Shown in pieces: positions 1 through 64,000 of a stretch of 64,000 bases of DNA. The stretch lies in contig NZ_CP038157.1 in the NCBI RefSeq assembly GCF_007641235.1, positions 62,001-126,000 on the forward strand, in the 5' to 3' direction. A program made the position numbers and the translations under genes. Below the pieces are notes generated by a model, which worked only from the letters and a program-made list of their open reading frames with translations, was not told the origin of the DNA and made no database searches. The number at the start of each line of letters is the position of its first letter. The first letter of the stretch is position 1. This DNA is from Corynebacterium sanguinis (GTDB taxonomy: Bacteria; Actinomycetota; Actinomycetes; Mycobacteriales; Mycobacteriaceae).

Positions 1-1
1 T

Positions 2-199
2 CTGGTGTTCTCGCCCGTCCGCCTGGTCTCCTTCATCTCGCACCTGTACCCGCTCGCGCCCAGCGACGTCATCGCCACCGGCACCCCGGCGGGCGTACTA
101 CACGCGCGCACCCCGCAGTCCTACTTGAAGGACGGCGACGTGGTCCGCGTCGAGATCGACGGGCTTGGAGCTATCGAGAACACGACGCGGGTGCGCTAA
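2..199 (+). CDS. Fumarylacetoacetate hydrolase family protein, C-terminal part only
   Basis: The reading frame is open from the window edge to a TAA stop, so the N-terminal part and start lie outside. The visible 65 or so residues carry the ATGTPAGV segment and the run [13 protein letters not shown], which are typical of the C-terminal end of FAH-fold hydrolases and isomerases such as 2-hydroxyhepta-2,4-diene-1,7-dioate isomerase. These enzymes act on acylpyruvate-like substrates with a divalent metal, but the metal ligands lie upstream and cannot be seen. The substrate cannot be assigned from this fragment. The next gene starts 18 bases downstream on the same strand, so the two may be co-transcribed. 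Confidence 0.8.
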
Positions 200-217
200 G
201 CACTATATTCTTCTGAC

Positions 218-757
218 GTGTTGGATTTTGTGAGGAAATTGTTCGCCCGGGAGGCGTCGACAAGCGTGCAATGGCTCATCGTGGGCCTCGGAAACCCGGG
301 GCAGCGCTACGCCGCGACCCGCCACAACGTGGGCTACATGGTCATCGACGAGCTGACCTGCCCCGAGCGCGCGAAGTGCGTTAAGCCGACGACGTACATG
401 AACAGCTCCGGCGACTACGTCGCCCCGCTGGCGCGCAGGCTCGGGATCGACGCCGAGCACATCATCGTGTGCCACGATGAGCTCGACCTGCCCGCGGGCG
501 CGGTGAAGCTCAAGCGCGGCGGCAACGAGAACGGACACAACGGGCTGAAATCGCTCACTGAGCACCTGGGCACGCGCGACTACCTGCGGGTGCGCCTGGG
601 CATCGGGCGCCCGCCGGCGGGGACCGCGGTGGTGGACTACGTGCTCTCCGACATCGAGGGCGACATCTCCGAGCAGATCTCTCTCGCCGCGGAGGCCGTG
701 CGCCTGATCGTGGAGAAGGGCCTGACCGCGGCGCAAAACGAGATTCACGCGCGCTAG
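218..757 (+). CDS. pth: Peptidyl-tRNA hydrolase, shortened form
   Basis: Cytosolic enzyme that cleaves the ester bond of peptidyl-tRNAs dropped from ribosomes. The family core is clear: GLGNPG (Asn26), TRHN (His36, the catalytic histidine), YMNSSG (Asn62), HDELD (Asp87) and GHNGL (Asn108), so every usual active-site residue is present. The start is GTG. The protein has 179 residues against roughly 190-200 for the family. Compared with E. coli Pth, the stretch between the helix after the catalytic His and the TTYMN strand is about 22 residues shorter, and there is a short N-terminal extension instead. Corynebacteria can carry two pth paralogues, and this may be the divergent copy. Whether the shortened enzyme is active cannot be told from sequence. 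It ends 4 bases inside the convergent FMN reductase gene. Confidence 0.85.
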   Translation: MLDFVRKLFAREASTSVQWLIVGLGNPGQRYAATRHNVGYMVIDELTCPERAKCVKPTTYMNSSGDYVAPLARRLGIDAEHIIVCHDELDLPAGAVKLKRGGNENGHNGLKSLTEHLGTRDYLRVRLGIGRPPAGTAVVDYVLSDIEGDISEQISLAAEAVRLIVEKGLTAAQNEIHAR

Positions 758-1299
758 CGCAGGCGGGTAATTAGCGCCTCGAGGTCGTCGAACACCGCGG
801 TCAGTGCGTCGGCCTGGTAGGGCGCGGGGGTGAAGCGGCCCTCGGGGAATTCAGTCATGATCGACACCGCAACCTGGTTGCGCACGTTGGGCATCTCGAA
901 GTTCGCGGTGATCTGCCGCCAGTGCTCGACCGCGCGCACGCCGCCCACCGCACCGTAGCCGACGAACGCGACGGGTTTGCCGGACCACTCGGAGCCCAGC
1001 GAGTCGACGGCGTTTTTCAGCGCCGCCGGGACGGAGTGGTTGTACTCCGGGGTGTCAAAGATGAAGGCCTCGCAGGCGTCGATCGCCTCGGACCAGCGCG
1101 TCACCTCGGCCGAGTCGTAGCTCTTGTTGGCGGCCATGGGGACCGTTTCGGCGTCGAAAAGCGGAAGGCGAAAATCGATTAGGTCGATCAAGGCGTAGTC
1201 GAAGCCCTCGCGGGCCTGCGCTGCCTCATCGACCCAGTGGGCGACCGCTTCTCCCACGCGGCCGTGGCGGGTTGATCCGAGAATGATTCCGATGGTCAC
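754..1299 (-). CDS. NADPH-dependent FMN reductase family protein
   Basis: Flavodoxin-like oxidoreductase of 181 residues. The N-terminal GSTRHGRVG motif (residues 8-16) is the FMN-phosphate loop, and TPEYNHSVPAALKNAVD (from about residue 83) is the second flavin-binding signature of this family. Such enzymes reduce FMN, quinones, azo compounds or metals with NAD(P)H; the physiological substrate is not visible. The start is GTG with GGAGG five bases upstream. The gene is divergent from prfC. A 16-bp palindrome at 1312-1327 sits immediately upstream and may be an operator. Confidence 0.85.
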   Translation of the reverse strand: MTIGIILGSTRHGRVGEAVAHWVDEAAQAREGFDYALIDLIDFRLPLFDAETVPMAANKSYDSAEVTRWSEAIDACEAFIFDTPEYNHSVPAALKNAVDSLGSEWSGKPVAFVGYGAVGGVRAVEHWRQITANFEMPNVRNQVAVSIMTEFPEGRFTPAPYQADALTAVFDDLEALITRLR

Positions 1300-1311
1300 G
1301 TAAACCTCCGA

Positions 1312-1327
1312 TGTTGATGCGTCAACA
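1312..1327. promoter_or_regulatory. Palindrome TGTTGA-TGCG-TCAACA, candidate operator
   Basis: Perfect 6-bp inverted repeat around a 4-base centre, 12 bases upstream of the FMN reductase start and about 40 bases upstream of prfC. The size and position fit a MarR-, TetR- or HxlR-type operator for the reductase gene. No regulator gene is adjacent, so the assignment is inference. Confidence 0.4.
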
Positions 1328-1353
1328 ATTATCGTGTTCCACTATACACGGGC

Positions 1354-1359
1354 TATTCT
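1354..1359 (+). promoter_or_regulatory. Candidate -10 box (TATTCT) of prfC
   Basis: A TANNNT-type hexamer ends 9 bases before the prfC ATG, and no Shine-Dalgarno sequence precedes that ATG. This spacing puts the transcript start at or within about 2-3 bases of the start codon, so prfC is probably translated from a leaderless or nearly leaderless mRNA, which is common in corynebacteria. Confidence 0.4.
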
Positions 1360-1368
1360 GGTGCAATT

Positions 1369-2970
1369 ATGAGCACTCTTTCCGAGGCGGCGCGCCGTCG
1401 CACCTTCGCCGTAATCGCCCACCCCGACGCCGGCAAGTCCACCCTCACCGAGGCGCTCGCACTCCACGCGCACGTCATCTCCGAGGCCGGCGCCGTCCAC
1501 GGCAAGGGAAACCGCAAGGCCACCGTCTCCGACTGGATGGAGATGGAAAAAGACCGCGGCATCTCCATCGCCTCGTCCGCGCTCCAATTCGAGTACCTCC
1601 CCGAGAACTCCACCGCGCCCGAGCCCTACGTGATCAACCTCGTGGACACCCCCGGCCACGCCGACTTCTCCGAGGACACCTACCGCGTGCTCTCCGCCGT
1701 CGACGCCGCGGTCATGCTCATCGACGCCGCCAAGGGCCTCGAGCCGCAGACCCTCAAGCTCTTCCGCGTGTGCAAGGCACGCGGCCTGCCGATTGTCACC
1801 GTGATCAACAAGTGGGACCGCGTGGGCCGAGAGCCGCTCGAGCTTATCGACGAGATCGTCACCGAAATCGACCTGCAGCCCACCCCGCTCTACTGGCCGG
1901 TGGGTGAGGCGGGCGACTTCCGCGGACTCGCCCACATAGACGACAACGGCGAGGCCGATCAGTACATCCGCTTCATCCGCACCGCCGGCGGCTCCACCAT
2001 CGCACCCGAGGAACACTACAGCCCCGACGAGGCCCGATCGAAGGAGGAAGACGCCTGGGAAAGGGCGATCGAGGAGGCGGAGCTACTGGCCGCCGACGGC
2101 GCCGTGCACAACCAAGAGCTCTTCGAGCAGTGCGTCACCTCGCCGGTGATCTTCGCCTCCGCCATGCTCAACTTCGGCGTGCACCAGATCCTGGACACCC
2201 TGTGCGCCATCGCGCCCGCCCCGGCACAGCGCGAGTCGCTGGACAACCCGCGCGAGCTCGACGCCGACTTCTCCGGCGTGGTGTTCAAGGTCCAGGCCGG
2301 AATGGATAAGAACCACCGCGACTCCCTGGCGTTCATGCGCGTCGTCTCCGGCGAGTTCAACCGCGGCATGCAGGTCACCCATGCCCAGTCCGGGCGCACG
2401 TTTTCCACCAAGTACGCGCTGACCGTGTTCGGCCGCACCCGCGACACCGTGGACACCGCCTTCCCGGGCGACATCATCGGCTTGGTCAACGCCGGGTCGC
2501 TGGCGCCCGGTGACACCATCTACGCGGGCCGCAAGGTGCAGTTTCCGCCGATGCCGCAGTTCGCCCCGGAGCACTTCCGCACGCTGCGCGCGAAGTCGCT
2601 GGGCAAGTACAAGCAGTTCCGCAAGGCGCTCGAGCAGCTCGACGCCGAGGGCGTGGTGCAGATCCTGCGCAACGACACCCGCGGCGACGCCGCCCCCGTC
2701 ATGGCGGCGGTCGGCCCAATGCAGTTCGAGGTCATGCAGGCCCGGATGGAAAACGAGTACAACGTCGAAACCATCACCGAGCCCGTGCCCTACTCCGTCG
2801 CGCGGCGCACCGACGCCGAGTCCGCGGCCGAGCTTGGCCGCCAGCGCGGCGTGGAGGTGTTCACCCGCACCGACGGCGAGCTCATCGCCCTGTTCGGCGA
2901 CAAGTGGAAGCTCGCCTTCGTGGAGAAGGAAAACCCGCAGCTCACGATGGAGCCGCTCGTTGCGGACTAA
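1369..2970 (+). CDS. prfC: Peptide chain release factor 3
   Basis: Ribosomal translational GTPase (RF3) that removes RF1/RF2 from the ribosome after peptide release. The 533 residues match the usual RF3 length. G1 is AHPDAGKST (residues 17-25), the effector region has RGISIASSALQFEY, G3 is DTPGHADFSEDT and G4 is NKWDR. Domain II and the RF3-specific C-terminal domain follow. It is a single gene divergent from the FMN reductase and convergent with mmsB, with a 4-base overlap at the stop codons. A TATTCT box 9 bases before the ATG and the lack of a ribosome binding site suggest leaderless initiation. Confidence 0.96.
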   Translation: MSTLSEAARRRTFAVIAHPDAGKSTLTEALALHAHVISEAGAVHGKGNRKATVSDWMEMEKDRGISIASSALQFEYLPENSTAPEPYVINLVDTPGHADFSEDTYRVLSAVDAAVMLIDAAKGLEPQTLKLFRVCKARGLPIVTVINKWDRVGREPLELIDEIVTEIDLQPTPLYWPVGEAGDFRGLAHIDDNGEADQYIRFIRTAGGSTIAPEEHYSPDEARSKEEDAWERAIEEAELLAADGAVHNQELFEQCVTSPVIFASAMLNFGVHQILDTLCAIAPAPAQRESLDNPRELDADFSGVVFKVQAGMDKNHRDSLAFMRVVSGEFNRGMQVTHAQSGRTFSTKYALTVFGRTRDTVDTAFPGDIIGLVNAGSLAPGDTIYAGRKVQFPPMPQFAPEHFRTLRAKSLGKYKQFRKALEQLDAEGVVQILRNDTRGDAAPVMAAVGPMQFEVMQARMENEYNVETITEPVPYSVARRTDAESAAELGRQRGVEVFTRTDGELIALFGDKWKLAFVEKENPQLTMEPLVAD

Positions 2971-3830
2971 GCGTCCCTGACCTTGTTGATGATGGCGGAG
3001 AAGTCTTTTCCGCCGTTGCCGCCCTCAACGAACTGCGCGTACTGGGTCGCCGCAATGCGACCCAGCACCGTCTCCGTGCCCGTCTGCTGCGCTGCCTCCA
3101 TCGCCAACCCCAAGTCCTTGAGCATAAGCGTCGACGCGAATCCCGGCTCGAAATCGCGGTTCGCCGGAGAGCCCTCGACAAGGCCGGGGACTGGGGCGTT
3201 GACGCTGAGCGCCCACGAGTTTCCGGTGGCGTTAGACACGACGTCGAAGAACGCCTGCGGGTCCAAACCTAGGCGCTCGCCGAGCACAAGGGCCTCGCTG
3301 AGCACGATCTGGTGCACCGCCAAGATCATGTTGTTGCAGGCTTTGACGGCCTGGCCCGTGCCGGCGGGGCCGCAGTGCGTAATCGACGACCCCATCGCGC
3401 CCAGTAGCGGTTTCGCGCGCTCAAAGTCCTCGGCCTCGCCGCCGACCATAAACGCCAGCGTGCCTGCGCTCGCCCCGGCAATACCACCCGAGACCGGGGC
3501 GTCGAGAAAGCTCGACCCAGCAACGGCGACGCGCTGCGCCAGCTCGCGAGCTTCGGCGACGGCGATGGTGGAGACGTCGATAAGCAGCCGCGGCGAGGAA
3601 TCCGCCGCGAGCAGCTCGTCGACCACCTGCGCGACCAGCGCCCCGTTGGGGAGGCTTGTGATGACAACCTCGGCGCGCTCGGCGGCCTGCGCCGCGGTCT
3701 CAGCGATGCTCACACCCTCGATCTGGCGATCCACCACGTCGAAGCCGATGACCTCGTGCCCGGCGCGGGCGAGGTTGGCGGCCATCGGGCCGCCCATGTT
3801 TCCCAGGCCGATAAACGCAACTGCAGTCAT
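2967..3830 (-). CDS. mmsB: 3-hydroxyisobutyrate dehydrogenase
   Basis: NAD-dependent oxidation of 3-hydroxyisobutyrate to methylmalonate semialdehyde in valine catabolism. The protein has 287 residues. The N-terminal Rossmann loop is GLGNMGGPMAANLARAG (residues 8-24). The substrate-binding signature DAPVSGG starts near residue 110. The catalytic lysine is Lys163 in GTGQAVKACNN. The frame stays open upstream but that part is out-of-frame mmsA sequence; the homologous start is the ATG at 3830, which overlaps the mmsA stop by one base (TAATG). It is the last gene of the 9.3-3.0 kb operon, where it acts directly before MmsA. Confidence 0.93.
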   Translation of the reverse strand: MTAVAFIGLGNMGGPMAANLARAGHEVIGFDVVDRQIEGVSIAETAAQAAERAEVVITSLPNGALVAQVVDELLAADSSPRLLIDVSTIAVAEARELAQRVAVAGSSFLDAPVSGGIAGASAGTLAFMVGGEAEDFERAKPLLGAMGSSITHCGPAGTGQAVKACNNMILAVHQIVLSEALVLGERLGLDPQAFFDVVSNATGNSWALSVNAPVPGLVEGSPANRDFEPGFASTLMLKDLGLAMEAAQQTGTETVLGRIAATQYAQFVEGGNGGKDFSAIINKVRDA

Positions 3831-5350
3831 TAGCTCATCACCGGAATCGTGAACTCGGGCCCGGCGGACGTCTCGTCCGGCCAGCGCGTGGTAACGGTCT
3901 TGGTCTTGGTGTAGAAGCGGAACGAATCCGGGCCGTGCTGGTTCAAGTCGCCGAACCCGGAGGCCTTCCAGCCGCCGAAGGTGTGGTACGCGATCGGCAC
4001 CGGAATGGGCACATTGATGCCCACCATGCCGACGTTGACGTTGGTGAGGAAATCGCGCGCCGCGCCGCCGTGGGAGGTAAAGATTGCCACGCCATTGCCG
4101 TAAGCGTTGTCGTTCGGGTACGCGATCGCCTCCTCGAGCGTGTCTGCGCGCACCATGCACAGCACCGGCCCGAAGATCTCCTCGGTGTAGATGCTCATCG
4201 ACGCCTCAACGCGGTCGAACAGGGTCGGGCCGGCGAAGAAGCCGCCTGAAAGGCCGTCGCCGTCGAAGGAGGAAGACGAGGTGTCGATCCCGCGGCCGTC
4301 GACGACCAGCTCGGCACCCTGGTCCTCGCCCTCGGCGATCAACCGGCGCACCCGCGCGAGGGAATCCGCGCTGACCAGCGGGCCGTAGTCGGCCTCCGGG
4401 TCGAGGCTGTGGCCGACCGTGAGCGAGGGGATGCGCGCCACGAGGGCGTCGCGAAGCCGGTCGGCGGTCTCCTCGCCCACAGGCACGACGACGGAGAGCG
4501 CCATGCAGCGCTCGCCCGCCGAACCGTAGGCGGCGCCGACGAGCGCGTCAGCGGTGGCGTCGATGTCGGCGTCCGGTAGCACGATGGCGTGGTTTTTCGC
4601 CCCGCCGAAGCACTGGGCGCGCTTGCCCGTGGCGGCGCAGCGCTCGTAGATGTACTTCGCAATCGGCGTCGAGCCGACGAACCCGACCGCCTTAATCACG
4701 TCGGAATCCAACAGGGCGTCGACCGCCTGCTTATCGCCGTGGACGACGTTGAACACGCCCGCTGGCCCGCCCGCCTCGATGAAGAGCTCCGCGAGCCGCA
4801 CGGGTACGGAGGGGTCGCGCTCCGAGGGCTTGAGTACGAAGGCGTTGCCGCAGGCCAGCGCCGGGCCCGCCTTCCACAGCGGGATCATCGCCGGGAAGTT
4901 GAACGGGGTGATCCCGGCGACCACGCCGAGCGGCTGGCGCAGCGAGAACGTGTCAATGCCCGAGCCGACCTGGCTCGAGTACTCGCCCTTGAGCTGGTGC
5001 GGGGCGCCCAGGCAGAACTCCAGCACATCGACGCCGCGCAGGATGTCGCCCTTGGCGTCGGCAAGCGTCTTGCCGTGCTCCAGCGACAGGGTGCGCGCCA
5101 GGGAATCGAGGTTGGCGTGGATCAGGCGGATCCACTCCATGATGACGCGCGCGCGGCGCTGCGGGTTCAGCGCCGCCCATGCGGGCTGCGCCTGTTGCGC
5201 GACGGCGATCGCGGCGTGGACGTCGTCAACGCTAGCGAGCACGACCTCGGCCTGCGTCTGGCCGGTGTTCGGGTTGAGCACCGGTGAGGTGCGCCCGGAT
5301 GCGCCGGCGGAGGATTCGCCGCCGATGAAATGATGGATGGTTGTGCTCAT
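3830..5350 (-). CDS. mmsA: CoA-acylating methylmalonate-semialdehyde dehydrogenase
   Basis: Converts methylmalonate semialdehyde to propionyl-CoA with NAD and CoA, the last step of valine degradation. The 506 residues are typical of the aldehyde dehydrogenase superfamily. The MMSDH subfamily is shown by TPFNFPAMIPLWKAGPAL and by FGGAKNH in place of the usual ELGGK glutamate segment. The nucleophile is Cys in GSAGERCMA. The absence of the general-base glutamate is normal for CoA-acylating members. It is coupled to mmsB by a one-base overlap and follows the SDR gene after a 14-base gap that carries its ribosome binding site. Confidence 0.94.
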   Translation of the reverse strand: MSTTIHHFIGGESSAGASGRTSPVLNPNTGQTQAEVVLASVDDVHAAIAVAQQAQPAWAALNPQRRARVIMEWIRLIHANLDSLARTLSLEHGKTLADAKGDILRGVDVLEFCLGAPHQLKGEYSSQVGSGIDTFSLRQPLGVVAGITPFNFPAMIPLWKAGPALACGNAFVLKPSERDPSVPVRLAELFIEAGGPAGVFNVVHGDKQAVDALLDSDVIKAVGFVGSTPIAKYIYERCAATGKRAQCFGGAKNHAIVLPDADIDATADALVGAAYGSAGERCMALSVVVPVGEETADRLRDALVARIPSLTVGHSLDPEADYGPLVSADSLARVRRLIAEGEDQGAELVVDGRGIDTSSSSFDGDGLSGGFFAGPTLFDRVEASMSIYTEEIFGPVLCMVRADTLEEAIAYPNDNAYGNGVAIFTSHGGAARDFLTNVNVGMVGINVPIPVPIAYHTFGGWKASGFGDLNQHGPDSFRFYTKTKTVTTRWPDETSAGPEFTIPVMS

Positions 5351-5364
5351 AAGAAGGCTCCTAA

Positions 5365-6111
5365 TTAGCGCGGCGGCATGCGCAGCGCGCCGTCGAGGCG
5401 GATGGTTTGGCCGTTGATGTAGTCGTTGTCGATGATGCTGAGCGCAAGCTGCGCGAACTCCTCGGGCCGCGCGAGACGGCGCGGGAACTGGACGTTTGCC
5501 TCCAGCTCGGCGCGGAACTCCGGGGTGATGCCTTCCATCATGGGGGTGGCCACGATGCCCGGTGCGATCGCGTTGACGCGCACGCCGAGCGAGGCGAGGT
5601 CGCGCGCGGCGGTGATCGACAGGGCGTGGACGGCGCCCTTGGAGGCGGCGTACGCGGCCTGGCCGACCTGGCCCTCGAAGGCCGCGACGGAGGCGGTGTT
5701 GATGACAACGCCGCGCTGGCCGTCGTCGTCGATGGGCTCGGTGCCGGCCATCGCCTCAGCGGCGGCGGTGAGCACGTGGAACGTGCCCATCAGGTTGACG
5801 TTGATTGTGGTGGCGAACACCTTCGGGTCGTGGGTGCCCTTGCGCCCGACGATGCGTGCCGACGGGCAAATGCCCGCGCAGTTGACAGCGACGCGCAGCG
5901 GCGCGTCCTGGGCCGCGCGCTTGACGGCGGCGCTGACGGCGGCGGCGTCGGTGACGTCAACGACCTCGTAGCGCACCCCCTCGATGCTCTCACCGGCGCG
6001 CAGGTCGAAGCCGGTCACGGCCACTCCGCGCTCGGCGAGCGCGCGCGCCGTTGCCTGGCCCAGGCCCGAGGCCGCACCCGTAACTACCGCTGACGTTGTT
6101 TGAAGATCCAT
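5365..6111 (-). CDS. SDR dehydrogenase, probable 3-hydroxy(-2-methyl)acyl-CoA dehydrogenase
   Basis: Classical short-chain dehydrogenase of 248 residues. The cofactor loop TGAASGLG is at residues 11-18, NCAG at 77-80 and the catalytic set is Ser141, Tyr154 and Lys158 (YAASK). It resembles the type-2 3-hydroxyacyl-CoA dehydrogenase branch (HSD17B10-like), including the long insert after NCAG and the QVGQAAYAASKGAV segment. In this operon the likely job is oxidation of 2-methyl-3-hydroxybutyryl-CoA in isoleucine breakdown, upstream of the thiolase step. The substrate is inferred from family and neighbours only. Confidence 0.85.
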   Translation of the reverse strand: MDLQTTSAVVTGAASGLGQATARALAERGVAVTGFDLRAGESIEGVRYEVVDVTDAAAVSAAVKRAAQDAPLRVAVNCAGICPSARIVGRKGTHDPKVFATTINVNLMGTFHVLTAAAEAMAGTEPIDDDGQRGVVINTASVAAFEGQVGQAAYAASKGAVHALSITAARDLASLGVRVNAIAPGIVATPMMEGITPEFRAELEANVQFPRRLARPEEFAQLALSIIDNDYINGQTIRLDGALRMPPR

Positions 6112-6130
6112 GTGTTATTTCCCCTTGTGG

Positions 6131-7324
6131 TTAAACGAATGCGGACACGCCGGTGATGGCGCGGCCGACAATGAGTGAGTTGATGTCGTAGGTGCCCTCG
6201 TAGGTGAAAATTGCCTCGGCGTCGGCCATCATCTTCGACAGCCCGTGCTGCGTGATCATGCCATTGCCGCCGGCGATGCTGCGGCCCAGCGCCGCGGACT
6301 CGCGGGCGAGGCGGGTCGTTGTCGCCTTCGCCAGCGCCGCGAACGGCATCTCTAGGCGGCCCTGCTCCTGGATCCGCGCGACCTGCGCCATCATGGACAG
6401 CGAGGCGGTGGCGTTGCCGAGGATGCGCACGAGCGGCTCCTGGACGAGCTGGAACTTCGCGATCGGCCGGCCGAACTGCTCGCGGCTGACCCCGTACTCG
6501 CGCGCCTTGTCAAAGATGCCGAGCTGCAGCCCGGCCCCCTGCCACCCCACCCAGGCGCGCGAGGAGCAGAGGAAGTCGTTGACGTTGGCGAACGACTGCG
6601 CCCCCGGCACCGCGTTGTCGTGCGGGATGACAACGTCGGTGAAGGTCATGTTCGCGTTTTGCATGATGCGCAGGCCCATCTTGCCCTCGATCTTTGTCGC
6701 CTCCACGCCGTCGCGGTCGAGCTCGACGATGAACGCGCGGATCTCTCCGCCGACGGTGTCGCGGGCGAAGATGATGGCGAAGTCGGCGAACGTGCCCGCC
6801 CCGATCCACCGCTTCGCGCCGTTGATGACCCACCCGTCGTCGGTGCGCGTGGCGGTGGTGGACAATCCCCCGGCGATGTCCGAGCCGTGCTCGGGCTCGG
6901 TCAGCGCGAAGCAACCGACGGCCTCGAAGCGGCGCAACCCGGGCAGCCAGCGCTCCTTCTGCTCGTCCGAGCCGAGGGCGTCGATCATGCCGACGACCAG
7001 CTCGTTGTGGATGCCCACGAGGGTGGACAGGGAGACGTCGCAACGCGTCAGCTCTGCGTAGACCAGCCCGCGGAAAAGCCGCGAGGTGCCGCTGAGCTCA
7101 ATCTCGCCCAAGCCCTGGCGCGCGAGCGGCGGCAGTAGGTCGAACGCCATTTCGTCGCGGTCCCAGTACTCCCCGACCGCCGGAGCGATCTCGGTCTGGA
7201 GGAACTCGTGAATGTCGTGCAGGCGGGTTTGCTCCTCGGCGCTGAGCTGGTCGGCGATGCCGAGGATGTCGGCGTGCGGGTAAGGGATGGAAGCGAGGTG
7301 GTCACGGGGTAGCAAAGGCGGCAT
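6131..7324 (-). CDS. Acyl-CoA dehydrogenase, glutaryl-CoA-dehydrogenase-like branch
   Basis: FAD enzyme that introduces the alpha-beta double bond into acyl-CoA. Residues such as CFALTEPEHGSD and NGAKRWIGAGTFAD mark the middle domain. The C-terminal TYEGTYDINSLIVGRAITG holds the catalytic glutamate and is most like the glutaryl-CoA dehydrogenase/short-chain ACX4 branch. I take the ATG at 7324 (397 residues), which has GGAG five bases upstream; the frame runs open another 57 bases. Neighbours suggest isobutyryl-CoA or 2-methylbutyryl-CoA as substrate. Glutaryl-CoA is a possible alternative, but no other lysine/glutarate genes are nearby. Confidence 0.88.
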   Translation of the reverse strand: MPPLLPRDHLASIPYPHADILGIADQLSAEEQTRLHDIHEFLQTEIAPAVGEYWDRDEMAFDLLPPLARQGLGEIELSGTSRLFRGLVYAELTRCDVSLSTLVGIHNELVVGMIDALGSDEQKERWLPGLRRFEAVGCFALTEPEHGSDIAGGLSTTATRTDDGWVINGAKRWIGAGTFADFAIIFARDTVGGEIRAFIVELDRDGVEATKIEGKMGLRIMQNANMTFTDVVIPHDNAVPGAQSFANVNDFLCSSRAWVGWQGAGLQLGIFDKAREYGVSREQFGRPIAKFQLVQEPLVRILGNATASLSMMAQVARIQEQGRLEMPFAALAKATTTRLARESAALGRSIAGGNGMITQHGLSKMMADAEAIFTYEGTYDINSLIVGRAITGVSAFV

Positions 7325-7407
7325 AGAAACTCCAAGCTGGACGGTCTTTGTGGTTACTGTACCGCCGCGCACCCACCCCACGGGCCGTTTTACTTAATTT
7401 CAGTGAA

Positions 7408-8169
7408 CTAAGAGTTACTAAACTTCGCCTCTCGCTTCTCGACGAACGCCGCCATGCCCTCCTTCTGATCGTTGGACGCGAAGATCGAGTGGAACGTCCG
7501 GCGCTCAAACAGCAGGCCCTGCGACAGCGACGTCTCCCCCACGGCGTTGATCTGCTCCTTGATCATGGTGGTGGCCACCAGCGATTTCGCTGCGATGGTC
7601 TCGGCGGTCTCCAGGGCGGAATCGAGAAGATCGGCGGCGTCGACGACGCGGGCGACCAGGCCCGCGCGCTCAGCTTCGTGGGCGTCCATCATCCGGCCGG
7701 TGAGGCACATTTCCATCGCTTTCGCCTTGCCGACGGCGCGGGTGAGGCGCTGCGACCCGCCCATGCCCGGTGTGACGCCGAGGTTGACCTCGGGCTGGCC
7801 AAACTTGGCGGTGTCCGAGGCGATGATGAAGTCGCACATCATCGCGAGCTCGCAGCCCCCGCCGAGGGCGTAGCCGCTGACCGCGGCGATCAGCGGCGTG
7901 CGCGCCCGCGTCAGCTCGTCCCAGCCGGCGAACCAGTCGGAGGTGTACATGTCGGTAGCCCCGCGCGAGGACATCTCCTTGATGTCGGCGCCGGCCGCGA
8001 AGGCCTTCTCGGAACCGGTGAGCACGATCGCACCGATCTCGTCGTTGGCATCGAAGTCGCGCACCGCGGCGACGACCTCCTCCATCGTCGCGGCGTTAAC
8101 CGCGTTGAGCGCCTCCGGGCGGTTGAGCGTGATCAGGCCGACGCGGCCTCGGGTTTCAGTGATGATCAT
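7408..8169 (-). CDS. Enoyl-CoA hydratase
   Basis: Crotonase-fold hydratase of 253 residues adding water to 2-enoyl-CoA. The oxyanion-hole segment is [11 protein letters not shown], and the two catalytic glutamates are expected in [13 protein letters not shown] and GQPEVNLG, both present. In the pathway it would hydrate methacrylyl-CoA and tiglyl-CoA formed by the acyl-CoA dehydrogenase encoded downstream. It starts 6 bases after the thiolase stop, so it is translated from the same mRNA. A short-chain enoyl-CoA hydratase of fatty-acid oxidation would look the same. Confidence 0.92.
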
Positions 8170-8175
8170 GGTGTC

Positions 8176-9345
8176 TTAAGCATCCAGAAGTAGTGCTTCG
8201 CCCTGGCCGCCGCCACCGCACAGGGCGACGCCTGCGCGCGTGGCAGCGCCCGCGGCCAAGCGGTGAGCTGCGTGAACAACAAGGCGCGCGCCCGAGGCCC
8301 CGATCGGGTGGCCCAGCGCGATCGCGCCGCCGTGCGGGTTGACTGTGCCGGAATCCACGCCGAGCTGGCGAGCCGAGTGGACGACGACCGAGGCGAACGC
8401 CTCGTTGATCTCAATGTGGTCGAGGGAGCCGACGTCCCAGCCTTGGCGCTCGAGCGCGACCTGCAGGGCGTTAGCGGGCTGGGCCTGCAGGGAGGCGTCC
8501 GGGCCCGCGATCTGCCCAGGCGCGCGCAGCGTGGCCAGCACGGCCCAGCCGTTGCTCTCGGCGTGTGCGCGCGTGGTGAGGACGACGGCGGCCGCGCCGT
8601 CGGTCAGCGGCGAGGAGTTGCCCGCGGTGATGCCGCCGTTGTCGGCGAAGACGGGGCGCAGCTTGGCCAGGCTCTCCTCGGTCACACCCTCGCGGATGCC
8701 CTCGTCCGTGGAAATCGGCGCCTCGACGAGCTCAGCGGCGAACACGCCGTCGCGCGTCGCGGCGAGCGCGCGCTGGTGCGACAGGGCCGCGACAGCGTCC
8801 TGCTCTTCGCGCGTCGCCGGGAAAACGTCCGCGTAGCGCTCGGTGAGCTGGCCCATGGAAATGCCCAGCCCGGCGTCGCTCAAGCCGTCGTGTTCGACGT
8901 GGTCCAGCACCTCGAAGGAGCCGTACTTCACGCCGCGGCGCGAGCGCGGCAACAGGTGCGGGGCGTTGGACATCGACTCCATGCCGCCCGCCACGACGAC
9001 GTCGGCCTCACCGGAGCGCAAAAGGCGCGCGGCGTCTATCACCGCGGTGAGCCCGGAGAGGCAAACCTTGTTCACGGAAGAGGTGTGCGCCGCCGGGTGG
9101 ATGCCCGCGGCCAGCGCCGCTTGCTTCGCGGGGTTCTGCTTCGCGCCGGCCTGCAGGACCTGGCCGAGGATCACGGCGTCGACCGCGTCGCCGGCGACGT
9201 TCGCGCCGGCCAGCGCGCCGCGGATCGCCAGCGCGCCGAGCTCGGTCGCGGGTTCGGCGGACAGCCCGCCGAGTAGCTTGCCAAACGGGGTGCGCGCAGC
9301 GCCCACAATGACGACATCGGATGCAGTCTTTTCGGTCTCAGTCAT
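8176..9345 (-). CDS. Acetyl-CoA C-acyltransferase (thiolase)
   Basis: Thiolase of 389 residues. The acyl-accepting cysteine is Cys95 in SSVNKVCLSGL, the second signature is NPHGGAIALGHPIGASGAR with the catalytic histidine, and the C-terminal CGGGGQGEAL holds the second cysteine. It is first in the operon, so the promoter should lie just upstream of 9345. In isoleucine degradation it would cleave 2-methylacetoacetyl-CoA to propionyl-CoA and acetyl-CoA. It could also act as an acetoacetyl-CoA thiolase; sequence does not separate these. Confidence 0.92.
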   Translation of the reverse strand: MTETEKTASDVVIVGAARTPFGKLLGGLSAEPATELGALAIRGALAGANVAGDAVDAVILGQVLQAGAKQNPAKQAALAAGIHPAAHTSSVNKVCLSGLTAVIDAARLLRSGEADVVVAGGMESMSNAPHLLPRSRRGVKYGSFEVLDHVEHDGLSDAGLGISMGQLTERYADVFPATREEQDAVAALSHQRALAATRDGVFAAELVEAPISTDEGIREGVTEESLAKLRPVFADNGGITAGNSSPLTDGAAAVVLTTRAHAESNGWAVLATLRAPGQIAGPDASLQAQPANALQVALERQGWDVGSLDHIEINEAFASVVVHSARQLGVDSGTVNPHGGAIALGHPIGASGARLVVHAAHRLAAGAATRAGVALCGGGGQGEALLLDA

Positions 9346-9396
9346 GCGTTTTTACAATCTCCTTGTTTGTCGTGCTAATTGTTTTGCCCATCTTAG

Positions 9397-10263
9397 CTAG
9401 GTCAGGAATTCTATCCACCCATCCCACTCGCGCTGGACCTGCTCCATCCCCGCGAGGTAGTTCGCGTTGAGGCGCTCGAGGCGGCGTTCGGTGGATTCCG
9501 CGCGCATGTCGTCCGGGAAAAGCACGACCGCGCGGCCGTCGCACTCAGCGTCCAGGATCTTCTGTTTCGAGGCGTTGTAGCGCTGCGAGCGCACCTCCAG
9601 CGCCTCGGCGATAGCTGGGGTCTTGCGGAAGAAGCGCCGCACCGCCGACACCTGCGTCATTGGGTTTTTCCAGTAGTCGCGCGGGCGCGTACCCAGCACG
9701 ACGAATTTGTTGTACCCGGCGCGCTGGGCGGCGTCGATAAGCAGGCCCCCGGAGTCGCCCAGCGCGCCGTCGACGTAGGGGGTGTCGTCGATAAGCGTGG
9801 TGGGCATCATTGTCGGAATCGTCGACGAGGCCCGGGTGGCCAGCGACAACAGGCACGGGCTGGCGAGGAAGTCCTCGCGCGTCCACGCCACCGTCTCGCC
9901 CGTGTCCGAGCGCATCGCCTCAATGTGCAGCTCGGTTCCGGAGGCCTCGAACGCGGTGAAGTCGAAGGGCAGGAGGTCCTCGTGGTCGCCGTAGATGAAC
10001 TCGGAGTTGAAGTACCCCTGGCCGCGCACTAGCTTGAGCCACCCGCCGAACTTCGGGTGGTTCGCGAAATCCGTGAAAGCCGCCTTCGCGCGCTCCGCAT
10101 CGAGCGAGGCGTAGTTGCCCGCGTGCACTGAGCCAGCGGAAACCCCGCCGACCCAACCGAAGCGCACGCTTTCCTCAATGAAGCGGACGATCGCCGGGGC
10201 GGTGTAGGAATTGCGCATTCCCCCGCCCTCGACGACGAGCGCGGTGTCGCGGGCATCAATCAC
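9397..10263 (-). CDS. Patatin-like phospholipase family protein, copy 1
   Basis: Serine hydrolase of the bacterial patatin (YjjU-like) group, 288 residues from the GTG at 10263. It shows the oxyanion-hole GGGMR, the nucleophile elbow GVSAGS (G-x-S-x-G) and the catalytic aspartate in YVDGALGDSGG. These enzymes act on lipid acyl esters; the substrate is unknown. GTG at 10263 overlaps the TGA of copy 2 (GTGA) and has GGAGG about 10 bases upstream. This start also makes the copy the same length as its neighbour. A longer in-frame start at 10290 is possible. The two genes are tandem paralogues with matching motifs throughout. Confidence 0.85.
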   Translation of the reverse strand: MIDARDTALVVEGGGMRNSYTAPAIVRFIEESVRFGWVGGVSAGSVHAGNYASLDAERAKAAFTDFANHPKFGGWLKLVRGQGYFNSEFIYGDHEDLLPFDFTAFEASGTELHIEAMRSDTGETVAWTREDFLASPCLLSLATRASSTIPTMMPTTLIDDTPYVDGALGDSGGLLIDAAQRAGYNKFVVLGTRPRDYWKNPMTQVSAVRRFFRKTPAIAEALEVRSQRYNASKQKILDAECDGRAVVLFPDDMRAESTERRLERLNANYLAGMEQVQREWDGWIEFLT

Positions 10264-11123
10264 GATAGAAATTCCCTCCACGCGCCCCACTCGCGCTCGA
10301 CCTGCGCCGTACCGGCGGCATAGTTGTCGCGCAGCTTAGCCACGTTGCGCTCGGTCGATTCGACCATCATCTCCTCCGGGAAGAACACCGCCGCCTTGCC
10401 CGCGGACTCGAGATCGAGCATGCGCTGCTTCGCCTCGTTGTAGAGCTCGGGGCGCGCCAGCACGGCATCAGCGACCGCCGGGTTGCGGCGCAAGAGCTGC
10501 TTGACGACGCCCGGCCGCGACGGCACCTCTTTGACGTACTCGCGCGGGCGGGTGGCCAGCACCAAGAACTTTTCGTACCCGGCGCGCTGGGCGGCGTCGA
10601 TGAGCAGGCCCCCAGACGAGCCCAGCGCCCCGTCAACGTAGGGCACCCCGTCGATCATGGTGACGGGCATGATCAGCGGCAGCGTAGAGGACGCGCGGGT
10701 GGCGACGTTGAGGAGCTGGACCTCGGTGAAATCGGCGCGGTTCCACACCACCGTCTCCCCCGTGTCGGCGCGGGTGGCCTCGATGTGGATCTCCTCTGGC
10801 GTGGAGCGGAAGGTGTCGAAGTCAAAGGGTAGTTCCTCGGCCGAGTCCTCGTAGATGAACTGGCTGTTGAGCAGGCCCTTGCCACGAACGAGAAAACGCA
10901 GGCCCCCGAAGTTGGGGTGGCCCACGAAATCGGTAAACGCCACGCGGGCGCGTTGCGCATCCCGCGAGGCGTAATTGAGGGTGTGCACCGAGCCCGCCGA
11001 GACCCCGCCGACCCACCCGAACTGCACGTTGTTCTCAATAAACTTAACGATGGCGGGTGCGGTATAAGAGTTGCGCATCCCGCCGCCTTCGATGATCAGT
11101 GCGGTGTCACGGGCGTCAATCAT
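10260..11123 (-). CDS. Patatin-like phospholipase family protein, copy 2
   Basis: Paralogue of the next gene downstream, 287 residues from the ATG at 11123 (a GTG two codons upstream is an alternative). The same catalytic parts are present: GGGMRNSYTAP, GGVSAGSVH with the nucleophilic serine, and the dyad aspartate in YVDGALGSSGG. Both proteins begin with IDARDTAL and end with a motif of the form QVEREWGAW, so the duplication covers the whole gene. Translation of copy 1 is coupled to this gene by a 4-base overlap. It lies 14 bases downstream of an SDR gene on the same strand, which suggests a three-gene unit. No signal peptide is visible. Confidence 0.85.
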   Translation of the reverse strand: MIDARDTALIIEGGGMRNSYTAPAIVKFIENNVQFGWVGGVSAGSVHTLNYASRDAQRARVAFTDFVGHPNFGGLRFLVRGKGLLNSQFIYEDSAEELPFDFDTFRSTPEEIHIEATRADTGETVVWNRADFTEVQLLNVATRASSTLPLIMPVTMIDGVPYVDGALGSSGGLLIDAAQRAGYEKFLVLATRPREYVKEVPSRPGVVKQLLRRNPAVADAVLARPELYNEAKQRMLDLESAGKAAVFFPEEMMVESTERNVAKLRDNYAAGTAQVEREWGAWREFLS

Positions 11124-11137
11124 GCCCACCAGCTTAC

Positions 11138-12022
11138 TTACGGGGTCAGGGCTCCGCCTGTCACGGCGAGCGTCTCACCCGAGACGTAGGAGGCGTCCTC
11201 GGAGGCGAGGAACACGTACGCACCGGCGAGCTCGGCGGGCTGGCCAGCGCGGCCCATCTCGGAGTCCTGGCCGAACTGCACCAGCTTCTCCATCGGCTGG
11301 CCGTGCGAGGGCTGCAGCGGGGTCCAGATCGGGCCCGGGGCGACAGCGTTGACGCGGATGCCCTTGTCCGCCAGAAGCGCCATGGACATGCCCTTGGACA
11401 TGTTGTTCATCGCGGCCTTGGTCACCGCGTAGTGCACCAGGGTGTCCGAGGGGTCGTAGGCCTGGATCGAGCTGGAGAAGATAATCGAGCTGCCCGGCTC
11501 CATGTGCGGCACGGCCGCCTGCGCTAGGTAGAAGGGGGCGTAGATGTTGGTCTTCATCGTTAAGTCCCACTCCTCTTCCGAGATGTCGAGGAAGTGGTCG
11601 TGCGCGATCTGGCGCCCGGCGTTGTTGACCAAGATGTCGATACCGCCCAGGCCCTTGACCGCCGCGTCAACGGTGTCGAAACAGGCCTGGCGGGTTTCCA
11701 GGTTGCCCGGGATGGCGACGGCCGTGCGCCCGGCGTCCTCGATCAGGCCGACGATGACCTTGGCGTCCTCTTCCTCCTCGGGCAGGTAGGCGATGGCCAC
11801 GTCCGCGCCCTCACGGGCGTAAGCGATAGCTACGGCCGCTCCGATACCGGAGTCGCCGCCGGTGATCAGCGCCTTGCGGCCGGTGAGCTTGCCGGAGCCC
11901 GTGTAGGACTCCTCGCCTCGGTCGGCAACCGGCACCATGTCCGCGTCAAGACCCGGGTTGTCCTGGGTTTGCGCGGGCGGGGAAATAACGGGGTACTTCT
12001 TGCGGGGATCAATCAGTGTCAT
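11138..12022 (-). CDS. SDR family oxidoreductase, general-stress-protein-39/YghA type
   Basis: Short-chain dehydrogenase of 294 residues with an N-terminal extension of about 45 residues before the Rossmann fold, as in the YghA/GSP39 group. The cofactor motif is TGGDSGIG, followed by NNAGRQ and the catalytic Ser (FSSSIQAY) and YAVTK. The C-terminal SYVSGETLAVTGG is also typical. Members are NADP-dependent reductases of aldehydes or ketones and are often stress-induced. It is upstream of the two patatin genes and downstream of yihY on the same strand, with a 28-base gap. Confidence 0.88.
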   Translation of the reverse strand: MTLIDPRKKYPVISPPAQTQDNPGLDADMVPVADRGEESYTGSGKLTGRKALITGGDSGIGAAVAIAYAREGADVAIAYLPEEEEDAKVIVGLIEDAGRTAVAIPGNLETRQACFDTVDAAVKGLGGIDILVNNAGRQIAHDHFLDISEEEWDLTMKTNIYAPFYLAQAAVPHMEPGSSIIFSSSIQAYDPSDTLVHYAVTKAAMNNMSKGMSMALLADKGIRVNAVAPGPIWTPLQPSHGQPMEKLVQFGQDSEMGRAGQPAELAGAYVFLASEDASYVSGETLAVTGGALTP

Positions 12023-12050
12023 GGACCCGAGGTTACCCGTAAGTGCGCAC

Positions 12051-13193
12051 TTATGCGTTTCGCCCTTTGATCTCGCGAGCGGAGCGATCCGCCCAGCGCT
12101 GCTGCTGGAGGCGGAACTTCACCGCGTCCATCGCCCGCGGCTGCGCCTGGATGTGGTGTTCCGAGTCCAGGCCCATCTGCAGCTCCTTCGCGCGCAGCAC
12201 TTCGGCGTCGATTTTCAGGCCCAGCAGCAGCACGATGTTCATCGCCCACAACACGACGAGCAGCGCCAGGATGATGCCGAACGCACCGTAGGCGCTGCGC
12301 ACGCCAATCGTGGAAAGGTAGAGCCCGAATAGCGCCCACACGACGCCGATGACCAGCAGCGCGAAGAAAGATCCGAGGGTCAGAAGCCGGAAGCGCCCCG
12401 GGCGCACGTTGGGCGCGAAGTAGTACAGCAGCGCCACAAGCAGCACGGAGACAGCGATCATGACGGGGATGCGGACCCAGCGCCACACCGGCAGGAAGAT
12501 CTGGGTGAGGTACTCCACCGTCTCGGTCAGTCCCAGTGGCTCGGCAAGAGGTCTCAGCACCCCAGTGACCAGCGATTCTTGCAGCAGCGACGCGAAGATC
12601 AAGACAACAGCGCCGGCGACGAGCACGATGGTTAAAAGCCACATCGTCAGCCAGATCACCGGGAGCCTGCGGCCCTCCGCGCGGCCGTAGATCACGTTCG
12701 CGTTGCGCGAAAACGAGCGCACGTACGCCGAGGCGGAAAGCAGCGAGACCAGCACCGACACCACCAGAGCCACAGTGCTTTGCGACGGGCTGCCCACCAC
12801 AGACTGCAAAAACTCCAGCGCATCACCACGCAGCTCCTCCGGCACATGCGTGGAGACGAACTCGGCCAGCAGCTCAGCCACTGCCTCCTGGTCACGCGGC
12901 AGCAGCAGAATCGCGATGGAATACAGCGCCAGCACCGTCGGCGCAAGCGACAGCACGGCGTAGTAGGTCAGCGCGGCTGCGCGATCGACCATCGCATCCA
13001 TGCCGAAGTCCATCACAACCCGCTTGCCCACCAGCTTCCAACCCTGGGCGTTAAGCCGGTTGTTGCGGAGCTGAAGCGGGTTGTCGCGGCGGTGCGGCGG
13101 GGCGACGACTTCGACCTCGCCTGGGCCATAGGGCATGACCAAATCCGCACGGTGCGCTGCGACGTCATGCTCAGGGTGCTCAGGCTGGGTCAT
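12051..13193 (-). CDS. YihY/virulence factor BrkB family membrane protein
   Basis: Integral membrane protein of 380 residues with about six hydrophobic segments between residues 75 and 320. The conserved N-terminal part RAAALTYYAVLSLAPTVLAL is diagnostic of the YihY/BrkB family, once misnamed RNase BN. The cytoplasmic N-terminal stretch (about 65 residues) is acidic and histidine-rich and the C-terminal tail is basic. The molecular function is not settled; transport or envelope roles have been proposed. Its start overlaps the DUF2200 gene by 14 bases, suggesting coupling. Confidence 0.88.
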   Translation of the reverse strand: MTQPEHPEHDVAAHRADLVMPYGPGEVEVVAPPHRRDNPLQLRNNRLNAQGWKLVGKRVVMDFGMDAMVDRAAALTYYAVLSLAPTVLALYSIAILLLPRDQEAVAELLAEFVSTHVPEELRGDALEFLQSVVGSPSQSTVALVVSVLVSLLSASAYVRSFSRNANVIYGRAEGRRLPVIWLTMWLLTIVLVAGAVVLIFASLLQESLVTGVLRPLAEPLGLTETVEYLTQIFLPVWRWVRIPVMIAVSVLLVALLYYFAPNVRPGRFRLLTLGSFFALLVIGVVWALFGLYLSTIGVRSAYGAFGIILALLVVLWAMNIVLLLGLKIDAEVLRAKELQMGLDSEHHIQAQPRAMDAVKFRLQQQRWADRSAREIKGRNA

Positions 13194-13551
13194 TTCGGGG
13201 CATCCTCGTTATCGATTCGATTTTCTTGCCGCGGGCCAGCTCGTCGACGATCTTGTCCATCTGCCGGATCCGGCGCATGAGCTCGTCGTCAATCTCCTCG
13301 ACCCGCACCCCGCAGACGACGCCGGTGATCAGGTCAGCATGCGGGTTCAGCGCTGGGGCGTCGGCGAAGAACTCCCGCAGGTCCGCCCCACTGGCAGCCG
13401 CGGCGTGGAGGCTTGCGGGCGAGTGGCCAGTGAGCCACGTGAGAATGTGGTCGAGCTCGTCAACAGCTTTACCCTTGCGCTCAACCTTGGCAACGTAGAG
13501 GTCGTAAATCTTGCCGAAGGGGTAGGCAAAGACACGCTCGAGGTTGTTCAT
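13180..13551 (-). CDS. DUF2200 family protein
   Basis: Small soluble protein of 123 residues that I recognise as DUF2200 from the FGKIYDLYVAKVERKGK start, the LTWLTGHS core and the ICGVRVEEIDDELMRRIRQMDKIVDELARGK-like C-terminal helix. The family fits a compact alpha-helical protein with no known activity. The start is ATG with the gene divergent from the hypothetical gene at 13585. It precedes yihY with a 14-base overlap. Confidence 0.75.
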   Translation of the reverse strand: MNNLERVFAYPFGKIYDLYVAKVERKGKAVDELDHILTWLTGHSPASLHAAAASGADLREFFADAPALNPHADLITGVVCGVRVEEIDDELMRRIRQMDKIVDELARGKKIESITRMPRNDPA

Positions 13552-13584
13552 GACTGCCCAGGGTAGTTCCTCTAGGCTGCGGCC

Positions 13585-13998
13585 ATGGGATTGATCGATT
13601 CTTTGCGCGCCTTGTTCGGTGCTGTGGCCGAAACCCCGCTGGTGGACTACCCCGCCGCGCCTGCCGAGCTCGCCGTCTCGACGCTCGAGGTGCGCACGTT
13701 GAACCTCTCGCCCGATACGGACGAGAAGCTAGTCGTGCTCACCCTTCCTTCAGGGGTGGCCGAGCGCGTCGCCGGTATGGATACGGCGCTGCGGGTCGTG
13801 CCGGAGGCTGGCCGGGCGGTCACCTTTGTGCGGGTAGGCTTTGACGCCGACCCGGCGCTGGACCCGAAGCTGGGGTGGATCATCCCCGTGACCGAGGCCA
13901 CCGCCGCCGAGCTGCGCGCCCTGCCGGAAGGGCCCGGCGAGCACGAGCTGACAAGCATCCACCTCGCGATCGTCGTGGAAGACGCCGCGGGAGCTTAG
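13585..13998 (+). CDS. Hypothetical protein
   Basis: Protein of 137 residues that I do not recognise. It is acidic overall, has no signal peptide or membrane segment, and reads as alternating beta strands (for example VLTLPSGVAERVAG and AVTFVRVGFDADP) ending in an acidic, proline-containing tail. Codon use matches its neighbours. It is a single gene divergent from the DUF2200 gene and convergent with the FAD dehydrogenase, sharing 4 bases at the stop codons. Confidence 0.6.
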   Translation: MGLIDSLRALFGAVAETPLVDYPAAPAELAVSTLEVRTLNLSPDTDEKLVVLTLPSGVAERVAGMDTALRVVPEAGRAVTFVRVGFDADPALDPKLGWIIPVTEATAAELRALPEGPGEHELTSIHLAIVVEDAAGA

Positions 13999-15692
13999 GC
14001 GCGCCCGAGCGCCTCGCCGACGCGCTTGCCCGAGTGGATGCAGCCACCCAGGAAGGTGCCCTCGAGCGCGTTCTTGCCGTGCATTCCGCCGCCGCCGAAG
14101 CCGGCGACCTCACCACAGGCGAAGAGGCCATCGAAGACCGAGCCGTCGGCGTGAAGCGCGCGGCCCGACAGGTCCGTCTCGATGCCGCCGAGCGTCTTGC
14201 GCGTCAGCACGTGGAGGCGGACGGCGATCAAGGGGCCCTTCTTCTCGTCCAGGATGCGGTGCGGCGGGTGGACACGCACGATCTTGTCGCCGAGGAACTG
14301 GCGCGCCATGCGGATGTAGTTGACCTGGATGTCCTTGGAGAAGGCGTTGGAGAGCTGGGCGTCGCGCTCGAGCAGCTGGCGTTCGACAAACTCGGCGTCG
14401 ATCTCGACGTCGCCAAGCTCGTTCATGCCCTTGACCAGGTCCTCGACCGTGTCCGCGGTGACCCAGTCTACGCCGTTCTTGTGGAACGCCTCGATCGCCA
14501 TGGGCGTGCCGGGGCCGATCTTGCCCAGCAGCTTCTTAATCTCCTTGTCCGTCAGGTCAGGGTTCTGCTCCGAACCGGAGAAGATGAACTCCTTATCTGC
14601 GATTGCCTGGTTGAGGATGAACCAGGAGTAGCCGTGGCCGGTGCGGCCGATGTGCGCGAGCGCGGCGAGGTTGTCGGAGCCCGGGAACAGGTGCGTCGGC
14701 AGGCGCTTGCCCTCGGCGTCCATCCAGATCGCGGACGGGCCGGGGATGATGCGGATGCCGTGGTTCGGCCAGATCGGATCCCAGTTGATCATGCCCTCCG
14801 GGTAGTGCCACATGCGGTCGGTGTTGACCAGGTTGGCGCCGGCTTTCTTGGCGATGTCGATGCCGCGCCCGTCGACGTACGCCGGCACGCCCGTGACCAT
14901 GTACTCGGGGCAGGGGCCCCAGCGATCATCCGGCCACATCGCGCGTACCTTATCCAGATTGCCACCGATGCCGCCGGTGGCGATGACGACTGCCGCGCCG
15001 CGGATCTCGAACGCGTCGCCCTCCTGCTTGTTGGAGGCGGCTCCGCGCACGGCGGGGTCGTCGTCAAGCACGATGCCCGTCACGCCTACGGCGCGCCCGG
15101 ATTCGACGATGACGTCGTCAACGCGGTGGCGGAAGCGGAATTCCACCTTGCCCTGCTTCTCCGCCTCCAGCAACGGCTCGCGGAAGACGCGCACAACCTC
15201 GGGGCCGGTGCCCCAGGTGACGTGGAAGCGCGGCACGGAGTTGCCGTGGCCGGAGGCGTCGCCGGAGCCGCGCTCGGCCCAGCCGATCGTCGGCAGCACG
15301 CGCAGGCCCAAGTTCTTCAGGTAGGAGTGCATGTCGTGGGCGGCGAAGCGGACGAACTCGCGGCCCCACTGGCGCGGCCACTTGTCGTTGTCGGACGCGT
15401 CGTAGTCCGCTGAATTCTCCCAGTCCATCCAGGCGAGGTCCTCGAAGTCGTTGACCCGCATCATCTTCTGCTCCGGGGAGCCGACCATGAACAGGCCGCC
15501 GAGGGACCAGAACGCCTGGCCGCCGAGGTTCTCTCGGCTTTCTTGATCCACGAAGATGACGTGGCGGCCGGCTTTGCTGGCCTCAAAGCCGGCGACGAGG
15601 CCGGCGAGCCCCGTGCCGACGATGATGACCGGAGTATCAGTGTTGTGTGGTGCGCGTGCGCCGTCAGAATTCATAAGAGGAACCATACTCAC
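13995..15692 (-). CDS. FAD-binding dehydrogenase (fumarate reductase/ketosteroid dehydrogenase fold)
   Basis: Flavoprotein of about 565 residues. The N-terminal dinucleotide-binding motif is VGTGLAGLVAGFEASKAG, followed by NLGGQAFWSLGG (substrate-domain entrance), VVIATGGIGGN in the middle, and a C-terminal FAD-binding signature CGEVAGFGGGGMHGKNALEGTFLGG. This layout fits the succinate dehydrogenase/fumarate reductase flavoprotein superfamily, in the branch often annotated as 3-ketosteroid delta-1-dehydrogenase-like. The substrate is unknown. The start is uncertain: GTG 15692, ATG 15686 and ATG 15674 are all in frame and none has a good ribosome binding site. It is divergent from sqdB with an 18-bp palindrome between them. 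Confidence 0.8.
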   Translation of the reverse strand: MSMVPLMNSDGARAPHNTDTPVIIVGTGLAGLVAGFEASKAGRHVIFVDQESRENLGGQAFWSLGGLFMVGSPEQKMMRVNDFEDLAWMDWENSADYDASDNDKWPRQWGREFVRFAAHDMHSYLKNLGLRVLPTIGWAERGSGDASGHGNSVPRFHVTWGTGPEVVRVFREPLLEAEKQGKVEFRFRHRVDDVIVESGRAVGVTGIVLDDDPAVRGAASNKQEGDAFEIRGAAVVIATGGIGGNLDKVRAMWPDDRWGPCPEYMVTGVPAYVDGRGIDIAKKAGANLVNTDRMWHYPEGMINWDPIWPNHGIRIIPGPSAIWMDAEGKRLPTHLFPGSDNLAALAHIGRTGHGYSWFILNQAIADKEFIFSGSEQNPDLTDKEIKKLLGKIGPGTPMAIEAFHKNGVDWVTADTVEDLVKGMNELGDVEIDAEFVERQLLERDAQLSNAFSKDIQVNYIRMARQFLGDKIVRVHPPHRILDEKKGPLIAVRLHVLTRKTLGGIETDLSGRALHADGSVFDGLFACGEVAGFGGGGMHGKNALEGTFLGGCIHSGKRVGEALGRA

Positions 15693-15713
15693 ATGATGCG
15701 ACTATCGCGTTAG

Positions 15714-15731
15714 ATTTTTCGTCCGAAAAAT
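15714..15731. promoter_or_regulatory. 18-bp palindrome ATTTTTCG-TC-CGAAAAAT, candidate operator
   Basis: Perfect 8-bp inverted repeat around a 2-base centre in the divergent region between the FAD dehydrogenase and sqdB. Its distance, 21 bases from the start of the dehydrogenase, would block or overlap its promoter. A second, imperfect inverted pair (CGTTCAC near 15733 and GTGAACG near 15790) lies closer to sqdB. The A/T-rich arms are unusual for this genome. The binding protein is unknown. Confidence 0.45.
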
Positions 15732-15856
15732 GTCACCTGACGTTCACCTGCTTCCACTCAGCAACGCTTAAGAATCACAGGTAACGTGAACGAGAAGCCC
15801 GCGCCCCGTGCCGGGCAGTTTAATGCTTAATGCGTGAAGTAGAAAGGTTGCCAAAA

Positions 15857-17053
15857 GTGAAGATTGCGATTCTGGGCGGAGACGGATTCTGTGGCTGGCC
15901 CGCGTCCCTCCACCTCTCTGACCTCGGTCACGACGTGATCATCGTGGACAACCTCTCACGGCGCCGCATCGATGAGGAGCTCGGCGCAGAGTCTTTGACC
16001 CCCATTGCGTCTATCGACGAGCGCCTTGCTGCGTGGAAGGAGGTATCCGGCAAGGAGATCGGCTTCCGCAACATCGACGTCGCCCAGGACTACGAGGGTC
16101 TGTTCGACTTCATCCAGGAGTTCAAGCCGGACGCCGTAGTGCACTTCGCCGAGCAGCGCGCCGCGCCGTACTCGATGAAAAACCCGCGCACGAAGCGCTA
16201 CACCATTGACAACAACGTCAATGCCACGCACAACCTGCTCGTAGCCATCGTCGAATCCGGCCTGGACATCCACGTTGTCCACCTCGGCACGATGGGTGTC
16301 TACGGCTACGGCACCGCCGGGATGAAGATCCCGGAGGGCTACCTCGACATCAAGGTCGATACCGACGAGGGCACCACCGTTGAACAGCAGATTCTCTACC
16401 CCACCAACCCGGGGTCGGTCTACCACCTGACCAAGGTGCTGGACCAGAACCTGTTCGCGTACTTTGCCAAGAACGACGAGCTGCGCATCACCGACCTGCA
16501 CCAGGGCATCATCTGGGGCACCCACACCCCGCAGACCGAGCGCGACGAGCGACTAATTAACCGCTTCGACTACGACGGCGATTACGGCACAGTGCTCAAC
16601 CGCTTCCTCATGCAGGCGGCGATTGGCTACCCGCTGACCGTTCACGGCACGGGTGGGCAGACCCGCGGCTTCATCCACATCCGCGACATGGTCAAGTGCA
16701 TCGAGATCGCCCTGGAGAACCCGCCGGCGCGCGGCGAGCGGGTGTTGATCCTGAACCAGATGACGGAAACCCACCGCGTTCGCGAGCTCGCGGAGCTGGT
16801 TTCGCGCCTGTCCGGCACCGAGTTCGCGCTGGTGCCCAACCCGCGCAAGGAGGCCGACGAGAACGAGCTGCACGTCACGAACGACACCTTCCTCGACCTC
16901 GGCCTGAAGCCGACAAAGCTGGAGGAGGGCCTGCTGCAGGAGGTCGAGGACGTGGCCAAGCACTACGCGCACCGCGTGGACCGCACGAAGATCCCGGCGC
17001 GCTCGCTGTGGACCCGCAACCAGTCTGAGGGCGTCCCCAGCGGCGAGAAGTAG
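15857..17053 (+). CDS. sqdB: UDP-sulfoquinovose synthase
   Basis: NAD-dependent enzyme of the extended SDR fold that makes UDP-sulfoquinovose from UDP-glucose and sulfite, the head-group donor of the sulfolipid SQDG. Similarity to plant SQD1 runs through the whole protein: GGDGFCGW (residues 7-14), ESLTPIASI, HFAEQRAAPYSM with Arg101, LGTMGVYG with Thr145, and YHLTK with Tyr189 and Lys193 as the SDR pair. ELGAESLTPIAS, NRFDYDGDYGTVLNRF and GKGGQTRG-like GTGGQTRGFIHIRD are sulfolipid-synthase features not seen in GalE. I choose GTG 15857 (398 residues) because AGAAAGG lies 9 bases upstream; ATG 15830 is in frame without a ribosome binding site. The stop directly abuts the next ATG. Confidence 0.85.
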   Translation: MKIAILGGDGFCGWPASLHLSDLGHDVIIVDNLSRRRIDEELGAESLTPIASIDERLAAWKEVSGKEIGFRNIDVAQDYEGLFDFIQEFKPDAVVHFAEQRAAPYSMKNPRTKRYTIDNNVNATHNLLVAIVESGLDIHVVHLGTMGVYGYGTAGMKIPEGYLDIKVDTDEGTTVEQQILYPTNPGSVYHLTKVLDQNLFAYFAKNDELRITDLHQGIIWGTHTPQTERDERLINRFDYDGDYGTVLNRFLMQAAIGYPLTVHGTGGQTRGFIHIRDMVKCIEIALENPPARGERVLILNQMTETHRVRELAELVSRLSGTEFALVPNPRKEADENELHVTNDTFLDLGLKPTKLEEGLLQEVEDVAKHYAHRVDRTKIPARSLWTRNQSEGVPSGEK

Positions 17054-18190
17054 ATGCGCATCGCCCTGTTCACGGAGGTTTTCCTCCCCAAGATCGACGG
17101 CATTGTCACCCGCGTGACCCGCACGCTCGATCAGCTGGCAGAGCTTGGCCACGAGGTGCTCATTTTCGCCCCCGGCAAGGCGCCCGCCAGCTACGCCGGT
17201 TTCGAGGTCGTGCGCATGCCCTCCGTCCCCTTTTGGCCGATCTACCCGGAGATTCAGGTCGGTCTGCCGACCCCGGGGGTGTTCCGCCGCCTCAAGGAGT
17301 TCAACCCGGACGTGGTCCACGTGGTCAACCCGATGTGGCTGGCCGGGGCGGCGGCGCTCGTCGCCGAGCGGATGGGGCTGCCGATCCTGGGGTCCTTTCA
17401 CACCGACGTGCCCGAGTACACGGTTCGCCTCGGCGCGGGGTGGCTGGCCGGGCCGTCGAAGTGGGGCATCCGCCAGTTTCACGGCAGGGCGCAGGTCAAC
17501 CTGGTCACCTCCGCGCCAATGCTGGACAAGGCCGCCGAGTACCGCATTGGCAACGTCGACGTCTGGCCGAAGGCAGTGGACACGCAGAGCTTCAGCCCGG
17601 ACAAGCGCACCCGAGAGATGCGCTCGCGGCTTAGCGACGGCCACCCCGACGCCCCCCTTGTCACCTACATCGGCCGGATTTCTGCCGAGAAGTCGACCGA
17701 GCGCACGCTCGGCATCATGGAGGCGGTGCGCAAGTCGGTCCCCGACGCCCGCCTCGCGCTGATCGGCGCCGGGCCGCAGCTCGACCAGCTGCGCCGCACG
17801 ATGGACCGCGACTGGGTTACCTTCACGGGCTACCTCTCCGGCGACGAGTTGCACAAGGCGTACGCTTCGGGCGACGCGCTGATCTTCCCCTCGACGACGG
17901 AGACGCTGGGGTTCGCGGCGCTTGAGGCCTTCGCTTCGGGCGTGCCGGTTGTCGGCGCTCACGCGGGCGGTCTGCCCTACGTCATCGACGACGGCGTCAC
18001 CGGGTTCCTGGTTGATCCTGGGGAGCCGGATGAGCGCTGGGCCCGCCCTATCATCGAGCTGTTGACGCGGCCTGAACTGCGAGAGTACATGTCGGGCGCG
18101 GCGCGCGAGGAGGCGCTGAAGTGGTCGTGGCGCACGGCGACGGAGCGCCTGGTGGAGTTCTATGAGGAAGCGCGGGCGTCGAAAAGTTAG
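17054..18190 (+). CDS. sqdX: GT4 glycosyltransferase, probable sulfoquinovosyltransferase
   Basis: Retaining glycosyltransferase of 378 residues in the GT-B fold. It opens with MRIALFTEVFLPKIDGIVTRV, which is close to SqdX/SQD2, and has the GT4 nucleotide-sugar region IGRISAEKSTER, IGAGPQ and FPSTTETLGFAALEA with the E-x7-E pair. SqdX moves sulfoquinovose from UDP-sulfoquinovose to diacylglycerol at the membrane. Corynebacterial phospholipid mannosyltransferases (MgtA/PimB group) are related, so family membership alone does not fix the donor. Direct abutment to sqdB (TAG-ATG, no gap) is the main reason for this assignment. Confidence 0.72.
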   Translation: MRIALFTEVFLPKIDGIVTRVTRTLDQLAELGHEVLIFAPGKAPASYAGFEVVRMPSVPFWPIYPEIQVGLPTPGVFRRLKEFNPDVVHVVNPMWLAGAAALVAERMGLPILGSFHTDVPEYTVRLGAGWLAGPSKWGIRQFHGRAQVNLVTSAPMLDKAAEYRIGNVDVWPKAVDTQSFSPDKRTREMRSRLSDGHPDAPLVTYIGRISAEKSTERTLGIMEAVRKSVPDARLALIGAGPQLDQLRRTMDRDWVTFTGYLSGDELHKAYASGDALIFPSTTETLGFAALEAFASGVPVVGAHAGGLPYVIDDGVTGFLVDPGEPDERWARPIIELLTRPELREYMSGAAREEALKWSWRTATERLVEFYEEARASKS

Positions 18191-18239
18191 CAGCGCTTGA
18201 GTTTTGCGTCTCGGCGCGGGCTATGTTGTTATTGCCGAC

Positions 18240-18653
18240 ATGACAACATTTAGAGATATTTACTTGCTCGTGGCCCGCATTCTGCTCGGTGTCGTCCTCA
18301 TCGCCCACGGCTGGCAGAAGTTCAACGAATGGACCCTACCCGGCACCGCCGAGGCGTTCGCCGGCATGGGCGTGCCGCTGCCTGAGGTCACCAGCGCGAT
18401 CGCCGCGATCGTCGAACTTGTCGGCGGCCTGCTCATCATCGCCGGCGCGTTTACGCCCATCGTGGGCGTGATCGTGGCCCTGCAGATGCTCGGTGCCTAC
18501 TTCTTCGCTCACATGGGCAACGGCGTGTTCGTGGACAACGGCGGCTTCGAGCTCGTCGGCGTCATCGCCGCCGCATCCCTGGCGCTTGCCGGCGCCGGCG
18601 CGGGCCGTTTCAGCGCGGATCAGCTAATCGACACCCGCCGCGCGACGCGCTAG
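18240..18653 (+). CDS. DoxX family membrane protein
   Basis: Small membrane protein of 137 residues with four hydrophobic segments. The family pattern is LLVARILLGVVLIAHGWQKF followed by GMGVPLPEV and ELVGGLLIIAGAFTPIVGV. I place the start at the ATG at 18240; a TATGTT hexamer 12 bases before it may be its -10 box. DoxX proteins are linked to thiol and redox homeostasis in mycobacteria, but the activity here is unknown. It is convergent with gapB with a 4-base overlap. A second DoxX protein is at 38767-39174. Confidence 0.85.
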   Translation: MTTFRDIYLLVARILLGVVLIAHGWQKFNEWTLPGTAEAFAGMGVPLPEVTSAIAAIVELVGGLLIIAGAFTPIVGVIVALQMLGAYFFAHMGNGVFVDNGGFELVGVIAAASLALAGAGAGRFSADQLIDTRRATR

Positions 18654-20116
18654 CGAATTTCGCTCGGCTCTTTGCGCGCCGGGAAGATCTCCGGGCGCAC
18701 GCCCGCGATGTCCTCGACGATGCGAACCACCTGGTTGGAGTAACCGTACTCGTTGTCGTACCAGACGTAGAGCACCAGGTGGTTGCCGGAGGCGATCGTC
18801 GCCAGGCCGTCGACCACACCGGCGTGCGTGGAGCCGAGCAGGTCCGTCGAGACGATGTCCGGGGAGTTGATGTAATCAATCTGCTGGCGCAGGCTGGAAT
18901 CGGTGGACACGCGACGCAGGAACTCGTTGACCTCGTCCTTTTCCACCTCTTTTTCCAGCTCGAGGTTGAGCACGGCCATGGACACGTCCGGCGTGGGCAC
19001 GCGGATTGCGTTGCCGGTCAGCTTGCCCTCCAGCTCGGGCAGCGCCTTGGACACGGCCTTGGCGGCGCCGGTTTCGGTGAGCACCATGTTGAGCGCTGCG
19101 GCGCGGCCGCGGCGCGGGCCCTTGTGGTAGTTATCAGCCAGGTTCTGGTCGTTGGTGTAGGCGTGGACCGTCTCCACGTGACCGTGGCGCACGCCGTAGC
19201 GGTCGTTGATCACCTTCAGCACCGGGGTGATGCCGTTGGTCGTGCAGGATGCGGCCGAGATGATGTTGTCCGACTCATCGTTGGTGATGTCGGAGTGGTT
19301 GACGCCGTAGACAATGTTGCGCACATCGCCCTTGCCCGGGGCGGTGAGCAGGGCCTTCTGCACGCCCTTGGACTGAAGGTGCTGGGACAGCCCCGCGCGG
19401 TCGCGCCAGCGACCGGTGTTGTCGACCACGATGGCGTCGTTAATGCCGTAGGCGGTGTAGTCGATCGAGGAGGGGTCGTCCGAGTAGATCATCTGGATGG
19501 CGGTGCCGTTCGCCCAGATGATTTCCTTTTCGTGGTCGACGGTGATGGTGCCGTTGAAGGGGCCGTGGATGGAATCGCGGCGCAGCAGCGAGGCGCGCTT
19601 GACAATGTCGTCGTCGCCCTTCTTGCGTACCACCACCGCGCGCAGGCGCACGCCGCCGTAGGTCGCCTCGCGGGCGACCAGGATGCGCGCGAGCAGGCGG
19701 CCGATGCGGCCGAAGCCGTAGAGCACCACGTCGCGCGGCTCGGTCTGCTTCTCGCCCCCGATCGCGCCGGCGAGCTCCTGCTCGAGGAAGGAACGCAGGT
19801 CCTGGCCCTCGCTGCGCGAGTAGTTCTTCGCCAGGCGGCCCAGGTCGATGGAGCTGGTGCCCAGGTCGAGCTGGACCAGCTCCTTGAGGATCGGCAGGGT
19901 CTCATCCAGCGGAAGCTCGCGCTCGACGACGCGACGTGCGTAGCGGTGCGCCTTGATGATGTCGACGTCAGTGACGCCGACGAGGAGGCGACCATAGATC
20001 GACGTCACCGCGTTGTTCTCGCGGTGCAGCTGGCTGATCAGCGGCAGCATCTCCTGTGCGAGCGTTAGCTTGTGGTTCCAGTCGTTCTGGGTCTCGGTCG
20101 ATGAAGTCGCAGTCAC
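18650..20116 (-). CDS. gapB: Glyceraldehyde-3-phosphate dehydrogenase, GapB type
   Basis: GAPDH of 488 residues, far longer than the usual 330 or so because of an N-terminal extension of about 125 residues. That length and layout match the corynebacterial GapB enzyme, thought to work in the gluconeogenic direction with NADP(H). The Rossmann segment is YGFGRIGRLLARIL, and the catalytic cysteine is in ISAASCTTNGITPVL. Later signatures are NIVYGVNHSD, the HVETVHAYTNDQN loop and WYDNEYGYSNQVV at the C-terminus. The ATG lies close to an A/G-rich ribosome binding site (AAAAGGAAGC). It follows the 3-hydroxyisobutyryl-CoA hydrolase gene after 122 bases. Confidence 0.92.
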   Translation of the reverse strand: MTATSSTETQNDWNHKLTLAQEMLPLISQLHRENNAVTSIYGRLLVGVTDVDIIKAHRYARRVVERELPLDETLPILKELVQLDLGTSSIDLGRLAKNYSRSEGQDLRSFLEQELAGAIGGEKQTEPRDVVLYGFGRIGRLLARILVAREATYGGVRLRAVVVRKKGDDDIVKRASLLRRDSIHGPFNGTITVDHEKEIIWANGTAIQMIYSDDPSSIDYTAYGINDAIVVDNTGRWRDRAGLSQHLQSKGVQKALLTAPGKGDVRNIVYGVNHSDITNDESDNIISAASCTTNGITPVLKVINDRYGVRHGHVETVHAYTNDQNLADNYHKGPRRGRAAALNMVLTETGAAKAVSKALPELEGKLTGNAIRVPTPDVSMAVLNLELEKEVEKDEVNEFLRRVSTDSSLRQQIDYINSPDIVSTDLLGSTHAGVVDGLATIASGNHLVLYVWYDNEYGYSNQVVRIVEDIAGVRPEIFPARKEPSEIR

Positions 20117-20238
20117 GGCACGCTTCCTTTTGTGTTACTCGGGTACGGGTTTTGCCAATTTATGTGCGCAAACGGGGGTGCGCATACGCCCCCATCCTAG
20201 CGATTCGGACATTTGAAGACCGGCTTTACCCCTGTTTG

Positions 20239-21237
20239 TTACCCCACATGGCGCAGCGCGTTGCGGTAGAGCTCGGGTTCGCGTGGTTCGGCGAAGTCCG
20301 CGTCGTTGGTTTTGTCGAGCAGCACCGCGCGCACGCCCTCAGCGAAATCGGGCTCGCGGCACATCACGGCGGCCAAGGCACGCTCGTTCTCGAGCGACTG
20401 CGCGAGGTCGAGCGATGAGTTCGCCGCCATCAGCTCGGACGCGGCAACCAGCGCGCTCGGCGACGCCTGCGCGGTGAGTTTCTCCACGAGCTGCGCGAGC
20501 TCTGGCGGGGCCGAATCCAACCGCTGCGAAATCTCCGGCCACGAGCCGACGAACACGCCCTCCACTGCGTCGAACCAACGCGCCAGCTCGGAATCGCCCG
20601 CTGGAAGGGAAACCTCGTCGAGCACGCCCAGGCCCTCGGCCGCGATGCGCTCGACGAGACCGTCGAGGCTGGCCACCTTGTGCGTCGCCAAGCCGGTGGC
20701 GAGCATGTCGTCGGCGCTGAGCCTGTATCCGGTCAGGGCGAGGAAGGTGCCGAGCGCGGCGGAGGGGCGCTTCGGCAGGTTCTGCAGCCTGTGGCTCATG
20801 CCGACATCGGTGATAAAGCCGATATTCATCTCCGGCATCGAGGCGAAGGCGTCCTCCGTGACCACCAGGTGCGAACCGTGGGCGGACACGCCCAGCCCGC
20901 CGCCCATGATCACGCCGTTGACGAGCGCGATGTAGGGCTTGGGGTAGTTGGCAATGGCGAGGTTCATCTCGTACTCGTCGGCGAAGTAGGAATCGACCTC
21001 CTCCGCGCGGCCTTCGACGACACCTTCGCGCGCGGCGCGGACGTCGCCGCCGGCGCAGAAGTGCTTGCCGGAGGAATGGATGATGACTTGCTCAATGGAG
21101 GCGTCGTCACGCCACTGATCGAGCGCGGCGGCGATCAGGCCGACCATCTCGTGGTTCAGTGAGTTCAGGGCTTTGGGTCGGTCGAGGGTGATAACTCCGG
21201 TATGGTGCAACACGGAAGTTTTTACAGGCTGGTTCAT
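20239..21237 (-). CDS. 3-hydroxyisobutyryl-CoA hydrolase / enoyl-CoA hydratase family
   Basis: Crotonase-fold protein of 332 residues, longer than simple hydratases and matching the HIBCH branch. Signatures are ITLDRPKALNSLN, HFCAGGDVRAAREG, VNGVIMGGGLGVSAHGSH and the ASMPEMNIGFITDVGMSHRL segment with the catalytic glutamate. HIBCH releases free 3-hydroxyisobutyrate for MmsB, a step missing from the 3-9 kb operon. The frame stays open far upstream of 21237, but that part is antisense to the HAD gene; homology begins at this ATG. Closely related carnitinyl-CoA or enoyl-CoA enzymes cannot be fully excluded. Confidence 0.83.
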   Translation of the reverse strand: MNQPVKTSVLHHTGVITLDRPKALNSLNHEMVGLIAAALDQWRDDASIEQVIIHSSGKHFCAGGDVRAAREGVVEGRAEEVDSYFADEYEMNLAIANYPKPYIALVNGVIMGGGLGVSAHGSHLVVTEDAFASMPEMNIGFITDVGMSHRLQNLPKRPSAALGTFLALTGYRLSADDMLATGLATHKVASLDGLVERIAAEGLGVLDEVSLPAGDSELARWFDAVEGVFVGSWPEISQRLDSAPPELAQLVEKLTAQASPSALVAASELMAANSSLDLAQSLENERALAAVMCREPDFAEGVRAVLLDKTNDADFAEPREPELYRNALRHVG

Positions 21238-21265
21238 GCAATCCAGTGATACATGAAAGTTGGTC

Positions 21266-22072
21266 ATGACAGCACCCCGTATCGTCGCGCTGGACATGGA
21301 TGGCACGCTCGTCGACTCCTCCGGCACCATTCCCGAGGCGTTTTGGGGGTTGCTGGACCGCGCCCTCGACGCCGGAATCGTCATCGCCCCCGCCTCGGGC
21401 CGCCAGCTGGCCACGCTGCAGCACATGTTCTCGCGCAACGAGCCCGACACCTTCATCGCGGAAAACGGAGCAGTGGTGTGGCACAAGGGCGAGATCGTCT
21501 CCGTCAGCCCGCTCGCGCCTGGGGCCGTGCACCGCCTCGCCGCCGCTCTCGACACCGCCCCGTTTCGTGCCCATGCGGTGCTGTGCAAGCCCGAGATCTC
21601 CTACACCGCGGCTAATACCCCACCCGCAATCCAGGCAGAGGTGGACAAGTACTACCTGGCCAATGTTTGCGCCAGCTCGCTTCTCGACGCCCTGTCCAAC
21701 GACCCGGACGACACCGTCAAGGTCGCCCTCTACGTCGAAACTGACGCCGAGCGCGACGCACTGCCGTGGCTGGGCGAGGTCGTCCCCGAGCTCAACGCGA
21801 CCGTGAGTTCGCACCACTGGATTGACCTGATGGCGCCGGGGGTGAACAAGGGTGTGGCGCTGCGCGCGCTCGCCGAAACCCTCGGTGTCGCCCTTGCGGA
21901 TGCCGCCGCGATCGGCGACTATCTCAACGACTACGCCATGCTCGAGGAAGCGGGCTGGGCCGTGGCGATGGGCAACGCGCACCCGGATCTGAAAGCCATC
22001 GCCGACGAAGTCGTCGGCACCAACGACGAGCACGGGGCGCTCGATCGCATCGAGCGGTGGATCACGTCGTGA
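21266..22072 (+). CDS. HAD-IIB (Cof-type) hydrolase
   Basis: Haloacid dehalogenase-like phosphatase of 268 residues. Motif I is LDMDGTLVDSSG with the nucleophilic aspartate, motif II follows in PASGRQL, and motif III/IV is AIGDYLNDYAML. The long cap between residues 85 and 185 is of the C2 (Cof) type. Such enzymes dephosphorylate sugar phosphates, FMN or similar; the substrate is unknown. The start is the ATG at 21266, divergent from the HIBCH gene. Its stop overlaps the next start (GTGA). Confidence 0.9.
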   Translation: MTAPRIVALDMDGTLVDSSGTIPEAFWGLLDRALDAGIVIAPASGRQLATLQHMFSRNEPDTFIAENGAVVWHKGEIVSVSPLAPGAVHRLAAALDTAPFRAHAVLCKPEISYTAANTPPAIQAEVDKYYLANVCASSLLDALSNDPDDTVKVALYVETDAERDALPWLGEVVPELNATVSSHHWIDLMAPGVNKGVALRALAETLGVALADAAAIGDYLNDYAMLEEAGWAVAMGNAHPDLKAIADEVVGTNDEHGALDRIERWITS

Positions 22073-22635
22073 GCGGGATCGATTTCCACCAAAGCGCCGA
22101 CCTTGTCGCGCCGCAGCTTCTCGGCTGCATCATCGAACTCAATGGGGTGGCCATCCGGCTGACCGAGGTCGAGGCCTACCTCGGCACCGAGGACCCGGCG
22201 GCGCACACCTACCGCGGGAAGACGACGCGCAACGCGGCGATGTTCGGCCCGCCCGGCAGGCTCTACGTCTACTTCTCCTACGGCATCCACTTCAACGGCA
22301 ACATCGTGTGCGCCCCCGAGGGAACCGGGCACGGCTGCCTCATGCGCGGCGGGGAGGTCATCTCCGGCCGCGACACGGCGCTCGGGCGCCGGCAGCGCCC
22401 CGACCGCAAACCCATCCCGGATGAGAACCTCGCCCGCGGGCCGGGCAACCTGGGCCAAGCACTCGGGCTGACGCTAGACGACAACGGCACCCCAGTTATC
22501 CTGCGACCACGCGAGGCGGAGCCGGAGTGGGTCGCGGGGCCGCGCATCGGGATCACCAAAAATGCCGATGCTCCGCTGCGCTTTTACATCCCGGGCGACA
22601 AGACGGTCTCCAGCCCGCGGGGAAGGCGTCGTTAA
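22069..22635 (+). CDS. DNA-3-methyladenine glycosylase (AAG/MPG family)
   Basis: Base-excision repair glycosylase of the mammalian AAG fold, 188 residues from a GTG that overlaps the TGA of the HAD gene. Recognisable parts are LTEVEAYLGTEDPAAHTYRGKTTRNAAMFG with the catalytic glutamate, LYVYFSYGIHFNGNIV, ARGPGNLGQALG and the C-terminal GPRIGI. It excises alkylated purines such as 3-methyladenine. The translational coupling to a HAD phosphatase may simply be corynebacterial gene packing. It is convergent with ppk2, sharing 4 bases. It is unrelated to the Tag enzyme at 39.2 kb, which has the same activity from another fold. Confidence 0.92.
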   Translation: MSGIDFHQSADLVAPQLLGCIIELNGVAIRLTEVEAYLGTEDPAAHTYRGKTTRNAAMFGPPGRLYVYFSYGIHFNGNIVCAPEGTGHGCLMRGGEVISGRDTALGRRQRPDRKPIPDENLARGPGNLGQALGLTLDDNGTPVILRPREAEPEWVAGPRIGITKNADAPLRFYIPGDKTVSSPRGRRR

Positions 22636-23474
22636 GCTTTCTTGCCCTTCTTTTTCTCCTCGAGCGCGGCTGCGGCGTCGGGAACGTAGCGGAACTCCCC
22701 GCGCGGCGGGCGCGTATAGTTCGACGACTCCGGCCGCTGCGGGATCTCCGGCAGGTCCATCGTCAGGTGCTCGTAGGGGATGGTTGACAGAAGGTGCGAG
22801 ATGACGTTGATGCGCGAGCGCTTCTTGTCGTCCGATTCCACCGTGTACCACGGCGCCGACGGGATGTCCGTGTGCACGAACATCTCGTCTTTTGCCCGCG
22901 AGTAGTCCTCCCACCTGTTGATAGACTCCAGATCCATCGGCGAGAGCTTCCAGCGTCGCAGCGGGTCCTCCCGGCGCGACTCGAAACGGGCGTACTGCTC
23001 CTCGTCGGAAACGGAGAACCAGTACTTGCGCAGCATGATCCCGTCCTCGACGAGCAGACGCTCGAAAATCGGCGCCTGGTGCAGGAAGCGGCGGTACTCC
23101 TGCGAGGTGCAGAACCCCATGACCCGCTCGACGCCGGCGCGGTTGTACCAGGAGCGGTCGAAGATCACGATCTCGCCGGCCGCGGGCAGGCGCTCGACGT
23201 AGCGCTGGAAGTACCACTGGGTGCGCTCGCGCTCCGTCGGCTTGGGAAGCGCCTCAATCCGGCAGGTGCGCGGGTTGAGGTACTGGGTGATGCGCTTGAT
23301 CGCCGAACCCTTGCCCGCCGCGTCGCGGCCCTCCATGACAATGACCAGACGCTCGCCGGTGGTGACCACCCAGTGCTGCATCGCCACGAGCTCCGCCTGG
23401 AGGCGCAACAGTTCCTTCTCGTAAGCCTTTTTCGACAGCTTTGGAGGCTTGTTCTGATTGTCGTTCTTAGCCAA
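22632..23474 (-). CDS. ppk2: Polyphosphate kinase 2
   Basis: PPK2 transfers phosphate between polyphosphate and nucleoside di- or monophosphates. The Walker A is MEGRDAAGKGSAIKR, and the family segments are RTCRIEALPKPTERERTQWYFQRYV, IFDRSWYNRAGVERVMGF and LRKYWFSVSDEEQ. The 280 or so residues are a single PPK2 domain, class I by its WYNRAGVERVMGF region. I take TTG at 23474, which has GGAG seven bases upstream and overlaps the monooxygenase stop by 8 bases. ATG at 23495 is an alternative that adds seven residues. The lysine-rich N- and C-termini may bind polyphosphate. Confidence 0.93.
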   Translation of the reverse strand: MAKNDNQNKPPKLSKKAYEKELLRLQAELVAMQHWVVTTGERLVIVMEGRDAAGKGSAIKRITQYLNPRTCRIEALPKPTERERTQWYFQRYVERLPAAGEIVIFDRSWYNRAGVERVMGFCTSQEYRRFLHQAPIFERLLVEDGIMLRKYWFSVSDEEQYARFESRREDPLRRWKLSPMDLESINRWEDYSRAKDEMFVHTDIPSAPWYTVESDDKKRSRINVISHLLSTIPYEHLTMDLPEIPQRPESSNYTRPPRGEFRYVPDAAAALEEKKKGKKA

Positions 23475-23790
23475 CTTTGAACTCCGCCATCTCATCCCAC
23501 TCGGTCTTGCCCTCGATCAGCGTGTTGATGATCTGCGGGGTGCGCTTCAGAATCGTCGGGAAGAGCTCTTGTGCCGCCTTGAAGTGTGGCGAATTCACGT
23601 GCGCCTCGGCGGCGTCATCTTTGAAACCCTCGACGAGGATGTACTCGGACGGGTCCTCTTCGCTGCGGTACCAGTCGAAGAACAGGCAGCCCTCCTCCGC
23701 GCGGGTGGCATCCGTGAACGGGGCGACGAGCTCGCGGAAATTCTCCACGTGCTCGTCCAAGGGGTGGAATATGACGTTGATCAGGATCAT
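23467..23790 (-). CDS. Putative quinol monooxygenase, ABM domain
   Basis: Small ABM-superfamily (dimeric alpha/beta barrel) protein of 107 residues. The characteristic sequence is NFRELVAPFTDATRAEEGCLFFDWYRSEEDPSEYILVEGFKD followed by HVNSPHFK. Members are small quinol or antibiotic monooxygenases, or simply ligand-binding proteins. It has no cofactor-binding motif, as usual for this group. It is the upstream partner of ppk2 by overlap. The physiological substrate is unknown. Confidence 0.8.
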   Translation of the reverse strand: MILINVIFHPLDEHVENFRELVAPFTDATRAEEGCLFFDWYRSEEDPSEYILVEGFKDDAAEAHVNSPHFKAAQELFPTILKRTPQIINTLIEGKTEWDEMAEFKVG

Positions 23791-23800
23791 GGCACCTAGG

Positions 23801-25609
23801 TTACTCGTTGCCGGACTCTAGCTTCTCCCCCAACTCAAGCCACTCCATCTCGTGCGCCTCGCGCTCCTCGCGCGCGTCGTCCAACTCCTTGGTCACCTGC
23901 CCGATCTGCTCGAAATCGGGCGCGTCCGCACTGGAGAGCTCGGCGATGCGTGCCTCCAGCGCACCGACGCGCTCATCGGCCTTGGCGATCTTGCGCTCAA
24001 GCGCGTTCATCTGTTTGCGCAGCTCGCGCTCTTCCTGCGAGGACATTGAGCGCTGCTTGACGACGCCGCCCTTGCCGCCACCCAAGTCAAGTGGGCCGCT
24101 GCTGCCCTCCTCGTGCTGGCGGCGCTGCAGGTACTGCTCAATCCCGCCCGGCAGGTTGGTCAACTCGCCGTCGCCGAACAGCGCGTAGGTGCTATCGGCG
24201 ATGCGCTCGATGAGGTAGCGATCGTGGGAGATCACGACCAGGGTCCCGGCCCAGCCGTCGAGCAGGTCCTCGAGCTCCTGGAGCGTGTCGATGTCGAGGT
24301 CGTTGGTGGGCTCGTCGAGAAGCAGCACGTTGGGCTCGCTCATCAGCACGCGGGTGAGCTGCAGGCGGCGGCGCTCGCCGCCGGAGAGGTCGCCGACCGG
24401 GGTGCGCTGGCGCTTCGGGCTGAACCCGAGCCGCTCGGCGAGCTGAGAGGCGGAGATGTCCTTGCCGCCGAGCTGGATGTAGGTGGCAACGTCCTCTACG
24501 GCGTCGATGACGCGGCGCGTGGGGTCGAGGTCGTCGAGCTCCTGGCGCAACCAGCCGATGCGGGTGGTCTGCCCCTCGACGCGTTTGCCGGCGGCCAGCG
24601 GGTACTCGCCGGCGAGCACGCGCAGCAGCGTGGTCTTGCCGGAGCCGTTGACGCCGACGAGGCCGATGCGCTCGCCCGGCGCGAGGCGCCACGTCAGGTC
24701 GTCCGCCAGCACGCGTCCGTCCGGCGCCTCGATGCGCGCGTCGTGCAGCTCGATGACCACCTTGCCCTGGCGCGCCTTCGAAAACGCCATGAGCTCCACA
24801 GTGTCGCGCGGGGCGGGCACGTTGGCGATCAGCGCCTCGGCCGCTTCGATACGGTAGCGCGGCTTCGACGTGCGCGCCGGGGCGCCGCGGCGCAGCCACG
24901 CGAGCTCCTTGCGCGCGAGGTTGGCGCGGCGCTGCTCGACCGCGTCGGCCTGGCGGGCCCGCTCGGCGCGCGCGAAGGTCCAGTCGTTGTACCCGCCGGC
25001 GTAGACGTCGACGGTGCCGTCGTGGACTTCCCACGTGAGCGTGGCCACCGTGTCCAGGAACCAGCGGTCGTGCGTCACCACCACGACCGCGATTTTGCGG
25101 GCCAGCAGATGCTCGGCGAGCCACTGCACGCCCTCGACGTCAAGGTGGTTGGTCGGCTCGTCGAGCACGACAAGGTCGAGGTCTTGGACTAGGGCGGCGG
25201 CGAGGTTCACGCGCCGGCGCTCCCCGCCCGAGAGCTGCCCCACCGGGGTGTCCAGCCCGAGCTCCACCACCCCGGTGCCTTGCAGCACCTCGCGCACCTT
25301 CGCGTTCGAGGCCCACTGGTAGGTGGCGACACCGAGCGGTTCGACAACGGCCTCACCGATGGTGAGGTTCTCGTCTAGGTCGAAGCGCTGGGTCACCACG
25401 GCCATGCGCAGGTCCGAGTTGTGGGAGACGCGTCCGGCGTCGGGCGCCTCGATTCCGGTGAGGACCTCGAGCAGGGTGGTTTTGCCTCCGCCGTTGACGC
25501 CGACGATGCCGATGCGGTCGCCGGTTTGCACGCCGAGCGACACGCCGTCCAGCAGGGTCTTTAGCCCCCAGGACTTGGAGACGTTTTCGAGGTTGATCAG
25601 GTTCGCCAT
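23801..25609 (-). CDS. ABC-F family ATPase (Uup-like)
   Basis: Soluble ATPase of 602 residues with two ABC domains and no membrane part. First domain: Walker A GVNGGGKTT, signature LSGGERRRVNLA, Walker B LVVLDEPTNHLD. Second domain: GVNGSGKTT, LSGGERRRLQLT and LLLDEPTNDLD. The linker between them carries the arginine-rich segment typical of ABC-F proteins. The C-terminal 75 residues (from about residue 525) form a charged coiled coil, as in Uup. ABC-F proteins act on ribosomes, and Uup-type members also affect DNA branch structures. Antibiotic-resistance ABC-Fs share the fold, but the coiled-coil tail favours Uup. Confidence 0.9.
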   Translation of the reverse strand: MANLINLENVSKSWGLKTLLDGVSLGVQTGDRIGIVGVNGGGKTTLLEVLTGIEAPDAGRVSHNSDLRMAVVTQRFDLDENLTIGEAVVEPLGVATYQWASNAKVREVLQGTGVVELGLDTPVGQLSGGERRRVNLAAALVQDLDLVVLDEPTNHLDVEGVQWLAEHLLARKIAVVVVTHDRWFLDTVATLTWEVHDGTVDVYAGGYNDWTFARAERARQADAVEQRRANLARKELAWLRRGAPARTSKPRYRIEAAEALIANVPAPRDTVELMAFSKARQGKVVIELHDARIEAPDGRVLADDLTWRLAPGERIGLVGVNGSGKTTLLRVLAGEYPLAAGKRVEGQTTRIGWLRQELDDLDPTRRVIDAVEDVATYIQLGGKDISASQLAERLGFSPKRQRTPVGDLSGGERRRLQLTRVLMSEPNVLLLDEPTNDLDIDTLQELEDLLDGWAGTLVVISHDRYLIERIADSTYALFGDGELTNLPGGIEQYLQRRQHEEGSSGPLDLGGGKGGVVKQRSMSSQEERELRKQMNALERKIAKADERVGALEARIAELSSADAPDFEQIGQVTKELDDAREEREAHEMEWLELGEKLESGNE

Positions 25610-25635
25610 AGGCTGACCAGTCTAGACCACCCCCG

Positions 25636-26205
25636 CTAGCTCAACGCCGAGTGCAGGTACGAGCTGCGGCGGAGCTTGCCGACGATGTGCGCGCAGGCCA
25701 ACGCGTCGGAATCCGCGGTGTGGTGGACCAGGTCGAAAGTCGGGGCGCAGTAGGCGGCAACCGTCGGCAGCCGGTAGTCGCGCAGCCCCGGGATCAGCCG
25801 GCGCGCGGTGCGGCACGTGCAGTAGAACTGCGCAGGGAACGTGCCGGTGAAGTAGTAGGCGTCGAGCGCGCGCCACACCGCGGCGTCGAACGGGGCGTTG
25901 TGGGCCCACACGGGCAGCTCGCCGACAAGTGCATGGACGTCGTCGGCAATGTCGTACCAGGTGGGGGCCTGCTCCACGTCGCCGCGCTCGATGCCGTGGA
26001 TGTAGGTGAAGTCGAAGCGGATGTACTCCTCCGGCGGGCGCAGGTAGGTTACCAGCTGGTCAACCACCCTGTCGCCCGCGACCTTGACCAGCGCGACCTG
26101 GCAGGCAGACGCGGGGCTGAGCCGGTTGGCGGTCTCGAAATCGACGGTGACGAACTCAGGCGCGTGAAGCGCCTCGCGCGTCGGGATGTAAACGGCTGGT
26201 CTCAT
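25636..26205 (-). CDS. DnaQ-like 3'-5' exonuclease
   Basis: DEDD exonuclease-fold protein of about 189 residues. Exo I is FVTVDFETAN, exo II HNAPFDAAVW and exo III is HHTADSDALACAHI with the DEDDh-type histidine. The segment DFTYIHGI is shared with the exonuclease domains of PolC/DnaQ-like proteins. It probably trims DNA or RNA 3' ends; the exact substrate is open. The start is ATG 26205; a GTG two codons upstream is an alternative. It lies downstream of ispE on the same strand. Confidence 0.85.
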   Translation of the reverse strand: MRPAVYIPTREALHAPEFVTVDFETANRLSPASACQVALVKVAGDRVVDQLVTYLRPPEEYIRFDFTYIHGIERGDVEQAPTWYDIADDVHALVGELPVWAHNAPFDAAVWRALDAYYFTGTFPAQFYCTCRTARRLIPGLRDYRLPTVAAYCAPTFDLVHHTADSDALACAHIVGKLRRSSYLHSALS

Positions 26206-26255
26206 GAGCACTCACGCTATCGCCCAGCCCAGACAGACTCCGTGAGGTTTTCGCA

Positions 26256-27230
26256 CTAGTATTCTAGAACTTCACGCGCGCCCGTCGTCGGGCCAGCCGC
26301 GCACACTATCTCGTAGCCGTCGAAGGCGGCTTCGATGCGGTCGCGGGCATCCAGCGCATCTTCTTCGTCTTCGCACAGCAGCGCCACGGTCGGCCCGGAG
26401 CCGGAGACGATCGCCCGCAGCCCGCAGTCGGCCGCGAAGTCAAGCAGCGCCCGAAGCTGCGGGCGCATCGCCACGGCAACCGGCTGCAGGTCGTTGTGCA
26501 GCGCGCGGGCGACCAGCCGGGGCTCCCCGGTAAGCAGGCACCGGGACAGCGTGGTGGTGTTGAGGTGCGGAACGACCGAGGCGTCGTTGTGGCGCAGGTC
26601 GTCGAGACGCGAAAACGCCTCCCCCGTCGGCAGCGGCACGCTGGGGTTGATAAACACCCACCAGTACAACCCGCGCGACATCATCTCCACCACCTCGTCA
26701 CCCCGGCCCGCGCCCAGCGCGGTGCCACCCATCAGGCAAAACGGCACGTCGGCACCCAGCGACTTGGCAAGATCCACGATGGTGTCGCGGCTCAGCGTGG
26801 TACCGCCGTAGTGCCCCACGAACGCGTTCGCGGCGAGCAGCGCGGCCGCCGCGTCGGCGGAGCCGCCTGCCATGCCGCCAGCGACGAAGACGTTCTTCTC
26901 CACCTCAATGCTCACCCGTGGCAGCGACACCGCGCCGTCGATGCGGCGGTAGGCGTCCACCACCGCGTCGACCGCGCGCCACGCGAGGTTGGCCGGCGTG
27001 TCTATGTCTTCTGCCGGCCGCTTCACGCCAAACGACGTCGTCATGCCCGTGACCACGGAGCCCTGCGTCACCCGTGGAGCTCGCGTGTCGACGCTCAACC
27101 TCACCGTCTCCCACAGATCAACGGATTGGAACACCGTCACCAGATCGTGATAGCCATCGGCGCGCGCCTCCCCCACCCCGAGGTGGAGGTTCACCTTCGC
27201 GGGCGCGGTGGCAACGAAATGGAGGATCAC
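26256..27230 (-). CDS. ispE: 4-diphosphocytidyl-2-C-methyl-D-erythritol kinase
   Basis: GHMP kinase of the non-mevalonate isoprenoid pathway, phosphorylating CDP-ME at the 2-hydroxyl. Substrate loop [12 protein letters not shown] is at residues 9-20, and the ATP-binding GHMP motif is [20 protein letters not shown]. The C-terminal motif [11 protein letters not shown] follows. The 324 residues are slightly longer than usual because of an insertion in the region after DLWETV. The gene overlaps rsmA by 4 bases (ATGA), the usual rsmA-ispE order of actinobacteria. The gene order rpf2-rsmA-ispE on the minus strand is conserved in this group. Confidence 0.95.
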
Positions 27231-28081
27231 TGCGCGCCCCCGGCCCGGGCGAGGCGGATGAAGTCGTCGACCGAGAGCTTCTCGCCGCGCAACCCGGGGT
27301 CGATGCCGGCGTCGACAAGCGCCTGCTCGGCCGCCGCGGGCGAGCCGTACACGCCCGCCAGCGTCGAACGCAGGGTCTTGCGTCGCTGGGCGAACGCGGC
27401 GTCGACAAGCGGGAACACGGATGAGCGCAAGTTGCGATCGGTGTCCGGGTCAACGTCGATACGCACCAGCCCGGACTCGATGTTCGGCGCTGGCCAGAAC
27501 ACGTTTTTGCCGATCGTCCCGGCGCGGCTGACGCGCCCGTAGAAGGCGGCCTTGACGCTGGGCACGCCGTAGATCTTCGAGCCCGGCTCGGCGGCGAGGC
27601 GGTCCGCGACTTCTTTTTGCACCATGACCAGTACCCGGCGAATCGTCGGGAACTCCTCGAGCAGGTGCAGCAGCACGGGCACGGAGACGTTGTACGGCAG
27701 GTTGGCCACTAGCGCCGTCGGAGCGCGCGAGATGTCCGCCCGGCGCACGCGCAGCGCGTCCGCGCAAACGACCTCGAGGCGCTCGGCGAAGCTTTCAGCG
27801 CGCTGTTCGACGGTACGCGCCAGGCGGCCCGCGAGGCGCGGGTCGATCTCCAGCGCGATGACGTGGGCGACGGAATCGATCAGCCCGAGGGTAAGCGAGC
27901 CCAGCCCGGGGCCGACCTCGACGACGACGTCGTCGGCGCTCAGCTCCGCGGCCGCGACGATGCGGCGAACCGTGTTCGGGTCGTGCACGAAGTTCTGGCC
28001 GAGCTTCTTCGTCGGGGTCACCCCGAGCTCGCTGGCCAGCTCGCGGACCTCAACGGGTCCGAGGAGGTGGGACTCAACCAC
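27227..28081 (-). CDS. rsmA: 16S rRNA (adenine1518/1519-N6)-dimethyltransferase
   Basis: KsgA/RsmA dimethylates two adjacent adenosines in the helix-45 loop of 16S rRNA during 30S maturation. The SAM-binding parts are [22 protein letters not shown] and the catalytic [12 protein letters not shown] (the NLPY motif). I place the start at GTG 28081, giving 284 residues; the frame is open upstream, but that region is antisense-frame rpf2 sequence. The start is 3 bases beyond the rpf2 stop. It is followed by ispE with a 4-base overlap. Confidence 0.94.
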
Positions 28082-28083
28082 CG

Positions 28084-29241
<1,158 letters not shown>

Positions 29242-29271
29242 CTAACATCGGTAAGTGTCCTGGCAGTCGTT

Positions 29272-29293
29272 GTAACAATACGGTAACAATCCG
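29272..29293. promoter_or_regulatory. Two tandem 11-bp units (GTAACAATACG, GTAACAATCCG) upstream of rpf2
   Basis: The 8-mer GTAACAAT occurs twice at an exact 11-bp spacing, 43 to 64 bases upstream of the rpf2 ATG, where it would cover the -35 region. One helical turn between units fits a dimer of an OmpR-type response regulator. MtrA is known to control rpf2 and cell-wall hydrolases in C. glutamicum and binds GTTAC-like direct repeats in actinobacteria, so it is my first candidate. The assignment is inference. Confidence 0.45.
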
Positions 29294-29316
29294 TAATACG
29301 CAATATCGTGCGGGGG

Positions 29317-30138
29317 CTAGACCCCGAACATGCGGCTGTACGTCTGTCCCACCTCGTTGGCAAGCTCGGCGGGCTCGATGCCCCGCGCCTGCGCCACCAC
29401 GGCCGCGGTGTGCCCGATCAGCGACGGCTCGTTGCGCGCGCCCCGAAACGGTTCCGGGGTCATGTACGGCGCGTCGGTCTCAATCAGAAGCTGCCCCACC
29501 GGGGCGAGCGCGGCGGCCTCGCGCAGGTAGTCGTTGCGCTTGAACGTGACGTTTCCGGCAAACGACAGCACGTACCCGCGCTCGATCGCTTCGCGCGCCA
29601 CATCGACCGGGGAGGAGAAGCAGTGCAGCATCACCTCGCGCGGGCGTGGGGAATCGGCGAGGATGCGCAGCATGTCCTCGTCGCCCTCGCGGTTGTGGAT
29701 CATCAGCGACTTGCCGGTGTCCACGGCGAGCTGAATGTGGAAGCGAAACGCCTCCTCCTGCACCTCAAGCGGGGCGGTGCCGTCAGGGTCGTGGGTGATC
29801 CAGTAGGCGTCCACTCCCGTCTCGCCGATGGCGACGCAGCGCGGGTCCGCGGCCATCTCGGTCAGGCGGGTGCGCGCGGCGCTATCCAGCTCGTGGGCGC
29901 GCGTCGGGTGGATCGCGCACGCCGCGACAACGCTTGGGTGCTCGTGGGCGGCGGCGAGTGCCCTTTCCGCCTCATCCAGTCCGTCGCCGACGGTGCAGAT
30001 CCGCTCCACGCCGGCCGCCTTGGCCCGCGCAACCAGCTCGGAGAGCGGTTCTTTGATGGAGGCGAGGTGCGTGTGGGCGTCGACAAGCCCGGCGATCGGC
30101 TCCGCGGGGACCGGCGTCGGGCGCTTCTTTTTACTCAT
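29317..30138 (-). CDS. TatD family metal-dependent hydrolase
   Basis: TIM-barrel metal hydrolase of 273 residues, probably a DNase. Metal ligands: LVDAHTHLA at the N-terminus, GETGVDAYW in the middle, HNRE, HCFSS and ETDAPYMTP at the C-terminus. TatD enzymes act as 3'-5' exonucleases or AP-site nucleases in repair and fragmentation. I use the ATG at 30138, after which the basic sequence KKKRPTP precedes the barrel; the frame stays open upstream but overlaps the divergent gene at 30151. An unusual replacement is the DAYWITHDPD loop, where homologs have shorter sequence. Confidence 0.9.
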   Translation of the reverse strand: MSKKKRPTPVPAEPIAGLVDAHTHLASIKEPLSELVARAKAAGVERICTVGDGLDEAERALAAAHEHPSVVAACAIHPTRAHELDSAARTRLTEMAADPRCVAIGETGVDAYWITHDPDGTAPLEVQEEAFRFHIQLAVDTGKSLMIHNREGDEDMLRILADSPRPREVMLHCFSSPVDVAREAIERGYVLSFAGNVTFKRNDYLREAAALAPVGQLLIETDAPYMTPEPFRGARNEPSLIGHTAAVVAQARGIEPAELANEVGQTYSRMFGV

Positions 30139-30150
30139 ACGATAGAGACT

Positions 30151-30534
30151 ATGGCATTCGCAGACATCGACGCTTCGACCCGCTCCCAGATCGAGACCGA
30201 CCTGCTCGAGGCCGCCGCGCGCGGCATCACCGGCGACGCAACGGCCATCGCGGAGTCCTTCGAGGCGGTGATCACGGAGTACCTCGCCTCCGACCCCGAC
30301 CTGAAGCGCTCCTTCCCGCGCGGGGAGACCGCCCGCATCTACGGCACGGCGCTTGGCGACGCCCTCGTGCGCGAGCACGGCTTTTCCTGGAAGCTGCTTC
30401 ACGACGACTACGGCACCGACCTCGTCGTCATGCAAACCCCGGAGCGCTACACCGCCCCCATCGTCGTGGTCGACTCGCGATTCGAGGATGACGAGCCCGG
30501 CAAGCTCACCGCATTCATTAAGCAGTTTCTCTAG
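30151..30534 (+). CDS. Hypothetical protein, DUF3806-like
   Basis: Protein of 127 residues with no signal peptide or membrane segment. The pattern SFPRGETARIYGTALGDALVREHGFSWKLLHDDYGTDLVV is reminiscent of DUF3806, a small alpha/beta domain of unknown role. I am not certain of the family. It starts at ATG 30151, 12 bases from the divergent tatD start, so the two promoters must overlap each other or the genes. The next gene follows after 26 bases. Confidence 0.6.
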   Translation: MAFADIDASTRSQIETDLLEAAARGITGDATAIAESFEAVITEYLASDPDLKRSFPRGETARIYGTALGDALVREHGFSWKLLHDDYGTDLVVMQTPERYTAPIVVVDSRFEDDEPGKLTAFIKQFL

Positions 30535-30560
30535 CGGAGTTCACGGGTATCGTCGGGGGT

Positions 30561-31037
30561 ATGAACCAGATCACGCTGCCGGCCCACACCGCGCTCGTCG
30601 CCCACGACACTGTCGGCCCCGACGCGCTCCGCGAGTTCTTCGACCACTACTACCCGCTGCTCCACGAATTCACCGAATCCGTCGGGGTGCTGCCCCAGGC
30701 CGCGCGTGCCTACTACTTCAGCCCACCCGGCGAGGCGTTCGATATCGCGGCCGGGTTCGTCATCGCCGACGAGGATCTCGACCTCATCGCCCCGCTTATC
30801 GACGACATCGGCGACGGCCACGTCTCCTTGAAGCGCTTCGAAGAGATCGAGGCCGTAGTAAAGCGCGTCACCTGTGCGTACAGCGATCTCGGGGCGCAGT
30901 GGGACGAGTTCGCCGCGGCCACGGAGGCGGACGGCCACGCCGTGGACAGACTGCTCATCGAGGAGTACGTCACCATGGGCGACGACCAGGACGCGCCGGT
31001 GACGGACCTGTTTATCCCGCTAACTCGTCCTCAATAA
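30561..31037 (+). CDS. GyrI-like small-molecule-binding domain protein
   Basis: Protein of 158 residues that fits a stand-alone effector-binding (GyrI/AraC-C-terminal or SOUL-like) domain: LREFFDHYYPLLHE, AYYFSPPGEAFDIAAGFVI and the C-terminal EEYVTMGDDQ...TDLFIPL are the usual blocks of the fold. It lacks a DNA-binding part. Such domains sequester small hydrophobic compounds or serve as sensors. The stop at 31037 overlaps the end of a broken MFS gene on the other strand, which suggests the region beyond has been shortened. Confidence 0.6.
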   Translation: MNQITLPAHTALVAHDTVGPDALREFFDHYYPLLHEFTESVGVLPQAARAYYFSPPGEAFDIAAGFVIADEDLDLIAPLIDDIGDGHVSLKRFEEIEAVVKRVTCAYSDLGAQWDEFAAATEADGHAVDRLLIEEYVTMGDDQDAPVTDLFIPLTRPQ

Positions 31038-31717
31038 AGACGCGCCGGGAGGCGGCGAGCCCAGCCCGCCGAGAACAAGCGAGAGCAACGCCGACGAGCA
31101 GCGGCCCGGCGGCCGCGAGGATGTAGCCGACGGGCTGCACAAACCCAGACAGCCGCGCGGTGACGATCACCGTGCGGGTGCGCGCCGGGATCAGTGCCAG
31201 CGCCAGCGGGAAGCACCAGCCGCCGAGGCCGGAGGTGCGCAGCAGAAGATCGGCGCGGTGGTGGGTGCGAACACCACGCCCAGGTACCCGGCGGCGCAGA
31301 AACCGACACGGTGGCCGAGTAGATGGTGGTCAGCGCGACGATGTGCGCGCCGCCGTACTTGTTGATCCATGCCGGCAGGATCACGTTGACCAGCGCGATG
31401 CCGCCCGCCACGGAGATCGTAGCCAGGATAAACAGAGAAATCATCGGAGCGAACGGGCGCAGCGCGAGGCCCGCGGCCGTTGCGATGGCGGCCGCGAGCA
31501 GCGTCGGCGTCAACCCGACCCGGCGCGCCAGCGGCACCGCGCTGAGCCCGAAGACGCAAAACAGTGCCCCGGGCATCGCGGTGATCACCCCGCCGATGGA
31601 GGCGGGGGCGTTGTAGTGCGCTAGGACGTCGTCAAGCACGGCGCCTACCGACGCCATACCGGCGCGCAGGTTAATCGCGGCGATGGCCACCGCGACGAAC
31701 AGCAACGCGGGGCGCAT
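31031..31717 (-). pseudogene. Decayed MFS transporter (CynX/NimT-like)
   Basis: The first 145 or so residues are a good MFS N-terminal half: [25 protein letters not shown], then PLARRVGLTPTLLAAA and NVILPAWINKYGG, close to the cyanate/nitroimidazole transporter group. After ATVSVSAPPGTW the frame is lost. A second minus-strand frame then reads GGWCFPLALALIPARTRTV, TARLSGFVQPVGYILAAAGPLL, which is the CynX C-terminal half (about TM9-TM11). Roughly 130 residues are missing from the middle and the last helix is also gone. The C-terminal frame reads through to a TAA at 31012. The total of 690 bp compares with about 1200 for an intact gene. It starts at ATG 31717, overlapping the metG stop by one base. 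Confidence 0.8.
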
Positions 31718-33552
31718 TACTGGACGGGCGCCCACGCGGGTCCGGTTTCGCCGAGTTCGGGATCCAGCTTGGCAATCAGCGGCTGCGGCTTGCTCAGTGC
31801 CGTGCCCGGGGTGACGTCAACGCGAGCCCACACGGCCTTCTGCTTGGTGTAGTCGCCGGTGATGGTCATGTAGGTCTGGCCCTTGTCGGGCAGGCCGGCC
31901 CCGACGAGCTCGACATCGGCGTCGTCGGTGACCTCCTCGATCACCGGGCTCACCGCCCACCGCCCGTCGCGACCCAGCGTCTCGTGCACGCGCTGCGCGG
32001 TGTGCGGGATAAAGGGGGTGAGCATGGCGTTGCAGTCGGAGACGACCTGCAGCGCGGTCCACAGCACCGTGGCCAAGCGGTCGCGCTGCGCCGGGTCCTT
32101 CGCCAGCTTCCACGGTTCGTTCTCCGCGATGTAGGCGTTGGCCTCTCCGACGACGTGCATGACCTTGGTAATCGCGTTCTTGAACTTCGCCTCTCCCAAG
32201 TCCGCGCCGGCCTCGACGAAGGTGCGCTCGGCCAGGTCCAGGATGCGCTGGTCAGATTCCTCCAGCACGCCAGGCGCGGGCACCTCGCCGAAGTTCTTGT
32301 GGGCCATGGACACCGTGCGGTTAACCAGGTTGCCCCACCCGTTGGCCAGCTCGTTGTTCACCCGGCGCACGAACTCGTCCCAGGTGAAGTCCGTGTCGTT
32401 GTTTTCTGGGCCGGCGACCGCGATGAAGTAGCGCAGCGGGTCCGGTCCAAACTCGGCGAGGAAGTCCTTGACGTAGATCACCACGCCCTTCGACGAGGAG
32501 AACTTCGAGCCGGACATGGTGAGAAACTCCGAGGACACGACCTCGGTGGGCAGGTTGAGCTCCCCGAGCACACCCGGGCTGCCGCCGGTCGCGCCCTTGC
32601 CCGCGTAGCCGAGCAGCTCCGCCGGCCAGATCTGCGAGTGGAAGGTGATGTTGTCCTTGCCCATGAAGTAGTAGCCCTCGGTGGCGGGGTCCTGCCAAAA
32701 CGCCTTCCACGCATCCGGGTCGCCCGAGCGCGCCGCCCACTCGATCGAGGCGGAGAGGTAGCCCACCACCGCGTCGAACCACACGTAGAGCTTCTTCGAG
32801 GGGTTGTCCTGCCAGCCCTCGACCGGGATCGGGATGCCCCAGTCAATGTCGCGGGTCATCGCACGCGGGCGCATGTCCTCGAGTAGGTTCAGGGAGAACT
32901 TCAGCACGTTGGGGCGCCAGTCTTCGCGGGTCCCAAGCCACGTCTTCAGGGCGTCGTGAAGCGAGGGCAAATCGAGCATGAAGTGCTCGGTGTCGACGAA
33001 CTCCGGGGTCTCCCCGTTGATCTTGGACACCGGGTTGATCAGGTCGGCCGGATCGAGCTGGTTGCCGCAGGTGTCGCACTGGTCGCCGCGCGCGTCGGTC
33101 GCGCCGCAGATCGGGCAGGTGCCCTCAATGTAGCGATCCGGCAGGGTGCGACCCGTTGACGGGGAAATCGCGCCCCGGGTGGTCTCCTTGACCATGTAAC
33201 CGTTGGCGTAGAGCCCCTTGAACAGCTCCTGCACCACGGCGTAGTGGTTACGAGTGGTGGTGCGGGTGAACAAGTCGTAGGACAGGCCCAGGCCCGCGAG
33301 GTCCTCGACGATCTGCGCGTTGTAGCGATCCGCGAGCTCCTTGACAGTCACGCCCTCCTTGTCCGCCTGGACCAGAAGCGGGGTGCCGTGCTCATCGGTG
33401 CCGGAGACCATGAGCACATTGCGGCCCGTCATGCGCTGGTAGCGCGCAAAAACATCGGAGGGAACCCCGAAACCGGCGACGTGGCCGATGTGGCGGGGGC
33501 CGTTGGCATAGGGCCAGGCAACGCAAACGAGGACGTTGTCGTGAGAAGTCAT
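31717..33552 (-). CDS. metG: Methionyl-tRNA synthetase
   Basis: Class I aminoacyl-tRNA synthetase charging tRNA-Met, 611 residues. The HIGH motif is PRHIGHVAG near residue 20, the zinc-knuckle domain [21 protein letters not shown] is intact, and the KMSKS equivalent is [13 protein letters not shown], the KFSSS form seen in related enzymes. The anticodon-binding helical domain (from about 395) includes [16 protein letters not shown] and [15 protein letters not shown]. No EMAP-like C-terminal domain is present. A decayed transporter directly downstream shares one base with the stop. No T-box or other leader is visible. Confidence 0.96.
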
Positions 33553-33586
33553 GGCCTCAACCTTACTGCCGGCCCGGGGTGATGAT

Positions 33587-35317
33587 TCACTTTACCTGCC
33601 GTTTGCGGGCTTCTAGCTGGAGCTGCTCGCGGTGGCGGCGGCGCTCCACCGCGAGCTGCCGGGCGAAGCGCTCCTGTTCCTTGGCATCGAGGTAGATCGG
33701 GTCATTGGAGACATCTTTAACAATCGCGAACATCAGCGCGACGAGGATGAACAAGAACGGTGTCGCCGCGACGATGGTGACCGACTGCAAGGAGTTGAGC
33801 GCGTCGCTGCCACCGTTGACCAGCAGCATCAGACCGACACCCGCGGTTCCGAGGCCGAAGACCGCGGCGAGCCATGATTTGGCATTAATGCGCCCATTCT
33901 GCGCCATCGACGCCATCACTGTGGAGGCCGAGTCGGCGGAGGTGATGAAGAACGTCCCGAGCAAAATCACGGCGAAGATGCCCATGAAGAATCCGCCGGG
34001 CAGGCTGTGCAAAAGGCTAAAGAGCTGGTCTTCGGGGTCCCCGGAGCCGTAGATCGAGTTACCCTCCTGCTCGAGTTTGATGGCGTAGCCGCCGAAGATG
34101 GTAAACCAGATTGTCGACAGCATCGAAGGCACGAGCAATACGCCGAGGCAGAACTCGCGGATCGTGCGCCCACGCGAGATGCGCGCCAGGAACATGCCGA
34201 CGAAGGGCGACCATGAGATCCACCACGCCCAGTAGAAGATGGTCCAGCCAGAGAGAAACGCCCCCGCCTCGCCGTCGGCGCTTTCCGCGGTGCGGGCCGC
34301 CATGGAGAAGAATTGGTTCACGTAGGAACCAATCGCGGTGGGCAGCATGTTCAGCATGCTGACCGTTGGCCCGACAACGAAGACGAAGACTGCCAAGAGC
34401 GCAGCGATGATCATGTTGAAGTTAGACAACAGCCGGATTCCGCGCGAGACGCCGGAGACTGCGGAGATCAAAAAAGCAAGTGTGAGTACCGAAATGATGC
34501 CGATGGTCAGCTGCGTCGAGGGGGATTCGACGAACCCGGAGGCGCGCAGCCCCGAGGTGATTTGCAGCGCGCCGAGGCCGAGCGAGCAGGCCGTGCCGAA
34601 GATGGTGGCGAAGATGGCGAGCGCATCGATGATCTTGCCCACGAAGCCCTCAGCGCCCTTTTGCCCGATCATCGGGACAAAGGCGCTGGACAGGAGCTGC
34701 TTCCGGCCGAGTCGGAAGGTTGAGTATGCGATAGCCAGCCCGATCACGGCATAGAGTGCCCACGGGTGCAGCGTCCAGTGGAACATCGTCTGCGCCATGG
34801 AGGTGCCCACCTCGTTGGCCGGCCGTCCAGGAACACCGTCGCGGTACATGCTCAGCGGCTCGGATGCGCCGTAGAACATGAGCCCGATGCCCATGCCAGC
34901 GGCAAACATCATGGAAATCCACGACGCGGTGGAGAACTCGGGCTGCTCGCCGGGCCTGCCGAGGCGGATGGAGCCGAACTTTGAGAAGGCGATCACCAAA
35001 ACGAAGCCGACGAAAATGGTGCCGAACAGCACAAAGGCCCAACCGAGATTGCTGATGACCCAGCTAAACGACTCGTTGGCGAACGCCGCGAAGCTGTTGG
35101 GGCCAATCAGGCCCCAGGCGACGATGCCCGCAACAACCACCACGATAGGGATGACGACCGCCCAGGTAATCGGGGCGTTGTCGTCGTCTGCCTCCGACCT
35201 AACGGTGTCGTCTTGGGCCGCCGAGAGACTCTCACCCCTGTGCTCGGCGTCGATCAGTGCTGCGAGCTCGCTCGTTGCCGACGGTGCGGAATCCGCTTCA
35301 AGGTCCTTGTCGCTCAA
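33587..35317 (-). CDS. betP: BCCT family glycine betaine transporter, BetP-like
   Basis: Sodium-coupled osmolyte uptake carrier of 576 residues with 12 predicted membrane helices after a 50-residue acidic N-terminus. Key parts: the unwound TM3 [17 protein letters not shown], the aromatic TM8 [22 protein letters not shown], and [11 protein letters not shown] in TM11. The C-terminal 40 residues are highly charged ([21 protein letters not shown]), closely like the osmosensing tail of C. glutamicum BetP. The symbol betP is an inference from the tail; other corynebacterial BCCT members (EctP, LcoP) lack this similarity as far as I recall. A mechanosensitive mscL gene lies elsewhere in the window. 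Confidence 0.85.
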
Positions 35318-35394
35318 TGGATGTCGCTCCTTTAGTGCTACTAGTGAGACGATTCTCAGGCGCTAGGCAGGCTACCCCACGTCGACGACATTCG

Positions 35395-36252
35395 TTAACC
35401 GAGATCGCGCTGTGTGAGGGCCTCGTCGTACAGATCCCCAGCCTTCACGCCGTGGGCGCGCGCGATGTCTTTCACCACGTCTTTGAGCCTTTCACCAGCA
35501 TCGACGCGCGCCCTGACGGCATCGACCAGGTCGGTTGCGTTCCGCGCTGCGGGCGCGCCGCCCTCAATGACCACGGTGATCTCGCCGCGCAGCCCCTCGG
35601 CCGCCCACTGGGCGAGCTCGCTTAACGACGCCCTTTTCACCTCCTCGTAAGTCTTCGTCAGCTCGCGGCACACCGCGGCGCGCCGGTCGCCCCCGAGCAC
35701 GTCAGCGGCGTCGGCAAGCGTGGCGCCGATGCGGTGCGGAGACTCGAAGAAGCACACGGCGCGGTGCTGGTCTTTTAGCGTTTCAAGCCATGCGCGGCGC
35801 GGGCCGGACTTGCGGGGTGCGAAACCGTCGAAGATGAAGTGGCCCACGTTCAGCCCGGATAGCGCGAGCGCCGTGGTCACCGCGGACGGCCCCGGCACGC
35901 AGGTGACGTTCACGCCGGCATCGTGCGCGGCGGAGACGACCACGTGGCCAGGGTCGGAGACCAGCGGCATCCCGGCGTCCGTGACGACGAGGACCATGCG
36001 GGTGCGGGCGGCGTCGATAAGCTCGTCGACGCGAAGCTTTTCGTTGTGGTCGAAGTTCGACACCACCTTGGCCGCGAGCTCGACCCCCAGCGCCGCCGCG
36101 AGCTGGCGGGTGCGGCGGGTGTCCTCCGCCGCGATCACGTCGGCGGCGCCCAGCGCCTCGACGAGGCGGGCCGAGGCGTCGCTGATGTTGCCCAGTGGGG
36201 TGGCCGCGAGCACGATGCCGGTGGCGGGGACGGTGGATTCGCTCTCGCTCAT
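35395..36252 (-). CDS. rsmI: 16S rRNA (cytidine1402-2'-O)-methyltransferase
   Basis: RsmI methylates the ribose of C1402 in the decoding centre. The 285 residues contain the tetrapyrrole-methylase-like fold: GIVLAATPLGNISDAS, AAEDTRRTRQLAAALG, VTDAGMPLVSDPGHVVV, GPSAVTTALALSG and the FFESPHRI motif. I use the ATG at 36252 with the sequence MSESES; the frame is open farther upstream but antisense to pmt. It is divergent from pmt with only 25 bases between the start codons, the classic rsmI-pmt arrangement of actinobacteria. Confidence 0.93.
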   Translation of the reverse strand: MSESESTVPATGIVLAATPLGNISDASARLVEALGAADVIAAEDTRRTRQLAAALGVELAAKVVSNFDHNEKLRVDELIDAARTRMVLVVTDAGMPLVSDPGHVVVSAAHDAGVNVTCVPGPSAVTTALALSGLNVGHFIFDGFAPRKSGPRRAWLETLKDQHRAVCFFESPHRIGATLADAADVLGGDRRAAVCRELTKTYEEVKRASLSELAQWAAEGLRGEITVVIEGGAPAARNATDLVDAVRARVDAGERLKDVVKDIARAHGVKAGDLYDEALTQRDLG

Positions 36253-36264
36253 GGGGACCAAGGG

Positions 36265-36270
36265 TAATAT
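36265..36270 (+). promoter_or_regulatory. -10 box TAATAT of pmt
   Basis: A perfect actinobacterial TANNNT hexamer ends 7 bases before the GTG of pmt and there is no Shine-Dalgarno sequence. This spacing predicts that transcription begins at the start codon, so pmt would be leaderless. It also supports the GTG at 36278 as the true start. Confidence 0.55.
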
Positions 36271-36277
36271 CCCCGGG

Positions 36278-37825
36278 GTGACTACGGCCATCTCCCCCAA
36301 ACGAGTTGCCCCGAGCCCGCCGGTAACCATCCCGTGGGCCAGGCGCGACACCGTGGCGCTGGCTATCGTGGCAGGGCTCGCGCTGTTGACCCGGCTCATC
36401 GGGCTGACCCAGCCCACCGCCGGCGGCACCCCCATCTTCGACGAGAAGCACTACGTCCCGCAGGCGTGGGACATGGTGCGCTCGTTTTCCAACCCGGTGC
36501 TCGGCGGGATCGAGTCGAACCCCGCCTACGGCCTGGTCGTGCACCCGCCGCTGGGCAAGCAGCTTTTGGCCATTGGCGAGTTCCTCTTCGGCTACACCCC
36601 ACTCGGTTGGCGGATCATGCCCGCGCTCTTTGGCGTCGGGACCGTGGTGTTCACCCTGTTGCTGTGCCGCCGGCTGACCCAATCGACGGCGTTGGGGTTT
36701 GTGGCCGGGCTCATTGCCGTGTTCGACGGCGTGTTGCTGGTGACTGCGAAGTTCGGCATGCTCGACGTCTTCCAGGTGTTTTTCATCGTCGCCGCGGCCT
36801 GGACGCTGGCCGGCGATATGCGCGAGGCCCACGCGCGCATGCACCACGCGCAGATTACGGGCAATTTCGGCCCTCGCCTTGGGTTTCGCTGGTGGCGCTT
36901 CGCCACCGGCGTGCTTTTGGGCTTAGCACTGTCCGTGAAGTGGTCGGGGCTGTACTACATCGCGTTTTTCGGCCTGCTCTCCGCTTTCTGGGACCTGTGG
37001 CTGCGCCGCCGTTACGGGGTTGCCAAGCCCGTCGTGGGCACGCTGCTTCGCGACGTCCCGGCCGCGCTTGCCTCCCTCGTGGTGGTCCCGGCGCTGCTCT
37101 ACATCTTCTCCTGGCGCGCCTGGTTCGCATCCGAAACATCCGTTTACCGCCACGCCGCTGTCGATGGGACGATCTCCGGCTCGGACTGGCCCTGGCTCGG
37201 AGCGCTGCCGGACGCTGTAGCGAGCTGGCTGTACTACCACCTCTCGGTGGCGGACTTCCACGCCAGTTTGACGTCGTCAAGCGGGCACTCGCACCCCTGG
37301 GACTCCAAGCCATGGGCGTGGCTCGTCGGCGCGCGCCCGATCCTGTACTACTCGGCGACCGACATTGACTGCGGGTTCACGACCTGCCGCGAGATGATCT
37401 TCCTCTTCGGTACTCCCGCGATCTGGTGGCTGACGGTGCCGGTGCTGCTGTGGTCTGCGTGGGTGTGGCTGACGCGCCGAGACGCCCGAGTCATCGTGCC
37501 GCTCATCGCGTTCGCGGCCGGATTTGTGCCTTGGCTGGCCGCGTTCGACCGTCAGATGTACTTCTTCTACGCTGCCGCGCTCGCGCCGTTTATCTGCGTG
37601 CTGCTCACCATCGCCGTCGGCTACGTGGCGCGGCTTGGCACCGCCGTGCCGCTGAAGTGGGTGCGCAAGCTCGCGGGATACCCCGTGACCACCGGCCAGC
37701 TCGCCGTGATTGTGTACCTGGCGCTGGTGGTCGGGATGTTCATCTACTTCGCGCCGATCCTCTACGGCATCCGCATCCCGGACTTCTACTACGCGTTGAT
37801 TATGTGGTTGCCGAGCTGGCGGTAG
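36278..37825 (+). CDS. pmt: Protein O-mannosyltransferase
   Basis: GT39 enzyme that transfers mannose from polyprenyl-phosphate mannose to Ser/Thr of exported proteins in the actinobacterial membrane. The 515 residues include a luminal-type first loop with the catalytic pair in TPIFDEKHYVPQAW (Asp-Glu), HPPLGKQLL, and SVKWSGLYYIAFF of the PMT family. About ten membrane segments and the C-terminal DFYYALIMWLPSW follow. GTG is chosen as start because it has a TAATAT box 7 bases upstream and no ribosome binding site. Divergent from rsmI. An 85-bp repeat array begins 41 bases after the stop. Confidence 0.93.
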   Translation: MTTAISPKRVAPSPPVTIPWARRDTVALAIVAGLALLTRLIGLTQPTAGGTPIFDEKHYVPQAWDMVRSFSNPVLGGIESNPAYGLVVHPPLGKQLLAIGEFLFGYTPLGWRIMPALFGVGTVVFTLLLCRRLTQSTALGFVAGLIAVFDGVLLVTAKFGMLDVFQVFFIVAAAWTLAGDMREAHARMHHAQITGNFGPRLGFRWWRFATGVLLGLALSVKWSGLYYIAFFGLLSAFWDLWLRRRYGVAKPVVGTLLRDVPAALASLVVVPALLYIFSWRAWFASETSVYRHAAVDGTISGSDWPWLGALPDAVASWLYYHLSVADFHASLTSSSGHSHPWDSKPWAWLVGARPILYYSATDIDCGFTTCREMIFLFGTPAIWWLTVPVLLWSAWVWLTRRDARVIVPLIAFAAGFVPWLAAFDRQMYFFYAAALAPFICVLLTIAVGYVARLGTAVPLKWVRKLAGYPVTTGQLAVIVYLALVVGMFIYFAPILYGIRIPDFYYALIMWLPSWR

Positions 37826-37866
37826 TTTGGTTTGGTTGTGCGTTGTGCTGGGGTGGGTGTTGCGGT

Positions 37867-38121
37867 CGGTTAGATGTCACGGTCAACGGCTGGGCTGTGG
37901 TTGCGTCCTGGGGTTTTGCGGCCGGGTGGGGCCTGAGTGTGACATCTCACCCGGTCAGATGTCACGGTCAACGGTTCTGCCGTGGTTGCGACCTGCGGTT
38001 TTACCGCCGGGTGCGCCTTGACTGTGACATCTCACCCGGCCAAACGTCACGGTCGATGGTTGCAGAGTGATCGCGACCTGCGGTTTCACGGCCGGGCGCG
38101 CCTCGACCGTGACATCTCACC
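37867..38121. repeat. Three tandem 85-bp palindromic repeats
   Basis: Exactly three units of 85 bp (37867-37951, 37952-38036, 38037-38121) with no insertion or deletion. By hand count units 1 and 2 differ at 13 positions and units 2 and 3 at 17, mostly transitions. Each unit ends in TGTGACATCTCACC or CGTGACATCTCACC and carries near its start the reverse complement (AGATGTCACGGTCAA in unit 2, CGTCACGGTCGA in unit 3). So each could fold into a hairpin with a roughly 45-bp interior. Arms change together: CAA/TTG in unit 2 becomes CGA/TCG in unit 3. The array occupies the convergent gap between pmt and the zf-HC2 gene. No gene is supported here. Confidence 0.8.
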
Positions 38122-38147
38122 GCCCCACCAAACAACGAAAACCCACC

Positions 38148-38774
38148 CTACGTCGGATCCGCACCCAGCGACCGCCACGCCCGGCGCAGCTGCGGCCCGC
38201 GATCCACGGCGAGGGTACCCAGCAGCGCGATGAGGGTCGGCAGCAGGATCAGAACGTGGGGCGCCACGCCCGAACCGGTATCGAGCACTGCGTCGCGCAC
38301 CACAAAACCCAGAGTGAAGGTAAACATGGTGCCCACCACCAGCGCGATGCCGGGGATCTGGGCCGGGCGCGCCGCGGTGTAGGCGAGCGCGGTGGCCACG
38401 CCGAGGCGCACCGATGCCGTGCCCGACTCTCCTCCATTGACAAGGTGCATCACTGCCCACGCCAGCCACACCAGCGCCGCCGCGACAAGCGCAACACGGC
38501 ACAGGGTCAGCAGCACCATGCGCCGCTGCGACAGCTTGCGCCACTCGCCCTCGACACCGGCGAGGATCACCGTGGAGAGGTTTTCCGGTGGCGCCATCCC
38601 GCCGCCAATCTCGGCGAAGCGCAGGTTGCGAGACAGGGAGAGAATCCGCTGGTAGTAGGCGCTGCACTCGGCGCACTCGGCGACGTGGGCGTCGACGACG
38701 GCGTCGTCAAGCCCGCTCGATTCCCCGTCGACGCGGGCGGAGAGCGCGGCGCGCACCTGGTCGTGGCTAAGCAC
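38148..38774 (-). CDS. zf-HC2 membrane protein, anti-sigma-like
   Basis: Protein of 208 residues. The N-terminal part carries a zinc-binding HxxxCxxC motif (AHVAECAECSAYY, about residues 29-42) of the anti-sigma zf-HC2 type. After residue 85 there are about four hydrophobic segments (for example MVLLTLCRVALVAAALVWLAW and IALVVGTMFTFTLGFVV). No sigma factor gene is next to it. It overlaps the DoxX gene by 8 bases. It may be a redox or sigma-factor sensor in the membrane; the function is inferred from domains only. Confidence 0.65.
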   Translation of the reverse strand: MLSHDQVRAALSARVDGESSGLDDAVVDAHVAECAECSAYYQRILSLSRNLRFAEIGGGMAPPENLSTVILAGVEGEWRKLSQRRMVLLTLCRVALVAAALVWLAWAVMHLVNGGESGTASVRLGVATALAYTAARPAQIPGIALVVGTMFTFTLGFVVRDAVLDTGSGVAPHVLILLPTLIALLGTLAVDRGPQLRRAWRSLGADPT

Positions 38775-39174
38775 GAGCTAACACCCCGTCGAGGCTGGCG
38801 CGCCCGGCGCCGAAGACGACCACGATAAACAGCGCGCTCGCGAGCACCACCGGGTACTCCACCCCGCCGGCCTCGGCGAAGAACCCGTGGTCAAGGTGGA
38901 CAAAGTAGGCGGCCGCCGCGGCGAGCAGCGCCAACACACCCGCGACCAACGTGGTCAGCAGACCGATAACCAGCAGCGCACCGCCGATGAGCTCGACGGA
39001 CCCGGCGAGGTAGGCGCTGAGCTTAGGCTGGGGCACGCCCCATTCGGCGAATTGCGCGGCCGAGCGCGCCATGCCCGTTTCAAACCAGCGGCGGTAACCG
39101 TGGGCGACGAAAACGGCGCCGAGGACAAAACGCAACACCAAAAGCGCGAAGTCGCGAACCGCGGGCCTGTTCAT
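38767..39174 (-). CDS. DoxX family membrane protein
   Basis: Membrane protein of 135 residues with four hydrophobic segments. The family pattern LLVLRFVLGAVFVAHGYRRWFETG is followed by GVPQPKLSAYLAGSVELIGGALLVIGLLTTLVAGVLALLAA. It is the upstream partner of the zf-HC2 gene, with an 8-base overlap. It differs clearly from the DoxX protein at 18240. Function: likely part of a membrane redox or thiol-stress complex; not shown here. The start is ATG 39174. Confidence 0.85.
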   Translation of the reverse strand: MNRPAVRDFALLVLRFVLGAVFVAHGYRRWFETGMARSAAQFAEWGVPQPKLSAYLAGSVELIGGALLVIGLLTTLVAGVLALLAAAAAYFVHLDHGFFAEAGGVEYPVVLASALFIVVVFGAGRASLDGVLARA

Positions 39175-39192
39175 GTGGAATAGATTACCTGT

Positions 39193-39221
39193 GGAACCTG
39201 CGGGCGCGAACTACAGTCCAA
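39193..39221 (+). promoter_or_regulatory. GGAACCTG-N13-CAGTCCAA element before tag
   Basis: Two 8-mers separated by exactly 13 bases, 6 bases before the tag ATG. The same two 8-mers with the same spacing occur 7 bases before the SAF gene at 46698-46726. The GGAAC half resembles ECF sigma -35 elements and the GTCC half sits 17 bases after GGAACC, so an ECF-type, nearly leaderless promoter is the simplest reading. Confidence 0.5.
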
Positions 39222-39227
39222 CAGGGT

Positions 39228-39828
39228 ATGAAACTCAAAGAAAACGGACTCATCATCGGCGACGACGGCCGCGCCCGCCCCCCCCTGGGCCGCCGCCGAC
39301 GAGTTGCTGCGCAACTACTACGACACCGAGTGGGGCATGCCCGTGACCGACGAGCGCGGCATGTTCGAGCGCGTCTGCCTCGAGGGCTTCCAAGTGGGCT
39401 TGTCGTGGCGGCTGATCCTGCAAAAGCGCGACGCGCTGCGCGAGGCCTTCTGCGGCTTCGACCCCGATGCCGTCGCGTGCATGGACTCGATCGAGCATTT
39501 GCTTTCCGACGCCTCCCTGATACGCAACCGCCGCAAACTCGAGGCGGTGATCACCAACGCCCGGGCCACCGTCGCCCTGCGCGAACGCGGCACCGACCTC
39601 GCCGAGTTCGTCTGGTCGTACCAGCCGGAGACGACCCCGGCGCCGACAACGATGGACGAGGTGCCCACGCGCTCGCACGAGTCCGAGCAGCTGGCGAAGG
39701 ATCTCAAGGCGCTCGGGTTCCGCTTCGTCGGCCCGGTAACCATGTACGCGCTCATGGAGTCGACGGGGGTTGTGGATACGCACCTGGTGGGTAGCTGGCG
39801 CAGGGGCTCCTCCGGTATCTGGGGGTAG
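39228..39828 (+). pseudogene. tag: DNA-3-methyladenine glycosylase I, frameshifted at an 8-C tract
   Basis: HhH-family TAG glycosylase for removal of 3-methyladenine. The N-terminal part MKLKENGLIIGDDGRAR is in one frame and the rest (from WAAADELLRNYYDTEWGMPVTDERGMFE onward, with LEGFQVGLSWRLIL) is in the +1 frame. The switch is in a run of eight C at 39278-39285; seven C would restore an open frame. The break could be a sequencing error, phase variation or true decay. Translation could also start at the TTG at 39304, losing 25 residues. The zinc ligands of E. coli Tag are absent (Pro for Cys4, Tyr for His17, Ser or Trp for the last Cys). I score it as broken but possibly switchable. Confidence 0.7.
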
Positions 39829-39838
39829 GGTGGCAGCC

Positions 39839-41494
39839 ATGCATGTCGGAGCGGCCATCGCACAGTCCCTTGAAGCACACCACGTCTCGCACGTGTTTAT
39901 GGTCCCCGGGGAGAGTTTCCTCGCGGTGCTCGACGGGATGCACGACAGCTCCATCGCCTCCGTCGTGTGCCGCCACGAGGGCGGCGCCGCCTACGCCGCC
40001 GAGGCGCACGGCAAGGCCACCGGCCGCGCGGGCGTGGCCATGGTCACCCGCGGCCCCGGCGCGGCGAACGCTAAGATTGGCGTCTACACGGCGTGGCAGG
40101 ACGAGGTCCCCCTCATTCTTTTCGTCGGCCTCGTGCCGGTGAAGGACCGCTACCGGGAGTCGTTCCAAGAGTTCGACATCAACGTGTGGTTCGGCGACAT
40201 CACCAAGGGCGTGTTCGTCGTCGACGACGCGCAGCGCGCCAGCCGTGTCGTCGCCAACGCGTTCCACCTCGCCCAGTCGGGTCGGCGCGGCCCGGTCGTC
40301 GTCGGCCTGCCCGAGGACGTGCTGCTCGAGGAGTTCACCGGGGAGATCGCGGGGCCGATGGCTACCGCGCAGGGCGCGGTGGCGGACCACGACATCGCGA
40401 TCATCACCGAAGCACTACGCGGCGCCCGCGCCCCGCTCATCTTCGAAGGCGGCCAGGGCTGGACCCAGCAGGCCTGCGACGCGGTGCAGAGCTTCGCCGA
40501 GCGCTACTCCATCCCCGTGGTCAACGACATGCGCTCGACCGACCGCATCAACTTCGACTCCCCCGCCAACGCGGGATGGCTGGGTACCGCCCGCAACGAG
40601 GAGACGGCGCGGTTGCTGGAGGAGGCCGACGTGCTGCTGTGCATCGGCGCGAAGCTGTGGGACAAGCCCACCGACAACTTCACGCTGCGCCAGTCCCTCG
40701 ATGCGGTCAACATCGTGGTCAACTCCGACGCCGGACTTAAGGGCTCCTCCGGGGCGCTGACCCACCACGTCCTCGCCGACCCGCACGCTTTTGCCCAGGT
40801 GATCGACGAGATCGCGCTAGATTCCAAGCCGGACACCACTCAATGGTTCGCCAAAGCCCGCAATATTCACGCCGAGTTTTCCGCCATCCCCGCCCCGGGG
40901 GAGCGTTTCGCCAACCTGCCCGAGGGCGCGGTGGATTTCTACCACGTCCTCGAGCAGGTCACGGCCCGACTCGACGACACCGCGCTCACTGCGTTCGGCG
41001 CCGGTAACCACTGCTTCTGGCCGCAGCGCTTCTTCCCCACGCGGCGCTTCCCCTCTATGCTTGCCCCGCGCCTGGGCTCCATGGGCTACTCCGTCGCCGC
41101 TGGTTTGGCCGCGAAGCTCGCGCTGCCGGAGAGGACCGTGGTGGTCTTCGCGGGCGACGGGGAGCTGCTGATGAACGGCCAAGAGATCGTCACCGCGGTG
41201 CGCTACGAGGCTCCGATGCTGATTGTGGTGGTGGACAACCAGCAGTACGGCACGATCCGCGCTCATCAGGAGAAGCACTTCCCGGGCCGGGTGGAGGGCA
41301 CACAGCTATCCAACCCGGACTTCGCCGCGTGGTCCCAGGCGATGGGTGCGTGGGCGGAGACGGTCAGCCGCGACGACGAAGTCGACGGTGCCGTGCAGCG
41401 CGCGTTCGCCGCGCTTGACGACGCCCACGTCGCCGTCCTGCACGTCATCGTCGACCAGGACCACGCCACCCCGGAAGGCAGCGCCCAGGCCTAG
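39839..41494 (+). CDS. Thiamine diphosphate-dependent enzyme (acetolactate synthase/POX-like)
   Basis: ThDP enzyme of 551 residues with the usual three domains: PYR (1-165), central (190-330) and PP (360-550). The activating glutamate is Glu47 in CRHEGGAAYAAEAHGK, and the ThDP-binding GDG-N motif is FAGDGELLMNGQEIVTAV...VVVDNQQYG. There is no obvious FAD-binding loop. Family members decarboxylate or ligate 2-oxo acids; the substrate is unknown. I use the ATG at 39839 with AGGG 8 bases upstream. It follows tag by 10 bases and is convergent with the CDF-like gene. It is not adjacent to any amino acid biosynthesis genes. Confidence 0.85.
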   Translation: MHVGAAIAQSLEAHHVSHVFMVPGESFLAVLDGMHDSSIASVVCRHEGGAAYAAEAHGKATGRAGVAMVTRGPGAANAKIGVYTAWQDEVPLILFVGLVPVKDRYRESFQEFDINVWFGDITKGVFVVDDAQRASRVVANAFHLAQSGRRGPVVVGLPEDVLLEEFTGEIAGPMATAQGAVADHDIAIITEALRGARAPLIFEGGQGWTQQACDAVQSFAERYSIPVVNDMRSTDRINFDSPANAGWLGTARNEETARLLEEADVLLCIGAKLWDKPTDNFTLRQSLDAVNIVVNSDAGLKGSSGALTHHVLADPHAFAQVIDEIALDSKPDTTQWFAKARNIHAEFSAIPAPGERFANLPEGAVDFYHVLEQVTARLDDTALTAFGAGNHCFWPQRFFPTRRFPSMLAPRLGSMGYSVAAGLAAKLALPERTVVVFAGDGELLMNGQEIVTAVRYEAPMLIVVVDNQQYGTIRAHQEKHFPGRVEGTQLSNPDFAAWSQAMGAWAETVSRDDEVDGAVQRAFAALDDAHVAVLHVIVDQDHATPEGSAQA

Positions 41495-42036
41495 TCCGCT
41501 TCCTCCCAGACCTCCTTCGCGGCCGAGAGGTTGAGCACCGCGATGATCAAACCGACGGCGATGTCGAACCACGCCGTGGCGTAGACGAAGGTGAGCAGGC
41601 CCGCGATGATGATCAGGACGTTAGATAGGGCGTCGTTACGCGCGGCGAGCCAAGCCCCGGTGGCCAGAGCGACCCCGGTGCCGCGCACCTTGAGCAAAAT
41701 CAGCGCGCAGATGACGTTGACTACCAGCGCGCCTGCCGCAACGAGGGTGAGGCCCTCCGGGGCCGGTGGCACGGGGTTGAGCACCTTGTACACCACCATC
41801 ACTAGTGCTGCGATGGCGGGAAGGAGGATCAGGCCGGCGAGCACCTTCGCAGCAACCCGCCTGCGCGCCGCCGGCCACGCCACCGCGACGAAAACCAGCA
41901 GGTTGATCGCGGTGTCTTCCAGGAAATCGACGGAGTCGGCGAGCAACGCCGCGGAGCCGAGCGCCGCCGCGGCGACAATCTCGACGACGAAGTAGGCGAG
42001 GTTGAGCAGCGCGACGATAAGGACCGCGCGGCGCAC
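41491..42036 (-). CDS. Cation diffusion facilitator-like membrane protein (minimal)
   Basis: Membrane protein of 181 residues with five or six helices. LLADSVDFLEDTAINLLVFV resembles the TM2 region of CDF metal exporters, and ARNDALSNVLIIIAGLL the TM5 region, each with paired acidic residues. The canonical histidines of the CDF zinc site (HxxxD) are replaced, giving D-x3-D-like pairs, and the cytoplasmic C-terminal domain is missing. It may carry a different cation, or be a degenerate exporter. It overlaps the ThDP gene by 4 bases (convergent), and its start is one base from the end of glpR. Confidence 0.7.
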   Translation of the reverse strand: MRRAVLIVALLNLAYFVVEIVAAAALGSAALLADSVDFLEDTAINLLVFVAVAWPAARRRVAAKVLAGLILLPAIAALVMVVYKVLNPVPPAPEGLTLVAAGALVVNVICALILLKVRGTGVALATGAWLAARNDALSNVLIIIAGLLTFVYATAWFDIAVGLIIAVLNLSAAKEVWEEAD

Positions 42037-43064
42037 TAGCTAGCGCGGTGGTAGTCGTCGTACTCGTAGCTCACGGCTGCCGGTGCTGCGTAGTGGTAGT
42101 CGAGGTTCGCGAAATCGGGGCTTTCGTCGTCAAGCTCGACGATAACGGCGCCGGGCACGCGGCGCTCACGCGGCAGCGCCGCGGAGTCGGCGGAGGTCAC
42201 CACACCCATCCGAGCGCGGCGCAGCTGGCGCACGCGGCGCGCGTGCAGGGCGCGTTCCTGCTTCACCACGGAACGCAGCACCACCATGAACCAGACCGTC
42301 AGCGCAACCGTGATCGCCGGCACGACCCAGGCCCAGCCGCCGACCACGAACGCGAAAACCACGGCGATGACGTCGGCGACGATGAGACCGAGCAGCGTGC
42401 GCTGGCGGCGCTTGAACCTGTCCTCGCGAGCCGCGTGCTCGCGCTCTGGGTCCCAGCCGCCGCGGCCGCGGCGGTTCTGCGCGAACGCGATCTCCTCGGC
42501 GGTGAGCTCAGAGTGGTCCTCGATCTGCTCGGTGTCGTCCTCCGCTGCCGGAGCAGCCGTGACCTCGTCCTCGACAACGAGCTGCTCGTCGGCATAGCCG
42601 TAGTCGCCCGGGGAGGCGTAGGAGGCGTCGACCTCGTAGTGGTCCTGCTCGATGTCGCCCGCATCGTCCGCCTCAGCCTGAAGCACCGACCACGCGGTGG
42701 ATCCCGAGGGGGCGGGCTGCTCCTCCTCGACGACAACCTCGCCGTCGATGTGTTCCTGCTCGGGCTCGTCGACACGCAGGCTAATCGCGGTGGAGCCACC
42801 GGTACTGGCCAGCGGCGCCGCTTCAGCCTCGACGACCTCGTAGTCGGCCACCGCGGAGTCGTCGTGGCGGTGCACGTCGGCGGCGGAGAGCTTGGGGCGG
42901 CGGCGCTGCGCCACCGGCTCGCTGCCGCCGGCGTGCAGCACCCGGGTGGCATCATAGCCGTCGCCGGAGTGGCGGATCGGCTTGTTGTTGCCCATGACGA
43001 TCGGGGCCAGGACGATCACCCAGACGACGATGATCAGCACGATGATGAGGCTGAGGCTGCCCAT
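42036..43064 (-). CDS. glpR: Membrane protein, GlpR-like receptor of Glp
   Basis: Protein of 342 residues. One TM segment is at the very N-terminus (SLIIVLIIVVWVIVLAPIVMG, residues 3-23), followed by an acidic, Glu/Asp-rich and low-complexity linker of about 190 residues. Then come a basic segment (KRRQRTLLGL), two TM helices (about 220-265) and a cytoplasmic basic end with YHRAS. Its place two genes from the gephyrin-like gene matches the Glp-GlpR pair reported in Corynebacterium, where GlpR binds Glp and connects FtsZ to the membrane and polar growth. I give this name on synteny and architecture; I recall the report but could not check the sequence. Confidence 0.7.
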   Translation of the reverse strand: MGSLSLIIVLIIVVWVIVLAPIVMGNNKPIRHSGDGYDATRVLHAGGSEPVAQRRRPKLSAADVHRHDDSAVADYEVVEAEAAPLASTGGSTAISLRVDEPEQEHIDGEVVVEEEQPAPSGSTAWSVLQAEADDAGDIEQDHYEVDASYASPGDYGYADEQLVVEDEVTAAPAAEDDTEQIEDHSELTAEEIAFAQNRRGRGGWDPEREHAAREDRFKRRQRTLLGLIVADVIAVVFAFVVGGWAWVVPAITVALTVWFMVVLRSVVKQERALHARRVRQLRRARMGVVTSADSAALPRERRVPGAVIVELDDESPDFANLDYHYAAPAAVSYEYDDYHRAS

Positions 43065-43146
43065 GTGGGGAGGCCACCTTTCTTGCAGCGGGGATTAAAC
43101 AATGGAGTCGGGTTGTAAGGTTATCGGCCCGAAACCTCTGTGCCTT

Positions 43147-43812
43147 TCAGCCACGCCGTACCCTGCCCTCGGCGATCAACCGGGCCAGGGCCGTGGAGTG
43201 GTAGTCGTCCGCGTTGAGCGCCACGAAGTGGTGGTCGCGCCACTGCCCGTCGATGTGCAGGTTGCGGCGCATGTAACCCTCTTGGCGGTAGCCGTTGGCC
43301 ACAAGCACTTTGCCCGAGGCCGGGTTGTCGGGCAGGTAGGTCGCGGTGACCCGGTGCATGCCGACGCGCCCGAAGGCGTGGTCGGTGCCGAGCGCACAAG
43401 CGGCCGTCGCCAGGCCGCGGCCCATGAAGGCCGAGTGGACCCAGTAGCCGATCCAGCATTCGGAGACGGAGCCGTGCTGGATGTTGCCCAGCGTGACCTG
43501 GCCGGCAAAGCGGCCGTCTAGCTCGATGACCAGGGGCACGACCACCCCGTCGAGGGCGAGTCGGCGCAGGTTGGAGTAGGTGGAGCGCCAAGCACCGCGG
43601 GTGTGCGCGCCCGCCCATGAGGTGGGCACGGTCGGCTCGACGGGCTTGAGCCAGCGCTCGTCGGCCACGCGGTAGCGCGCCCAGTCGGTACCGTCGCCGG
43701 CGCGCAGCTCGCGCAGCCGCAGTCGGGCACCGTCGGGGAGGAACACCGCGGGCGTCGCTTCGGGCCACCCGGGGTGGAACCCGCCCGAGCTGAGGCCGAG
43801 AAATGCAAGCAT
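43147..43812 (-). CDS. GNAT family N-acetyltransferase, RimJ-like
   Basis: Acetyltransferase of 221 residues. The GNAT core is WIGYWVHSAFMGRGLATAAC with the acetyl-CoA loop, then HRVTATYLPDNPASGKVLVANGYRQEG, the typical RimJ/RimL segment. It probably acetylates protein N-termini or small amines. It lies between glpR and glp, 6 bases from the latter, so it is likely in their operon. The ribosomal-protein specificity implied by the RimJ name is not shown by the sequence. Confidence 0.85.
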   Translation of the reverse strand: MLAFLGLSSGGFHPGWPEATPAVFLPDGARLRLRELRAGDGTDWARYRVADERWLKPVEPTVPTSWAGAHTRGAWRSTYSNLRRLALDGVVVPLVIELDGRFAGQVTLGNIQHGSVSECWIGYWVHSAFMGRGLATAACALGTDHAFGRVGMHRVTATYLPDNPASGKVLVANGYRQEGYMRRNLHIDGQWRDHHFVALNADDYHSTALARLIAEGRVRRG

Positions 43813-43818
43813 GGCCCG

Positions 43819-45102
43819 CTACCGCTGCTGCAGGAACTCGACGTCGACGAGGTCGCCGGGGCGGACCTCGGTGACGTCGTCAGGGATGCGGATCAGCGCG
43901 TTGGCCTCCGCGAAGCCGGCGAGAAGGTGCGCGGGCGCGCCCTCGGCGCCGCTGAGCGGCTGGACCAGGTAGTCGCCTGTTTCCGCGTCACGCATGAGCC
44001 GCCCGCGCACGAGGCCGAGGCGTCCGGGGAGCGAGTTGATCGGCCCGAGCGAGCGCGCCTGGACGCTGCGCCGCGTCGGCGTCGCCTTGCCCAGAGACTG
44101 CCGGATCGCCGGGCGGATCAGCGTCTCGAAGATGACCAGCGAGCTGACCGCGTTCGTCGGCAGCAAAAACACGGGCACGCGCTCCTCGCCCACCAGCCCG
44201 TAGCCCTGCACCGATCCGGGGTGCATGGCCACGCGCGTGGTGTCGATCTCCCCGAGCTCGCGAAGCACCTCCTGCAGCGGCGCCGCGGAGCTGCCCCCGA
44301 CAGCGCCCGTGATGATGAGCATTTCGCTTCTCGACGCCTGGTGGGCGACCGTTTCCTTCAACCTGCGCGGCTCGGCGTTGATAATTCCGGCGCGGGTCAC
44401 GGTGGCCCCGGCCTCAATCGCTGCCGCCGCGACCGCGTAGGAGGCGACGTCGTAGACCTGGCCGAGGCCTGGGCTGCGCTCGATGTCGACGAGCTCGAGG
44501 CCGTAGGCCATGACGGTGACGCGGGGACGCGGGTACACCAGCACCTTGTTGCGGCCCGCGGCGGCGAGCAGGCCGATCTGCGCCGGGCCGATCACCGAGC
44601 CCTGGCGCACGGCGACGTCGCCGGGCTGGATGTCGTCGCCGACCCGGCGCACGAAGTCGCCGGTGCGCACGGGGCGCGTCGGCGTCATGCGCTTGCGGCC
44701 GCGGTCGCTCCACTGCAGCGGGAGCACGGCGTCGGCAAGCGTGGGCAAGGGAGCCCCGGTTGCGACGCGCACGGCCTGCTTGGGCTGCAGGCGCAGCGGC
44801 TTCTGCGAACCCGCGGCGACCTCGCCGACGACGGGAAGCGACCGCTCGGCCGCCTTGCCCTCCTCCTGGACCGCGGCGGGCCCGGATCCCAGCGCTACCC
44901 CGCCACCGACGTCCACGGCGCGCACCGCGTACCCGTCGACCGCGGCCTGGGCGAAGCCGGGAAGCGGCGCCGCGGCGGCGACTTCCTCCGCGCACATCAG
45001 GCCGAGGGCGTCCGAAATTGCGACGCGGATGGGCTCCGGGACAGGCGCGGCGTCGACCACCATCGCCAACTGCTCGTCCACGCTGCGCATCTTGGGCATC
45101 AT
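43819..45102 (-). CDS. glp: Gephyrin/MoeA-like protein Glp
   Basis: Protein of 427 residues with MoeA architecture. Residues 1-140 form domains I/II, residues 160-340 the molybdopterin-binding MogA-like domain with TGAVGGSSAAPLQEVLRELGE, and residues 350-427 the C-terminal beta domain. In corynebacteria a gephyrin-like protein, Glp, next to the GlpR membrane protein, was reported to bind FtsZ and act in division. The other moco genes are not in this part of the window (a MogA-like gene is at 48.0 kb), which supports the Glp role. A classical MoeA in molybdenum cofactor synthesis is the alternative. It lies between rimJ and galU with small gaps. Three in-frame ATGs near 45102 leave the exact start open. 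Confidence 0.8.
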   Translation of the reverse strand: MMPKMRSVDEQLAMVVDAAPVPEPIRVAISDALGLMCAEEVAAAAPLPGFAQAAVDGYAVRAVDVGGGVALGSGPAAVQEEGKAAERSLPVVGEVAAGSQKPLRLQPKQAVRVATGAPLPTLADAVLPLQWSDRGRKRMTPTRPVRTGDFVRRVGDDIQPGDVAVRQGSVIGPAQIGLLAAAGRNKVLVYPRPRVTVMAYGLELVDIERSPGLGQVYDVASYAVAAAAIEAGATVTRAGIINAEPRRLKETVAHQASRSEMLIITGAVGGSSAAPLQEVLRELGEIDTTRVAMHPGSVQGYGLVGEERVPVFLLPTNAVSSLVIFETLIRPAIRQSLGKATPTRRSVQARSLGPINSLPGRLGLVRGRLMRDAETGDYLVQPLSGAEGAPAHLLAGFAEANALIRIPDDVTEVRPGDLVDVEFLQQR

Positions 45103-45111
45103 GGTTGCAGA

Positions 45112-46053
45112 CTACATTTCCGCTTCGTACTCACGCAGGATCGCCTTGATGGCGGTGTAGAGCGCCGGGCCGTACTTCTCGTCACGCAAACCGAAGTCGA
45201 CGTTGGCGGGGATGTATCCCGCCGGGTTGCCCAGGTCGTGGCGCTTGCCCTCGTGCACCACGACGTGGACGGGGTGGCCCTCCTGGATCATCAGCTCGAT
45301 CGCGTCGGTGAGCTGCAGCTCGCCTCCCTTGCCGGGGGTGATGCGGCGCAGCGCGTCGAAGATGGCGCGGTCCAGCAGGTAGCGCCCCGTTGCGACGAGC
45401 GTCGACGGCGCCTCCTCCTTGGCGGGCTTTTCCACCATGCCGCGGACCTTCTTCACCGCGAACCCGTCGAACGCGGCGTCGTGCTGGGCGTCGATGTCCT
45501 CGACGTCGAACACTCCGTAGTTGAAAACCTCGTCCGGGGTGACGTTGAACGCGCAGAGCACGGAACCGCCGAGCTCCGCGCGCACGCGCGCCATCTTGTC
45601 CATCACTCCGGTGGGCAGAACGAGGTCGTCGGGAAGCATGACCGCCACAACATCCTCGTCGTCGTCGAGCGCCGCCTCGGCGCAGCCGACCGCGTGGCCG
45701 AGGCCGAGCGGCTTCTCCTGGATCACCGACACGGCGTCGATCAGCTTCGACGCGCGCGCGACCTTTTCCACCTGGGCGGTCTTGCCGCGCTCGGTGAGCG
45801 TCTCGCACAGGGACTCAAACTCGCCGAAGTGGCGCATGATCTCCTGCTTCTCCGGGGCGGTGATGATCGCCAGGCGCCTCGCTCCCGCCTCGGCGGCCTC
45901 CTCGGCGATGAGCTCGATGCCGGGCGTGTCCACCACAGGCAACAGCTCCTTCGGCACCGTCTTCGTCGCTGGCAGGAACCTCGTTCCCATGCCGGCCGCC
46001 GGCACAACGACGGTTCTGATTCCGGGCGAGGGGTTCTCACTGGTAGTCCGCAT
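45112..46053 (-). CDS. galU: UTP-glucose-1-phosphate uridylyltransferase
   Basis: Makes UDP-glucose from UTP and glucose-1-phosphate. The 313 residues have the pyrophosphorylase loop PAAGMGTRFLPATKTVPKELLPVVD, QEKPLGLGHAV and VMLPDDLVLP, and a C-terminal domain with KRHDLGNPAGYIPANV. UDP-glucose feeds cell-wall arabinogalactan and trehalose, and is also the substrate of the SqdB enzyme in this window. It is the first gene of the galU-glp-rimJ-glpR run on the minus strand, divergent from the formyl-THF cyclo-ligase. Confidence 0.95.
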   Translation of the reverse strand: MRTTSENPSPGIRTVVVPAAGMGTRFLPATKTVPKELLPVVDTPGIELIAEEAAEAGARRLAIITAPEKQEIMRHFGEFESLCETLTERGKTAQVEKVARASKLIDAVSVIQEKPLGLGHAVGCAEAALDDDEDVVAVMLPDDLVLPTGVMDKMARVRAELGGSVLCAFNVTPDEVFNYGVFDVEDIDAQHDAAFDGFAVKKVRGMVEKPAKEEAPSTLVATGRYLLDRAIFDALRRITPGKGGELQLTDAIELMIQEGHPVHVVVHEGKRHDLGNPAGYIPANVDFGLRDEKYGPALYTAIKAILREYEAEM

Positions 46054-46128
46054 AAGGTTGGAGCTTACCCCCGGCCCCCGCCGATTCCGGGAGCGACCCT
46101 TGGGTGGCCGGTGTGCGAGAATGCCCCC

Positions 46129-46689
46129 ATGTCACCGAAGTCGGCGATGCGAGAGCGGCACCTCGCTTATCGACGCCACCTCCGCGCCCGCCCCGGCCTC
46201 AAGCGCGAGCTCGACCAGGCGATTACCGCGCACGCGGTGGACTACCTGTCGTCGTTCGGCGGGGAAAACGCCGCGGCGTACGTCCCGCTCGCCTCCGAGC
46301 CGGGGGGCGACGGCTTCGTCGCCTCCCTCGCCGCCGCGTGCCGGCGCCTCTTTCTCCCCGTCTCGTTGTCTGGCGGAGTGTTGCAGTTCTCGCCGCACGA
46401 TCACGCGTTGGCCCCCGGCGCCCTGGGCATCGCGGAACCGGTCGGGGCGCGGTTCAACTCGAACGTGCTGCGCTCCTGCCGCGTCGTCATCGTGCCTGCC
46501 CTGGGCGTCGGCCGGGACGGCATGCGGCTGGGCAAGGGCGCGGGCTACTACGACCGCGCCCTGGCAGGGTTGGACGTGCCCACCGTGGCGGTGGTCTACG
46601 AGCGCGAGTTCGTCGCGGCGGTTCCGCACGACCCGCACGACGTCCCCGTCAACGCCGTGATTACCGAGCGCGGAGTGAGGCTGCTCTAA
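46129..46689 (+). CDS. 5-formyltetrahydrofolate cyclo-ligase
   Basis: Converts 5-formyl-THF to 5,10-methenyl-THF with ATP. 186 residues with the conserved N-terminal KSAMRERHLAYRR basic segment and the signature LGVGRDGMRLGKGAGYYDRAL near residue 127. Motifs AAYVPLASEPG and VPVNAVITERGV frame the fold. It is a single gene; a GAGAAT hexamer ends 6 bases before the ATG and may be its -10 box. Coordinates of the start (46129) are supported by lack of a better in-frame start upstream. Confidence 0.9.
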   Translation: MSPKSAMRERHLAYRRHLRARPGLKRELDQAITAHAVDYLSSFGGENAAAYVPLASEPGGDGFVASLAAACRRLFLPVSLSGGVLQFSPHDHALAPGALGIAEPVGARFNSNVLRSCRVVIVPALGVGRDGMRLGKGAGYYDRALAGLDVPTVAVVYEREFVAAVPHDPHDVPVNAVITERGVRLL

Positions 46690-46697
46690 GCCGTGAG

Positions 46698-46726
46698 GGA
46701 ACCTGTGGGGCCCGCGCGCAGTCCAA
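46698..46726 (+). promoter_or_regulatory. GGAACCTG-N13-CAGTCCAA element before the SAF gene
   Basis: The same pair of 8-mers and the same 13-base spacer as before tag (39193-39221), here 7 bases before the ATG. The spacer sequences differ, so the conservation is confined to the two blocks, as for -35 and -10 elements. It begins 9 bases after the cyclo-ligase stop. Confidence 0.5.
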
Positions 46727-46733
46727 TAGGGGT

Positions 46734-47351
46734 ATGAACGTTCTGGATGCGCTGCGCGAACCCGGCTACCGCCGCAGCGTCCTGCTCCGCCGGGCCGCGG
46801 CCGCGGCGCTTCTCGCTGCGGCCGCGCTCAACGCGGCGGCAAACCGGGCCGCGGACCCGCTCGTTGTCACGTTTGCGCAGCCCGCCGACGCGGGCCAGGT
46901 CCTCCAGGACGCCGACGTTGAGCTGCGCCGGCTGCCTCAGGAGGCGATCCCGGACAACGCGCTGCGGGAGGTGGACGCGGCCGCGGGCCACATCGTCGCG
47001 GCCGCCGCTTCGCGCGGAGAAGTCGTGACCACGACCCGCTTGGTCGGGCCCGACCTCGCCCGCGAGCTCGTCCCAGCGGGCGCGGCCGAGACGTATTCAA
47101 TGGTGCCCGTCGCCCTCGCGGAGCCGGACATCATCCCGATGCTGCACCACGGCGCCACCGTGGACGTAGTGACTGTGTCTGCGGACGGCACCCACCCCGA
47201 GACCATCGCCGCAGGCGGGCGCGTCGCGCTCGCCGGCGCGGACGGCAGCGAGGGCACCGTCATGCTGCTGCTCAAAGACTCCCAGGCCGCCGCGGTGGCC
47301 GCCGCCTCCCTGTCGACCCCCCTGACGGTCTTGCTGGGCGGAGAACCGTAA
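46734..47351 (+). CDS. SAF domain secreted or anchored protein
   Basis: Protein of 205 residues. It has a basic start, a hydrophobic Ala-rich segment ([23 protein letters not shown], about residues 14-36), then a SAF (CpaB-like) domain: VTFAQPADAGQVLQDADVELRRLPQEAIPDNALREVDAAAGHIVAAAASRGEVV. The rest is a beta-rich extracellular part ending in LLKDSQAAAVAAASLSTPLTVLL. SAF domains occur in pilus assembly CpaB proteins and in sialic-acid synthases. No pilus gene is close. It is followed by mscL after 56 bases. Its promoter element is shared with tag. Confidence 0.75.
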   Translation: MNVLDALREPGYRRSVLLRRAAAAALLAAAALNAAANRAADPLVVTFAQPADAGQVLQDADVELRRLPQEAIPDNALREVDAAAGHIVAAAASRGEVVTTTRLVGPDLARELVPAGAAETYSMVPVALAEPDIIPMLHHGATVDVVTVSADGTHPETIAAGGRVALAGADGSEGTVMLLLKDSQAAAVAAASLSTPLTVLLGGEP

Positions 47352-47407
47352 AGCTATGGTATAAAGTTTCTGGGCCATTTCGGGCCCCCGACAGAAAAGG
47401 AACGGAC

Positions 47408-47857
47408 ATGCTCAAGGGTTTCAAAGACTTCATCATGCGCGGGAACGTCATCGACCTCGCGGTCGGTGTTGTGATCGGCGCTGCGTTCACCGCCATCGTC
47501 ACCGCGTTCTCCGACAACATCATCAACCCGCTCATCGCGGGCCTCGGCGGATCCGAGTTCGGTTTCGGCTTCAACGCCATCCCGGGCAACGACGCGACCT
47601 TCCTCAACTTCGGCGCGCTGCTGACGGCGATCATCAACTTCCTGCTCATCGCGGCCGTCGTCTACTTCTTCATCGTCGCCCCGATGAACAAGCTCGACGA
47701 GATGCAGAAGCGCAAGCGCGGCATCAGCGAGGACGAGCCCGCCCCGACCGACACCGAGCTGCTCACCGAGATCCGCGACCTGCTCGCGGGCCAGAGCAAG
47801 CCGGGCAGCGCCGGCACCACCGGCACCGGCAGCACGATCGACCCTCAGCTGCCGTAG
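47408..47857 (+). CDS. mscL: Large-conductance mechanosensitive channel
   Basis: Homopentameric channel that opens on membrane tension and releases osmolytes on hypo-osmotic shock. The 149 residues contain FKDFIMRGNVIDLAVGVVIGAAFTAIVTAFSDNI (TM1 and pore-lining Gly residues) and the second helix FGALLTAIINFLLIAAVVYFFIV. The cytoplasmic tail is extended to about 55 residues, Glu/Lys- and Thr/Ser-rich. A TATAAA box is at 47360-47365 and AAGGA lies 6 bases before the ATG. It forms an osmotic pair with the BetP-like uptake carrier elsewhere in the window. Confidence 0.95.
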   Translation: MLKGFKDFIMRGNVIDLAVGVVIGAAFTAIVTAFSDNIINPLIAGLGGSEFGFGFNAIPGNDATFLNFGALLTAIINFLLIAAVVYFFIVAPMNKLDEMQKRKRGISEDEPAPTDTELLTEIRDLLAGQSKPGSAGTTGTGSTIDPQLP

Positions 47858-48033
47858 TGCGGCGGACGCTCGTCCTCGTAGTACTCCAGATCGCTTAGCG
47901 GGGGCGGGACATCGTCGTCTAAGACGACAAACTCATCGTCCGCGGCGCGGGGCTCGACCGAGTCCGCCGCGCGGTCATACTCCACATCGGCGGTGCGCTT
48001 CGCGCGTCGCCTTTTTCGTTGCGGGTTAGGCAC
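47845..48033 (-). CDS. Small hypothetical protein
   Basis: Protein of 62 residues with a basic N-terminus (NPQRKRRRAKR) and an acidic C-terminal half (DDEFVVLDDDVPPPLSDLEYYEDERPPHYG). No domain is recognised. It overlaps the mscL end by 13 bases and lies 4 bases downstream of the MogA-like gene on the same strand, so coupling is possible. Composition is biased, so the evidence for a real protein is the position and the conserved strand order. Confidence 0.5.
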   Translation of the reverse strand: MPNPQRKRRRAKRTADVEYDRAADSVEPRAADDEFVVLDDDVPPPLSDLEYYEDERPPHYGS

Positions 48034-48037
48034 GGGG

Positions 48038-48598
48038 CTAGACGCTGTACTTGTTCAGGTCCGCGATGAGGTGCGCGACGAGCGGCTGGAGGGTGGACAC
48101 TCCGTCCCGGATCGCCTGGCGGCTCGCCGCCAAGTTGACCACCACCGTCGAGCCGGAGACCCCGCAGATGCCGCGGGAGGTGGCGGCGTCGATGGCGCCG
48201 CAGGTCTGGCCGGAGGAGCGGATCGCCTGGCCGACGCCCGGAACCATCTTGTCGATCACGGCGCGTGTCGCCTCCGGGGTCTTATCGCGCGGGCCGACCC
48301 CGGTGCCGCCGATGGTCAGGACCAAGTCGACACCGCCGACCACACCGGTCTCGATCGCCTTGCGAATGTCCGACTTCTTCGATTTGACGCGCACAACGGC
48401 GTCGACGAGGAAACCCGCCTCCGCGAGCAGCTCGCCGACGAGCTTGTGCGTGTCGTCCGCCGGGTCGTCGTAGCGGTGGTCGGAGACTAGCACGACGAGC
48501 GCGCACGGCGGGACTGGGGCGTTGTCCTCTAGTTCTGTCGCCATGAGGAAAGCATCGTCTGGTTCGCGCAGCTCCAGTGCGTCCATTGCGTTGGGCAT
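48038..48598 (-). CDS. MogA/MoaB-like molybdenum cofactor protein
   Basis: Protein of 186 residues of the MogA/MoaB fold, which adenylylates molybdopterin. The core is VLTIGGTGVGPRDKTPEATRAVIDKMVPG, with the N-terminal part ALVVLVSDHRYDDPADDT. The family motif GGTG and the PEA segment are present. It may pair with the gephyrin-like protein encoded at 43.8 kb, whose MogA-like middle domain is related. Another reading is a moco-independent relative. It lies between htrA and the small hypothetical gene on the minus strand. Confidence 0.8.
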   Translation of the reverse strand: MPNAMDALELREPDDAFLMATELEDNAPVPPCALVVLVSDHRYDDPADDTHKLVGELLAEAGFLVDAVVRVKSKKSDIRKAIETGVVGGVDLVLTIGGTGVGPRDKTPEATRAVIDKMVPGVGQAIRSSGQTCGAIDAATSRGICGVSGSTVVVNLAASRQAIRDGVSTLQPLVAHLIADLNKYSV

Positions 48599-48657
48599 GG
48601 GCTTTCCCCTTCTGTTGATCCTTTTAAGGCCCCGACGGGCGGTGTGCAGATATGAAC

Positions 48658-49800
48658 TTACTCCGAACTGAGCGTCACATCTACTGTTCTCGGATCTGGG
48701 TCCCCCTCGGAGCTAACTTCCAAGGTCACGGTCTCGCCGAAGTCCTGCGATCGGGTGGCCGCGATCAACGCGTCAGCCGAATCGATGGGGCGATCATTCA
48801 ACCGGGTGATCACGTCGCCCGTCTTGATCCCGGCCGCGTCAGCGGGGCTACCTGGCTCCACCCCGGCCACCGTCGCCCCGTTCGCCTGGTCGACGATGCT
48901 GACCTGGACGCCGAGCATCGGCTGGCGCGCCTCGCCCGTATCAATCAACTGCTTGGCCACGCGCTGCGCGAAGTTCGCCGGGATGGCGAAACCAAGGCCG
49001 ATGGAGCCGGCGCCGCCTTGCGGCCCGGAGGCCATGGACGCGATGACTGAGTTCATGCCCACGAGGTTGCCGTTCATATCCACAAGCGGGCCGCCGGAGT
49101 TACCGGGGTTGATCGCCGCGTCGGTTTGGATGCCGTCCATCAGCGAGCTCTCGCCGCCACCCTGTGACGCGCGCACGGGGCGGTTGAGGGCGGAGACGAT
49201 GCCGCTGGTCACGGTCGCGGAGAAGCCGAGCGGGGAGCCCACGGCGACGACTTCCTGACCCACGCGCAGATCGTCCGAGTTGCCGAAGCGGATCACGGGA
49301 AGGTTGTCGACGCCCTCGATCTTGAGCACGCCGACGTCGGTGTTGACGTCGGAGGCGACGTAGGTGGCCGGGTGCGTGGTGCCGTCGTTAAGCGTGACGG
49401 CGATCCTGGCGCCATCGGCGCCCTCCGCAATGACGTGGTGGTTGGTCAGAACGTACCCGTCCGCGGAGATGATGGAGCCGGATCCCTCGGCGCTGCCGCG
49501 CGGGGAGTCAACCGTGATCGAGACAACGGCGGGCAGGACCGTGGCCGCTACCTCCTCGACCGAGCCTTCGGGCGCGGGCGCGTTGTCGGTGGCGGGCTCG
49601 GCGTCGAGCGCGTCGCTGACGTAGGCCTGGTTGTTCTTGCCGGAGATGGTGCCGGCGGCGAAGCCCGCGCCGGCACCGGCGAGGAGGGACGTGATGAGCG
49701 CGATCGCGACAACGGGGCGGCGGCGCGGCTCGGGGCGCGGCTGAGCGGTGCTGACCTGATAGACGCCTTGGGGCGGTATGGGATTTGTCATGTGCGACAT
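48658..49800 (-). CDS. HtrA-like S1C serine protease with PDZ domain
   Basis: Protease of 380 residues with an N-terminal cytoplasmic tail, one TM segment (about 30-50), a trypsin-like protease domain (about 80-260) and one PDZ domain (about 275-375). The catalytic triad is His122 (TNHHV), Asp155 (NTDVGVLK) and Ser235 (PGNSGGP). It should be anchored with the protease outside the membrane and act in envelope protein quality control. The start is the ATG at 49800, with AGGTGA 10 bases upstream. Its promoter lies downstream of the rpmF terminator at 49881. Confidence 0.92.
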   Translation of the reverse strand: MSHMTNPIPPQGVYQVSTAQPRPEPRRRPVVAIALITSLLAGAGAGFAAGTISGKNNQAYVSDALDAEPATDNAPAPEGSVEEVAATVLPAVVSITVDSPRGSAEGSGSIISADGYVLTNHHVIAEGADGARIAVTLNDGTTHPATYVASDVNTDVGVLKIEGVDNLPVIRFGNSDDLRVGQEVVAVGSPLGFSATVTSGIVSALNRPVRASQGGGESSLMDGIQTDAAINPGNSGGPLVDMNGNLVGMNSVIASMASGPQGGAGSIGLGFAIPANFAQRVAKQLIDTGEARQPMLGVQVSIVDQANGATVAGVEPGSPADAAGIKTGDVITRLNDRPIDSADALIAATRSQDFGETVTLEVSSEGDPDPRTVDVTLSSE

Positions 49801-49880
49801 TGTTCACGCGTCACCTGTGGCGCTTCTGCGCTGGGCAAAGCGTGTAGCATAACACTTCCTGAACGTTTCCTGAATAACAA

Positions 49881-49909
49881 AACCGGGCCCCGCAAGCGGG
49901 GACCCGGTT
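49881..49909 (-). terminator. Rho-independent-like terminator after rpmF
   Basis: Stem AACCGGG + CCCC, loop GCAAGC, GGGG + A bulge + CCCGGTT. On the minus strand it is followed by TTGTTATT, a T-rich tail, so it probably ends the rpmE-rpmF transcript 20 bases downstream of the rpmF stop and just before the htrA promoter. Confidence 0.7.
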
Positions 49910-49929
49910 AAGTAAGGATGAGCGTTTTC

Positions 49930-50103
49930 TTAGAACTGCTCGACGTCGATCAGGCCAGCCTGAGCGGCCTTGACCAGGCGGCGCGGGATGCGCACCTCCT
50001 GGCCGTCAATCTTGACGGTCTGCAGGTCGGGGTTGTCGGCCTTCCACTGGGAGCGGCGCGAGTGCGTGTTAGCGCGGGACTTACGGAATTTCTGTACAGC
50101 CAT
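49930..50103 (-). CDS. rpmF: 50S ribosomal protein L32, zinc-ligand-free
   Basis: L32 of 57 residues: [21 protein letters not shown] start and [21 protein letters not shown] end. No cysteine is present, so it is the zinc-independent (C-minus) form. It follows rpmE on the minus strand with a 32-base gap and ends just before a terminator. L32 binds 23S rRNA in the exit-tunnel area of the 50S subunit. Confidence 0.93.
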
Positions 50104-50135
50104 GGTGAGTTTTTATTCCTTCGACCTTCTAGTTC

Positions 50136-50408
50136 TTAGTTCGCGGACTTCTTCTTGCGGCGGGCCATGCCACCGAAGCGCTGGTTGAACTTCTCAACGC
50201 GGCCAGCAGTGTCCATGAGACGCTGCGCGCCGGTCCAGAACGGGTGGGACTCGGAGGTCACGTCAACGACGATGAGCGGGTACTCGTTGCCGTCTTCCCA
50301 CTGCTCGGTGCGATCGGAGGTCATCGTGGAGCGGGTCAGGAACTTGTTTCCCGTGTTACCGTCCTGGATGATCACCGGATGGTAATCCGGGTGAATATCA
50401 TTCTTCAT
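50136..50408 (-). CDS. rpmE2: 50S ribosomal protein L31 type B
   Basis: L31 of 90 residues, longer type B form: [28 protein letters not shown], then [28 protein letters not shown]. The CxxC zinc pair of type A is missing, as in the YkgM/RpmE2 group that replaces L31 when zinc is short. It is the first gene of a two-gene unit with rpmF. An 11-bp tandem repeat lies about 100 bases upstream. Whether the genome also carries a zinc-binding L31 cannot be seen from this window. Confidence 0.92.
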
Positions 50409-50504
50409 TGCTTGATTCGTCTCCCTCAGGATTGAACTACAGGTCGGTTCCGCGCGGCTATTCGTTAGGCGGATCGTGCCTGAGTTGGGTGCGAAAATGG
50501 TCGT

Positions 50505-50526
50505 GGTCCAACAAAGGTCCAACAGG
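50505..50526. promoter_or_regulatory. Two tandem 11-bp units (GGTCCAACAAA, GGTCCAACAGG) upstream of rpmE2
   Basis: The 9-mer GGTCCAACA occurs twice at an exact 11-bp spacing, about 100 bases upstream of the L31 start. Read on the minus strand it gives TTGGACC twice, each a plausible -35 sequence. So it is either a direct-repeat operator or a promoter region. No regulator is linked to it. Confidence 0.35.
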
Positions 50527-50554
50527 CGCTGGACAACTCGAAATATCCTACATG

Positions 50555-51781
50555 TCACGAGCGAGCTGGCCTAATTGCTTGAAGCTTGTCGACGAGCCGG
50601 TGCATCACAATCTCCACCGGGCCTCGCGAGAAGCGGCGCAGCCACAGACTGCTCGCCGCCATTAACCCGAGGCAGATCAGCGCGTAAATGCCGAGCACGG
50701 GCAGCGTCTGACCTTCACCGGAGGTGACGCGCGCAAGCCCCAGGCCGAAGTCGTAGAACACGATAGACGCGATGATGTTTTGGAGGATGTAGCAGCTCAA
50801 CGCGGTGCGTCCGACGTTGGCGAAGGCCTTCCCCACAGCGCCGAGGCGGTTGCCGCGGCGGACGTAGAATGCCGCGATCAGTGCCAGGACACCAAAGGCG
50901 ACGATGGCGGAGGTAACGTAGCGGGTAGTCATCGCCGCGGCGGACGTCGCAAACAGGCGCAGGCCCCAGTCCAGCGGGAGGCCGAAGCCCAGGCCCACGA
51001 TGAGCACCTTGCGGCGCAGATCCGCGCGGGCGGGATCAAACAGCCCGGCGCGGTAGAGGCGCGCGCCGATGATGAAAATGCCCAGCCCCATCATGAACAT
51101 GATCGGGATCTCGAGGCGGCCTTCCACGAAGTGGCTCACGCGGTGCTGCACCATTGCCCAGTAGTTGTCGGTGGGCACACCCAGCTGCATCATGTCCTCG
51201 GGCGCGTCCTGCCCGCCGTCTGACATGGCGGAGCTAAAGAAAGTGAGGAGGGCGTCGAGGACGACGATCGCGCCGACGTGCACGGTCAAAGCCACCCACA
51301 TGAAGATCTTCTGCACCCGCTCGCTGCGCGCCAGGATGGGTGCGACGGCGAGGGCCGTGAGCCCGTAGCCCATGAGCACGTCGAATTCGAAGACGAAAAT
51401 GTAGTTGATCAGACCCTCGACGGCGAGCAGCCCGGCGCGCCAGTAGTAACCGCCGGGCCAGCGTTGGCCGCGGCGTTCGGCCGACTGACGCTGAATTTCG
51501 AGCCCGATGCCGAACATGATGGTGAGCAGGCCGAGGAACTTGCCGTCCGTGATCAGGTGCAGCACGGCGTTGATCACGGCGTCCACGCTGGGGTTGGAAC
51601 CAACCTCGCGCGCCAACGTGAAGTTGACGTTGCCGAACAGCGCCTCCATGGTCAGGGACTTCTCACCTGCGGCGGACGCGGAAAAGATCCAGATGTTGGT
51701 GGCGAGGGTGCCGAGAATTGCGATGCCGCGGGCGACATCAAGTCCGACATGGCGCGCGCCAGAAAGGGCGGTTGTACTCAT
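50555..51781 (-). CDS. DUF418 domain-containing membrane protein
   Basis: Integral membrane protein of 408 residues with about ten hydrophobic segments. The N-terminal [21 protein letters not shown] and the C-terminal half ([34 protein letters not shown]) are typical of DUF418, a family of acyltransferase-3-like membrane proteins of unknown activity. I use the ATG at 51781; the frame is open farther upstream. It is divergent from a NarL-type two-component system, which suggests it is a target of that system. The stop lies near rpmE2. Confidence 0.85.
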
Positions 51782-51826
51782 GTGTGTGACGCTACGGCGC
51801 ATAACGGGAGCCCCGAAAGTGCCCAC

Positions 51827-51858
51827 GGTCATGATTTTCACCGTCCGACACCATGACC
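51827..51858. promoter_or_regulatory. Inverted repeat GGTCATG-N18-CATGACC between DUF418 gene and histidine kinase
   Basis: A 7-bp inverted repeat with an 18-base interior, in the divergent region of the DUF418 gene and the two-component operon. It could be a site for the linked response regulator, which would then control the divergent gene and itself. No binding data. Confidence 0.3.
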
Positions 51859-51891
51859 CCGGTCACGGGTGGGCGACGTAGATTATGAGCC

Positions 51892-52995
51892 ATGCCCGCC
51901 GCCGCACAGACTTCCTCGGTGTTCTTTCTGCGCTTCCTGGACTATTTCTGCATCCTGTTTGTCGCGCTGCTGTTGAATTCGGCTGCCCTCACCACGGCGC
52001 GGCTCGCCCCGCTCGGCGCGTCTCTCGCCGTCTTCCTCGGCGCGTGGGTGCTGTGGCGGTTCATCCCCTCCCCCGCCACCGCCGTCGCGGTGGCAGCGGC
52101 GAGCACCATCGTCTTAGCGGTCGGTGACAACGCGCTCAGCGTGATGGGCCTGTGGCTCGGCTTCGTGGCCCTTGCGCGCTCACTCGGTAACACCGCCTCG
52201 CGCGTCTTCGCCATCATCCCCGTTGTCATCATCGTCGCGCTTCACCTTCAGGCCGGCAGCGATCCCGCAAAGATCCTCATCGAGTTCGTCGCCGCTTGTG
52301 TGGTGTCCGTCGCCGGCGTGGCGCTGGGGCGGACGGTGAACCAGATTTTCGCCAGCGAGGAGGCGCTGCGCGCCGCCAATGTCAGGGTCCGCGAACTCAC
52401 GCTGGCGCAGGAGCGCCACCGTTTGGCGACCAGTCTCCACGACAACCTGGGGCACCGTCTGACCATTATCGCCTACGGCATCGACGCAGTCAGGCGCATC
52501 ATGCCCACCAAACCCGATGCGGCCGCCGAGGAGCTGCGCACCCTGCGCGGCCACGTTTCCGCCGCGCTCGACGCGATGCGCACCACCGTTCGTGCAATCA
52601 CTCCACTTGAGCTTGTCGACGGCGACCTGACCGCAACGTGCCGCCAGCTCGCCGAGTGGTTTCGGGGCACAGGCGTGGACATCACGCTCGAGAGCTCTCT
52701 GCGCACCCCGCCGCCGGAGCAGGTAGCCACCCTCGCCCTGGTCTTCGTGCAGGAGGCGCTGACGAACGTCGTGCGCCACGCGGGCGCGGACACCGCCGTG
52801 ATCACGCTCAGCGACACCGCGGTCAGCGTCGCCGACGACGGATCGGGAAACGACACACCACCCGGCTTTGGCATCACCTCCCTGAAGGAGCGCGCCGAGA
52901 AAATCGGCGGCAATGTCGCCTCCGAGGCGCACGGCGGCATCGACGGCGGGTTCCGTATCACACTGCGCTTTCCCGTGGCAGGGGGTGCGCGGTGA
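51892..52995 (+). CDS. Sensor histidine kinase, NarL/DesK type
   Basis: Kinase of 367 residues. Five or six membrane helices fill residues 12-150, with little extracellular sequence, so it may sense the membrane itself. The HisKA_3 phosphoacceptor is His183 in LATSLHDNLGHRLT. The ATPase domain has QEALTNVVRHAGA (N box), VADDGSGNDTPPGFGITSLKERAEKIGG (G1/G2 boxes) and a short end. It overlaps the response regulator gene by 4 bases (GTGA). A membrane-bound, sensor-free layout resembles DesK or LiaS. Confidence 0.92.
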   Translation: MPAAAQTSSVFFLRFLDYFCILFVALLLNSAALTTARLAPLGASLAVFLGAWVLWRFIPSPATAVAVAAASTIVLAVGDNALSVMGLWLGFVALARSLGNTASRVFAIIPVVIIVALHLQAGSDPAKILIEFVAACVVSVAGVALGRTVNQIFASEEALRAANVRVRELTLAQERHRLATSLHDNLGHRLTIIAYGIDAVRRIMPTKPDAAAEELRTLRGHVSAALDAMRTTVRAITPLELVDGDLTATCRQLAEWFRGTGVDITLESSLRTPPPEQVATLALVFVQEALTNVVRHAGADTAVITLSDTAVSVADDGSGNDTPPGFGITSLKERAEKIGGNVASEAHGGIDGGFRITLRFPVAGGAR

Positions 52996-53615
52996 AGACA
53001 ACACCGATTCGGGCGTTGCTCATCGACGACCACGAAATGCTGCTGCGCGGCTTGCGCCTGATCTTCGACACCATCGACGGCATCGACATTGTCGCGGCAA
53101 CGACCGCGGGAGCTGAAGCGCTGATGCTCGCCCGCGAGCACACCGTCGACATCATCATCACTGACGCCGCGATGCCCGGGGTCGACGGGTTGGGCGTCGT
53201 CAAGCAATGCGCGCCCGAATTTCCCGTGCTGGTGCTTACCACCTTCGACGACGCCTCGCTGGTTTCGGCGCTGCTGAGCGCGGGGGCCGCGGGCTACATT
53301 CTCAAAGACGTCGCACCGGAGCAGTTCGCGCGCGCCATCGCGGACGCGGCGGCCGGCGGGCTGGTGCTCGACCCGCGGATCGCGCGGTTCGCCCACGAAG
53401 CCCCGACCAACGAGCTCGCCATCTTGACGCGCGCCGAACGCGGCGTGGCGGAACTGATCGCGCAGGGCAAAACCAACCAGGAGATCGCGGCGCAGCTCCA
53501 CCTGGCGGAGGGAACCGTGAAGAACCACGTGTCCCGGATCCTGGGCAAAGTCGGTGCGCGCGACCGCACGGTGCTAGCACTCCGGCTATCCGGATCGCTG
53601 CGCGGTAGCGATTAG
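52992..53615 (+). CDS. Response regulator, NarL/FixJ type with LuxR DNA-binding domain
   Basis: Regulator of 207 residues. The receiver has the acid pair IDDH (Asp12/Asp13) and the phosphoacceptor Asp58 in ITDAAMPG, with Lys in ILKD. The C-terminal LuxR-type helix-turn-helix is [36 protein letters not shown] (about 140-195). The GTG start overlaps the kinase TGA. Its targets are unknown; the divergent DUF418 gene is the first candidate. Confidence 0.93.
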
Positions 53616-53640
53616 GAAAACAACCCCGGAAACTGTAAAG

Positions 53641-53668
53641 TTGACTCTCGCTGTTGTCGAAGTACACG
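53641..53668 (+). promoter_or_regulatory. Candidate promoter (TTGACT-N16-TACACG) of the rpmB operon
   Basis: A near-consensus -35 (TTGACT, 53641-53646) and a weak -10 (TACACG, 53663-53668) lie in the 136-base gap before rpmB. The leader would be about 75 bases. No Zur-like palindrome (AT-rich TGAAAATGATTTTCA-type) is visible in it. Confidence 0.4.
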
Positions 53669-53751
53669 TTTACGCCTGCGTCAACCGATTGCTACCTCAC
53701 CCCCTCACAGGTAATCAGCGCGTGGGCGGCAGAAGAGAAAGAAGTCAACCC

Positions 53752-53988
53752 ATGTCGGCACATTGCCAGGTCACGGGACGTCAGCCGTCGTTCGGCAAGA
53801 CCGTCTCGCACTCGCACCGCCGCCACTCCCGCCGTTGGAACCCCAACGTGCAGAAGAAGCGGTTCTACCTGCCCTCCGAGGGCCGTACCATTACCCTGAA
53901 CGTTTCAACCAAGGGTCTTAAGATCATCGACCGTGACGGCATCGAGTCCGTCGTGGCGTCCATCCGGGCACGAGGTGAGAAGATCTAA
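53752..53988 (+). CDS. rpmB: 50S ribosomal protein L28, zinc-ligand-free
   Basis: L28 of 78 residues: [43 protein letters not shown] and [19 protein letters not shown]. It has a single cysteine and lacks the CxxC pair, so it is the C-minus form. First gene of rpmB-rpmG-rpsN-rpsR. Its TAA overlaps the rpmG ATG by one base. Confidence 0.95.
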
Positions 53989-54152
53989 TGGCACGTAACG
54001 ATATCCGCCCGATCATCAAGCTCAAGAGCACCGCGGGCACCGGGTTCACCTACGTGACCCGTAAGAACAAGCGCAACAACCCGGATCGCATCACGCTGAA
54101 GAAGTACGACCCGGTTGTTCGCAAGCACGTCGAATTCCGCGAGGAGCGATAA
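53988..54152 (+). CDS. rpmG: 50S ribosomal protein L33, zinc-ligand-free
   Basis: L33 of 54 residues: [38 protein letters not shown]. It has no cysteine, so it is the C-minus form. It begins on the last base of the rpmB stop (TAATG), so both are translated from the same mRNA. L33 sits near the E site of the 50S subunit. Confidence 0.95.
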
Positions 54153-54155
54153 TTT

Positions 54156-54461
54156 ATGGCTAAGAAGTCTAAGATCGCCAAGAACGAGCAGCGCAAGGAG
54201 ATCGTCGCCCGCTACGCCGAGCGTCGCGCTGAGCTCAAGGCAATCATCCGCAATGCAGAGACGTCCGATGAGGACCGTCTCGAGGCTCAGTTTGAGCTCA
54301 ACCGTCAGCCCCGCGACGCTTCCCCGGTTCGCGTGCGCAACCGTGACTCGCACGATGGGCGCCCCCGCGGCTACCTCCGCAAGTTCGGCCTGTCCCGTGT
54401 CCGCATGCGCGAGATGGCTCACCGCGGTGAGCTTCCGGGCGTCCGTAAGTCCTCGTGGTAA
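54156..54461 (+). CDS. rpsN: 30S ribosomal protein S14, zinc-ligand-free long form
   Basis: S14 of 101 residues, the long form without cysteine: [74 protein letters not shown]. The usual C-plus S14 is about 61 residues with a zinc knuckle. Third gene of the operon. Confidence 0.95.
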
Positions 54462-54476
54462 GGAGGAGCGAAAACT

Positions 54477-54728
54477 ATGAAGCGTGGAAATAACCAGCGC
54501 AAGCAGCGCATGGAGCAGTCCCGTCGCCCGAAGAAGAACCCGCTCAAGGCCGAAGGCATTGAGAAGGTCGACTACAAGGACGTCAAGACCCTCCGTCTGT
54601 TCATCTCGGATCGTCACAAGATCCGTTCCCGCCGCGTCACGGGTCTGACCCCGCAGCAGCAGCGCCAGGTCGCTACCGCTGTGAAGAACGCGCGCGAGAT
54701 GGCTCTCCTGCCGTTCACCAGCCGCTAA
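54477..54728 (+). CDS. rpsR: 30S ribosomal protein S18, zinc-ligand-free
   Basis: S18 of 83 residues: [24 protein letters not shown], then [53 protein letters not shown]. The CxxC-type N-terminal zinc site is absent. Last gene of the rpmB operon. A strong hairpin follows at 54771-54802. Confidence 0.95.
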
Positions 54729-54770
54729 GGCCCGGTTGACAACAGCAGCGTAGGGTCTACTCGACTCGTG

Positions 54771-54802
54771 AAGGCACCCGCCCCCGTTGGGGTGGGTGCC
54801 TT
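54771..54802 (+). terminator. Terminator hairpin after rpsR
   Basis: A 14-bp stem AAGGCACCCGCCCC / GGGGTGGGTGCCTT (one mismatch) with a CGTT loop, 42 bases after the rpsR stop. A T/C-rich stretch follows (CTACTATT). It should end the ribosomal operon before the TetR gene. Confidence 0.7.
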
Positions 54803-54827
54803 CTACTATTCCCCATCCCGCTACGGT

Positions 54828-54833
54828 TAGAAT
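54828..54833 (+). promoter_or_regulatory. -10 box TAGAAT of the TetR gene
   Basis: A good TANNNT hexamer ends 7 bases before the ATG and no Shine-Dalgarno sequence is present, so leaderless transcription is likely. Confidence 0.45.
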
Positions 54834-54840
54834 TGGTTAT

Positions 54841-55530
54841 ATGTCAGGATCCGTGGGTCGCCCCCGCAAGAATCGTCCACGTCGCAGAGGAAAGACCGCC
54901 CGCGACGAGATTCTTGACGCTTCTTCCGAGCTGTTCACGGTCCAGGGTTTCGCTACGACATCGACCCACCAGATCGCGGATGCCGTCGGTATCCGCCAGG
55001 CGTCGCTGTACTACCACTTCCCATCGAAGACGGAAATCTTCCTGACCCTGCTGATGGGCACCGTCCAGCCGGCGCTGGATCTCGCCCAGGACCTCGCGGA
55101 GATGGACGAGTCCCCCGCCCTAAAGCTGTGGGCACTGGTGGCCGCTGAGACGCGCATTTTGCTGTCATCGAATTGGAACATCGGCCGGCTGTACCAGCTG
55201 CCCGTGGCGAACTCGGAGGAGTTCAACGACTACCACGATGCGCGCCGCTCGCTCGAGGACGTCTTCCGCGACCTTGCAGCCGAAATCGTCGGCGACGACG
55301 ACCCGCGTATCGAGATGCCTTTCCAGATGACCCTCGCCGCGATCGAGCTGCGCGACAACACCGGCAAGGCGCCTTACCCGCTTGTCGACGACGCCCTGCC
55401 CGCGCCGTCGGTGATGATCGCAGACGCCGTCCTCGACGTCCTTCACGCCGACCTGCCAGCGAATCGCGGCATGCGCACCCTGGACTTGGTAGCCAGGGTG
55501 CTCGACGAGCCTGTTGATACCGAGCGCTAG
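54841..55530 (+). CDS. TetR family transcriptional regulator
   Basis: Regulator of 229 residues. The DNA-binding part is DEILDASSELFTVQGFATTSTHQIADAVGIRQASLYYHFPSKTEIF (residues 22-67) after a basic tail (GRPRKNRPRRRGK). The ligand-binding domain (75-229) is unassigned. It follows the rpsR terminator and has its own -10 box. The genes next to it on the minus strand are a lipoprotein and a membrane protein, so its targets are not obvious from context. Confidence 0.9.
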   Translation: MSGSVGRPRKNRPRRRGKTARDEILDASSELFTVQGFATTSTHQIADAVGIRQASLYYHFPSKTEIFLTLLMGTVQPALDLAQDLAEMDESPALKLWALVAAETRILLSSNWNIGRLYQLPVANSEEFNDYHDARRSLEDVFRDLAAEIVGDDDPRIEMPFQMTLAAIELRDNTGKAPYPLVDDALPAPSVMIADAVLDVLHADLPANRGMRTLDLVARVLDEPVDTER

Positions 55531-55540
55531 TGCGCGAGTA

Positions 55541-56425
55541 TCAGCAGTCTGCCTCTGGAAGGGAATCCAAGAGCAGCGAAAGCCCGTTTGCCACTTCATC
55601 CGCCATCGCCTGCGCAGTTCCGTAGTCCTCTGCCGCAGGGATGACCGTCAACGCGATTGCGCTGGTGGCCCCATCACTCCTTGTAACACGTGCGAGCTGA
55701 CGCACCTGGTAACCGCCACTGGTGTCTGGGCCCCAGCCAACTTTGAGCGCTGCACCGGGCAACCGTCCCAGACCGTAGGCTTGCTCACTATTGACCTGGC
55801 CCATCAGCGCTATCACGGGCTCGGCTTCCGCTAAGCACGCAAGGTGGGACGCGATAACCGCTTCCTGGCTCGTGGAAAGCAGCGTCTGCCCGTACGTGGA
55901 GAATTCAGGGCGAACCTTCTCTGTATTTACGGCAACGCCCACTGTCGCTTCGGCTAGGACCTGATTAACCTGCTCGGGATCGAGGTTGATCCACATCTGC
56001 TCGGCAGCCGCGTTATCCGACGCCTGGATTGCAGGCGGCGCATACTCGCGCGCAAGCTGTGGGTCACTGCGGTACGCCGCGACGCTTATGGGAACCTTGA
56101 TCGTCGACCAGGCGGGGTAGGCAGCGTCATCTCCAGCGCTGACAACTTGGCCCTCGCCTGCCACAGCGATACCGACCGTCCCCCCGTAGTACATCGCAAC
56201 CGAATCAGCGACGCTTTGAAGCTGCGTGCGCAGGTCAGGGGTGACGGTAGTTGGCGATGCCTCGCCGGGAGGAGGTACTACGAAGGTAGTGATAGTCACG
56301 GTCGCCTTTGCATCGCGGGAGGAGGTAGGAGCGATGTCGGAAATACCGAGGGTCCCGGCACTACATCCGCTCAAAACCGCAAGAGCTGTAGCTGCTACTG
56401 CGACGTTGAAGAATCGCTTGCTCAC
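55541..56425 (-). CDS. SxxK serine hydrolase lipoprotein (class A beta-lactamase-like)
   Basis: Lipoprotein of 294 residues: a signal peptide with LSGC as lipobox (Cys near residue 21). The fold shows the SxxK nucleophile in WSTIKVPIS, the SDN-like motif in QASDNAAAEQMW and a KTG-like KVGWG. These are the hallmarks of class A beta-lactamase and PBP-like proteins, but the second motif is not a clear SDN and the protein may be a wall-acting esterase. It overlaps the upstream membrane protein by 4 bases (ATGA). A resistance role is not shown. Confidence 0.75.
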   Translation of the reverse strand: MSKRFFNVAVAATALAVLSGCSAGTLGISDIAPTSSRDAKATVTITTFVVPPPGEASPTTVTPDLRTQLQSVADSVAMYYGGTVGIAVAGEGQVVSAGDDAAYPAWSTIKVPISVAAYRSDPQLAREYAPPAIQASDNAAAEQMWINLDPEQVNQVLAEATVGVAVNTEKVRPEFSTYGQTLLSTSQEAVIASHLACLAEAEPVIALMGQVNSEQAYGLGRLPGAALKVGWGPDTSGGYQVRQLARVTRSDGATSAIALTVIPAAEDYGTAQAMADEVANGLSLLLDSLPEADC

Positions 56426-56925
56426 GAAATCTTGACAACGGCGTTATCGCCACCGCGGCACGTCACGACTGTAGTGCCAGAGCAGCTCATCGCGTACGTG
56501 CGCCCAGTGGTCGGGCTATAAGCCTCCACCGTGACGTTCGGACCACCCGCATTGTTGCAGGCATCGAGGATTGCGAGATAAACGTTGGCCGCGAACCCCT
56601 CACTTGTCACAGAGGTTGCACTCCAGTAAGTCGAGTAGCTACAGCTTGACTTCGGGGACGCGGGAGCAGCGGCACCCGGGTTTGAGCCACCATTGGACGC
56701 GGGTTGGAGAGTTTGAGTCTCGACGACTGTTGCTACCTGGCTCGAGCCCGCCTCGGAGCCCATCTGCCCCCTCCCAACAAAAAACGCGAGCATCCCAACA
56801 AGCACAAGTAGGAGAAACGCGATGACTACCCCTACTGCAATGGGTGCCCCATTCCCGCCTCGATTCGGCGGCACAGTCGCGGGGTAACTCCAGCTCCGAT
56901 CCTCAGGGGCATTGTAGTAGGTCAT
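56422..56925 (-). CDS. Membrane-anchored hypothetical protein
   Basis: Protein of 167 residues with a short cytoplasmic N-terminal part (about 25 residues), one TM helix (IAVGVVIAFLLLVLVGMLAFFVG, about 28-50) and an extracellular part rich in Ser, Thr and Gly with four cysteines (SSCSYSTYWSATSV, DACNNAGG, MSCSGTTVVTCRGG), probably two disulfides. I use the ATG at 56925, with GGGAG 7 bases upstream. Its stop overlaps the lipoprotein start (ATGA). Function unknown. Confidence 0.7.
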   Translation of the reverse strand: MTYYNAPEDRSWSYPATVPPNRGGNGAPIAVGVVIAFLLLVLVGMLAFFVGRGQMGSEAGSSQVATVVETQTLQPASNGGSNPGAAAPASPKSSCSYSTYWSATSVTSEGFAANVYLAILDACNNAGGPNVTVEAYSPTTGRTYAMSCSGTTVVTCRGGDNAVVKIS

Positions 56926-57016
56926 CGGCGTTCTCCCTGCCAGCTCGGATAATGGAGCAACGTTACCATTACCTGAGTGCGAAGTGAGCAAACAACGTGT
57001 ATTTGCTGCAAGCCGA

Positions 57017-58543
57017 CTAGTGCGCGAAGTGGCGGGTGCCGGTGAGGTACATCGTCACTCCGGCTTCCTTCGCCGCGACGATGACCTCTTCGTCGCGGAT
57101 GGAGCCACCGGGCTGCACCACCGCGGTGACACCGGCGTCCGCGAGCACCTCGAAGCCGTCGGCGAAGGGGAAGAACGCGTCTGATGCGGCGACCGCGCCG
57201 GTGGTGCGGTTGACGCCGTCGTCAAGCGTGTTGGCGCGCTCGACCGCGAGCTTGGCGGAATCGACGCGGTTGACCTGGCCCATTCCGACGCCCACTGATG
57301 CGCCGCCGGAGGCGATGAGGATCGCGTTGGACTTCACGCAACGGATCGAGCGCCACGCGAACTCGAGGTCCGCGAGCACCTCAGCGGTGGCGGGTTCGCC
57401 CGCCACGAGCTGCCAGTTGTCGGGGTTATCGCCCTCGGCTTGGAACGTGTCGCGCTCTTGGACGAGGAAGCCTCCGGAGATCTGCCTGACCTCCTCGCCG
57501 CGGAACTCCGGATCGACCTCAAGGATGCGCAGGTTCTTCTTCTCCTTGAGCAGCTCCAGGGCCGCCTCTTCGTAGGAGGGTGCGACGACGACCTCGGTGA
57601 AGATCGGTTTGATGGACTCGGCGAGCTCGACGGTGACCTCACGGTTGACGGCGATCACGCCGCCGTACGCGGAGACGGGGTCGCAGGCGTGGGCGAGCCG
57701 GTGGGCTTCAGCGATCGACTCGTCGGACACCGCGATGCCACAGGGGTTGGCGTGCTTGATGATTGCCACGCACGGGCGGTCGTGGTCCCAGGCGGCGCGC
57801 CACGCGGCGTCGGCGTCCTGGTAGTTGTTGTAGCTCATTTCCTTACCACCGTGCTGGGTGGCGTCGGCAAGCCCCCAGCCCTCGTTGATCAGGCTCGCCG
57901 CTTGGTGCGGGTTTTCGCCGTAGCGTAGGCCCCCCTCGCCCTCGCCGTCGAGCTGCTCGGCGAACCAGTCGGAGACGGCCGCGTCGTAGTCGGCGGTGTG
58001 CGAGAAGGCCTCGAGTGCGAGCCCGCGGCGCTGCTCCAGGGAGAAGCCGGGGCCGCGCACGGCGTCGATGACGTCGGCGTAGCGCTCCGGGTCGGTGACG
58101 ATGGCCACCGAGGGGTGGTTCTTCGCAGCGGCGCGCACCATCGACGGCCCGCCGATGTCGATCTGCTCGACGCACTCGTCAAAGGACGCCCCCGAGGCGA
58201 CCGTCTCCTCGAAGGGGTAAAGGTTAACCACCACGAGCTGGAAGGGCTCGATGCCGAGCTCGGTGAGCTGACGCGCGTGGTCGTCGTCACGCAAGTCCGC
58301 GAGGATGCCCGCGTGGACGCGCGGGTGCAGCGTTTTCACGCGCCCGCCCAGCACCTCGGGAAAACCGGTGAGGTCCGCGACCTCGGTGACCGCGACGCCG
58401 GCGTCGGCGATGCGCTTGGCGGTAGACCCCGTGGAGACGATCTCTACCCCGGCCTCACCGAGCGCGCGGGCCAGCTCGTCCAAGCCGGTCTTGTCGTAGA
58501 CGCTGACTAGCGCACGCTTGATCTGGATGTGGTTCTGTGCCAT
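57017..58543 (-). CDS. purH: Bifunctional AICAR transformylase/IMP cyclohydrolase
   Basis: Last two steps of IMP synthesis. The 508 residues have the N-terminal IMP cyclohydrolase domain ([27 protein letters not shown]) and the C-terminal AICAR transformylase domain with [31 protein letters not shown] and IIKHANPCG with the catalytic Lys-His. The purN stop lies inside its start region, so purN-purH are coupled. The run perM-purN-purH is conserved in corynebacteria and mycobacteria. Confidence 0.97.
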
Positions 58544-59133
58544 GAGACGCTGACCTTTCCGTCGTTTTCGTTATCTATGTGGGCGCGGCGCAGCACGTCG
58601 ACGATGAGCGCGCGCTCATGAACCTTGATTCTTTCGTGCAATTCGGCCTCGGTCTCGCCGTCGCGGACCTCCACGGCCTTTTGGGCGATGATCTCGCCCG
58701 TATCCACGCCGGCATCGATGTAGTGGACGGTCGTGCCGGTGACCTTGACGCCGTACGCCAGCGCGTCGCGCACGGCGTGCGCGCCGGGGAAGGACGGCAG
58801 CAGGGCCGGGTGGGTGTTAATCAGGCGGCCCTCGAAGCGCTCAAGGAACTCTTGACCGACGATGCGCATGAACCCCGCGGAGACGACGATGTCGGGCTCG
58901 CCTTGGCTCACAGCATCGCGCAGCGCCCGATTCCACTGCGCGCGATCCTGGCCAAGTTCAACGATTTCCGTGCGCACCCCGGCGGCCGCCGCGCGCTCGA
59001 TCGCCGGGCAATCGGTATCGGCGACGACCAGGCTCACGCGGTAGGAATCGTCCTGGTTATCGAGGATGGACTGAAGCAGCGTCCCTGACCCCGAGACGAG
59101 CACGGCTACCGATTTTTGGGATGGTTCAGTCAC
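58507..59133 (-). CDS. purN: Phosphoribosylglycinamide formyltransferase
   Basis: GAR transformylase for step 3 of purine synthesis. The 208 residues from GTG 59133 show the nucleotide loop [14 protein letters not shown], the substrate region [14 protein letters not shown] and the catalytic [16 protein letters not shown] with Asn and His, and DAGVDTGEI with the Asp. It overlaps purH by 37 bases and follows perM after 10 bases. The frame is open upstream of the GTG, but homology starts here. Confidence 0.95.
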
Positions 59134-59143
59134 GCCGACCAGC

Positions 59144-60517
59144 TTAGTCCTCGGACTCGACATCGTCCGTGGGAGGCACCCATTTCGTGCTGCCACCGCT
59201 TGTCGACGGCTCTTCCACTGCTTCGGTCTCCGGTTCGGGTGCTGGCTCTGGTTCCGGCTCTGGTTCCGGCTCCGGTTCGGGTTCGGTCTCCGGTTCGGGC
59301 TCCGGCTGTGCTGGGCGGCGCAGGCGCCCGACGAGCCAGACGATCCCTCCCACGGCGACCACCCACGCCATGCCTAGAAGCGGCAGCGCGAGCGGGTGGG
59401 CGCCGATGTAGCCGTACGCCCCGGCACTTCCCCCGACGTACGGGATGGTGATCAGCAGCAGCACCCCAACCCAGGCCGCGACGACTGCGACATTCTTCAT
59501 CGCCAGCGAGCGGGTGGCGAAGAACTGGGCGAGCACCGCGGCGGGGATCAGCATCAACACGGGAGCCCACACAGCGGCGGCGCCGGGGATGGCGGCGAAG
59601 AGCGGGAACGCGGGCAAAGCAACCGGGTCCACGCTAAACAGTGAGGCCGAGGCCGCGGCGTACTCGACGCTCCCGCCCAGCAGGGCGCTTAAGGTGGCCA
59701 CGGCTGCGTTGGGTAGGTACAGAATGCTCAACAGAATCAGGGTGGCGGTGCCGGTGCCCGGCAGCGTGGGGTAGGAGTCAAGAAGCTGCGCGATGCGGCC
59801 GCTGCCCGCGATAAGCAAGGCGATGAACACGACCGCCGCGGCGAGCACAAGACGCAGCACGATGGTTGAGGCGGTGAATGCCGCGTCGACAACGAACTCG
59901 GGTACGCCCACGCGCCGCGCGAGCGCACGCCAGACCACGGGGCTGATGCCCGCGACGATGCCGAGCGCGTGGACCAGGAGCGGCACGGCGAGCGCGGCGG
60001 CGATGTTCGGAAGCTCAACGGGGTACACGTTCGAGGCGTCGCCGACCATGAGCAGCGCGATGCAGGTCAGCGTAAACGGGATGCCGAGGCCCAGCGCGGC
60101 GATCGCGCCGAGGTCGAGGATGCTCACGCGCTTTGTGGTTGCCGCGCGCACGCGCTGCGCGACAAGCGCCGCGATCGCGAGCGGCACCAGCGCCGGGGTG
60201 AGCCCCAGCGTGACGCCGTCGAAGCGGGCGGGGGCGCCGTGGCCGACAAGCCACATTTCGCCTATCGACGCCGGCAGGTACGCCAGCGGAGAGCCCGACA
60301 GGAGCACCACCGCGAGGCTGAGAACGACGACCGCGAGCGCGATGAAGCCGCTCGGGGCGGCGGCGGTGGGCAGGTACAGGCGGAGTCGTTGCCCCCACGT
60401 TTCAGGTGCTTTCTCGGCGGCAGCTGGGCGCGGCGCGGGCGCGGGGCGGCGCTCAGGCCGGCGGCGCCGGCGCCGCGTCGCGTTCGGGGCTGATTGCGGG
60501 CTCGACTTCGTACTCAT
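59144..60517 (-). CDS. perM: DUF6350 membrane protein, PerM-like
   Basis: Membrane protein of 457 residues with about ten helices (about 50-395) after a basic, proline-rich cytoplasmic tail (RRRRRRPERRPAPAPRP). The place next to purN-purH matches mycobacterial PerM, a protein needed for division under stress. The cytoplasmic C-terminal region is a low-complexity run of Glu-Pro repeats (about residues 410-440), encoded by 6-base units at about 59225-59310. The length of this run may vary between strains. I assign the name by synteny and topology. Confidence 0.75.
   Translation of the reverse strand: MSTKSSPQSAPNATRRRRRRPERRPAPAPRPAAAEKAPETWGQRLRLYLPTAAAPSGFIALAVVVLSLAVVLLSGSPLAYLPASIGEMWLVGHGAPARFDGVTLGLTPALVPLAIAALVAQRVRAATTKRVSILDLGAIAALGLGIPFTLTCIALLMVGDASNVYPVELPNIAAALAVPLLVHALGIVAGISPVVWRALARRVGVPEFVVDAAFTASTIVLRLVLAAAVVFIALLIAGSGRIAQLLDSYPTLPGTGTATLILLSILYLPNAAVATLSALLGGSVEYAAASASLFSVDPVALPAFPLFAAIPGAAAVWAPVLMLIPAAVLAQFFATRSLAMKNVAVVAAWVGVLLLITIPYVGGSAGAYGYIGAHPLALPLLGMAWVVAVGGIVWLVGRLRRPAQPEPEPETEPEPEPEPEPEPEPAPEPETEAVEEPSTSGGSTKWVPPTDDVESED
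59225..59310. repeat. Tandem 6-bp units coding for Glu-Pro repeats in perM
   Basis: Direct repeats of the form GGTTCC-GGCTCT and GGTTCG, read on the minus strand as Glu-Pro dipeptides. Several consecutive units are identical. Slippage during replication could change the number of Glu-Pro pairs in multiples of six bases without changing the frame. Confidence 0.65.
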
Positions 60518-60740
60518 TGCCGCTATTGTCCCACCGAAGTAAACAGTGCCGGGTAAGGAACACCCGTTAAGGCGCGGTTTGGAACCGGTGTAACGCTTTC
60601 GCCTGAGTAACGGTTAAAAGAAAACCGGCGAGTGGCTTGCCTTGTCTTGACCGAACCGTTACAGTATCCCTTCGTAGATAACGAGAAGGTTACGATACCT
60701 TCACGGTACGGATCCAAGCGGACAATTTGGAGAGGACTAG

Positions 60741-61472
60741 ATGTACAATTCCACGAAGGCGCGCACGGGCGGCAAGCATCGTAAGCAGTCCCCCAATAAG
60801 GGGCGCGTCGCTCTCGTCGCCGTCGCAACGGGTGCCGTGTCCACCGCCGGCGTGTCCGGCGCAGCTGCTGCAGCTCTCCAGTCCGACAAGGCCTCCGAGC
60901 CCACCGTTGACTTTGAGCTCGCAGCCGACGCCGATGCCGTCGATACGCAGCTTTCTTCCGCTGACGCCGCTCCCCAAATCCTCGCGATCGCTGAGTACAA
61001 GCCGGTGGAGAACCTCTCGGATCAGCTCAACAAGGCTGTGCAGCACTCTGAGCTCGCCGCCAAGGCTGATGAGCTGCTGCGCGCACCGTCATCCGTTAAG
61101 CCTGCTGAGGGCGCTTTCACCTCCGGCTTCGGCCCGCGTTGGGGCGCGTTCCACGCTGGCATCGATATCGCGAACGTGACCAACACGCCGATCCTCGCCG
61201 TGCTCGACGGCACCGTGCTCGACTCCGGCCCAGCTCAGGGTTACGGCCAGTGGATTCGCCTGCTTCACGACGACGGCACCATCACCGTTTACGGCCACAT
61301 GGAGACCCTCGATGTCGCCGTCGGCGAGCGCGTGAAGGCCGGCCAGAAAATCGCGGGCATGGGCAACCGTGGCTTCTCCACCGGAACCCACCTGCACTTC
61401 GAGGTGCACCCGAACGGTGCCGACGCTGTTGATCCCGTGCCGTGGCTCGCCGCGCTTGGCATCACGGTGTAA
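60741..61472 (+). CDS. M23 family metallopeptidase, copy 1
   Basis: Secreted peptidoglycan endopeptidase of 243 residues. A basic start and hydrophobic segment (VALVAVATGAVSTAGVSGAAAAAL, about 23-46) form the signal, then a helical linker (75-115). The LytM domain has HAGIDIAN with the first zinc ligands, VYGHMETL and THLHFEV with the HxH ligands. It cleaves peptide cross-links in the wall. The 223-base upstream region holds several GTAAC/GTTAC motifs. A T-tailed terminator follows. A paralogue lies 261 bases downstream. Confidence 0.9.
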   Translation: MYNSTKARTGGKHRKQSPNKGRVALVAVATGAVSTAGVSGAAAAALQSDKASEPTVDFELAADADAVDTQLSSADAAPQILAIAEYKPVENLSDQLNKAVQHSELAAKADELLRAPSSVKPAEGAFTSGFGPRWGAFHAGIDIANVTNTPILAVLDGTVLDSGPAQGYGQWIRLLHDDGTITVYGHMETLDVAVGERVKAGQKIAGMGNRGFSTGTHLHFEVHPNGADAVDPVPWLAALGITV

Positions 61473-61484
61473 AAGTTCCCGCTA

Positions 61485-61510
61485 ACCCGCCCCCTGTGGG
61501 CGGGTTTTTT
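61485..61510 (+). terminator. Rho-independent terminator after M23 copy 1
   Basis: An 8-bp perfect stem ACCCGCCC / GGGCGGGT with a CCTGT loop, directly followed by TTTTTT. It is 12 bases after the stop and on the plus strand. Confidence 0.9.
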
Positions 61511-61628
61511 CATGCGCGCGCATGCTTTCGGGGGTAGTGAACGCCACCCCCGGCCCCTAAATCACTTTAGCAACAATTTTCACTTCCGTTTCACCGCTGT
61601 ACGCAGGCGGTTCTTTAGGCACGGGAAC

Positions 61629-61647
61629 ACAGTTTCGACAAAACTGT
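61629..61647. promoter_or_regulatory. Palindrome ACAGTTT-CGACA-AAACTGT, candidate operator of M23 copy 2
   Basis: Perfect 7-bp inverted repeat around a 5-base centre, about 85 bases upstream of the second M23 gene, in the 260-base gap after the terminator. Its position is right for a repressor or activator site. Two further weaker inverted repeats (ACCGC/GCGGT, GGGGGT/ACCCCC) lie in the same gap. The rest of the gap shows no gene. Confidence 0.4.
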
Positions 61648-61732
61648 ACGTAGTGGCATTGCCCGGGCCCCCGCAGCCCGATAAGTTCTAACCCTGTTCG
61701 ACGCTCCCCGACTCCAGAGGTATCCGGAACAC

Positions 61733-62431
61733 ATGAAACGCCCCCTTCTCGCCGCGCTTGCGGCGACCCTGACGCTGTCGGCCGCCGCCGTCCCCGCCTC
61801 CGCTATCACCGTCAATCTCGACGGCGTGCCCGCGAGCAGCGATATCGAGATCGCGAACGCTCTCGCCTTAGCCGTGGGCAAGATTTACACCAACGGTGCC
61901 ACGTTCACCGCGGGCGACCACTCCATTGTGTTTGACCCCCGAGCCGAGGAGCAGCGCCTGAACCTTCCCGCCGAAACGATCCAGATCGTCCCGCCCGAAG
62001 GCTCCGACACCGTGGTCTACCAGACGGGCGCGACCTCTGATGGCCGCACCGTGGTCACTCCCGCGACAGGCCGCCTGAGTTCCGGTTTCGGCCCCCGCGG
62101 GGGACGCATCCACCAGGGCATCGACATCGCCAACGACTCCGGCTCGCCCATCTATGCGGTAATGGACGGCACCGTCATCAACGCCGGCCCGGCCCAGGGC
62201 TTCGGTAACTGGGTAGTCATCAAGCACGATGGTGGCGAGGTCTCGGTCTACGGCCACATGCGCAACTACAGCGTCTCGGTAGGCCAGCGCGTCTCCGCCG
62301 GGGAGCAGATCGCGCAAATCGGCAACGAAGGCCGCTCCACTGGGCCTCACCTCCACTTCGAGATCAGGCCGGACGGTGTCACACCCGTCGATCCGCAGGT
62401 CTGGCTCAACAAGCAGGGCATCCGCATCTAA
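61733..62431 (+). CDS. M23 family metallopeptidase, copy 2
   Basis: Secreted endopeptidase of 232 residues with a clear signal peptide (MKRPLLAALAATLTLSAAAVPASA, cleaved near residue 24). A linker of about 75 residues precedes the LytM domain, with SGFGPRGGRIHQGIDIANDSG (zinc His and Asp), VYGHMRNY and GPHLHFEIRPDG (HxH). It is a paralogue of copy 1, sharing the domain almost segment by segment, but not the N-terminal part. It has its own promoter region and is convergent with pcrA (7-base gap). Confidence 0.9.
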   Translation: MKRPLLAALAATLTLSAAAVPASAITVNLDGVPASSDIEIANALALAVGKIYTNGATFTAGDHSIVFDPRAEEQRLNLPAETIQIVPPEGSDTVVYQTGATSDGRTVVTPATGRLSSGFGPRGGRIHQGIDIANDSGSPIYAVMDGTVINAGPAQGFGNWVVIKHDGGEVSVYGHMRNYSVSVGQRVSAGEQIAQIGNEGRSTGPHLHFEIRPDGVTPVDPQVWLNKQGIRI

Positions 62432-62438
62432 TTACCGG

Positions 62439-64000
62439 CTAGAGCTTTTCCATCGGCACGCCGCCGATGAGCATCAACCTAACCGTGCCGGAAGACCCGA
62501 AATCGATCACGACTGTCTCTCGCACGCCGGATCCCTCAACGGATTCGACTGTGCCGAGGCCGTACTTCGCGTGGTTGACCCGGTCGCCTGGGGCGAGCTG
62601 GAGGTTCTTGTTCACTCGCGTCTTCGTGGGCGCGGGGCGTCGGCGAGGAGTGCCCCAGGCGTCTGACGTGACGCTGCGCTCCGGTTCCACCCTGCGCCAG
62701 TCGATGAGGTCCTCAGGGACCTCAGCGAGGAAGCGGCTGGCGGGGTTGGTCACCGGGGATCCCCACGAGGACCGCAGCACGGCGCGGGTCAGATACAGCC
62801 TGGTCCGAGCGCGCGTAATGCCGACGTACGCTAGACGACGCTCCTCCGCCAGCTCCTCCGGGTCCCCGAGCGCGCGCAGGTGCGGGAACTGCCCGTCCTC
62901 CCAGCCGGTGACGAACACGTACGGAAATTCCAGGCCCTTCGCCGTGTGCAGGGTCATTAGCGTGACTACCCCCTGGTCACTGTCGGGGAGCTGGTCCGCG
63001 TCGGCGACGAGCGAGACCCGCTCCAAAAACGCCTGCAGCGACCCGGGCATCGGCTCACCCTCCTCTACCACGCTGTCGAGCTCCTCCTGGCTCATGTACG
63101 CCACTTGGTTGGCGGCCTCCGAGGAGAACTCGCGGGCCACGGAGACGAGCTCGTTGAGGTTGTCCAAGCGCGCGCCGTCCTGCGGATCGTTGGAGGCCTC
63201 CAGCTCCGCGCGGTAGCCGGTGGCCTCCAGGATGCGCGTGACCAGCACCCCCAGGTCCGGCATGCCGGTGACCTCGTTGGTCATCTCGGCCATGTCGGTG
63301 CGCAGCTTGTCGAGAAGCGAGACGAAGCCCGCGATCGCGTTCTGTGAGCGCGCCGCGAGCATGTCGACGTTGCCGGTGGAGGCGTCGATAAGCGCCTGGC
63401 CAAAGCTGATCCCGTTGTTCTGCGCGTGCAGCGCCACCATCGCCTGCGCCTTGTCGCCGATCGCGCGCTTGGGCACGTTGACGATGCGCCGCAGGCTGAC
63501 CGTGTCGTCCGAGTTGTCGAGGACCTTCATGTAGGCGACGATGTCGCGGATCTCGCGGCGCTCGTAAAAGCGCGTGCCGCCGACGACCTTGTAGGGGATG
63601 CCGGAGCGGATGAAGATGTCCTCCAGCGCGCGCGAGGCGTTGTTGGTGCGGTACATCACCGCGATGTCGCTGTAGCGACAGCCCTGGTCGGCAAGGTGGT
63701 CGATTTCGCTGGCGATGAAGCGGGCCTCGTCGTGCTCGTTGTCCGCGACGTAGCCGGTGATCTTCTCCCCCGCCCCGTGCGAGGTCCACAGGTTCTTCGG
63801 GCGCCGGCCCTGGTTCTGGGCAATCACGGCGTTCGCCGCGCCGAGGATGTTCTGGGTGGAGCGGTAGTTCTGCTCCAGCATCACCGTGGTGGCGTTCGGG
63901 TAATCGCGCTCGAACTCCTCGATGTTGCGGATCGTCGCGCCGCGAAACGCGTAGATCGACTGGTCAGAATCACCCACGACCGCGAGCTCCGGGGCGTCCT
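62439..64000 (-). CDS. pcrA: UvrD/PcrA-type ATP-dependent DNA helicase, C-terminal part
   Basis: Superfamily 1 helicase, 3'-5'. The frame is open to the window edge, so the N-terminal Walker A part is outside. About 520 residues are visible: motif III GDSDQSIYAFRGA, motif IV LEQNYRST, motif V TLHTAKGLEFPYVFVTGWEDG, motif VI EERRLAYVGITRART. The C-terminal tail (last 100 residues) has the PcrA-type NKNLQLAPGDRVNHAKYGLGTVESVEGSG Tudor-like domain, which binds RNA polymerase. Function: removal of RecA filaments and stalled polymerases, repair. UvrD1 of mycobacteria has the same layout. Confidence 0.93.
   Translation of the reverse strand, partial: DAPELAVVGDSDQSIYAFRGATIRNIEEFERDYPNATTVMLEQNYRSTQNILGAANAVIAQNQGRRPKNLWTSHGAGEKITGYVADNEHDEARFIASEIDHLADQGCRYSDIAVMYRTNNASRALEDIFIRSGIPYKVVGGTRFYERREIRDIVAYMKVLDNSDDTVSLRRIVNVPKRAIGDKAQAMVALHAQNNGISFGQALIDASTGNVDMLAARSQNAIAGFVSLLDKLRTDMAEMTNEVTGMPDLGVLVTRILEATGYRAELEASNDPQDGARLDNLNELVSVAREFSSEAANQVAYMSQEELDSVVEEGEPMPGSLQAFLERVSLVADADQLPDSDQGVVTLMTLHTAKGLEFPYVFVTGWEDGQFPHLRALGDPEELAEERRLAYVGITRARTRLYLTRAVLRSSWGSPVTNPASRFLAEVPEDLIDWRRVEPERSVTSDAWGTPRRRPAPTKTRVNKNLQLAPGDRVNHAKYGLGTVESVEGSGVRETVVIDFGSSGTVRLMLIGGVPMEKL

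Follow-up and report, generated by a model that had tools for sequence, protein, structure and literature searches.

A conserved sqdB and sqdX-like gene pair in Corynebacterium that probably directs the synthesis of a sulfoquinovosyl glycerolipid

Analysis of a 64,000-nucleotide stretch of the Corynebacterium sanguinis genome (contig NZ_CP038157.1, positions 62,001 to 126,000; hereafter the window) identified two adjacent genes that are probably transcribed together and direct the assembly of a sulfoquinovosyl glycerolipid, by way of UDP-sulfoquinovose and transfer of its sugar to diacylglycerol, which would give sulfoquinovosyl diacylglycerol (SQDG). The product that best fits the two gene sequences is SQDG or some other lipid bearing sulfoquinovose. 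The two genes are as follows.

15857-17053, + strand: sqdB, UDP-sulfoquinovose synthase (SqdB/SQD1 family), 398 aa from GTG; match to SQD1 1qrr, conserved active site, S. meliloti-type clade
17054-18190, + strand: sqdX-like GT4 glycosyltransferase (GT), probable sulfoquinovosyltransferase onto diacylglycerol, 378 aa; Pfam GT4/GT1 domains, identity, profile and diagnostic columns, co-occurrence

The abutment of the two genes noted in the sequence-only reading (TAG-ATG) is exact, as the sqdB stop codon TAG (17051-17053) is followed with zero gap by the ATG of the GT gene (17054; stop 18188-18190). The sqdB frame opens with GTG at 15857, with an alternative in-frame ATG at 15830, and direct reading of the sequence places AGAAAGG 9 bases 5' of the GTG.

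Searching the PDB with the sqdB product returned Arabidopsis SQD1 (1qrr) at E 4e-101 over query residues 11-395 of 407, and the next family, UDP-glucuronic acid decarboxylase, followed far behind at E 1e-12; homology to SQD1 thus spans the full length, and the other SDR enzymes acting on sugar nucleotides are much more distant. The window protein scored 356.5 bits with the NF041015 model, below the curated cut-off of 575, which the controls, S. meliloti SqdB (332.1 bits) and an actinobacterial group-1 SqdB (483.0 bits), also failed to reach, so that this cut-off does not take in the whole enzyme family. The identity of the window SqdB is 67.8% to S. meliloti SqdB and 43-47% to the plant and cyanobacterial rows of the alignment, and a quick tree placed it with S. 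meliloti SqdB in a clade of 33 rows (SH-aLRT 100). This tree held 14 of the 86 Corynebacterium SqdB proteins (window included) and a manual selection from the other loci. Two further epimerase-family proteins encoded in the same genome, L001 and L002, served as its root (L003 was dropped as too short), so that apartness from the epimerases rests on the PDB search. The protein could have clustered with epimerases not using sulfite; it groups instead with S. meliloti SqdB, and other epimerase families match far less well. Disruption of an S. meliloti gene reportedly revealed it to be essential for SQDG, and this gene is presumably the S. meliloti SqdB compared here.

The claim that the first gene carries plant SQD1 features over its whole length stands for the active site, except that one neighbouring Glu is missing and that the overall sequence is of the alphaproteobacterial type. 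In the alignment with SQD1 all four equivalents named earlier (Arg101, Thr145, Tyr189, Lys193) are present and correctly numbered. More completely, in the 398-residue numbering, window residues E99, Q100, R101, T145, M146 and Y149 align to SQD1 residues of the same names and numbers, and S187, Y189, H190 and K193 to SQD1 S180, Y182, H183 and K186. The Thr-Tyr-Lys triad and the Arg of the EQR motif (R101, T145, Y189, K193) are kept in the window and in 14/14 Corynebacterium rows; these features are not equally strict, given that the Arg is absent from 3 of 41 group-1 rows and that Agl3, the UDP-sulfoquinovose synthase of Sulfolobus, is still active as T144A according to excerpts of PMC4388408. 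Missing from the window protein is the Glu of the active-site loop (SQD1 E148, Agl3 E147), whose position holds Val in one alignment and Gly in another, a two-residue insertion shifting the gap. All 41 group-1 rows have Glu there, and the 33 group-2 rows, S. meliloti included, have Val (32) or Ala (1), which assigns the window SqdB to the alphaproteobacterial group and not to the plant SQD1 group. The Ala mutant of Agl3 E147 retained 12.4% activity (excerpts of PMC4388408).

For the second gene, a GT4 enzyme, the comparisons support an SqdX-like rather than an MgtA-like assignment. Identity is 43-45% to 13 cyanobacterial GT4 rows, each encoded at most 1.4 kb downstream of a SqdB gene, and 33-36% to 16 MgtA-like rows, among them the MgtA-type paralog of the same genome (L081, 34-35%). 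We take the cyanobacterial rows to be SqdX from their place beside SqdB and from the known sqdB-sqdX operon. Profile scores put the cyanobacterial rows ahead in 18/18 Corynebacterium GTs (380.7 versus 295.6 bits for the window protein), and out of 22 diagnostic columns the window GT is SqdX-like in 16, MgtA-like in 3 and other in 3. L203, one of the rows taken as SqdX, matched no SqdX model in NCBIfam.

Across 242 Corynebacterium genomes, SqdB matches were found in 86 and GT matches (E <= 1e-75) in 85, in the same genomes bar one, GT matches at this cut-off being confined to sqdB-bearing genomes. In 85/85 the GT lies directly downstream of sqdB, with 2-107 bases between the matched ends, and the pair is a fixed unit in Corynebacterium. 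Full-length matches in the other genomes range from 76 to 99% identity for SqdB and from 50 to 90% for the GT. C. mycetoides and C. appendicis are among the species with the pair. The sole genome with SqdB and no GT match, G219, holds an SqdB fragment only (query 282-390). Partial SqdB matches also occur in G048 (227-406) and G204 (37-404), and partial GT matches in G236 (1-200), G130 (1-262) and G173 (1-318); those of G204 and G130 are located at contig ends. Among 80 SqdB loci of other phyla, a SqdX-like GT was absent from the fetched stretch in 33, so SqdB and such a GT are not always together.

The pair shares with cyanobacterial SqdB-SqdX and plant SQD1-SQD2 the two-gene logic, a GT of the SqdX kind and the catalytic residues of SqdB, whereas cyanobacterial SqdB (9 rows) is just 43-46% identical to the window SqdB and belongs to a different clade; the clade of the window protein, unlike the cyanobacterial and plant one, lacks the loop Glu and carries the two-residue insertion. 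Some cyanobacteria carry the alphaproteobacterial SqdB clade (excerpts of PMC8227023), so corynebacteria may not be alone in having this mix. The S. meliloti system is alike in SqdB and differs in the gene that follows it, an annotated glycosyl transferase of 292 aa that is not a SqdX-like GT4, and the window GT had no match at E <= 1e-5 in that locus, whose genes we presume to be those named sqdD and sqdC. In pairs of Gram-positive Bacillota (Alicyclobacillus, Halobacillus, Pontibacillus, Salinicoccus) a GT4 also directly follows SqdB in non-photosynthetic bacteria, with identities to the window proteins of 36-39% (GT) and 44-48% (SqdB) over 6 rows. Some of the Bacillota with such pairs make SQDG. 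Agl3 catalyses the same reaction and shares essential residues with SqdB according to excerpts of PMC4388408, and differs in belonging to an archaeal cluster that serves glycoconjugates.

Two further genes of the window come into question as parts of a pathway.

45112-46053, - strand: galU-like UTP-glucose-1-phosphate uridylyltransferase; TIGR01099 galU is the best family, 232.6 bits, cut-off 326.8
18204-18653, + strand: DoxX-family small membrane protein; PF07681 E 4e-22, 13 bases 3' of the GT gene

We propose that sqdB and the GT gene are co-transcribed. With bound NAD+, SqdB would oxidize UDP-glucose at C4, eliminate water to a 4-keto-5,6-ene and add sulfite to yield UDP-sulfoquinovose, which is the mechanism proposed for SQD1 and Agl3 and is suggested here by the conserved residues. 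The SqdX-like GT would then transfer sulfoquinovose at the cytoplasmic membrane to diacylglycerol, its putative acceptor, to give SQDG, an acidic phosphorus-free lipid. Sulfite may be supplied by the cysH-cysD-cysN route, all three genes of which were found in the genome, and UDP-glucose by the galU-like gene; the expectation of a galU in the same window was borne out, though its score lies below the TIGR01099 cut-off, and its start codon is our choice. The lipid could replace phospholipid under phosphate shortage, as reported in other bacteria.

MgtA is the GDP-mannose: glucuronosyl-DAG mannosyltransferase of corynebacteria and, like the GT of the pair, belongs to the GT4 family; its acceptor is a lipid, as that of the pair's GT probably is. 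That the GT is itself a lipid glycosyltransferase of the MgtA or glucuronosyl-DAG sort, using UDP-GlcA or GDP-Man and standing beside sqdB for another reason, appears improbable. A rooted GT tree would permit this: in AU tests, neither the grouping of the Corynebacterium GTs with the MgtA-like enzymes in one clade (p 0.16) nor that of all SqdB-adjacent GTs (p 0.142) was rejected, and the free tree, which split off the 16 MgtA-like rows by a 100/100 branch, holds neither and attaches the long outgroup to the branch of the Corynebacterium GTs. Of the 85 Corynebacterium GTs the tree comprised 18 (window included), and of the 47 loci of other phyla with a GT match (47 of the 80 SqdB loci) it comprised 25; to these were added MgtA-like rows from the genome itself and from 15 of 28 fetched loci in other genera, L139 and L262, and 3 of the genome's 6 remaining paralogs (L085, with no match, L086 and L087 were left out). 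In place of this tree, whose outgroup end branches span 3-4 changes per column and in which neither grouping was rejected, the assignment draws on similarity, profile scores, diagnostic columns and co-occurrence. By the first three of these the GT is closer to SqdX-type rows than to the MgtA-type gene of the same genome, which speaks against its clustering with mannosyltransferases, although the rooted tree by itself would permit the MgtA grouping. Moreover, the pair's GT never occurs without sqdB at the cut-off used, and it is not the orthologue of the corynebacterial mgtA locus; the separate MgtA-type gene L081 lies elsewhere in the genome between menD- and ubiE-like ORFs (named by eye), surroundings that we take to resemble the C. 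glutamicum mgtA locus. In favour of the MgtA-like reading, UDP-GlcA can be accepted by GT4 diacylglycerol enzymes, according to excerpts of PMC8231724.

A product other than SQDG is also conceivable, if unlikely: SqdB would make UDP-sulfoquinovose and the GT would transfer the sugar to a glycan, polyprenol or glycosylated lipid, giving a sulfoquinovosyl glycoconjugate. Agl3 supplies UDP-sulfoquinovose for glycoconjugates (excerpts of PMC4388408), and among 34 fetched SqdB loci of actinobacteria other than Corynebacterium only one has a SqdX-like GT, while 20 have a gene of cluster c7, with a GT2 domain in 3/3 scanned members. Against this stand the SqdX-like GT4 that invariably follows sqdB in Corynebacterium and the acceptor of SqdX/SQD2, which is diacylglycerol in excerpts of PMC8227023. 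That the two genes are degenerating or unexpressed, and so yield no product, is most improbable. Fragments such as that of G219 would fit decay, and a scan of 15600-18800 gave zero sigma-70-like promoter matches; yet both frames in the window are open and full length, matches elsewhere are full-length at the identities given above, and the scan covered one promoter type, for which shuffled sequences averaged 0.3 matches.

That some non-photosynthetic bacteria contain SQDG, and that actinobacteria, one mycobacterium included, carry SqdB genes, is already known; among the literature matches listed, none was evidently about SQDG in Corynebacterium. Mycolates, phosphatidylinositol mannosides and glucuronosyl lipids are what the corynebacterial envelope is mainly known for. 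Should the proposed lipid be produced, roughly one in three of the sampled Corynebacterium genomes (85/242) could add a sulfonated, phosphorus-free lipid to this envelope, with a bearing on phosphate economy, envelope charge and sulfoquinovose as a nutrient from non-photosynthetic bacteria. As a long shot, sulfoquinovosyl-DAG in pair-bearing corynebacteria might, besides being a bulk lipid of the membrane, serve together with glucuronosyl-DAG or in its place as the acidic anchor for an MgtA-type lipomannan start, leading to a sulfonated lipoglycan in a mycolate envelope. The presence of pair-positive and pair-negative species within one genus makes a direct comparison possible.

Regarding the neighbourhood, DoxX was considered as a third pathway gene and is probably no required part: of the 45 fetched Corynebacterium loci with sqdB and the GT, just 5 have a DoxX match downstream. 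MmpL was likewise set aside as a dedicated sulfolipid exporter, since matches occur in 198/242 genomes, at least 112 of them without sqdB, and none adjoins the pair in the window. What had suggested such an exporter is that 15 of the 46 Corynebacterium loci fetched have an MMPL gene, together with a TetR-type gene, near sqdB and the GT.

The glycosyltransferase (GT) gene follows sqdB directly, with 0 bases between the TAG of sqdB and the ATG of the GT, in agreement with the sequence-only reading. The features at and around the pair are as follows:

13995-15692, opposite strand (-): FAD-binding dehydrogenase (NF009472), upstream of sqdB
15857-17053, + strand: sqdB, open reading frame from GTG to TAG
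16298-16300, + strand: residue 148 of SqdB, Glu-less site by alignment with E148 of Arabidopsis SQD1
17054-18190, + strand: GT, open reading frame from ATG
from 18204, after the GT: DoxX-family gene, by domain search
18650-20116, opposite strand (-): glyceraldehyde-3-phosphate dehydrogenase-like ORF downstream, named by eye

The genome is a single contig of 2.36 Mb, and the best-named relatives are from C. lipophiloflavum for sqdB (96%) and from C. qintianiae for the GT (90%).

Across 242 Corynebacterium genomes, we obtained an SqdB match in 86 (E <= 1e-40) and a GT match in 85 (E <= 1e-75, which excludes the MgtA paralog, at E 2e-59 in the own genome), and the two genome lists are identical save for G219, in which an SqdB fragment (locus L133, query residues 282-390, 67%) without any GT match is probably a relic of the loss of the pair. 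The GT lies directly downstream of SqdB on the same strand in 85 out of 85 genomes, with matched ends 2 to 107 bases apart; partial matches are the SqdB of G048 and G204 and the GT of G236, G130 and G173. Among the 46 fetched Corynebacterium loci (L088-L133), a GT match adjoins sqdB in 45, the exception being that of G219, and for L132, where gene calling went wrong, the coordinates of the genome-wide GT search place the GT 20 bases from sqdB. The genes flanking the pair differ among these loci on both sides. Of all the evidence, this exact co-occurrence argues most strongly for use of the SqdB product by the GT. An MMPL-family transporter and a TetR-type regulator were found near the pair in 15 of the 46 loci (e.g., L118, 3957-6389); MmpL is common also in Corynebacterium genomes lacking the pair, and we do not count it as evidence.

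The window SqdB matches Arabidopsis SQD1 end to end (47% identity), and the alignment confirmed R101, T145, Y189 and K193, the residues named from sequence alone, together with conserved M146, H190 and Y149. For Agl3, the UDP-sulfoquinovose synthase of Sulfolobus, PMC4388408 reports that Ala at His95, Arg101, Met145, Tyr182 or Lys186 abolished activity, while T144A was still active. A 76-row tree (built by a quick method, with SH-aLRT support only) splits SqdB into two groups, consistent with the pair of clades that PMC8227023 describes for this enzyme. Plant SQD1 falls into group 1, along with cyanobacteria, Acidobacteriota, Bacillota, Chloroflexota and 15 rows from other actinobacteria; group 2, separated by a branch 1.53 long (support 100), consists of the 14 Corynebacterium rows, a further 17 from other actinobacteria (one of them on a Rhodococcus plasmid) and two alphaproteobacteria. 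Identity of the window SqdB is 67.8% to S. meliloti SqdB and 43-46% to nine cyanobacterial rows, and both the window protein (356.5) and that of S. meliloti (332.1) score below the cut-off of the NCBIfam SqdB model (575). Weissenmayer et al. (2000) reportedly disrupted a gene that S. meliloti needs to make SQDG, which we take to be the sqdB compared here. Taken as a sequence-based prediction, UDP-sulfoquinovose is very probably the product of the window SqdB.

The groups differ in the loop behind the catalytic Thr, which reads GTMGEYG in SQD1 vs GTMGVYGYG in the window SqdB. The loop Glu (SQD1 E148) is kept in all 41 group 1 rows of the alignment; at its position, group 2, S. meliloti included, has Val in 32 of 33 rows and Ala in one by one alignment, the pairing being unsure owing to the two-residue insertion, with a second alignment setting the Glu against Gly. 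Under either alignment, Glu is absent from the window and S. meliloti proteins. A role in dehydration was proposed for the same Glu in Agl3, which retained 12.4% activity when this residue was changed to Ala (PMC4388408); group 2 SqdB, in which the Glu is missing, may therefore carry out this step in another way. The plant SQD1 features claimed over the whole length are borne out by the end-to-end match and the named residues, but not by this loop or by the grouping, which sets the protein apart from SQD1.

The GT (Pfam domains GT4/GT1) was compared with SqdX-type and MgtA-like enzymes. As comparison we used GT4 genes that follow an SqdB gene within 1.4 kb, present in 47 of 80 SqdB loci of other phyla and lacking in 33, some of which are short stretches; the cyanobacterial ones we call SqdX because of their place beside SqdB, as in the sqdB-sqdX operon. 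The window GT starts with MRIALFTEVFLPKIDGIVTR; examples of the corresponding start are MRIALFTETFLPKVDGIVTR among cyanobacterial and MRVAIVTESFLPQVNGVTNSV among MgtA-like rows. Its identity is 43-45% to 13 cyanobacterial, 41-42% to four Acidobacteriota and two Chloroflexota, 36-39% to six Bacillota and 33-36% to 16 MgtA-like rows. One of the latter is the paralog in the same genome (L081), which is flanked by menD- and ubiE-like ORFs (named by eye), as mgtA is in C. glutamicum. Profile scores were 380.7 bits (cyanobacterial) vs 295.6 bits (MgtA-like), and the cyanobacterial profile scored higher for all 18 Corynebacterium GT rows. In 22 columns separating both types, the window GT agrees with SqdX at 16 and with MgtA at three, and shows a different state at the remaining three (302, 42 and 52 cells over the 18 rows). 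In a 64-row tree, the 18 Corynebacterium GTs (99/97) and the 16 MgtA-like rows (100/100) each form one group. The root is unsafe: the end branches of the three outgroup rows are 3 to 4 long, these rows join the Corynebacterium branch in the free tree, where Chloroflexota stand beside MgtA-like rows, and AU tests do not reject a single group of all SqdB-adjacent GTs (p 0.142) or a grouping of the Corynebacterium GTs with MgtA-like rows (p 0.16).

Regarding precursors, cysH, cysD and cysN lie side by side in the genome and provide a route from sulfate to sulfite. The galU proposed as UDP-glucose source corresponds to a GalU-like gene (45112-46053, - strand) with galU as its best family, but with a score below the galU cut-off. 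Together, we consider sulfoquinovosyl diacylglycerol the likely product of the pair, as predicted from the genes.

A published tree (PMC4388408, section 5) already included the UDP-sulfoquinovose synthases from M. vanbaalenii, P. freudenreichii and S. erythraea, and NCBI already names C. mycetoides and C. appendicis proteins accordingly. The matches listed in our literature search, with most subscription journals outside its coverage, contained no report of SQDG in Corynebacterium. New here are the genus-wide, always-paired distribution of sqdB and GT, the combination of an SqdX-type GT with an SqdB of alphaproteobacterial type, and the distinction of this GT from the MgtA-type gene.

Beyond the genus, SqdB was found (E <= 1e-60) in 46 of 397 genomes sampled from the order, four being Corynebacterium, and in 99 of 396 genomes sampled from the phylum, both including the window's genome. 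In 34 fetched loci of this kind (L134-L167), the window GT was matched once, next to SqdB in L139, a locus of the same family. In G263, a more distant GT4 adjoins SqdB. As SqdX-like GTs are rare in other actinobacterial SqdB loci, actinobacterial SqdB alone does not mean SQDG; the sqdB-GT arrangement of Corynebacterium does point to it. By genes called with a crude script, neighbour cluster c7 (GT2 domain in 3/3 scanned members) occurs in 20 and c18 (single scanned member GtrA) in 11 of the 34 loci. Nine (L134, L142-L147, L163, L164) combine SqdB with c7 and a divergent c18 gene without SqdX, seven of them with a c12 gene too. The SqdB of L134 belongs to group 2 and that of the other eight to group 1, as if one clade had been swapped for the other in a shared gene cluster; this hints that both groups yield the same sugar and that it serves a polyprenyl-linked glycan. 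On a 523 kb Rhodococcus qingshengii plasmid (L169), a group 2 SqdB has a SulP anion transporter and a gene of the alkyl sulfatase type in its neighbourhood. A database protein (P0116) that shares 84% identity with the SqdB of the window but is labelled Streptococcus thermophilus UDP-glucose 4-epimerase is probably a contaminant with a wrong name.
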